Positions 1 to 34,301 of a stretch of 34,301 bases of DNA are shown here, in pieces. This stretch comes from Nocardioides sp. (GTDB lineage: Bacteria > Actinomycetota > Actinomycetes > Propionibacteriales > Nocardioidaceae), in contig JAFMQY010000017.1 of NCBI GenBank assembly GCA_017354415.1, positions 1-34,301 on the forward strand, in the 5' to 3' direction. Every line of letters begins with the position of its first letter. Position 1 is the stretch's first letter. A model generated the notes under the pieces. That model worked only from the letters and a program-made list of their open reading frames with translations. It searched no databases and had not been told where the DNA came from. A program made the translations under genes and the position numbers.

Positions 1-1
1 C

Positions 2-120
2 GTTACGGCGGCCATAGCGGCAGGGAAACACCCGGACCCATCCCGAACCCGGAAGTTAAGCCAGCCAGCGCCAATGGTACTGCACCCGACAGGATGTGGG
101 AGAGTAGGACGCCGCCGAAC
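2..120 (+). rRNA. rrf: 5S ribosomal RNA
   Basis: Canonical actinobacterial 5S sequence (gttacggcggccatagcggcagggaaacacccggacccatcccgaacccggaagttaag...gggagagtaggacgccgccgaac) with 5' and 3' ends complementary. Confidence 0.96.
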
Positions 121-128
121 AACTTGTC

Positions 129-160
129 CGATGGGGGCCATCTGCGGATGGCCCCCATCG
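129..160 (+). terminator. Hairpin terminator of the rRNA operon
   Basis: Perfect 13-bp stem cgatgggggccat / atggcccccatcg with a 6-nt loop, 9 nt after 5S. Confidence 0.85.
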
Positions 161-213
161 CTATCGTGAGGGACGCTGCGCATCGCGCGCAGCAGCGAGG
201 AAGTGAGAACGAC

Positions 214-1107
214 GTGGCAGACGGCCGTCGACGTACGCCGGAGGGCACGAGCCGCGGACGGGGGTCCCAGACCGGACGTCCCGACTCCCGCCGCGAGGGC
301 ACGCGCACCCGCGCCGCGTCCTCATCGTCCCGCTCCGGTGACAACCGCAAGACCGGCCGTGGGGGCCCCCGCAAGGGGGACTGGAAGAAGCCGGCCGACC
401 GACAGGCGCCCCGATCGGAGGCGCAGGCGCGGTACGACGGTCCGCCGATCCCCGAGGAGATCACCGGTCGCGAGCTCGACCGGTCCGTGTCCGGCCAGCT
501 GAAGGGGCTCCCCGACCGTCTGGCGCTTCGGGTGGCTCGCCATCTGGCCGCGGCCGGTCTCCTGATCGACAGCGACCCCGAGACCGCCTACCAGCACACG
601 TTGGCGGCCCGGGCCCGGGCGTCCCGGCTCGCCGTCGTCCGCGAGGCCACCGGGGAGGCGGCGTACGCAGCTGGGCACTACGCCGAGGCCCTCTCGGAGC
701 TGCGCGCGGCCAAGCGGATGAACGGCGCCACCGACTACCTGCCGATCATGGCCGACTGTCACCGAGCACTCGGACAGCCGGAGCAGGCCCTGAAGCTGGC
801 GAAGAGCCCGGCAGTGGTGAACTTCCGTCCCGAGGCCAGGGCCGAGATGACCCTGGTCGAGGCAGGCGCCCGCCGTGACCTGGGTCAGCTCGACGCCGCC
901 CTGCGCACGCTGGAGCTCGCGCCGCTGCAGTCCAAGAGCCGCGAGCCCTGGGTGGTGCGGCTCCGCTATGCGTACGCCGACACCCTCGAGGCCGCGGGCC
1001 GCGATACCGAGGCGTTGGCGTGGTTCCACCGCACCCACGCGATCGACTCACATGAGCTCACCGACGCCGCCGAGCGGGCCGAAGCGCTCGAGAAGCGCGC
1101 CGACTGA
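214..1107 (+). CDS. Tetratricopeptide-repeat-like protein with basic, disordered N-terminus
   Basis: ORF 94..1107; the upstream part overlaps 5S and the terminator, so the likely start is GTG at 214 with an upstream purine-rich RBS. Helical A/L/E-rich repeats (AAYAAGHYAEALSELRAAKRM, HRALGQPEQALKLAKSP, DLGQLDAALRTLELAPL) resemble TPR. Confidence 0.75.
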   Translation: MADGRRRTPEGTSRGRGSQTGRPDSRREGTRTRAASSSSRSGDNRKTGRGGPRKGDWKKPADRQAPRSEAQARYDGPPIPEEITGRELDRSVSGQLKGLPDRLALRVARHLAAAGLLIDSDPETAYQHTLAARARASRLAVVREATGEAAYAAGHYAEALSELRAAKRMNGATDYLPIMADCHRALGQPEQALKLAKSPAVVNFRPEARAEMTLVEAGARRDLGQLDAALRTLELAPLQSKSREPWVVRLRYAYADTLEAAGRDTEALAWFHRTHAIDSHELTDAAERAEALEKRAD

Positions 1108-1135
1108 CCGTCCATACGCTGGCCTGTGGACGGTC
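1106..1135 (+). terminator. Putative hairpin terminator
   Basis: 9-bp perfect inverted repeat gaccgtcca / tggacggtc overlapping the stop of the TPR gene; no T-tract. Confidence 0.45.
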
Positions 1136-1171
1136 GGGGACTAGCCTCGTGCCGACACGGGAGGTGCGGGG

Positions 1172-2287
1172 ATGTCGACCACGGGGACTAACCGACGCTG
1201 GCCGTCGTGGACCGGGACTGTCGTCCTGGCTGTGGTGGCCGGCCTCGTCGGGGGTGGCGTGGTCGCCGGTGTCTGGGCGATCTTCGGCAGCGACACCGAT
1301 TCGTCGACGACGTCGACGGCTTCGACGGCGTCCTCCTGTGACGTCGTGGGCGTCGCAGACCGAGTCCTGCCCTCCGTGGTGACCCTGCACGTCCGCGCTC
1401 CCGGTGGTGCGGGCACCGGGTCGGGAGTGGTCGTGCGTGCGCCCTTGCCCGGTCAGAGTGGCTCGACCTCGGGCACCTTCATCCTCACCAACCAGCACGT
1501 GATCGCCCCGGGTGGCGCGGTCGGCGAGGTGACGATCACCTATCTCGACGGGGTGTCGCATCGGGGCGAGGTCGTCGGAGCGGATCCGGTGACTGATCTT
1601 GCGGTGGTGCGGGACGAAGGCGAACGGGACGCGGCCCCGGTGGCCGTCGGAGACTCAGGCAGCCTGCGAGTTGGTCAGGGCGTGGTCGCCCTCGGCGCAC
1701 CCCTCGGACTCAGCTCGACCGTGACGGCAGGCATCGTCAGCGCGACCGATCGATACGTCCGGGTGCCGTCCGGCGCCGGGAACACCCACCACCTCGTCGG
1801 TGCGATCCAGACCGACGCCTCGATCAACCCCGGGAACAGCGGCGGCGCTCTGGTCAACTGCGCGGGGGAACTCGTCGGCATCAACTCGGCCGGCGCCTCA
1901 CCACCGGGGGACCAGGGCAGCGTGGGCCTGAACTTCGCGATCCCCTCGACGTTGTTCGTACCCCTGGCCACGGAGATGATCGAGTCCGGCCGGGTCCGGC
2001 ATCCCACGCTCGGCCTGCAGGTGGCGGGGATCCCTCAGGACGTTGCGGCAGCCCATGGCGTCTCCCCGGGACTGTTCGTGCAGCAGGTCGTCCCGGGCGG
2101 ACCGGCCGACGACGCCGGGATCCAGGCCGGTGACATCGTGGTCTCGATCAACGGACAGCCCGTGCGCTCTCCGGACGACCTGACGCAGATCGAGCTCGGC
2201 CTGGACGTGGGGAGCAACGTGGAGGTCACCTTCGAGCGCGGCGGGCAGTCGCACTCGGTGCAGGTCACGACGGCGTCCGCCGGCTGA
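1172..2287 (+). CDS. HtrA/DegP-like S1C serine protease with C-terminal PDZ domain, membrane anchored
   Basis: N-terminal TM segment (TVVLAVVAGLVGGGVVAGVWAIF), His motif TNQHVIA, Asp DLAVV, Ser motif INPGNSGGAL, PDZ GGPADDAGIQAGDIVVSINGQPV. Confidence 0.92.
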   Translation: MSTTGTNRRWPSWTGTVVLAVVAGLVGGGVVAGVWAIFGSDTDSSTTSTASTASSCDVVGVADRVLPSVVTLHVRAPGGAGTGSGVVVRAPLPGQSGSTSGTFILTNQHVIAPGGAVGEVTITYLDGVSHRGEVVGADPVTDLAVVRDEGERDAAPVAVGDSGSLRVGQGVVALGAPLGLSSTVTAGIVSATDRYVRVPSGAGNTHHLVGAIQTDASINPGNSGGALVNCAGELVGINSAGASPPGDQGSVGLNFAIPSTLFVPLATEMIESGRVRHPTLGLQVAGIPQDVAAAHGVSPGLFVQQVVPGGPADDAGIQAGDIVVSINGQPVRSPDDLTQIELGLDVGSNVEVTFERGGQSHSVQVTTASAG

Positions 2288-2441
2288 GCGCTCCTCGCGG
2301 GTGCTGGCGTTTCAAGATCTCATCGGTCACAATGTCGCCATAACTACACACGTGTCACTCGTGTGAACTCCCTCGTCGCGGACGAGCCAGAGCCCGCTGG
2401 GGAAGGCGTCGCTCCGACGCCGCTGATGAAGGAGAACCACG

Positions 2442-2966
2442 GTGACCGCACACATCGCCAGCCGTCCCGCCCCGACCACGCGGGGTGTGCTGTTCGTGCA
2501 CTCCGCGCCCTCTGCGCTGTGCCCGCACCTCGAGTGGGCCGTCGGGGGCGTGCTCGGTGCGCCCGTGAGTCTCGAGTGGTCGCCGCAGCCCGCCCAGGCG
2601 GGCAGCTACCGTGCCGAACTGTCGTTCGCCGGTGAGCCGGGCACCGCCGCCGCGATCGCCTCCGCTCTGCGGGGGTGGAACCATCTGCGCTTCGAGGTCA
2701 CCGAGGACCCGACCGCGCAGTCCGAGGGCGCGCGGTACTCCTACACCCCGGACCTCGGCGTCTTCCACGCCGTCACCGGCCTGCACGGCGACATCATGAT
2801 CCCGGAGGACCGGCTCAAGGCCGCCGTGGTCAAGAGCACGGTCGGCGACACGACGTTGCTGGTCGAGATCGACAAGCTGCTCGGCAAACCCTGGGACGAC
2901 GAGCTGGAGACCTTCCGGCACGCCGGCGAGGGGGCGCCCGTCCGCTGGCTGCACCACGTGGTCTGA
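2442..2966 (+). CDS. DUF3145 family protein
   Basis: TRGVLFVHSAPSALCPHLEWAVGGVLG...LRGWNHLRFEVTEDP...YTPDLGVFHA...GDIMIPEDRL matches the actinobacterial DUF3145 family; GTG start. Confidence 0.85.
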   Translation: MTAHIASRPAPTTRGVLFVHSAPSALCPHLEWAVGGVLGAPVSLEWSPQPAQAGSYRAELSFAGEPGTAAAIASALRGWNHLRFEVTEDPTAQSEGARYSYTPDLGVFHAVTGLHGDIMIPEDRLKAAVVKSTVGDTTLLVEIDKLLGKPWDDELETFRHAGEGAPVRWLHHVV

Positions 2967-3000
2967 GGGTGGTCTGAGGGTGGTCTGAGGGTGGTCTGAG
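2958..3000. repeat. Tandem repeat, four copies of an 11-bp unit (g)gtggtctgag
   Basis: gtggtctgag ggtggtctgag ggtggtctgag ggtggtctgag read directly; the first copy contains the DUF3145 stop codon. Confidence 0.97.
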
Positions 3001-3006
3001 CGCCTC

Positions 3007-3441
3007 TCACGGCCGGGTCAGTCGGAAGTGCGCCGGCCTGAGCCATCGCGTGTGCCTGACGGTCGGAGAGATCGGCAGCGGACCCGGCGTGTACCACCGC
3101 AGCCGAGCCCGGATCGTGAACCGCCCCCGCACCACCGTGGAACGGCAGACGCCGAACGTCGCCGGCCCGCGCCGGGGGTCGGCGCCTGCGGCGAAGTCCC
3201 CGGATCCGCGCGGCCGGCCACGAGGGTCGTAGAGCCAGGTCTCGAGGGTCCAGTCCCCGGAGCGCGGCTTCACGACGTAGTGGTAGCGATAGCGGTGACA
3301 GTCCGGGCGCAGCACCTGGTCGGGCGCCGCGACGTGGCCGAACCTCGTGGTCCACGCCAGCGACGGCGTCGGCACCCCCACCGAGGCCAGAGTTCCGAGA
3401 GCCACAGCGGCGAGCAGGCAACGCCCGGCTTGCTGGTGCAC
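3007..3441 (-). CDS. Small secreted hypothetical protein
   Basis: Reverse ORF with likely GTG start (VHQQAGRCLLAAVALGTLASVGVPTPSLAWTTRFG...) showing a signal-peptide-like N-terminus, GA-rich RBS upstream, Cys pair later in the protein. Confidence 0.6.
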   Translation of the reverse strand: MHQQAGRCLLAAVALGTLASVGVPTPSLAWTTRFGHVAAPDQVLRPDCHRYRYHYVVKPRSGDWTLETWLYDPRGRPRGSGDFAAGADPRRGPATFGVCRSTVVRGRFTIRARLRWYTPGPLPISPTVRHTRWLRPAHFRLTRP

Positions 3442-3536
3442 GCACACCCCCTCGTGGGTCGTGGGGGTCAACGAGCCGGTGTGACGTGGGTTACGTCGCG
3501 TGGAGGTCGGAGCAGGCTCGGGCGAGGGCGGCCAGG

Positions 3537-4958
3537 TCAGAGGGGGATGTTGCCGTGCTGCCCCCTGCGTACGCCGTCCGTCTGTACGGCGACGTCGATC
3601 GCGTGGGCGATCGCGGTCCGGGTGCGCGTCGGGTCGACCACCTCGTCGACGACCCCGATCTCCTGGGCCTTGTCGACCCCGCCGGCGAGCCGCTCGTGCT
3701 CGGCGGCCAGCTCGGCCTCGACCTGGGGACGGATCTCGGGCGCGACCTCGGCCAGCCTGCGACGGTGCAGGATCCTGATCGCAGCGACCGGTCCCATCAC
3801 GGCCACCTCGGCGCCCTCCCAGGCGAAGACCTTGGTGGCACCGAGTGCCCGGGAGTTCATCGCGATGTACGCGCCGCCGTACGTCTTCCGGGTGATCAGG
3901 GTGATCCGGGGTACGACGCACTCGCCGAAGGCGTGCAGAAGCTTCGCGCCACGGCGTACGACGCCGTCCCACTCCTGCCCGACGCCGGGCAGGTAGCCGG
4001 GTACGTCGACCAGCACGACCAGCGGGATGCCGAGCGAGTCGCACAGACGGACGAACCGTGAGGCCTTCTCCGCCGACAGGGAGTCGAGGCAGCCACCTAG
4101 CCGCAACGGGTTGTTCGCGATGACGCCGACGGTGCGCCCGCCCAGTCGGCCGAGGGCGGTCACGATGTTGGGCGCCCAGCGTTCGTGGAGCTCCTGCATG
4201 GTGCCCTCGTCGAGCACGGAGTCGACCAGCGGATGCACGTCGTACGCCCGCTTCTTCGACTCCGGCAGCATCTCCGAGAGGTCGCGGTCCTCGACGGCGC
4301 TCACGTCGAGGTCACCCTGGTTGCCCAGCAGCGAGGCGACGATCCGGGCGCGCTCGAGAGCCTCCTGCTCGCTCTCGGTGAGGATGTGGACGACGCCGGA
4401 GCGTCGTCCGTGGGGCTCCGGCCCACCGAGGCGGAGCATGTCGACGTCCTCGCCGGTGACCGACCGCACGACGTCCGGGCCGGTGACGAAGATGCGACCG
4501 TCCGGTCCGAGGATCACGACGTCGGTCAGCGCCGGACCGTACGCCGCGCCGCCGGCCGCCGGGCCGAGCACGACCGAGATCTGCGGGATCTTGCCGGATG
4601 CCTGGGTCATCACTTGGAAGATCCGGCCCACCGCATGCAGTGAGAGCACACCTTCGGCGAGCCGGGCGCCGCCGGAGTGCCACAGGCCGATGATCGGAAC
4701 CCCGTCGATCATCGCCCGGTGGTAGGCGTCGACCACGACCCGGCAGCCGAGGTCGCCCATGGCGCCGCCCATCACGGTGGCGTCGGAGCAGAACGCGACA
4801 GCGCGCCGGCCCTTGACGCGGCCGACCGCGGCGAGCATCCCGCAGTCGTCCTCAGGGGTGATCAGCTCGAGCGTGCCCTCGTCGAACAGGGCGCTGAGCC
4901 GGTGGACCGGGTAGCGCGGGTCCTCTGTGCGCGGAGGCTTGGTCATGGTGGCGGTCAT
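3537..4958 (-). CDS. accD: Acyl-CoA carboxylase carboxyltransferase (beta) subunit, AccD/PccB type
   Basis: VLGPAAGGAAYGPALTDVVILG, DVPGYLPGVGQEWDGVVRRGAKLLHAFGECVVPRITLITRKTYGGAYIAMNSRALGAT are characteristic carboxyltransferase motifs. ATG at 4958 chosen over the upstream in-frame start. Confidence 0.93.
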   Translation of the reverse strand: MTATMTKPPRTEDPRYPVHRLSALFDEGTLELITPEDDCGMLAAVGRVKGRRAVAFCSDATVMGGAMGDLGCRVVVDAYHRAMIDGVPIIGLWHSGGARLAEGVLSLHAVGRIFQVMTQASGKIPQISVVLGPAAGGAAYGPALTDVVILGPDGRIFVTGPDVVRSVTGEDVDMLRLGGPEPHGRRSGVVHILTESEQEALERARIVASLLGNQGDLDVSAVEDRDLSEMLPESKKRAYDVHPLVDSVLDEGTMQELHERWAPNIVTALGRLGGRTVGVIANNPLRLGGCLDSLSAEKASRFVRLCDSLGIPLVVLVDVPGYLPGVGQEWDGVVRRGAKLLHAFGECVVPRITLITRKTYGGAYIAMNSRALGATKVFAWEGAEVAVMGPVAAIRILHRRRLAEVAPEIRPQVEAELAAEHERLAGGVDKAQEIGVVDEVVDPTRTRTAIAHAIDVAVQTDGVRRGQHGNIPL

Positions 4959-5042
4959 GTCAGCGGGTCCCCTCGGAGTTGTGGGCGGAGGAGCGGCGTC
5001 GGGTGAAGCGTTGCGGGGGATCACAGAACTCCGTGGGGTGCA

Positions 5043-6281
5043 TCAGTAGCTCCCGAAGGCGACGGCCACGTTGGCCCCGCCGAAGCCGAACGAGTTGTTG
5101 AGAGCGGCGATGTCACCCGACGGCAGGTTGCGCGCTGACGTCGGGATGTCGAGCTCGACCTGCGGGTCGAGGTTGTCGAGGTTGATCGTCGGCGGGCTGA
5201 CCCGGTGGTGGATGGCCAGCACCGTCGCGATCCCCTCGAGCGCCCCGGCGCCGCCGAGCAGGTGGCCGGTCATGGACTTGGTGCTGGTCACCACCACGTC
5301 GTCGGCGTGGGCGCCGAGCGTGGCGTGGATCATCAGTCCCTCCGCGATGTCGCCCTGCGGCGTGGAGGTCGCGTGGGCGTTGATGTGGGCGACGTCGGAG
5401 GCCTGGATGCCCGACTCCTCCAGGGCGCGCACGATCGCCCGGGCCCCACCGCGTCCAGCCGGGTCCGGCTGGGCGATGTCGTGGGAGTCGGCGGTGATGC
5501 CGGCGCCGAGCACCTCGGCGTAGATCCTCGCCCCGCGCGCCTTGGCGTGCTCCTCGGACTCGAGCACGAGTACGCCGGCGCCCTCGCCGAGCACGAACCC
5601 GTCGCGCGCGGTGTCCCACGGCCGCGACACGGTGGTCGGGTCTCCCTGGTTCTTCGACAGAGCCATCATGTTCGCGAACGCCGCCATCGGCAGCGGGTGG
5701 ATCGCGGCCTCGGTGCCGCCGGCCAGGACGATGTCGGCGCGGCCGAGCCGGATCTGGTCGAGCGCGAGCGCGATGCCCTCGTTGCCCGAGGCGCAGGCGG
5801 ACACGGGCGTGTTCACGCCGGCGCGTGCGCCGACGTACAGGCTGATGTTCGCGGCCGGGGCGTTGGGCATCAGCATCGGCACCGCCAGCGGTGACACCCG
5901 CCGGGGACCCTTCTCGAGCAGAGCGTCGTAGTTGCCGAGCAGCGTCGTCACACCGCCGATGCCCGAGGCCATCGCGACCCCGAGCCGGTCACCGTCCACG
6001 TCCGCTCCGTCCAGGCCGGCGTCCGCCCACGCCTCCATCGCCGCGATCATCGCGAACTGGGAGGTGCGGTCGAGACGACGGGCCTTGACCCGCTCGAGCA
6101 CCTCGGTCGGCTCGACCGCCGCCCGACCGGCGATCTTGACGGGCAGCTTCTCGGCCCAGTCGTCGTCCAGGTGGCGGACACCGGACTGGCCCTTGACCAG
6201 GGCCTCCCAGGTGGTGACTACGTCGCCGCCGACCGGGTTGGTGGTGCCCAGGCCGGTGACGACGACTCGCTTGGCAGACAA
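5043..6281 (-). CDS. fabF: Beta-ketoacyl-ACP synthase II
   Basis: VVVTGLGTTNPVGGD, active-site Cys in TPVSACASGNEGIA, NAHATSTPQGD, TKSMTGHLLGGAGALE, NNSFGFGGANVAVAF. TTG start preceded by gaggag. Confidence 0.96.
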   Translation of the reverse strand: MSAKRVVVTGLGTTNPVGGDVVTTWEALVKGQSGVRHLDDDWAEKLPVKIAGRAAVEPTEVLERVKARRLDRTSQFAMIAAMEAWADAGLDGADVDGDRLGVAMASGIGGVTTLLGNYDALLEKGPRRVSPLAVPMLMPNAPAANISLYVGARAGVNTPVSACASGNEGIALALDQIRLGRADIVLAGGTEAAIHPLPMAAFANMMALSKNQGDPTTVSRPWDTARDGFVLGEGAGVLVLESEEHAKARGARIYAEVLGAGITADSHDIAQPDPAGRGGARAIVRALEESGIQASDVAHINAHATSTPQGDIAEGLMIHATLGAHADDVVVTSTKSMTGHLLGGAGALEGIATVLAIHHRVSPPTINLDNLDPQVELDIPTSARNLPSGDIAALNNSFGFGGANVAVAFGSY

Positions 6282-6330
6282 TGTGACTCCTCGTGGGTGG
6301 AGGGAGTGGGGGGACGGTCCGCCCGGGGGA

Positions 6331-6576
6331 TCAGCCCTGGGCGTTCTCGATGAACGACACGGCGTCGCCCACGGTCTTCAGGTTCTTCACCTCGTCGTCG
6401 GGGATGGACACGCCGAACTTCTCCTCGGCGGCCACGACGACCTCGACCATGGACAGGGAGTCGACGTCGAGGTCGTCGACGAACGACTTGTCCAGCTGGA
6501 CGTCCTCGGCGGGGATACCCGCGACCTCGTTGACGATCTCGGCGAGGTCGGTGCGGATCTCTTCGGTGGTGGCCAT
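6331..6576 (-). CDS. acpP: Acyl carrier protein
   Basis: MATTEEIRTDLAEIVNEVAGIPAEDVQLDKSFVDDLDVDSLSMVEVVVAAEEKFGVSIPDDEVKNLKTVGDAVSFIENAQG with DSL phosphopantetheine site. Confidence 0.97.
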   Translation of the reverse strand: MATTEEIRTDLAEIVNEVAGIPAEDVQLDKSFVDDLDVDSLSMVEVVVAAEEKFGVSIPDDEVKNLKTVGDAVSFIENAQG

Positions 6577-6649
6577 GCTGTGGTTCCTCTTCTCTGTTGT
6601 CACCATCGGTGGTTGCGGTGCCCCGCGCCGTGCCGGCACGGGGCACGGG

Positions 6650-7651
6650 TTATGGCACGGTGATGACCTGGGCGGCGTACGCCAGGCCGGCACCGAACGC
6701 GATCAGCAGCGCGATGTCGCCGCTGTTGGCCTGGCCCTCCTCGATCATGCGTTCGAGGGCCAGGGGGATCGAGGCCGCCGAGGTGTTGCCCTGCTCGGCG
6801 ATGTCGCGGGCGATCGCCACCCGCTCGGGGAGCTTCATGGCCCGGGCCATGGCATCGATGATGCGCATGTTGGCCTGGTGCGGCACGAAGACGTCGAGGT
6901 CGTCGGGGGCGATGCCCGCCTTGTCGAGGGCCTGGTGGGCCACCTTCGCCATCGTGTACGACGCCCACCGGAAGACCGGGTTGCCCTGCATGGTCAGGTG
7001 GGGGAGGACGGGGTGGTCGGCGGCCAGCGCGTCTCGCCAGTCCTCCTTCTGCCGGATCAGGTCGAACTGCTCGCCGTCGGAGCCCCACACCACCGGGCCG
7101 ATGCCGGGGGTCTCGCTCGGGCCGACCACTCCGGCGCCGGCGCCGTCGGCGAAGATGAACGCCGTACCGCGATCGGTCAGGTCGGTGAGGTCCGAGAGCC
7201 GCTCGACGCCGATCACCAGCACGTAGCGGGCTGCGCCGCCGCGGATCATCTGGTCGGCGAGAGCGAGGCCGTGGCAGAAGCCGGCACAGGCCGCCGAGAT
7301 GTCGAACGCCGCGGCCTGGTCGGTGCCGAGCTCGTAGGCGATGGCGGTGGCGATCGCCGGTGTCTGGAGCAGGTGGGTGACGGTCGCGACGATCACGCAG
7401 TCGATCTGCTCGGGGGCGATCCCCGAGCGGTCGAGCGCCTTCCGCGCCGCGCCGACCGACATCACCTGGACGGTCTCCTCCGCGGTGGCGAACCGGCGCT
7501 GCTTGATGCCCGAGCGCTGCTGGATCCACTCGTCGCTGGAGTCGATCGCGTCGACGATGTGGGCGTTGGGGATCACGCGGGAGGGCCGGTAGCCGCCGAT
7601 CCCGAGGATCGCGGAGTACGGCGCACCCTGCTCGGTCGAGATCGTGGCCAT
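6650..7651 (-). CDS. fabH: Beta-ketoacyl-ACP synthase III
   Basis: FDISAACAGFCHGLALAD active-site Cys, VPHQANMRIIDAMARAM His, EQGNTSAASIPLAL Asn motif. Start overlaps the fabD stop (TGATG). Confidence 0.96.
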   Translation of the reverse strand: MATISTEQGAPYSAILGIGGYRPSRVIPNAHIVDAIDSSDEWIQQRSGIKQRRFATAEETVQVMSVGAARKALDRSGIAPEQIDCVIVATVTHLLQTPAIATAIAYELGTDQAAAFDISAACAGFCHGLALADQMIRGGAARYVLVIGVERLSDLTDLTDRGTAFIFADGAGAGVVGPSETPGIGPVVWGSDGEQFDLIRQKEDWRDALAADHPVLPHLTMQGNPVFRWASYTMAKVAHQALDKAGIAPDDLDVFVPHQANMRIIDAMARAMKLPERVAIARDIAEQGNTSAASIPLALERMIEEGQANSGDIALLIAFGAGLAYAAQVITVP

Positions 7652-8835
7652 CAGGCGGCTCCTACCGGGTGCAGTCGGACCAGGGGCTGACCGGGCGACA
7701 CCAGGTCGCCGTCCTCGACCAGCCACTCGACGACCTGGCCTCCGTGGGGCGCCCGGACCTCGGTGCGGTCGCGCAGGCTGGCGATGTCACCGAGCGCGGC
7801 GCCTGGCTCGAGCACGCTGGCGTCGCCGGCCTGCTCGGAGCGGTGGAAGGTGCCCTTGGCGGGGGCAACGACCATCAGCCAGGTCGGCGTGGTGTCGATG
7901 ACCGACGCCTCGCCGTGCTTGGCACAGAACGCCCGGGCGTCGTCGAGCTGGTCCGGCGTCTTCAGGGCGAACGACTCGACCCCAGGCAGGGCACGCTTGG
8001 CGATCCCGGTCAACGTGCCGGCGGGCGGCATCTCCAGCAGGCCGGTCACCCCGAGGTCGGACATGGTCTCCATACAGAGGTCCCAGCGCACGGGCTGGGC
8101 GATCTGGCCGACGATCCGTTTCACCACCTCGCGTCCGTCGTGCACCACCTGCCCGTCGCGGTTGGAGATCCACGGCGTACGCGGGTCGTGCGTCGAGACC
8201 GACCGCGCCAGCTTCGCCAGGTGACCGACGGCGGGCGCCATGTGCTCGGTGTGGAACGCGCCGGCGACACTGAGGGGGACCAGCCGGGCCTTGGCGGGCG
8301 GGTTGTCCGTCAGTGCCTGCAGCTGCTCCATGGTGCCCGCAGCGACGACCTGGCCGGGCCCGTTGTTGTTCGCCGGGACGAGGCCCTGCTTCTCGAGGGC
8401 GGCGACGACCTCGCCGCGGTCGCCGCCGAGGACCGCGGTCATGCCGGTGGCGGTCTTCGCGGCGGCCTCGGCCATCGCCTTGCCGCGCTCGCGGACCAGC
8501 ACCATGGCCTGCTCGGCGGTGATCGCGCGGGCACCTGCCGCGGCCGCGATCTCACCGACGCTGTGTCCGGCGACCGCGCCGATCTGGCTGAACGCGTCGG
8601 CCGGGTGCGGGAACAGCTCGAGTGCCGCGATCAGCCCGGTGGCGACCAGCAGGGGCTGGGCGATCTGGGTGTCGCGGATGGTCTCGGCGTCCGCCTCGGT
8701 GCCGTAGTGGGCCAGGTCGAGGCCGGCCACCGTGGACAGCCACTCGAACCGGGAGGCGAACGTCGGGTCCTCGAGCCAGGGGGAGAGGAAGCCGGGGGTC
8801 TGGGCTCCCTGACCGGGAGCGACGATGACGAGCAC
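7651..8835 (-). CDS. fabD: Malonyl-CoA:ACP transacylase with C-terminal biotinyl/lipoyl-like domain
   Basis: VIVAPGQGAQTPGFL, active-site GHSVGEIAAA, SVAGAFHTEHM. The C-terminal about 77 aa (VVAPAKGTFHRSEQAGDASVLEPGAALGDIASLRDRTEVRAPHGGQVVEWLVEDGDLVSPGQPLVRL) align with BCCP. GTG start at 8835. Confidence 0.93.
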   Translation of the reverse strand: MLVIVAPGQGAQTPGFLSPWLEDPTFASRFEWLSTVAGLDLAHYGTEADAETIRDTQIAQPLLVATGLIAALELFPHPADAFSQIGAVAGHSVGEIAAAAGARAITAEQAMVLVRERGKAMAEAAAKTATGMTAVLGGDRGEVVAALEKQGLVPANNNGPGQVVAAGTMEQLQALTDNPPAKARLVPLSVAGAFHTEHMAPAVGHLAKLARSVSTHDPRTPWISNRDGQVVHDGREVVKRIVGQIAQPVRWDLCMETMSDLGVTGLLEMPPAGTLTGIAKRALPGVESFALKTPDQLDDARAFCAKHGEASVIDTTPTWLMVVAPAKGTFHRSEQAGDASVLEPGAALGDIASLRDRTEVRAPHGGQVVEWLVEDGDLVSPGQPLVRLHPVGAA

Positions 8836-8901
8836 GACCCAAGCCTTCCGGCTCCGGTGGTCGGCCCGCCCCTCCGGCACGCACGAAACTCACCGACCGA
8901 T

Positions 8902-8922
8902 GTTTGTAGGGTTCCTACAAAC
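8902..8922. promoter_or_regulatory. Candidate operator upstream of fabD
   Basis: Perfect 9-bp inverted repeat gtttgtagg-gtt-cctacaaac, 66 bp upstream of the fabD start. Confidence 0.55.
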
Positions 8923-8946
8923 GGGCTCGCGGCCCGGACGTGGGCG

Positions 8947-9077
8947 GGTGGTTTCGAGACGGTCGCAGAGCGACCTCCTCAACCACCGGAAGGCGGCCTC
9001 CTCAACCACCGGAGGACAGTCCGGGAGGGACCTCCTCAACCACCCGAGGACGGGCCGGGGAGGGACCGCCTCAGCCA
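8947..9077. repeat. REP-like intergenic palindromic element plus degenerate direct repeats
   Basis: Palindrome ggtggtttcgagacggtcgcagagcgacctcctcaaccacc (8947-8987; outer ggtggtt/aaccacc, inner ggtcgc/gcgacc), then cctcctcaaccacc repeated at 8974, 8997 and 9031, plus a degenerate copy near 9064. Confidence 0.75.
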
Positions 9078-9146
9078 GTGCCGCCCGGAAGGCGTCAGCG
9101 GTCGGTGGGGCCACAGGTCGGACGCCACATGCTCAGTTCGGGTGGC

Positions 9147-10376
9147 TCACGTGCCGGGTTCGACGTCGTCCGGCCGATGCGCCTGGCGCCCCAGCACGAG
9201 GGTGAGCTGCAGGGTGAGCGCCTCTCGCGGGGCGGTGGCCGACAGTCCGGTGAGGTCCGCGACCTGGCGAAGCCGGTACCGCACCGTGTTCGGATGGACG
9301 AACAGCGCCCGAGCCGTCGCCTCGAGCGACTGACCGTGCTCGAAGTACGCCGTCAGGGTCTCGATCAACGTGCCGCCGCGGCCCTGGCTCGCCTGTCGCA
9401 AGGGCACGAACACCTCGTCGACCAGGTGGCGGCGGGCATGCCCGTCGCCGGCCAGGACCCGCTCGGGCAGCAGGTCGTCGCTGGCGACCGGGCGAGGGGC
9501 GTCCGGCCAGCCCACGGCGGCCCGTAGCCCGGAGATCGCGGCCCGGGCCGACACGTGGGCCGAGGCGAGGTCGTCGGTCCGCGGACCGGTGACCACCGGG
9601 CCGTCCCCGAAGAAGCGGACGACGGCGTGCGCCGCCTCGTCGGGGTCGTCGACGCCACCCAGGATCACCACCAGCCGGTCGCCCTGAGTGGCGCACAACG
9701 CATCCATGCCCGCGCCCCGAGCCACCCGGCGTACCTGCTCGAAGAGGTCCTCGGTGCGCGGCTGGGGCACCGGCCCGAGCACGACCGTGACGCCTTCGCG
9801 CTGGGCCCAGCCGAGCGCACTGGCGCGGGAGGCGACCGCTTCGTCGGCCTCCGCGCGGAGCACCGAATCGACCACGAGGGCCTCGAGACGGGCGTCCCAC
9901 GCGCCCCGCGCCTCGGCCGCGCGGGCGTACACCTCAGCCGTGGCGAAGGCGACCTCACGGGCGTAGCGCAGGACCGCAGCGTGGACCGCGGGCGCGTCGG
10001 CGGGTTCGACGATGTCGTCGACGTGGGACTCGACCACCTCGATACCCAGCCGGACGAGGTCGACCGTCTGGCCCAGCGTGATGATGCCGGTCATGCTGCG
10101 CGGCGCGGCGCCGAACACCGCGGCCGCCGTGTCGACGGGGGAGGCCTCGTCGTCGTCCAGCCGGAACCAGTCCACGAATCCCTGGATGCCGGCCTGCAGG
10201 ATCTGGCCGATCCAGGACCGGCTCTCCGCCGAGAGCTCGGCGAACCAGGGCACGTCCGTGAGCATCCGGGCGATCGCGGCCGAGCTCAGCGCCCCGGTGG
10301 ACCGGCGCAGCGCCTCGGCCGCCCGCTCGCGCGAGCCTCCGTCGTCCGGAGGCGTGGGTACGACGCGCACGCTCAC
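9147..10376 (-). CDS. fasR: PucR-family transcriptional regulator (FasR/MabR-like) of fatty acid synthesis
   Basis: C-terminal PucR HTH: LIETLTAYFEHGQSLEATARALFVHPNTVRYRLRQVADLTGL...LTLQLTLVLGR. Located immediately upstream of fabD, as fasR/mabR are in other actinobacteria. Confidence 0.88.
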   Translation of the reverse strand: MSVRVVPTPPDDGGSRERAAEALRRSTGALSSAAIARMLTDVPWFAELSAESRSWIGQILQAGIQGFVDWFRLDDDEASPVDTAAAVFGAAPRSMTGIITLGQTVDLVRLGIEVVESHVDDIVEPADAPAVHAAVLRYAREVAFATAEVYARAAEARGAWDARLEALVVDSVLRAEADEAVASRASALGWAQREGVTVVLGPVPQPRTEDLFEQVRRVARGAGMDALCATQGDRLVVILGGVDDPDEAAHAVVRFFGDGPVVTGPRTDDLASAHVSARAAISGLRAAVGWPDAPRPVASDDLLPERVLAGDGHARRHLVDEVFVPLRQASQGRGGTLIETLTAYFEHGQSLEATARALFVHPNTVRYRLRQVADLTGLSATAPREALTLQLTLVLGRQAHRPDDVEPGT

Positions 10377-10473
10377 GACTCGAACCCTAGTGGGTGAGTC
10401 CGCGTGGATCGCGGCTCCGGTCGCGCCCCGGTCGTCTTCAGGGCACGTCCCCGCCTGCCCGGTTTCGCGCAGT

Positions 10474-10491
10474 GTTCACCGTTCGTTGGCC
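10474..10491 (+). promoter_or_regulatory. Candidate PHO box (PhoP-type direct repeat)
   Basis: GTTCACC-gttc-GTTGGCC: first repeat unit matches the Streptomyces PHO-box core GTTCACC 7/7 and the second, 11 bp later, 5/7; 32 bp upstream of the phosphatase start. Confidence 0.4.
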
Positions 10492-10523
10492 CGGTCCGGC
10501 TGGGGCGCGTCAAGACTGCCGAC

Positions 10524-12128
10524 GTGACCTCGGAGCACACGAACCTCTCGGACCTGTCCCGCCGCAGTCTTCTTGCCGCCGCCGGCATCGGCGTCGCCGC
10601 CGTCGCCCTGGAGAGCACCGCCGCACCGGCCCAGGCGGTGAGCCGAGCGCCCGATGCCGGCGGACCGGGGGGCGATCCGGACGTGCCTCCGGTCGCAGGG
10701 CTCCACACACAGTTCGGTGCGGACGCGGCCACTCAGGTCACGGTGTCCTGGCACGCCACGCAGAGCGTTTCCCAGCCCCGCGTGTACCTCGCCCGCAACG
10801 GCCACGAGTTCGAACGGTCGGTCGAGGCCGACACGCGCACCTACACCGACGCGAAGTCGGGACAGGTGGTCAGCGCCTACCACGCGCGCATCTCGGGTCT
10901 CCGTGCCGACACCGAGTACGTCTACCTCGCGATCCACGACGGTGCACAGCCGCAGTTCGGGTCGTTCCGCACCGCACCGGTCGGACGCGCCGCATTCACG
11001 TTCACCAGCTTCGGCGACCAGGGGACGCCGACGGTCGGCAAGCGCTTCGTGCCTCCGCCCGGGGTCACGCTCCCGAACCCGCCCTACGTCAACGACAACC
11101 TCGGCTCGCCCTCCGCGGGGGACACCACGGCGGGGGTCGAACGGCTCGCGCCCCTGCTGCACCTCTTCAACGGCGACCTGTGCTACGCCAACCTCGCTGA
11201 CGACCGGGTGCGCACGTGGTCTGACTTCTGGAACAACAACACCCGCAGCGCCCGCAACCGCCCGTGGATGCCGGCCGCCGGCAACCACGAGAACGAGCTG
11301 GGCAACGGCCTCTTCGGCTACGGCGCGTACCAGACCTACTTCGACCTCCCGCCCCAGGATGGGCAGAACGACGACACGCGGGGGCTCTGGTACGCCTTCA
11401 CCGTCGGCTCCGTCCGCTTCATCAGCCTCAACAACGACGACGTCTGCTACCAGGACGGCGGGAACAGCTACGTCCGCGGCTACTCGAACGGTGCACAGAA
11501 GGCGTGGCTGGCGGAGGAGCTCCGGGCGAGCCGCGGCGACCGGGACATCGACTGGATCGTGGTGTGCATGCACCAGGTGGTGATCAGCACTGCCGACCAG
11601 TTCAACGGCGCCGACCTGGGAATCCGCCAGGAATGGGTCCCGCTCTTCGACCAGTACGGCGTGGACCTGGTCGTGTGCGGACACGAGCACCACTACGAGC
11701 GGTCACACCCGATCCGGGGGCAGCAGGCGAACCAGACCCTCACCCCAATCCCGGTCTCGACCCAGACCGACACCGTCGACACCACCCAGGGCACGGTGCA
11801 CATGGTGATCGGAGGCGGGGGCACCTCGGCACCCTCCAACCAGCTCTTCTTCGACCCGCCGGCGTGCCGGGTGATCGTCTCGGTGACGGCCCCGGATCCC
11901 ACGACCGGGAAACGGGCACCGGTCTATGTCCACGAGGACGCGCCCTGGTCCGCCGTGCGCAACGCCGCCCGCTCGTACGGCTTTGCTGGGTTCGCTGTGG
12001 ACCCTGGGGACCGCCGCGGCGGGACCACGTCGATCACGGTCACCTACTACGACGTGACCGGTCCCTACGGCCAGGTCGAGCCGTTCGAGACCTTCACCCT
12101 GAGGCGCCCGCGCTCGGACGGCCGCTGA
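10524..12128 (+). CDS. Tat-type purple acid phosphatase-like metallophosphoesterase
   Basis: Tat-like signal SRRSLLAAAGIGVAAVALESTAAPAQA; FTSFGDQG, NGDLCYAN, AAGNHENE, VCMHQV, VVCGHEHHYERSHP metal-binding motifs; fibronectin-like N-terminal domain (TQVTVSWHATQ). GTG at 10524 favoured over ATG at 10404. Confidence 0.9.
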   Translation: MTSEHTNLSDLSRRSLLAAAGIGVAAVALESTAAPAQAVSRAPDAGGPGGDPDVPPVAGLHTQFGADAATQVTVSWHATQSVSQPRVYLARNGHEFERSVEADTRTYTDAKSGQVVSAYHARISGLRADTEYVYLAIHDGAQPQFGSFRTAPVGRAAFTFTSFGDQGTPTVGKRFVPPPGVTLPNPPYVNDNLGSPSAGDTTAGVERLAPLLHLFNGDLCYANLADDRVRTWSDFWNNNTRSARNRPWMPAAGNHENELGNGLFGYGAYQTYFDLPPQDGQNDDTRGLWYAFTVGSVRFISLNNDDVCYQDGGNSYVRGYSNGAQKAWLAEELRASRGDRDIDWIVVCMHQVVISTADQFNGADLGIRQEWVPLFDQYGVDLVVCGHEHHYERSHPIRGQQANQTLTPIPVSTQTDTVDTTQGTVHMVIGGGGTSAPSNQLFFDPPACRVIVSVTAPDPTTGKRAPVYVHEDAPWSAVRNAARSYGFAGFAVDPGDRRGGTTSITVTYYDVTGPYGQVEPFETFTLRRPRSDGR

Positions 12129-12142
12129 GCCGCGCCCCGTTC

Positions 12143-12182
12143 CCCACACGCGCATCCGCCCGGGGGCGGGTGCGCGTGTGGG
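12143..12182 (+). terminator. Hairpin terminator
   Basis: 12-bp perfect stem cccacacgcgca / tgcgcgtgtggg with an internal ccgccc/gggcgg stem, 14 nt after the phosphatase stop. Confidence 0.75.
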
Positions 12183-12292
12183 CTGTGCCCACAAAGCCCA
12201 TGAAACATGGGGTTTCGGCCTATCCACATGTGGCTTCCTCTGGTTGAATCTCGCACGACCTGAACCGCCTGCGCCCAGGAGGCCGAACGCTG

Positions 12293-13216
12293 ATGCGCGA
12301 GCACCCCGTGCACCACGTGACGATCCACGGCCACCGGCGGGCGTACGTGAAGGAGGGGAGCGGTCCCGCCCTGCTGCTGCTCCACGGTCTCGGCTGCAGC
12401 CATCAGACCTGGCTGCCCGTGCTCGACCAGTTGGCCTCCCGTTACACGGTGATCGCGCCCGACCTCCTCGGCCACGGTGAGTCCGACAAGCCACGGGCCG
12501 ACTACAGCACGGGGGCCTATGCCAACGGGATGCGGGACCTGCTCACGCTGCTCGGGATCGACAAGGTGACGGTCGTCGGCCACAGCTTCGGGGGCGGCGT
12601 CGCGATGCAGTTCGCCTACCAGTTCCCGGAGCGCACCGAGCGGCTCGTGTTGGTCGGCTCAGGAGGGCTTGGGCCGGAGGTGTCGCTCGCGATCCGCGCG
12701 ATCACGACCATCGGCTTCCACCAGGTGATGGGCGCCCTCAGCCTGCCCGGTGTGCGCCACGTCGCGACCGGCGGGCTCAGGGCCTTGTCCCGGACCGGGA
12801 TCAAGGAGTTCCGCGACCTCGACGAGGTCGCCGCGGTCTACGAGACCTTGGGGGATCCGGCCTCCCGTGCCGCGATCCGGCATGTGGTGCGGGCGGTCGT
12901 CGACTGGCAGGGCCAGATCGTCTCCATGGCGGATCGCGCCTACCTCACCGAGGCGATGCCGATGTGCGTGGTCTGGGGGGAGCAGGATCGGGTCATCCCG
13001 GTCAGCCATGCGGCCCGGGCGGCGGAGCTCGCGCCCGCGGCGCGGATCGAGGTGGTCCCGAACTCCGGTCACTTCCCGCACAAGGACCACCCCGAGCGTT
13101 TCGTGAAGATCCTCCACGACTTCATCCGCAGCACCAGCCCCGCGTCGTACTCCCGTGCCCGCTGGCGTCGCCTTCTCCAGCAGGGTCCTGCCGTGGCGCC
13201 CGCCGAGGCGGTCTGA
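12293..13216 (+). CDS. Alpha/beta hydrolase
   Basis: LLLLHGLGCSHQTW oxyanion region, VVGHSFGGGVAMQFA nucleophile elbow, VVWGEQDRVIPVSH acid, NSGHFPHKDHPE His. Confidence 0.93.
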   Translation: MREHPVHHVTIHGHRRAYVKEGSGPALLLLHGLGCSHQTWLPVLDQLASRYTVIAPDLLGHGESDKPRADYSTGAYANGMRDLLTLLGIDKVTVVGHSFGGGVAMQFAYQFPERTERLVLVGSGGLGPEVSLAIRAITTIGFHQVMGALSLPGVRHVATGGLRALSRTGIKEFRDLDEVAAVYETLGDPASRAAIRHVVRAVVDWQGQIVSMADRAYLTEAMPMCVVWGEQDRVIPVSHAARAAELAPAARIEVVPNSGHFPHKDHPERFVKILHDFIRSTSPASYSRARWRRLLQQGPAVAPAEAV

Positions 13217-13261
13217 GCACGGACCGAGGAATCATCGGCGATCGACCGACCTTCTCCCGGC

Positions 13262-13681
13262 ATGGAACTCGCCGATGCGCTGGCCGCGGCCCGCGCGACC
13301 CACCAGTCCGTCCTGACCACGCTGCGGCGCGGCGGGAGGCCCCAGATCTCCAACGTCCTGCACGCCGTCGGGGACGACGGCGTGATCCGGGTGAGCACCA
13401 CCGCCGACCGAGCCAAGTACCACAACCTGCGGCGCCAGCCCTGGGCGGCGCTGAAGGTCGACGGCGAGAGCTTCTGGTCGTACGCCGTGCTGGAGGGCGA
13501 CGCGTCGCTCTCCGACGTCGCGACAGATCCCCACGACGCGGCGGTGGAGGAGCTGGTCGAGCTCTACCGGTCGATCAGCGGTGAGCATCCGGACTGGGAC
13601 GACTACCGGCGGTCGATGGTGGCCGACCGCCGGGTCGTCGTCCGGCTGACGCCGACCCGGGCGTACGGCGCGCTCCGCTGA
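13262..13681 (+). CDS. PPOX-class (likely F420-dependent) oxidoreductase, pyridoxamine 5'-phosphate oxidase fold
   Basis: VLTTLRRGGRPQISNVLHAVGDDGVIRVSTTADRAKYHNLRRQPWAALKV is typical of the family. Confidence 0.85.
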   Translation: MELADALAAARATHQSVLTTLRRGGRPQISNVLHAVGDDGVIRVSTTADRAKYHNLRRQPWAALKVDGESFWSYAVLEGDASLSDVATDPHDAAVEELVELYRSISGEHPDWDDYRRSMVADRRVVVRLTPTRAYGALR

Positions 13682-13691
13682 CCGTGCTGGG

Positions 13692-16520
13692 TCAGGCGTC
13701 GCCGCCTTCCTGCTTGACGCCGGCGACCGCGGTCGGGTCGTCGATCCGGTAGTGGTCGAGCGCCTTCTGCACGGTGTCGCGAGCGATCTTGCCCTCCTCG
13801 GCGAGCGCCGCCAGCGCCTGGCAGACCACCGACTCGGCGTCGATCTTGAAGTACCGCCGAGCCGCGGGCCGGGTGTCGGCGAAGCCGTAGCCGTCGGCGC
13901 CGAGCGTGTGGAAGCGCTGCGGCACCCACCGCGAGATCGTCTCCGGCACGGCGCGCATGTAGTCGCTGACCGCGACCACGGGACCCGCTGCCCCGCGGAG
14001 CTTCTCGGAGAGGTACGGCGTGCGGGGCTCCTCCAGCGGGTGCATGAAGTTCCACTCCTCGGTCGCGAGCGCCTCACGGGAGAGCTCGTTCCACGACGTG
14101 ACCGACCACAGGTCTGCCGCCACGCCCCAGTCGTCCTTCAGCAGCTGCTGCGCCTTGTGGATCCACGGCAGTGCGACACCGCTGGCGAACAGCTGCACCC
14201 GTGGTGCGTCTTCGGGGCCACCGTCGATCGGCCCGGCGAGGTGGTACAGCCCACGCAGGAGCCCATCGACGTCCAGCCCTTCCGGCTCCATGGGCTGGGA
14301 GATCGGCTCGTTGTAGACGGTGAGGTAGTAGATGATGTCCTCGCCGTGCGGGTGCTCCTCGGTCGAGCCGTACATCCGGTCGAGGCCGTTGCGCACGATG
14401 TGCGCGATCTCGTAGGCGTACGCCGGGTCGTAATGCACGACCGCCGGGTTGGTCAGCGCGAGCAGCGGCGAGTGCCCGTCGGCGTGCTGGAGGCCTTCGC
14501 CGGTCAACGTCGTGCGCCCGGCGGTGGCCCCGATCAGGAAGCCGCGAGCGAGCTGGTCGGACATCGCCCAGATCGCGTCGCCGGTCCGCTGGAAGCCGAA
14601 CATCGAGTAGAAGATGAAGACCGGGATCATCGGCTCGCCGTGCGTGGCGTACGACGAGCCGGCGGCGGTGGCGGACGCGACGCAGCCGGCCTCCGAGATG
14701 CCCTCGTGCAGCATCTGGCCCTGCGGCGACTCCTTCCACGCCAGGAGCAGCCTCCGGTCGACCGACTCGTAGAGCTGGCCGGCGGGGTTGTAGATCTTCG
14801 CCGAGCTGAACATCGAGTCCATGCCGAACGTGCGGTACTCGTCGGGTGCGATCGGGACGATCCGCGGCCCGACCTCGGGGTCCTTCATCAGGTCCTTGAG
14901 CAGCCGGACGAAGGCCATGGTCGTGGCGATCTTCTGCTTGCCCGACCCGGCCTTCAGCTCGTCGTACATCGACTCGCCGGGCAGGGTGAGCCTGCGCGGG
15001 TTGACGCGTCGCATCGGGACGCCGCCGCCGAGCTCCCGGCGACGGTCGCGGAGGTAGGCGAGCTCCGCCGAGTCCTCGCCCGGGTGGTAGAACGGCGCGG
15101 AGCCGTCGAACTCGTAGTGCTCGTCGATCTCGCCGTCGGAGATCGGAAGCTCGAGCCGGTCGCGGAACGCCTTGAGGGTGGCGGCGTTCAGCTTCTTCAT
15201 CTGGTGGGTGGCGTTGCGGCCCTGGAGCGCCTCGATCGTCCAGCCCTTGATCGTGTGGGCCAGGATCACCGTCGGCTGCCCGACGTGCTTCGAGGCAGCG
15301 TCGAAGGCGGCGTAGACCTTGCGGTAGTCGTGACCGCCGCGCGGCAGCATCTCGATGTCGCGGTCGCTCATGTTCTCGACCATCTTGCGCAGCCGGGCGT
15401 CGCCGCCGAAGAAGTGCTCGCGGATGTAGGCGCCCGACTCGACCGAGTAGGTCTGGAACTGGCCGTCCGGGGTGTTGTTCATCTGGTTCACCAGCACGCC
15501 GTCGACGTCCTGGGCGAGCAGGGCGTCCCACTCGCGCCCCCAGACCACCTTGATCACGTTCCACCCGGCGCCCCGGAAGTAGGACTCGAGCTCCTGGATG
15601 ATCTTGCCGTCGCCGCGCACCGGGCCGTCGAGCTGCTGCAGGTTGCAGTTGATGACGAACGTGAGGTTGTCGAGCTCCTCTCGGGCGGCGAGGCCGATCG
15701 AGCCGAGCGACTCGGGCTCACCCATCTCGCCGTCCCCCAGGAACGCCCACACGTGCTGCTGGCTGGTGTCCTTGATCCCGCGGTTGTGCAGGTAGCGGTT
15801 GAACCGCGCCTGGTAGACCGAGTTGATCGCGGCGAGGCCCATCGACACGGTCGGGAACTCCCAGAAGTCCGGCATCAGCCGCGGGTGGGGGTACGACGAG
15901 AGGCCGGCGCCCGGACCGTGCTGCACCTCCTGGCGGAAGCGGGCGAGATGCTCGGCGGTGAGCCGCTTCATCAGGTAGGCACGTGCGTAGATGCCGGGGG
16001 AGGCGTGCCCCTGGATGTACAACTGGTCGCCGCCGCCGGGGTGGTCCTTGCCACGGAAGAAGTGGTTGTAGCCGACCTCGTACAGGCTGGCCGCCGAGGC
16101 GTACGTCGCGATGTGGCCGCCGACCTCGAGACCCTTGCGGTTGGCCGACGACACCATCACCGCGGCGTTCCAGCGGATCAGCCGGCGGATCTTCTTCTCC
16201 ATCTGCTCGTCGCCGGGGAACCACGGCTCACGCTCGGGCGGGATGGTGTTGATGAAGTCGGTGCTCCGGAGGGCGGGGACCCCGACCTGCTTCTCCCGGG
16301 CGCGTTCGAGCAGGCGCAGCATGATGTAGCGCGCGCGCTCGCGGCCGTGCGCCTCGGTCAGGTCGTCGAACGACTCCACCCACTCCCGGGTCTCCTCGGG
16401 ATCGATGTCCGGGAGCTGGGTGGACAGGCCCTCGTGGATCACGGCGCGGGTCGGGGGTGCCACCGAGGGCGCAGCGGAGGTGTCGGAGGTGGCCGCGGAT
16501 GCGGCGGAGGTCTCACTCAC
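13692..16520 (-). CDS. aceE: Pyruvate dehydrogenase E1 component, homodimeric type
   Basis: 942 aa; [91 protein letters not shown]. Confidence 0.97.
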
Positions 16521-16699
16521 CTGCTCATCGTGTCACGCAACGTGAGCACGTGAAATCGACGGCTGGGCTACCCGCGAGTAGGTCCGAACGGTCCCGGGGG
16601 GTGGCCACGTCTTGCGCACCGGCACGGAGTCCGGTGGACTACTGCCCACCGAGCCGGGACAGGCAGCCTCACCCGGCCACGACCGTCTGGAGGAGATCG

Positions 16700-17140
16700 T
16701 TGAGCGCGACCGCTGGTGGCGGTTCCACCCCCACCGATGCACCCGCCGGTCCCGCTGCGCGGCTCGGCTTCAGCAAGGGCATGGTCGTCCAGGAGCTGGG
16801 TTGGGACTCCGACACCGACGACGCCCTGCGGATCGCGATCGAGGACGTGATCGACTCCGACATGGTCGACGGCGACTACGGGAACGTCGTCGACGCCGTG
16901 GTCCTGTGGTGGCGGGACGAGGACGGCGACCTGGTCGACGGCCTGGTCGACTCGCTGACCGACCTGGTGGGTGGTGGGGTGATCTGGCTGCTCACCCCGA
17001 AGGTCGGCCGTGCCAACGCCGTCGAGCCCGCGGACATCACGGAGGCCGCTGCGATCGCGGGCCTCGCCCTGACCACGACCGCTGCCGTCAGCAAGGACTG
17101 GGCGGCCACCCGGCTCGTCACCCCGAAGACGCCTTCGTGA
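16700..17140 (+). CDS. DUF3052 family protein
   Basis: LGFSKGMVVQELGWDSDTDDALRIAIEDVIDSDMVDGDYGNVVDAVVLWWRDEDGDLVDGLVDSLTDL...WLLTPK; TTG at 16700 with ggagga RBS. Confidence 0.85.
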   Translation: MSATAGGGSTPTDAPAGPAARLGFSKGMVVQELGWDSDTDDALRIAIEDVIDSDMVDGDYGNVVDAVVLWWRDEDGDLVDGLVDSLTDLVGGGVIWLLTPKVGRANAVEPADITEAAAIAGLALTTTAAVSKDWAATRLVTPKTPS

Positions 17141-18801
17141 GGCTCTCGACGATCGGGTCCCACGCGGTCGTGGGCCGGGCCCTGACCCGGGCCTACGGCA
17201 TCGCCGCGGCGACCGGGACGCCCCTCTGGGTGCTGGGCGGCTCCGGGGTCATCCGCCCCGTCGCACCGGCGACCCTGGCCCGGATCGGCAGGACGCTCAA
17301 GGAGTGGGGCACCGGCCCGGCAGGCGGGTTCGCTGCCATGGCCCTGCGCGAACCGGACCGGGTCGGGCTGGTCGACGAGCTCGGGGACCTGACGTTCGGC
17401 GAGATACACCGTCGGTCCAACGCGCTGGCACGCGCCCTCGCCGACCGGGGCGTCGCCGAGGGGGACAGCGTCGCGGTGATGTGCCGCAACCACCGGGGCT
17501 TCGTCGACGCGATGGTGGCCACCGCCAAGGTCGGCGCCGACATCCTGCTGCTCAACACCGCGTTCGCGGGGCCACAGCTCGTCGGGGTGCTCGAGCGCGA
17601 GGGGCCGCGGGCGGTCATCCACGACCAGGAGTTCACCGGTCTGCTCGCCGGGGCCGAGGTCGACACCCGGCTCATCGCCTGGGTCGACGACGAGGACTCG
17701 GTCGAGGAGGGGGGCGAGTCGGTCGAGGCGCTGGTCGCGGCGTACGACGACTCCGACCTGGAGGCGCCCGAGCACCACGCCCGGATCGTGATCCTCACCT
17801 CTGGCACGACCGGCACCCCCAAGGGCGCGCCGCGCAGCGAGGCCGGCGTGGGCGCCGCGGTCTCCCTCATGTCGCGTATGCCGCTGCGCTACGGCTGGCG
17901 TACCCACATCGCGGCCCCGCTGTTCCACACCTGGGGGTTCGCCCACCTCGCCCTGTCGATGCTGCTCGGCTCCACCGTCGTACTCCGCAGGAGGTTCGAC
18001 CCCGAGACCTGCCTGCGGACCGTGACGGACGAGCGGTGCGAGTCGCTGGTGGTGATCCCGGTGATGCTGCAGCGGATCCTGGCCCTTCCCCCCGAGACCC
18101 GGCGCCGATACCCGATGCCGACGCTCGAGGTGACGGCCGCCTCGGGGTCGGCGCTGCCGGGCGACCTGGCGCTGGAGTGGATGGACGCCTTCGGCGACAA
18201 CCTCTACAACATCTACGGCTCCACCGAGGTCGCGTACGCGTCGATCGCCACGCCCCGCGACCTGCGCGAGGCCCCGACCTCGGCCGGCAAGCCGCCCTGG
18301 GCGACGGTGGTGAAGATCCTCGACGAGGAGGGCAACGAGCGGCCCACAGGGGAGTCCGGGCGGATCTTCGTCGGCAACGGCATGTTGTTCGAGGGCTACA
18401 CCGGAGGCGGAGAGGCCAAGGAGGTCGTCGACGGCCTGATGTCGTCCGGCGACGTCGGCCGCTTCGACTCGAACGGCCGGCTCTACGTCGAGGGCCGGGA
18501 CGACGAGATGATCGTCTCCGGCGGGGAGAACGTCTTCCCCCAGGAGGTCGAGGACTGCCTCGCCCGCCACGAGGGGGTGGTCGAGGTGGCCGCGGTCGGC
18601 GTCGACGACGACGAGTTCGGCAAGCGGCTCAGGGTGTACGTGGTCGTCGGCTCCGCCCGTCCCAGCCAGGACGAGCTCAAGGACTGGGTCCGCCAGAACC
18701 TCGCCCGGTACAAGGTTCCGCGCGAGATCGTGTTCCTGGATGAGCTCCCTCGCAACGCGACTGGCAAGATTCTGAAACGTGACCTCGCTGAACGGGACTG
18801 A
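17137..18801 (+). CDS. Acyl-CoA synthetase (AMP-binding enzyme)
   Basis: P-loop ILTSGTTGTPKGAPRSE, NIYGSTEVAYASIA, SGDVGRFDSNGRLYVEGRDDEMIVSGGENVFPQEVED, catalytic Lys LPRNATGKILKRDL. GTG start overlaps the DUF3052 stop (GTGA). Confidence 0.93.
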   Translation: MRLSTIGSHAVVGRALTRAYGIAAATGTPLWVLGGSGVIRPVAPATLARIGRTLKEWGTGPAGGFAAMALREPDRVGLVDELGDLTFGEIHRRSNALARALADRGVAEGDSVAVMCRNHRGFVDAMVATAKVGADILLLNTAFAGPQLVGVLEREGPRAVIHDQEFTGLLAGAEVDTRLIAWVDDEDSVEEGGESVEALVAAYDDSDLEAPEHHARIVILTSGTTGTPKGAPRSEAGVGAAVSLMSRMPLRYGWRTHIAAPLFHTWGFAHLALSMLLGSTVVLRRRFDPETCLRTVTDERCESLVVIPVMLQRILALPPETRRRYPMPTLEVTAASGSALPGDLALEWMDAFGDNLYNIYGSTEVAYASIATPRDLREAPTSAGKPPWATVVKILDEEGNERPTGESGRIFVGNGMLFEGYTGGGEAKEVVDGLMSSGDVGRFDSNGRLYVEGRDDEMIVSGGENVFPQEVEDCLARHEGVVEVAAVGVDDDEFGKRLRVYVVVGSARPSQDELKDWVRQNLARYKVPREIVFLDELPRNATGKILKRDLAERD

Positions 18802-19273
18802 CCTGCCTCCGCCCGGGCCGGCGGTGGGTTCCCCTGCGCCCGACTTCCGCCTGCGCGACCAGTTCGGCCAGGAGGTGACGCTGGCGTCCTTCGCGGGGCA
18901 GAAGTCCGTCGCGCTGGTCTTCTTCCCCTGGGCGTTCTCCAACGTCTGCACCAGCGAGATGTCGGGGATCCGTGACCGGCTCGACGAGTTCCTCACCTTC
19001 GACTCGGAGGTGCTCGGGATCTCGACCGATCCGACGTACTCACTGCGGGTGTTCGCCGACACCGACGGCTTGAACTTCCCGCTGCTCAGTGACTTCTGGC
19101 CGCACGGCTCCGTGGCGACGGCGTACGGCGTGTTCGACACGGAGCTCGGGGTGGCCCGGCGTTCGTCGTTCGTGATCGACAGGGCCGGGATCGTGCGGTG
19201 GTCGGTGCACAACGCGCTCGGCGAGGCGCGGGACCTCGGGGAGCACCTAGCCCACCTGCACCAGATGGACTAG
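18779..19273 (+). CDS. ahpE: AhpE-like one-Cys peroxiredoxin
   Basis: GSPAPDFRLRDQFGQEVTL, FFPWAFSNVCTSEM peroxidatic Cys, LLSDFWPHGSVATAYGVFDTELGVARRSSFVIDRAGIVRW closely resembles M. tuberculosis AhpE. Confidence 0.9.
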   Translation: MTSLNGTDLPPPGPAVGSPAPDFRLRDQFGQEVTLASFAGQKSVALVFFPWAFSNVCTSEMSGIRDRLDEFLTFDSEVLGISTDPTYSLRVFADTDGLNFPLLSDFWPHGSVATAYGVFDTELGVARRSSFVIDRAGIVRWSVHNALGEARDLGEHLAHLHQMD

Positions 19274-19351
19274 ACCAGACGGACCATTTCGGTCCATTCC
19301 CTGGTGAGGGTGTTGGACTTCGGGCGCCCGATCGGTACTGTTCTCCACGTT

Positions 19352-19383
19352 GAGCCGCTGGTGACCCGAGACGCCAGCGGCTC
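19352..19383 (+). promoter_or_regulatory. Hairpin in the 5' leader of the gluconate kinase gene
   Basis: 10-bp perfect inverted repeat gagccgctgg / ccagcggctc, 12-nt loop, 40 nt before the GTG start. Could be a terminator of the upstream unit. Confidence 0.4.
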
Positions 19384-19423
19384 GACTCATTTCTCTCCCT
19401 GGTCAGAGGGTAGGTTTCGCCGA

Positions 19424-19969
19424 GTGCGCGAACCCCTCTTCGTGATCGTCATGGGCGTGGCCGGGAGCGGGAAGACGACCCTCGCCACCTCGCTCGCCGA
19501 CGTCCTCGGCTGGGACTTCCTGGAGGGGGACAGCCTGCATCCGCCGGCCAACATCGAGCAGATGGCTCGCGGGACGCCCTTGACGGACGACGACCGCGGG
19601 CCGTGGCTGGAGGCGATCGGTCGTTGGCTCGACGTACGCCGTGCGGCGGGGGAGAGCGCCGTTGTCACCTGCTCGGCGCTCCGACGCTCCTACCGCGAGC
19701 TGCTCCGGGCGGGTCGGCCGGGCGTGAGGTTCTGCCACGTCGTCAACGACCCTGCCGTGCTCGCCGAGCGGCTCGGGAGCCGCCAGGGTCACTACATGCC
19801 GTCGTCGCTGCTCGCCAGCCAGCTCGCGACACTCGAGCCGCTCTCGCCTGACGAGCCCGGGGTGACCCTCGACGGCGACGGTCCGCCGGACAGGGTCGTG
19901 CGGGCCGCGCTCGATGCGCTCGGTCTCGCGGACGTCGCTCATTCGGCGGAGGACGAGCGGCTCCGGTAG
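19424..19969 (+). CDS. gntK: Gluconokinase
   Basis: FVIVMGVAGSGKTTLATSLADVLGWDFLEGDSLHPPANIEQMARGTPLTDDDRGPWLEAIGRW...VVTCSALRRSYRELLRAG...GHYMPSSLLASQLATLEPL. Confidence 0.93.
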   Translation: MREPLFVIVMGVAGSGKTTLATSLADVLGWDFLEGDSLHPPANIEQMARGTPLTDDDRGPWLEAIGRWLDVRRAAGESAVVTCSALRRSYRELLRAGRPGVRFCHVVNDPAVLAERLGSRQGHYMPSSLLASQLATLEPLSPDEPGVTLDGDGPPDRVVRAALDALGLADVAHSAEDERLR

Positions 19970-20006
19970 TTTGTGCCGCGCTCGGCCGCTCCCGTGGCAG
20001 GGCTGA

Positions 20007-20079
20007 GGGCGCATAGCTCAGCTGGTAGAGCGCCTCCCTTACAAGGAGGATGTCAGGGGTTCGAGTCCCTTTGCGCCCA
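20007..20079 (+). tRNA. tRNA-Val (anticodon TAC)
   Basis: Acceptor gggcgca/tgcgccc, D-arm gctcagctggtagagc, anticodon arm cctcc-cttacaa-ggagg, T-arm aggggttcgagtccctt; CCA not encoded. Confidence 0.96.
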
Positions 20080-20085
20080 CCGCGG

Positions 20086-20952
20086 TCAGACGCCTGCGGC
20101 GGTGACGATCGCGTCGGTGAGGAAGCCGGCCAGCAGACCGACCAGGACGCCGACGTAGATCAGCTCCTTGCGACTGCTGCGACCGGCGATGGCCAGGAGC
20201 TGGATGACCACGTAGAGGATCGAGCCCGCGGCCAGCGTCAGGAAGATCACCGACAGCGGCTCGCTGGTGAAGGAGTGCCCGACCGCGGTCCCGACGAACG
20301 TCGGGCCACCGCCGATCGCCGCGAGCAGCAGGAGGAACCCCCACGAGGGCCGGGCATCGGGATGCTGCTCGGTGTCGGCGGCCAACGGGGCGACGATGCC
20401 GAAGCCCTCGGTCGCGTTGTGCAGGGCGAACCCGATCACCAGCAGAGTGGCCAGTGCGAGCTCGTCGCCGGCGGCGGCCTGGCCGATCGCGAGTCCCTCG
20501 GCGAAGTTGTGAAGCCCGATCCCGACCGCGATCAGGAGTGCCAGTTGCCGGGCCGAGGACCAGCCGCTGATGCCCCTCGGACTGAGTTCCTGGCTGGCCA
20601 TGGCGCCCGGGCCGATCGACTGGCGGGCCCGCCGGACGCGCCGGCCCATCCAGGCCTCGTACTGCCACAGGCCCAGCAGGCCGACGGCCAGGCCCAGCGC
20701 GAACAGCACGCCGTACCCGACGGTGGAGCCGAGCCCGGTGCCGGTCTCGTGATGCGCGGCCAGGCCCGCATCGATCGGCTCCCAGGCCGCCGAGAGCACG
20801 TCCCAGACCAGGAAGATCAGCACCCCGACCGCGAGCGCGTTCAGAGTGACCCGCAGTCCCTCGCTCGGTCGGTGCATGCGGCCGAGCGGCATGCCGATCA
20901 GGATGGTGACGCCGGCGATGAAGCCGAGCAGGAGGGTCTGGCCGATGCCCAC
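20086..20952 (-). CDS. ZIP family divalent metal transporter
   Basis: Multi-TM protein with GIGLHNFAEGLAIGQA and GFALHNATEGFGIVAPL metal-binding motifs. Confidence 0.9.
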   Translation of the reverse strand: MGIGQTLLLGFIAGVTILIGMPLGRMHRPSEGLRVTLNALAVGVLIFLVWDVLSAAWEPIDAGLAAHHETGTGLGSTVGYGVLFALGLAVGLLGLWQYEAWMGRRVRRARQSIGPGAMASQELSPRGISGWSSARQLALLIAVGIGLHNFAEGLAIGQAAAGDELALATLLVIGFALHNATEGFGIVAPLAADTEQHPDARPSWGFLLLLAAIGGGPTFVGTAVGHSFTSEPLSVIFLTLAAGSILYVVIQLLAIAGRSSRKELIYVGVLVGLLAGFLTDAIVTAAGV

Positions 20953-20990
20953 GGTGTGAGTCCTTCCGATCGAGCCCCGAGCAAGATGAC

Positions 20991-21009
20991 TTAGGTAAGG
21001 CTAACCTCT
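20991..21009. promoter_or_regulatory. Candidate DtxR/IdeR iron box
   Basis: TTAGGTAAGGCTAACCTCT compared with consensus TTAGGTTAGGCTAACCTAA: 16/19 identical; lies 39 bp from the ZIP start and 65 bp from the divergent acyl-CoA synthetase start. Confidence 0.65.
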
Positions 21010-21073
21010 CGCAGCCGGAGTCGCATCTTCGGGCCACCCCTCCCCTCACGTCGCGGGCGCTAGATTCCCTCGC

Positions 21074-22603
21074 ATGATCGTCCCGTTCAGCGTCAACGAC
21101 TTCCTAGACCGCGCGACCGCGGTGTACGCCGACCGCATCGGCATCGCGGACGAGCCGGACCAGCCCGCACCCTCGCTGGGTGATGTGACCTACCGGCGGG
21201 TGCACGAGCTGGCCCGGGCGATGGCGGCCCGGCACGACCAGCTCGGGCTCGACGTGGGCGACCGGGTCGCCTTCGTCTCGCAGAACAGCGCCCGCCTGTT
21301 CACGGCGTTCTTCGGGATCTGCGGCTTCGGGCGTGTGCTCGTGCCGGTGAACTTCCGGCTCTCCCTCGACGAGGTGCAGTACATCGTCCGGCACTCCGGC
21401 TCGCGGGTCGTCTACATCGACCCGGAGCTCGAGGAGTCGTTGGCAGGCCTCGAGGCCGAGCACGTCTTCGTGCTCGGGCAGGACGACGACCTGTATCTGG
21501 AGGGGGTGGAGCCCCGGGCGTGGGAGACGGAGGAGAACGCCACCGCCACCATCAACTACACCTCCGGCACGACTGCCCGGCCCAAGGGCGTCCAGATCAC
21601 CCACCGCAACATCTGGACGAACGCCGTCACCTTCGCGTTGCACGCGGGGGTGACCGACCGCGACGTCTACCTGCACACGCTGCCGATGTTCCATGCCAAC
21701 GGATGGGGGATGCCGTTCGCGATGACCGGGTGTGGCGTTCCGCAGGTGGCGCTGCGGAAGGTCGACGGCACCGAGATCCTGCGCCGGGTCGAGAAGTACG
21801 GCGTCACCGTCATGTGCGCGGCGCCTGCGGTCGTCGCCGCGGTGCTCGACGCGGCTCCCCACTGGGAGGGCGAGATCCCCGGCCGTGACCGCACCCGGAT
21901 CATCGTGGCCGGTGCCCCGCCGCCGTCGAAGACCGTGGCGCGGGTCGAGGCAGAGCTGGGCTGGGAGTTCATCCAGATCTACGGGCTCACCGAGACCTCG
22001 CCGCTGCTCACGGTCAACCGCGGCCGCTCCGAGTGGGACGCCCTCGAGCCGGAGGAGCGGGCGGCCAAGCTGGTCCGCGCGGGAACGCCGGCGATCGGGG
22101 TCACGATCAGTGTGGACGACGAGGGCGAGGTCCTGGCGCGGTCGAACGTCTGTCTGGACGGCTACTGGCAGCAGCCCGAGGAGTCGGAGAAGGCTCTCGC
22201 CGACGGCTGGTTCCACACTGGCGACGGCGGCTTCGTCGACGCCGATGGCTACCTGACGATCCAGGACCGCAAGAAGGACGTGATCATCACCGGCGGCGAG
22301 AACGTCTCGAGCATCGAGGTGGAGGACGCGATCTTCAGCCACCCCGACGTCGCCGAGGTCGCCGTGATCGGCGTACCCGACGAGAAGTGGGGCGAGACCA
22401 TCAAGGCGCTGGTCGTCAAGGCCGACGGGTCGGAGCTCACCGAACAGGAGCTGATCGACTACGTGAAGGGCAGGGTCGCCCGCTTCAAGGCCCCGACCTC
22501 GGTGGAGTTCCGCGACGTACTGGCACGCACCGCCACCGGCAAGCTGCAGAAGTTCAAGCTCCGCGCGCCGTACTGGGAGGGCCGCGAGCGCCAGGTCAAC
22601 TGA
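21074..22603 (+). CDS. Acyl-CoA synthetase (AMP-binding; fatty-acid-CoA ligase-like)
   Basis: INYTSGTTARPKGVQITHRN, QIYGLTETSPLLTVN, GWFHTGDGGFVDADGYLTIQDRKKDVIITGGENVSSIEVEDAI, ARTATGKLQKFKLR. Confidence 0.95.
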   Translation: MIVPFSVNDFLDRATAVYADRIGIADEPDQPAPSLGDVTYRRVHELARAMAARHDQLGLDVGDRVAFVSQNSARLFTAFFGICGFGRVLVPVNFRLSLDEVQYIVRHSGSRVVYIDPELEESLAGLEAEHVFVLGQDDDLYLEGVEPRAWETEENATATINYTSGTTARPKGVQITHRNIWTNAVTFALHAGVTDRDVYLHTLPMFHANGWGMPFAMTGCGVPQVALRKVDGTEILRRVEKYGVTVMCAAPAVVAAVLDAAPHWEGEIPGRDRTRIIVAGAPPPSKTVARVEAELGWEFIQIYGLTETSPLLTVNRGRSEWDALEPEERAAKLVRAGTPAIGVTISVDDEGEVLARSNVCLDGYWQQPEESEKALADGWFHTGDGGFVDADGYLTIQDRKKDVIITGGENVSSIEVEDAIFSHPDVAEVAVIGVPDEKWGETIKALVVKADGSELTEQELIDYVKGRVARFKAPTSVEFRDVLARTATGKLQKFKLRAPYWEGRERQVN

Positions 22604-22627
22604 AGCGCTTGCGAGACCACCGCCTTT

Positions 22628-22681
22628 CCGGGTCGTCCGCCTGAGACCGGGCTAGTGCCCGACGAGGGGCGGACGACCCGG
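22628..22681 (+). terminator. Large nested hairpin (terminator or leader structure)
   Basis: 14-bp perfect outer stem ccgggtcgtccgcc / ggcggacgacccgg with a nested cgggc-tagt-gcccg hairpin. Confidence 0.65.
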
Positions 22682-22705
22682 GGACGGGGTGGATAGGGTC
22701 GGGGC

Positions 22706-23821
22706 GTGCCGACGGTGGGTGAGGTGGTGGACCTGGTCCACGGCTGGTATCCGCCCGAGTCCGCCGACGACTGGGACGCCGTGGGACTCGCGTCCGGCGA
22801 TCCCGACGCGGAGGTACGACGGATCCTCCTCGCGGTCGACCCGGTCCTCCCGGTCGCTCGTGAAGCCGCCGACCGGGACGCCGATCTGCTGCTCACCCAT
22901 CACCCGCTGTTCCTGCGCGGCGTGCACGGCGTCGCCGAGACCACGCCCAAGGGTCGCACCCTGGCCACGCTGACCCGATCGGGGTGCGGACTGCTCACCG
23001 CGCACACCAATGCGGATCACGGCTTCCCGGGGGTGTCAGACGCCTTGGCGCAGGCCCTCGGCCTCCGCGACGTACGCCCGGTCGTGCCCGGTGGTCCGCC
23101 TCTCGACAAGCTCGTGGTCTTCGCCCCACCTGGCGACGCGGACGCGATCCGAACCGCGATCGCGGCGGCCGGCGCAGGGCAGATCGGCGCCTACGACAGT
23201 TGCTCCTTCGTGGTGGCCGGCGAGGGGCGGTTCCGCCCCCTTGACGGCGCGAACCCGACCATCGGCCGGGTCGGCGAGCTGGAGGTCACCGACGAGGTCA
23301 GGATCGAGGCCGTCGTACCGAGGTCGCGCCGCGCGAGCGTGCTCCGCGCGATGCTCGCGGCGCACTCGTACGAGGAGGTCGCCTTCGACGTGACCGAGCT
23401 CGCCGACCCCGGCACCGCCCACAGCGGCGCAGGCCGGGTCGGCGACGTCGACGAGACCACTCTCGGTGAGTACGCCGGGCTGGTGGCGAAGGCGCTTCCG
23501 CCCACCGCCCGCGGGGTCCTGGTGGGCGGCGACCCCGACCGCGTCGTACACCGGGTGGCAGTCGTGGGCGGTGCGGGCGACTTCCTGCTCGCCGAGGCCG
23601 CTGCCAGCGGCGCCGACGTGTACGTCACCAGTGACCTGCGGCACCACGTCGCCGGCGAGTTCCTGGAGCGGGGCGGGCCCTCCCTGCTCGACATCAGCCA
23701 CTGGGCCGCGGAATGGACCTGGCTCCCCGAGCTGGCCGATCGGCTCCGGAGCGACCTGGGCGCTACGGTGGAGGTCCGGGTGAGCACGATCTGTACCGAC
23801 GTGTGGCAGGCCCGCAGGTGA
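22706..23821 (+). CDS. NIF3-like dinuclear metal center protein
   Basis: PESADDWDAVGLASGDPDAEVRRILLAVDP, LLLTHHPLFLRGV, LLTAHTNADHG, VAVVGGAGDFLLAEAAASGADVYVTSDLRHH, LLDISHWAAEWTWLPELADRL. Confidence 0.93.
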   Translation: MPTVGEVVDLVHGWYPPESADDWDAVGLASGDPDAEVRRILLAVDPVLPVAREAADRDADLLLTHHPLFLRGVHGVAETTPKGRTLATLTRSGCGLLTAHTNADHGFPGVSDALAQALGLRDVRPVVPGGPPLDKLVVFAPPGDADAIRTAIAAAGAGQIGAYDSCSFVVAGEGRFRPLDGANPTIGRVGELEVTDEVRIEAVVPRSRRASVLRAMLAAHSYEEVAFDVTELADPGTAHSGAGRVGDVDETTLGEYAGLVAKALPPTARGVLVGGDPDRVVHRVAVVGGAGDFLLAEAAASGADVYVTSDLRHHVAGEFLERGGPSLLDISHWAAEWTWLPELADRLRSDLGATVEVRVSTICTDVWQARR

Positions 23822-23893
23822 CCCGCAGATGACCCCGATGACCCCGCCGATGACAGAGCCCCGACATATCCCGGATCCAGCAGAGGAGCGCGA

Positions 23894-24637
23894 GTGAAGG
23901 CCGACCCGTCCGCCCAGGTGAGGCTGCTGGACCTGCAGGACCTGGACTCACGCGCCGACCAACTGCGCCACCAGCGCCGGTCGCTGCCGGAGATCGCTCG
24001 GCTGGCCGAGCTTGCCGAGGGCCGGTCGCGGATAGAAGGTCAGGCACAGGACGCCCGGATCACCGTCGACGACCTGACCGCAGAGCAGGCCAAGGTCGAC
24101 GGCGACGTCGAACAGGTCAAGGCCCGCCGTCAGCGCGACCAGCAGCGGATCGACCAGGGGCTGGTGAGCAACCCGAAGGACATCCAGCGGATGCAGCAGG
24201 AGATGGTCTCGCTCGAGCGTCGGATCACGGCGCTGGAGGACGACGAGATCGAGGTCATGGAGCGGCTCGAGGAGGCTCAGAACACGCTCGACGCCCTCAC
24301 CGCCCAGCTCTCCGACACCGACGCCCAGATCGCCGACACGACCGCCGCCCGCGACGCGAAGCTCGCGGAGATCGACCAGGCTCTGGGCGAGGTGGAGAGC
24401 CGGCGGGCACCCGTCGCGACGGAGCTCCCCACCGACCTGATCGCACTCTACGACCGGCTGCGCGAGAGCAAGGGCGGCGTGGGTGCCGCCCTCATCCGCT
24501 CGCGCAGGTGCGGCGGCTGCATGCTCGACCTCGACCACGCGGAGCTCGCCTCGATTCGAGCCGCGGCGGACGACGATGTGATCCGGTGCGAGGAGTGCAG
24601 CCGGATCCTGGTGCGCACCTCCGAGAGCGGTTTGTGA
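23894..24637 (+). CDS. Coiled-coil zinc-ribbon protein (C4-type)
   Basis: Long heptad-like helical segment followed by RRCGGCMLDLDHAEL...VIRCEECSRILVRT. Confidence 0.92.
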   Translation: MKADPSAQVRLLDLQDLDSRADQLRHQRRSLPEIARLAELAEGRSRIEGQAQDARITVDDLTAEQAKVDGDVEQVKARRQRDQQRIDQGLVSNPKDIQRMQQEMVSLERRITALEDDEIEVMERLEEAQNTLDALTAQLSDTDAQIADTTAARDAKLAEIDQALGEVESRRAPVATELPTDLIALYDRLRESKGGVGAALIRSRRCGGCMLDLDHAELASIRAAADDDVIRCEECSRILVRTSESGL

Positions 24638-25845
24638 ACGCGGCCAGAGACCCCGTCCGGCGCGTCGTCGTCGAGGCCGACGGCGGCTCTCGCGGCAACC
24701 CCGGCCCCGCTGCATACGGCGCGCTGGTCAAGGACGCCGACACCGGTCGGGTCCTGGCCGAGGACGGCACCGCGATCGGGATCGCGAGCAACAACGTCGC
24801 GGAGTACCGCGGTCTGATCGCCGGCCTCACCCTGGCGCAGGAGGTTGCACCCGACGCCGACATCGAGGTCCGGATGGACTCCAGGCTCGTGGTCGAGCAG
24901 ATGAGCGGCAACTGGAAGATCCGGCATGCCGACATGAAGCCGCTGGCACTCCGGGCCAACGCCCTCGCGCCGTTCGGCACGACGTACACCTGGGTGCGTC
25001 GCGAGGAGAACAAGCACGCCGACCGGCTCGTCAACGAGGCCCTCGATGGGCTGCGCTCCGGAGTCACCCTCCACACGGACCACGCGCCGGACGAGGGCGG
25101 TGCCGACTCCGCGGCCGAAGAGGTGCAGAGTCCCCAGCAGCAGGCCGAGGCCGGTCGTCGCGGGTGGTCGCCGCCCGGCGGTCCGCTCACCACGCTGGTG
25201 CTGGTCCGCCACGGAGCGACGTCGTACACCGCGGGCAAACGCTTCTCCGGAGGTCTCGCGAGCAGCAACCCTGGGCTCACCGACGAGGGGCGTGCGCAGG
25301 CGCGCGGGGTCGCGGACTGGTTGGCGCCGATCGGGGAAGCCTTCGAGACCGTCGTCTCGTCACCGGTACGCCGGGCGCGCGAGTCGGCCGAGATCGTCGC
25401 CGAGCGGTTGGGGCTCGGTGTGGTCGAGGAGCCGGCGTTCGCGGAGATGGAGTTCGGCGCCTGGGACGGGCTGACGATCGAGGAGGTCGGTGAGCAGCAC
25501 CCCGAGGAGCTCGAGCGCTGGCTGGACGACCTCGACATGGTGCCCGGGGGCGGGGAGTCGTTCCGCGAGGTCGAGAAGCGGGTCCTCGCCGGCCTCGCCC
25601 GGCTGATCGAGGAGTACGCCGGGAAGACCCTGGTCGTGGTCAGCCATGTCACCCCGATCAAGGTCGTGGTCACGCATGCGGTCGAGGCACCGCTCACGGC
25701 GCTGTTCCGTATGGAGCTCTCGACGGCGTCGGTCAGCGTCGTGTCGTTCTACGGCGACGACGCCGAGACGGTGCGTGGGTCACTGCGGCTGTTCAACTCC
25801 CAGGCACCCGGGACCGGTCAGATGCTCGACCCCCAGCACTGGTGA
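24634..25845 (+). CDS. Bifunctional RNase H / histidine phosphatase (acid phosphatase, CobC-like)
   Basis: RNase H: VVVEADGGSRGNPGPAAYGALV, NNVAEYRGLIAGL, RMDSRLVVEQMSGNWK, VRREENKHADRLVNEAL. Phosphatase: LVLVRHGATSYTAGKRFSGG, FAEMEFGAWDGLTIEEV, LVVVSHVTPIK. GTG overlaps the upstream stop. Confidence 0.94.
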   Translation: MNAARDPVRRVVVEADGGSRGNPGPAAYGALVKDADTGRVLAEDGTAIGIASNNVAEYRGLIAGLTLAQEVAPDADIEVRMDSRLVVEQMSGNWKIRHADMKPLALRANALAPFGTTYTWVRREENKHADRLVNEALDGLRSGVTLHTDHAPDEGGADSAAEEVQSPQQQAEAGRRGWSPPGGPLTTLVLVRHGATSYTAGKRFSGGLASSNPGLTDEGRAQARGVADWLAPIGEAFETVVSSPVRRARESAEIVAERLGLGVVEEPAFAEMEFGAWDGLTIEEVGEQHPEELERWLDDLDMVPGGGESFREVEKRVLAGLARLIEEYAGKTLVVVSHVTPIKVVVTHAVEAPLTALFRMELSTASVSVVSFYGDDAETVRGSLRLFNSQAPGTGQMLDPQHW

Positions 25846-25848
25846 GAC

Positions 25849-26619
25849 TCACAGCTCACTGACCACGACGTCGATCCTGGTGCCCGCGCTGGTCGTCGGA
25901 CCGGTCTCGACCTGCCAGCCCAGATCGGTGAGGAGCCTTTCGAAGGCGGCGGGCGTGCGGGCGTCCCGCCCGTCCTCGAGCAGGGCCCGCACCAGCCGGC
26001 CCTTGGTGGCCTTGTTGAAGTGGCTGACCACCTGCCGCCTGCCGTCCACCTCGTGCAGCACCCGCACCGTGACCACACGCGGCACGAGCGCCGGGCCGGC
26101 TCGCCAGAAGGCGGCGTACGTCGACGAGCGCAGGTCGACGACAAGCCCGCGGCCCGCCATCGCCGAGACCACGGGATCGAGGTGCCGGCGCCAGTGGGCA
26201 GCGACGCCCCCCAGACCCGGCAGACTGACGCCGCCACCCAGGCGGTACGGCGCGATCCGCTCGCCCGGGCGCACAACCCCGTACAACGAGGAGACGATCG
26301 CGATCCGGCTCGAGGCCCGCCGATGGGACGAGGTGTCGAGGGTGGTGAGCTCGAGCGCGTCGTACAGGACCCCGGTGTAGATCCGTTCCGCCGGGGCCGA
26401 GGGCAGTTCGTGCAGCCGCGCGTTGCGTCGTACGTCATCCGCCTGGGTCGGCCCGAGCCCGAGCGTGGCCATGGACGTCTCTTCGGGTCCTCGGCAGAGG
26501 TCGACGAGCGCGTCGAACACCGCCGCCCGAGCGTCGGCCAGGGGACCGTGAACCAGGTCGACCGGCTTGCCACGACGCGGATCGGTCTTGCCCTCGCTGG
26601 GCGGCAGCAGGATCAGCAC
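25849..26619 (-). CDS. yaaA: YaaA/DUF328 family peroxide stress protein
   Basis: MLILLPPSEGKTDPRRGKPVDL, RIYTGVLYDAL, IVSSLYGVVRPGERIAPYRL, VDLRSSTYAAFWR, VVSHFNKATKGRLVRALL. Confidence 0.92.
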   Translation of the reverse strand: MLILLPPSEGKTDPRRGKPVDLVHGPLADARAAVFDALVDLCRGPEETSMATLGLGPTQADDVRRNARLHELPSAPAERIYTGVLYDALELTTLDTSSHRRASSRIAIVSSLYGVVRPGERIAPYRLGGGVSLPGLGGVAAHWRRHLDPVVSAMAGRGLVVDLRSSTYAAFWRAGPALVPRVVTVRVLHEVDGRRQVVSHFNKATKGRLVRALLEDGRDARTPAAFERLLTDLGWQVETGPTTSAGTRIDVVVSEL

Positions 26620-26683
26620 GCGGCGAGGCTAGCCAGTCCGTCGGACGGCCGGAGCCGGGCCCGCCGGTCACTATGGTGGTGTC

Positions 26684-28129
26684 ATGTCCTCCAGCCGAGT
26701 GGTGCGGGTCCACGCTCGCGACGAGGTCGCCGCCCGCTCGCTGCGTGAGGGCATCGACGCGATCCAGACCCAACTGAAGGTGTCGCCCGGCTTCGCCCCG
26801 GACGTGGAGGACGCAGCGCGTCGTGCAGCCGAGTCGCCCCGGCTCCCCGACCTCGACCGCACGGACATCCCGTTCGTGACCATCGACCCCGCCTCGTCAC
26901 AGGACCTCGACCAGGCGCTGTACATCGAGCGCGACGGTCAGGGCTACGTCGTGCACTACGCGATCGCGGACGTCGCGGCGTTCGTGCAGCCGGGGGACCC
27001 GGTCGACCGCGTCTCCCACGAGCGCGGGGAGACGCTCTATGGAGCGGACTCCAAGGTGCCGCTGCACCCGACGGTGCTGTCCGAGGGTGCTGCGTCGCTG
27101 CTGCCCGACCAGGTGCGTCCGGCGCTGCTGTGGACCATCCGGGTGGATGAGACGGGAGAGGGCACCGACATCCATGTCGAGCGAGCCCGGGTCCGGTCGA
27201 CGGCGAAGCTCGACTACTTCGGTGTCCAGAACGCGATCGACGAGGGCACGGCGGACGACGCCCTGGCGTTGCTCAAGGAGGTCGGGGAGCTCCGGCTGCA
27301 ACGCGAGGCCGCGCGGGGCGGGATCTCGCTGCCCCTGCCCGAGCAGGAGGTCGAGGTCACCGGTGACCACTGGTCACTGGAGTTCCGCTCGATGATCCCC
27401 GCGGAGACCTGGAACGCCCAGATCTCGATGCTCACCGGGTTCGCCGCCGCGTCGCTCATGGTCTACGCCCGGGTGGGCCTGCTGCGCACCCTGCCGCCGC
27501 CGCAGGCCCGCGACCTCCAGCGGCTGCACCGCGTCGCCCGGGCACTGCACATCGACTGGCCAGCGGAGCAGCTGTACCCCGACTTCATCCGAGGGCTCGA
27601 CTCCCGCAAGCCGGCTGAGGCCGCCCTGATCACCGCCTGCGCCCGGCTGCTGCGCGGCAGTGGGTACGTCGCGTTCGACGGGGAGACTCCCGCCGAGCCG
27701 GTGCACGCGGCCCTCGCCTCGGAGTATGCCCACGTCACAGCTCCGCTGCGCCGGCTCGGCGATCGCTACGCAGGAGAGATCTGCGTCGCGCTCTGTGCCG
27801 GCACCGACGTGCCGCCGTGGGTGCGGCAGCGGCTGCACGACGTACCTGAGCTGATGCAGGAGGGCGGTCGGCGGGCTGCGCAGTATGAAGCCGCCGTGCT
27901 CAACCTGGTGGAGGCCGGCATCCTCCAGCACCACGTGGGGGAGTCCTTCGAGGGCGTCGTGACCGACGTCGACGAGCAGGACGACACCCGAGGCACCCTG
28001 ATCGTGCAGGAGCCGGCGGTGGAGGCCCGGGTCACCTCCTCGGGTCCGCTGCCGCTCGGGACGGAGGTCGCGGCGCGGCTGACCCAGGCCGACGTACGCT
28101 CGCGCACGGTCACCTTCGAGCTCATCTAG
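26684..28129 (+). CDS. RNB-domain ribonuclease (RNase II/R family)
   Basis: PFVTIDPASSQDLDQALYIERDGQGYVVHYAIADVAAFVQPGDPVDRVSHERGETLYGADSKVPLHPTVLSEGAASLLPDQVRPAL; YAHVTAPLRRLGDRYAGEI. Confidence 0.94.
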   Translation: MSSSRVVRVHARDEVAARSLREGIDAIQTQLKVSPGFAPDVEDAARRAAESPRLPDLDRTDIPFVTIDPASSQDLDQALYIERDGQGYVVHYAIADVAAFVQPGDPVDRVSHERGETLYGADSKVPLHPTVLSEGAASLLPDQVRPALLWTIRVDETGEGTDIHVERARVRSTAKLDYFGVQNAIDEGTADDALALLKEVGELRLQREAARGGISLPLPEQEVEVTGDHWSLEFRSMIPAETWNAQISMLTGFAAASLMVYARVGLLRTLPPPQARDLQRLHRVARALHIDWPAEQLYPDFIRGLDSRKPAEAALITACARLLRGSGYVAFDGETPAEPVHAALASEYAHVTAPLRRLGDRYAGEICVALCAGTDVPPWVRQRLHDVPELMQEGGRRAAQYEAAVLNLVEAGILQHHVGESFEGVVTDVDEQDDTRGTLIVQEPAVEARVTSSGPLPLGTEVAARLTQADVRSRTVTFELI

Positions 28130-28261
28130 ATCGAGTTTTCACCGCCTGCGACCTACCATTTGTCTGACAGACTTCGTCAGGCACAACCGACCCGGCGGTC
28201 CCCCCAGCCGGAACTTTCGGAAGCGCTTGACGGCGGGCCCCGGCACACCCCCCCAAGCCGT

Positions 28262-28316
28262 CGGCCCAGTAAAGGGCCGCCTCACCGCAGCCGCCGTATG
28301 GCGCCCGGTGGGGCGG
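28262..28316. other. Structured intergenic segment with overlapping hairpins
   Basis: cggccc-agtaaa-gggccg (28262-28279) and ccgcctcaccg (28277-28287) pairing with cggtggggcgg (28306-28316) with one G-U; the stems share bases, so they are mutually exclusive at their overlap. Confidence 0.5.
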
Positions 28317-28576
28317 TCTCATTTCTCCACGTCTGCCACTCGCGCCCCGGCGGGTGCCGGCCGGATGACGGTCATTCCCGACCGTTCAATCATGTCTTCG
28401 CGCCACGCGGGCGCCTACTATGGACCTGACGTCGGGCGGCACATCGGCGCTCCCCCCGCGCTGATCGACAGCGCCCGGCGTCGGGCCCGGACGAAATCCC
28501 CCAATCGCCTGGGCCGCGCGGCGCCCCGGTGCCGGTGTGGTCCGGATCGCACCCCACGACGGTGGGCCACGTGTTT

Positions 28577-28590
28577 AGTTACGAGTAACT
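28577..28590. promoter_or_regulatory. Candidate TetR-family operator
   Basis: Perfect palindrome agttac-ga-gtaact 32 bp upstream of the TetR start. Confidence 0.55.
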
Positions 28591-28622
28591 TACAAAGGGT
28601 GCCTACCACACACCACCCCCGG

Positions 28623-29183
28623 ATGAGCTCGGCTGCACGGCGGGTTCAGATCCTCGACGTGGCTGCCCAGGAGTTCGCCGACGGTGGGCTGCGAGGGGCC
28701 TCGATCGAGTCGATCGCTCGGGCGGCCGGCATCACCCAGCCCTACGTGTTCCGCCTCTTCGGGAGCAAGAAGGCGCTCTTCCTCGAGGTCGTGGGCGGTT
28801 CCTTCACCCAGCTGGCCGAGGGCATGTGTGCGGCCGCCGAGGGTGCGACCGGCCTGGAAGCGCTGGCGGCGATGGGCGCTCGATACAACGCGCTCCTCGC
28901 GGACCGCACGGCGTTGCAGCTGCAGCTGCAGGCGTACGCCGCGTGCGGCGACCCAGAGGTGCGGGACGTGGTCCGCAGCCACCTGGCCAAACTGTGGGAC
29001 GCGGTGGCCGACACCACCGGGCTGGACGCGGTCACCGTCAAGACGTTCCTGGCCTACGGGATGCTCCTCAACACCAATGCCGCGCTCGAGCTCGCCGAGG
29101 TCGACACACCCTGGGCCCGCGGCGTCCGCACCCGGATCAAGCCCGGCCTGTTCCGCCACATCACGAGTCGGACGAACCGATGA
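28623..29183 (+). CDS. TetR/AcrR family transcriptional regulator
   Basis: ARRVQILDVAAQEFADGGLRGASIESIARAAGITQPYVFRLFGSKKALFLEVVG is a typical TetR HTH; ATG at 28623 favoured over the longer ORF. Confidence 0.94.
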   Translation: MSSAARRVQILDVAAQEFADGGLRGASIESIARAAGITQPYVFRLFGSKKALFLEVVGGSFTQLAEGMCAAAEGATGLEALAAMGARYNALLADRTALQLQLQAYAACGDPEVRDVVRSHLAKLWDAVADTTGLDAVTVKTFLAYGMLLNTNAALELAEVDTPWARGVRTRIKPGLFRHITSRTNR

Positions 29184-30592
29184 GCGGTCCCGGGGTCACC
29201 TCTCAGGCGGACGAGCAGCTCGCCACGCATTCTTCGTTGCCGGCCGCCTTGGTGTTCCTCGCACTGCTCGTGGCAGTCCTGGGCAGCCTCGGCGCGCCCC
29301 TGATCACCAGCGTGGCCACCGAGTACGACGTGTCCTTGGCCGCCGCGCAGTGGACGCTCACGGTCACTCTGCTTTCCGCTGCCGTGACCACGCCGTTGCT
29401 GGGGCGGCTCGGCTCTGGGATCCGCCGACGTCAGGCGACGCTCGCGGCCCTGGTCGTGGTGACCACGGGCAGCCTGTGCACCGTCGTCCCCGGCCCGTTC
29501 GCCTTGCTGATCGTCGGCCGTGCGGCACAGGGCGTCGGACTGAGCCTGGTCCCGCTGCTGATGGCCACGGCCCGCGATGTCCTGGACCCGGCACGTGCGG
29601 CCCGGGTGATCGCGATGCTGTCGGTCGCGACCACGGCTGCGATCGGCGTCGGCTACCCGCTGGCCGGGCTGCTCACCGACGTGGGCGGTGTTCGCGCGGC
29701 CTATGCCGCGGGGCTGGTGGCCACGACGGCAGCGCTGCTGATCGGTGTGCGGACGTTGCCGCACCCTCGAGAAGATGCCGAGCCGACTCCGCGTCTCGAC
29801 TGGGTGGGAGGCGGGATGCTCGGTGTCGCGATGGTCGGCGTCCTGGTCCCGCTGGGTGACGACGAGCTGTGGTCCCAGAAGGCCCTCGCCGCGGGGGTCC
29901 TGATGGGTGCGGGCTTGATCCTGCTCCTGGCCTGGGTGTTCGTGGAGATGCGTGTGTCGTCGCCGCTGGTGGATCTTCGGGCGTTACGTCATCCGATGGT
30001 TGCTCGGGCCAATCTGGCGATGTTCGTCGGTGGTGCCGCCATGTACCTGCTGTTGAGCCTGGCGACCCGCTATCTGCAGACCCCGCCCACCGCGGGATAC
30101 GGCTTCGGGCTGAGCACCTTCCAGGCGGGTCTGGCCCTGGTCCCCTTCTCGTTCGCTGGGTTCGCGGCCGGGCGGGCCACGCCCCGCTGGGTCGTCCGGC
30201 TGGGTGCGGCGCGGACGGTGGCCGCCAGCACGAGTCTGGTCGCGATCGGGTTCGGCGTCTTCGCGGTCGGCCGCTCGGTGGTGGCCGGCCCGGTGCTCGC
30301 GGTGACAGTGCTGGGGCTCGGGGTGGGCGCCGTATCGGCCGCGATGCCGGCGATGATCCTCGCCGCCACCCCGGCGAGTGAGACCGCCAGCGCCATGAGT
30401 GTCAACCAGGTCGTCCGCAGCGTCGGCTTCTCGCTGGGCAGCGCCCTCGGTGGGTTCATCCTGTCCGCGCGCGTCATGAGCACCGGCTTCCCGGAGCAGA
30501 GCGGTTACCTCGTGGCCAGTTCCTTCGGAGGTCTGCTGGCGATCGCGGCAGCCATCCTCGTCGCCGTCAACACAGACAACCAGCAACCCTGA
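29180..30592 (+). CDS. MFS transporter, DHA2 (EmrB/QacA-like) family
   Basis: Many TM segments, QWTLTVTLLSAAVTTPLLGRLGSGIRRRQATLAALVVVTTGSL; ATG overlaps the TetR stop (ATGA). Confidence 0.92.
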   Translation: MSGPGVTSQADEQLATHSSLPAALVFLALLVAVLGSLGAPLITSVATEYDVSLAAAQWTLTVTLLSAAVTTPLLGRLGSGIRRRQATLAALVVVTTGSLCTVVPGPFALLIVGRAAQGVGLSLVPLLMATARDVLDPARAARVIAMLSVATTAAIGVGYPLAGLLTDVGGVRAAYAAGLVATTAALLIGVRTLPHPREDAEPTPRLDWVGGGMLGVAMVGVLVPLGDDELWSQKALAAGVLMGAGLILLLAWVFVEMRVSSPLVDLRALRHPMVARANLAMFVGGAAMYLLLSLATRYLQTPPTAGYGFGLSTFQAGLALVPFSFAGFAAGRATPRWVVRLGAARTVAASTSLVAIGFGVFAVGRSVVAGPVLAVTVLGLGVGAVSAAMPAMILAATPASETASAMSVNQVVRSVGFSLGSALGGFILSARVMSTGFPEQSGYLVASSFGGLLAIAAAILVAVNTDNQQP

Positions 30593-30748
30593 AGCCAGGG
30601 CCGCGACGACTGCCGGTGAGCGCTCCCGGGCCGGGATGATGCGCATCAGTGATACTGGACGTCGAGTCGTTGGGCGTGACAATCCGGCCGCCGCGCGAAT
30701 CGGCGGGCGAGCCAGGTCAGTTGGTCGACGTAGGTGGGAGCTGGCGCG

Positions 30749-32842
30749 GTGACCCGAACCATCTTGGTGGCACCGACCGGACACGGGGTGGGCTTGACCA
30801 CGACGTGCCTCGGTCTGGTCGGCGCACTGCAGCAGCGCGGCGTCGACGTCGGGTTCTTCAAGCCGCTGGCCCAGCCGCGTGCCGGAGACAGCGTTTCCGA
30901 CCGCTCAACGGCCCTGATCAGACTCACGTCGACGCTGCGTCCGCCGGAGCCGATACCCGCCGGGCTCGTGGAACGACGGCTGAGCGACAACGCGGTCGAC
31001 GCCCTGATGGAGGACGTTGTCGCCGCTGCCGAGCCGATCATCGGGGCGCACGACGTGGTCGTCGTCGAGGGGCTGGTGCCCGGGCCGGGTCTGGTATACG
31101 CCGGGCGGGTCAACGTGGCGCTCACCAAGGCCCTCGACGCGGAGGTGCTGCTGGTCGGCGCTGCCACTGACGACCCCCCCGAACATCTCGCGGAGGGCAT
31201 GGCCATCGCGGCCCGGACCTTCCAGGGGCTCGAGCGCGACCGCGTGGTGGGCGCGGTGGTCAACCGCGTCGCCGACACCGGCGCAGAGGCGATCGCCACG
31301 TTGGGCGCGAGACTGGCCGAGCGTGACCTGCGGCTGGTCGCGGCGGTGCCGTTCCGGACCGAGCTGACGTGGCCGCGGGTTCGCGACATCGTCGCCGAAC
31401 TGGGCCTCAAGGTGCTCAACGACGGTGAGTCGGATCGCCGGGTCAAGGATGTGATCATCGGCGCGCAGGCGGTGCCGGGGATCCTGCCGTTGCTGCGAGA
31501 GGGCCTTCTGGTGATCGTGCCCGGTGACCGCCACGACGTCATCCTCAGCGCGTGTCTCGCGGCGATGAACGGGGTCCGGCTTGCAGGGCTGCTGCTCACC
31601 GTCGGACTGGAACCTGACCCCAGGGTATGGGAGCTCTGCCGGCCGGCGGCCGCGACGGGGTTGCCGGTGCTGCTGGCCGGCACCTACAGCTACGAGACCG
31701 CCACGATGGTGCACGACTTCCACCCGGAGGTGCCTGGCGACGACGCGGAGCGCGCGCGGCTCGTGATGTCCACCGTGGCAGCGGCGCTGGAACCCGCGTG
31801 GCTTTCCGCGCTGCCGACCCCGACCCATGTGCCGCGGCTGAGCCCGCCGGCGTTCCGCCACCGGCTGACCACGATGGCCCGGCGCGCGGCCCGGCGCATC
31901 GTGCTGCCCGAGGGCGCCGAGCCTCGCACGCTCCGTGCGGCAGCCGACTGTCACGCGCTGCGCATCGCGCGATGCGTCCTGCTCGCCCCGCCGTCGGAGA
32001 TCACGGTGGTGGCAGCAGGACTCGGCCTGAACCTGCCGCCCGACATCGAGATCATCGACCCCACGCAGGTCGACGAGCGCTACGTCGCCGCGCTGGTCGA
32101 GGCCCGTCGGCACAAGGGGATGACCGCCGACATCGCACGCGACGAGCTGAGTGACCCGGTGATGCTCGGCACGATGATGCTGCGTCTCGGCGAGGTCGAC
32201 GGCCTGGTGGCGGGCGCGGTGCACACCACCGCCGCGACAGTGCGCCCGGCCCTCCAGCTGATCGGCACCGCGCCCACCGCCGAGCTGGTGTCGTCGATCT
32301 TCTTCATGTGCCTGCCCGACGAGGTGGTGGTCTACGGCGACTGCGCGGTCAACCCCGACCCGAGCGCCGTGCAGTTGGCCGACATCGCCGTCCAGAGTGC
32401 GGCGTCGGCACGGATGTTCGGTATCGAGCCCCGGGTGGCGTTGATCAGCTTCAGTACGGGCACGTCCGGCTCGGGCACCGACGTGGAGAAGGTGAGTGAG
32501 GCGACGCGGCTGGTACGGGAACGTGAACCGGACCTGATCGTCGACGGGCCGCTGCAGTACGACGCCGCAGCGATCGCCTCCATCGCGGCCGCCAAGGCCC
32601 CGGACAGCCCGGTTGCCGGACGTGCCACCGTGTTCGTCTTCCCGGACCTCAACACCGGCAACACCACCTACAAGGCGGTCCAGCGCAGCGCAGAGGCGGT
32701 CAGCATCGGCCCGATGCTGCAGGGCCTCGCCAAACCGGTCAACGACCTGTCCCGAGGCGCCCTCGTCGACGACATCCTCTACACGATCGCGCTCACCGCG
32801 ATCCAAGCCTCCGACGCTGTCGCGGCGGTGGAGACGCCCTGA
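30749..32842 (+). CDS. pta: Phosphate acetyltransferase, long form with N-terminal P-loop-like and DRTGG domains
   Basis: TRTILVAPTGHGVGLTTTCLGLVGALQQRGVDVGFFKP; VKDVIIGAQAVPGILPLLREGLLVIVPGDRHDVILSACLAA; C-terminal catalytic domain RIVLPEGAEPRTLRAA...ISFSTGTSGSG...DGPLQYDAA...VFPDLNTGNTTYKAVQRSA. Confidence 0.95.
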   Translation: MTRTILVAPTGHGVGLTTTCLGLVGALQQRGVDVGFFKPLAQPRAGDSVSDRSTALIRLTSTLRPPEPIPAGLVERRLSDNAVDALMEDVVAAAEPIIGAHDVVVVEGLVPGPGLVYAGRVNVALTKALDAEVLLVGAATDDPPEHLAEGMAIAARTFQGLERDRVVGAVVNRVADTGAEAIATLGARLAERDLRLVAAVPFRTELTWPRVRDIVAELGLKVLNDGESDRRVKDVIIGAQAVPGILPLLREGLLVIVPGDRHDVILSACLAAMNGVRLAGLLLTVGLEPDPRVWELCRPAAATGLPVLLAGTYSYETATMVHDFHPEVPGDDAERARLVMSTVAAALEPAWLSALPTPTHVPRLSPPAFRHRLTTMARRAARRIVLPEGAEPRTLRAAADCHALRIARCVLLAPPSEITVVAAGLGLNLPPDIEIIDPTQVDERYVAALVEARRHKGMTADIARDELSDPVMLGTMMLRLGEVDGLVAGAVHTTAATVRPALQLIGTAPTAELVSSIFFMCLPDEVVVYGDCAVNPDPSAVQLADIAVQSAASARMFGIEPRVALISFSTGTSGSGTDVEKVSEATRLVREREPDLIVDGPLQYDAAAIASIAAAKAPDSPVAGRATVFVFPDLNTGNTTYKAVQRSAEAVSIGPMLQGLAKPVNDLSRGALVDDILYTIALTAIQASDAVAAVETP

Positions 32843-32878
32843 GATCCTTGCCAATCCGGGATACGGCCCGGACGGGGT

Positions 32879-33296
32879 GAGCTGGTCGAAGCAGTAGTAC
32901 AGCGCTAGCGCGGCGTGCACCGAGAGGGCGGCGATCGCACTGACGAACGAGAGCCCGATGATGGCCAGGTAGGCGATGTTGCCGATCCCGAACCGGCGCA
33001 GCGCGGGCACGGTGGGCCGATAGGACCGGGCGGTCGATCCGGTCGACCTTGCTGAACATCGTGTGGTGGTTGACCCAGATGATGCCGATGACCAGAAAGC
33101 TGACCAGGTAGGCGACGTACGACGGCCACGGGTGCGCGAGCGCGGCTCCGAGCCCGCCTGCGGGTAGGTCGCCACGCGCAGGCACGCCGATGTCGAGCAC
33201 CAGCAGAGTGATCGCGATGGCGAACACCCCGTCGCTGGACGCCTCGAGCCGCCCGCTTGCGGTGAGCTGGGCGTCGTCCGTGCGTCGGCCGGTCAT
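32879..33296 (-). pseudogene. TMEM175 (DUF1211) family channel, internally deleted and frameshifted
   Basis: Frame A (from 33296): MTGRRTDDAQLTASGRLEASSDGVFAIAITLLVLDIGVP...SYVAYLVSFLVIGIIWVNHHTMFSKVDRIDRP. Then frame B: RRFGIGNIAYLAIIGLSFVSAIAALSVHAALALYYCFDQL, typical of the family C-terminus. Middle TM helices absent; no stop in frame B until inside antisense pta. Confidence 0.75.
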
Positions 33297-33538
33297 CCAG
33301 AGGCTCCTTGCAGTGGTGTCATCAAGTGATCGCTGCACCAGGATGCCATCGCAGATCCCGAGATCGTCGTCGCCGACCGCGAGCACCTGTGGTGGCTGCT
33401 CACGGGACCGCCGGCTGATCCGGCAAGCGCCGCCGCCCGAAGATACGCTGGCGTGGTGCGTCGTCTCGCTTCGTCCGGAGGGCCGCTCAGCCCGAGTCCC
33501 TCACGCGGTGAACGAGTGGCTGAAGGAGGAAGCAGGTC

Positions 33539-34231
33539 ATGAAGATACCTCCGGTCGTCTCCCCCCAGGAGTGGCACGAGGCCTGGGAGCGCATGCTGGT
33601 GAAGGAGAAGGAGCTCACCCGCGCGCGCGACGCGATGGCCGCCGAACGCCGCCGTATGCCGTGGATGGCCGTGGAGAAGGAATACGCCTTCGAGGGGCCG
33701 AACGGGCGGCTGAGCCTCCTCGATCTTTTCCAGGGCCGGCGCCAGCTGATCGTCTACCGCGCCTTCTACGCGCCCGACATCACCACCTTCGCCGAGGGCG
33801 GCTCGTACCCGGACCGGGCCTGTGTGGGCTGCTCGTTGGTGGCGGACCAGGTAGCGCATCCGGCTCACCTGAACGCACGTGACACGTCCCTGGCTTTCGT
33901 CTCGCGAGCCCCGCAGGCGGACATAGCGCACCTGAAGGCGCGCAATGGCTGGGAGCTGATCCCGTGGTACACACTGACCGACGACTTCGACGCCGACTTC
34001 GGAGTCGACGAGTGGCACGGCACCAACGCCTTCATCCGCGACGACGATCGGGTGTTTCGTACCTACTTCCTCAACAACCGCGGCGACGAGGCGATGGGGA
34101 GCACCTGGACCTATCTCGACATCACCGCCCTCGGACGTCAGGAGGTCGGGGAGGACTCGCCCGAGGGCTACCCCCAGACCCCGCCGTACCAGTGGTGGAA
34201 CTATCACGACGCGTACGGGCACGGCACCTGA
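33539..34231 (+). CDS. DUF899 family (thioredoxin-like) protein
   Basis: VSPQEWHEAWERMLVKEKELTRARDAMAAERRRMPWMAVEKEYAFEGPNG...LIVYRAFYAPDI...CVGCSLVADQVAHPAHLNARDTSLAFVSRAP...GWELIPWYT; RBS aggaggaa. Confidence 0.92.
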   Translation: MKIPPVVSPQEWHEAWERMLVKEKELTRARDAMAAERRRMPWMAVEKEYAFEGPNGRLSLLDLFQGRRQLIVYRAFYAPDITTFAEGGSYPDRACVGCSLVADQVAHPAHLNARDTSLAFVSRAPQADIAHLKARNGWELIPWYTLTDDFDADFGVDEWHGTNAFIRDDDRVFRTYFLNNRGDEAMGSTWTYLDITALGRQEVGEDSPEGYPQTPPYQWWNYHDAYGHGT

Positions 34232-34301
34232 CACGCTCGTCGGAGTCGCGCGGAACGCGGGCCACCCCGGCCTTCCCACGACCCGACTAACGTCAGCCAC
34301 A

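Follow-up and report, generated by a model that had tools for sequence, protein, structure and literature searches.

A lysine-less biotin-carrier-like domain at the C-terminus of Nocardioides FabD is co-inherited with the operon carboxyltransferase gene accD

Acetyl-CoA carboxylase (ACC) catalyses the committed step of fatty-acid synthesis, and to our knowledge it is an open question how bacteria couple this enzyme to the fatty-acid synthase. The question is raised by a fabD gene (malonyl-CoA:ACP transacylase) of a Nocardioides sp., situated in the window analysed here (a stretch of 34,301 nucleotides), that encodes a transacylase followed by a domain resembling the biotin carboxyl carrier protein (BCCP). 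The gene occupies 7651..8880 of the minus strand when counted as an ORF of 409 residues from the furthest GTG; start conservation suggests the GTG near 8835 as the likely start, giving a protein of about 394 residues, as the initial annotation had it. That annotation was also right about the ORF, the position of the tail, and its alignment to AccB. The protein has the acyltransferase fold with the GHSxG serine motif: the GHSVGE active site pointed out earlier is present in the translation (8551..8568, minus strand; Ser107 of the 409-residue ORF) and its G-H-S is invariant in the alignment of FabD homologues; Pfam Acyl_transf_1 matches at 4.8e-21, and the model fits the FabD structure 1NM2 with a Foldseek TMt of 0.97. 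Its place in a fatty-acid synthesis operon of the order fabD-fabH-acpP-fabF-accD agrees with this assignment. The score against the NCBIfam fabD model TIGR00128 is below the cut-off, and the malonate decarboxylase model MdcH is slightly ahead (181.6 vs 172.9 bits), which could lead to misannotation.

The other genes of the operon, all on the minus strand, are fabH (6650..7651; NCBIfam fabH, 5.8e-112), whose ATG shares one base with the fabD stop codon (TGATG), acpP (6331..6576; NCBIfam acyl carrier protein, 5e-39), fabF (5043..6281; NCBIfam fabF, 1.5e-147), and accD (3537..5024; PF01039, 8e-120). The latter, three genes downstream of fabD, encodes the carboxyltransferase (beta) subunit of an acyl-CoA carboxylase, which is the enzyme first proposed for it. 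Upstream of the fab operon are the genes for a PucR-type regulator (9147-10376) and for AceE (13692-16520).

Standard FabD proteins, such as those of S. coelicolor (1NM2) and M. tuberculosis (2QC3), are 59% and 51% identical to the catalytic domain over about 300 aligned columns, but they end at about 305-320 residues without an extra domain. Here, a linker (7888..7935, minus strand; modelled by AlphaFold2 with low confidence, pLDDT ~67 for model residues 311-320) leads into a predicted barrel-sandwich domain of about 75 residues (332-406; 7663..7887, minus strand). Modelled alone, the tail gives a complete barrel-sandwich domain with a pLDDT of 95.4 and a pTM of 0.82, for which Foldseek ranks the biotinyl domain of E. 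coli AccB (1BDO) first (E 3e-5, TM 0.80/0.76); the C-terminal biotinyl-type barrel foreseen in the initial annotation is thus borne out by modelling. A profile of 68 tail sequences finds the solved biotinyl domains 1O78 (6e-13) and 1BDO (1.3e-6), and the tail matches NCBIfam PRK07051 (BCCP-like, 1.7e-8) and Pfam Biotin_lipoyl_2 (1.1e-6), its single-sequence Pfam scores falling near the curated cut-offs, on either side. By these profile and model matches, the resemblance to biotinyl domains is far above chance. It extends from the fold to a GTF-R-like start shared with AccB and PRK07051-type BCCPs; unlike AccB, the tail lacks the biotinyl lysine and the "thumb" (being about 6 residues shorter) and has its own W334, E385-W386, and R402-L-H-P. 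The pTM of 0.78 for the two-domain model is roughly the value we would expect of two rigid domains free to reorient, so that the tail looks tethered to FabD rather than packed on it.

The tail thus has the fold of a BCCP according to model, Foldseek, and profile, but not the modifiable lysine of the (E/V)(A/V)MK(M) hairpin. In the window, the codon at 7771..7773 (minus strand) reads CGC, and the Arg370 that it encodes aligns exactly to the K of (E)AMKM, as initially noted. A homologue with a modifiable lysine was looked for among 126 sequences, and none has one. The position holds Arg in 115, which answers in part the earlier question whether it is conserved: Arg predominates but is not required, as it is replaced in 11 by Q (4), S (2), D (2), L, G, or A (1 each), and the whole hairpin is deleted in two sequences from outside the class (L299 and L304). 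The tail is unable to carry CO2. That it might still be modified on another residue and serve as a genuine carrier has a probability close to nil given the lysine count and the deleted hairpins, and we found no support for such a modification. Nor has it the hairpin lysine of the lipoyl domains of 2-oxoacid dehydrogenase E2 components, and biotinyl domains match it better.

How widespread is this tail, and is it maintained? The initial annotation regarded so long a FabD as unusual; the extension is real, yet common in its lineage, being present in 93 of the 131 genomes with a FabD in our sample of the order and, in a sample of the class, in about 29 coded families. The 131 genomes are the 149 sampled minus 18 without a FabD match at E<1e-50; some of the genomes sampled are incomplete (e.g. 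G220, 85%). The FabD-less genomes, mostly of genus g9 (family f1), perhaps use a type I fatty-acid synthase. The closest relatives on named contigs all belong to Nocardioides or Nocardioidaceae, with at most 91% identity over the domain. No description of the domain was found in the open-access literature searched.

In the alignment of 126 tails, E385 is present in 126, W386 in 125, and R402 in 123 sequences; W334, R335, G343, H379, G381, L387, D392, V394, P396-G-Q-P, L403, H404, and P405 are near-fixed as well. From the alignment column counts we derive the signature H-G-G-x-V-V-E-W-L-V-E-D-G (residues 379-391; 7708..7746, minus strand), and a GDxVxPGQPLxRLHP stretch is nearly invariant across many families. 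The family has a signature of its own, as the true biotinyl domains in the alignment do not share E385-W386. Such conservation bears on the simplest explanation of the tail, that it is a relic, an ACC carrier that became fused to FabD long ago, lost its lysine, and is now structurally tolerated without having a function. The many losses of the tail would fit a relic, which however would neither keep near-fixed residues across many families nor persist in every genome of the order that keeps accD (see below); we hold it to be very improbable.

The domain occurs also outside FabD. Beyond the class, in other classes of the phylum, the tail profile finds lysine-less BCCP-like ORFs between fabD and fabH in four genomes (L301:1351-1728; L302:907-1758, with the domain near the 3' end; L308:1294-1728; L323:1054-1776), of which we found no description either. 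The two fused FabDs with the deleted hairpin (L299:538-1713 and L304:544-1713) are each followed by fabH and fabG. Another lysine-less BCCP-like domain (L307:1432-2658) adjoins aminotransferase and sulfotransferase genes and was left out of the fab-linked count. In a tree, a single branch separates the fused and free forms from 15 true biotinyl domains (100/99, or 98/99 once the motif columns are left out). With 66-75 columns the alignment is short, all true domains but E. coli AccB come from the same search, and L307 groups with the free forms although it is not fab-linked, so the tree is to be read as support for a distinct, putatively non-carrier family and not as a resolved history. The occurrence as one chain in some lineages and as separate ORFs in others is a classic sign that the domain acts jointly with FabD.

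With what, then, does it bring FabD together? Across the 131 genomes of the order the tail tracks accD, which is new here: 89 have both, 38 have neither, four have the tail without accD, and none has accD without the tail among the matches listed. Put otherwise, the tail is missing from 38 of the 42 accD-less genomes and from 0 of the 89 with accD (among the matches listed); genome-wide absence of accD means none at an E-value cut of 1e-130 among the matches listed, and the neighbourhoods agree in the cases checked. In the first 20 neighbourhoods, picked on the state of the tail before accD was inspected, accD directly follows fabF in 7/7 with the tail and is missing in 13/13 without it (one of the latter, L142, ends early). 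It likewise directly follows fabF in every one of the 72 tail-bearing contigs named as Nocardioides that have enough sequence, counting as present ten accD rows that overlap the fabF alignment or sit slightly past it.

Because related genomes are not independent, we used a tree-based pairs test over the class, with a tree built from FabF, FabH, and AcpP of 80 operons. The tail changes state on this tree at least 14-16 times. Of 14 independent contrasts, 9.4 show accD and the tail changing in the same direction and 0.7 in opposite directions, and accD stays unchanged in 3.8 (median p 0.012, two-sided sign test), which supports the link. Part of the 81-operon set had been selected for its state, a bias that the pairs test corrects incompletely. 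One deletion cannot explain the link, because three genes, fabH-acpP-fabF, separate tail and accD. Tail loss in Nocardioides through transfer of a foreign fabD is ruled out too, the tail-less FabD falling inside the Nocardioides clade (99*). An apparent remnant of the domain after a stop codon in G107 is not real; its FabD ends cleanly.

The association is one-sided in the order. The tail is never missing where accD is kept, while four tail-bearing genomes have lost accD, a pattern suggesting that genomes without accD can do without the tail. AccD in turn does not need the tail, as five families of the class (f7, f16, f20, f21, and f29) combine an operon accD with a tail-less FabD. The earlier proposal of a non-carrier tied to the carboxyltransferase holds in part: the lysine is absent and the 89 accD-bearing genomes of the order offer no exception. 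The docking on AccD, the competition with true BCCP, and the coupling of malonyl-CoA production to its use that it put forward keep the status of proposals.

The same neighbourhoods speak to a further idea, namely that the tail is a lipoyl-like mimic docking FabD on pyruvate dehydrogenase and so linking it to the supply of acetyl-CoA. Lipoyl domains share the fold and aceE lies upstream in the window; aceE nevertheless persists beside tail-less operons (L134, L135, L138, and L139 of Nocardioides, and G225 of family f36) and both the structure and the profile searches rank biotinyl domains above lipoyl ones. We rejected this docking, which seems hardly probable at all, on the persistence of aceE.

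Genomes that have lost both accD and tail often have an alternative system, a eukaryote-type homodimeric multidomain ACC of 1825-2150 residues with BC, BCCP, ACC_central, and CT domains (e.g. L354:1175-6652). Such an enzyme (SACE_4237) has been demonstrated to provide the actinobacterium Saccharopolyspora with malonyl-CoA for its fatty acids (PMC6491548). Searched with a 626-residue C-terminal part as the query, it is patchy in the order and often found in genomes lacking the operon accD: of the 38 genomes that have neither tail nor accD 23 encode it, as do all four with the tail only and 43 of the 89 with both. In the class sample it occurs in family f33 (G208), f36 (G225), f20 (G293 and G338), and f40 (G269 and G361), and also in G198, G220, and G375; it was not found in the members of f36 that have both tail and accD. 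The other 15 of the 38 lack all three, tail, operon accD, and multidomain ACC (G174, G112, G073, G132, G067, G054, G129, G076, G103, G109, G085, G040, G100, G114, and G150). In some accD-less lineages the tail scores low (83.6-109.5 bits, where the median is 118.7) and from its sequence looks degenerate; G269, G361, G164, G178, and G375 score 83.6-99.7 bits. A plausible path would be that a single-chain ACC was gained and made the two-component enzyme redundant, that accD was then lost, and that the tail decayed and finally disappeared. A long FabD with an operon accD, as opposed to a single-chain ACC, may serve as a sequence marker for the likely lipid or polyketide carboxylase of actinobacteria, which is of relevance to malonyl-CoA engineering.

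The co-occurrence with the operon carboxylase gene suggests that the tail links FabD and the carboxylase, and a functional link of the tail to the two-component ACC is well supported. The reading that we prefer, at slightly better than an even chance, is that the tail is a non-carrier docking domain tying FabD to this enzyme. It would be a retired biotin-carrier fold reused as a binding module, without prosthetic group, that binds, on its short linker, the two-component acyl-CoA carboxylase (an AccA-type BC-BCCP chain plus AccD) and thereby brings FabD close to where its substrate malonyl-CoA is made. The carboxylase is named as the partner because of the order of the operon genes, the existence of a free ORF, and the joint inheritance of tail and accD; that the tail binds the whole ACC complex, and does so directly, and that FabD gains a local supply of malonyl-CoA (or regulation) from it, is what we infer. 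Several observations go against such docking: the families that keep accD with a plain FabD, two accD-less genomes with an intact-looking tail (G050, 121 bits, and G198, 124 bits), and the 15 genomes in which the multidomain ACC is missing along with tail and accD. The tail is small and dispensable in some species, so that the coupling of carboxylase and FabD is open to test.

Co-inheritance with accD would also fit a second role, in which the tail assembles, activates, or inhibits ACC while FabD acts as sensor or carrier and no channelling is involved. The precedent is the plant BADC proteins, non-catalytic, BCCP-like proteins devoid of the biotinylation motif that are tied to acetyl-CoA carboxylase as its assembly glue or inhibitors (PMC11926652). 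The tail too is a BCCP-like domain without the biotinylation motif; the likeness is one of features, and BADCs are separate plastid subunits of a four-subunit ACC, whereas the tail is fused to FabD or encoded by a fabD-adjacent ORF in Actinomycetota and its ACC is the two-component AccA/AccD. A second likeness is to the epsilon subunit (PF13822), a small non-catalytic helper that actinobacterial ACCs usually need (PMC13118682) and that has no gene beside the operon accD. Epsilon belongs to another family, is absent among the Pfam matches of FabD, and is encoded elsewhere in these genomes, in the present one next to another carboxyltransferase. The epsilon gene is equally missing beside accD in tail-less operons, and the tail therefore does not simply replace epsilon. 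We regard such an assembling or regulatory role as unlikely. The two readings are FabD docked at the source of malonyl-CoA, or a BADC-like assembly or regulatory function with FabD as the carrier. More tentatively than docking as such, and at somewhat less than even chances, we propose that Actinomycetota have a dedicated, non-biotinylated BCCP mimic, free or fused to FabD, that would physically couple carboxylase to transacylase, a bacterial counterpart of BADC that would in addition channel substrate into FAS-II and would disappear where a single-chain carboxylase steps in.

Evolutionary distances lend the docking of FabD on ACC mixed support. In mirror-tree comparisons, distances of the FabD catalytic domain and of AccD correlate beyond those of FabF, FabH, and AcpP (partial r 0.55, p 2e-4), but those of the tail and AccD do not significantly (partial r 0.11, p 0.17); the tail instead correlates with FabH (partial r 0.42, p 2e-4). 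Tail distances that track FabH beyond the other operon proteins, together with the overlap of fabD and fabH and the free form between these genes, would suit a tail that organises FAS-II through FabH, ACP, or the FabD catalytic domain, its link with accD being an indirect effect of operon type. Tail loss, however, does not follow the loss of FabH, AcpP, or FabF, since these persist in almost all tail-less operons, and the pTM of the two-domain model and its low-confidence linker give no sign of fixed packing on FabD; we consider this organising role quite improbable. In tail-less Nocardioides the FabD catalytic domain is less similar to outgroups (identity 0.59-0.61 vs 0.64) while FabF and FabH are not more diverged. 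The PucR regulator is likewise more diverged in the Nocardioides without tail and accD, so the faster change of FabD is not specific.

At R198 of AccD, 35 of 36 tail-bearing lineages have Arg, and tail-less lineages that keep accD have S, A, E, L, or T; it is a possible specificity site, and V194 and H264 also separate tail-bearing from tail-less lineages, a lead from about three independent contrasts.
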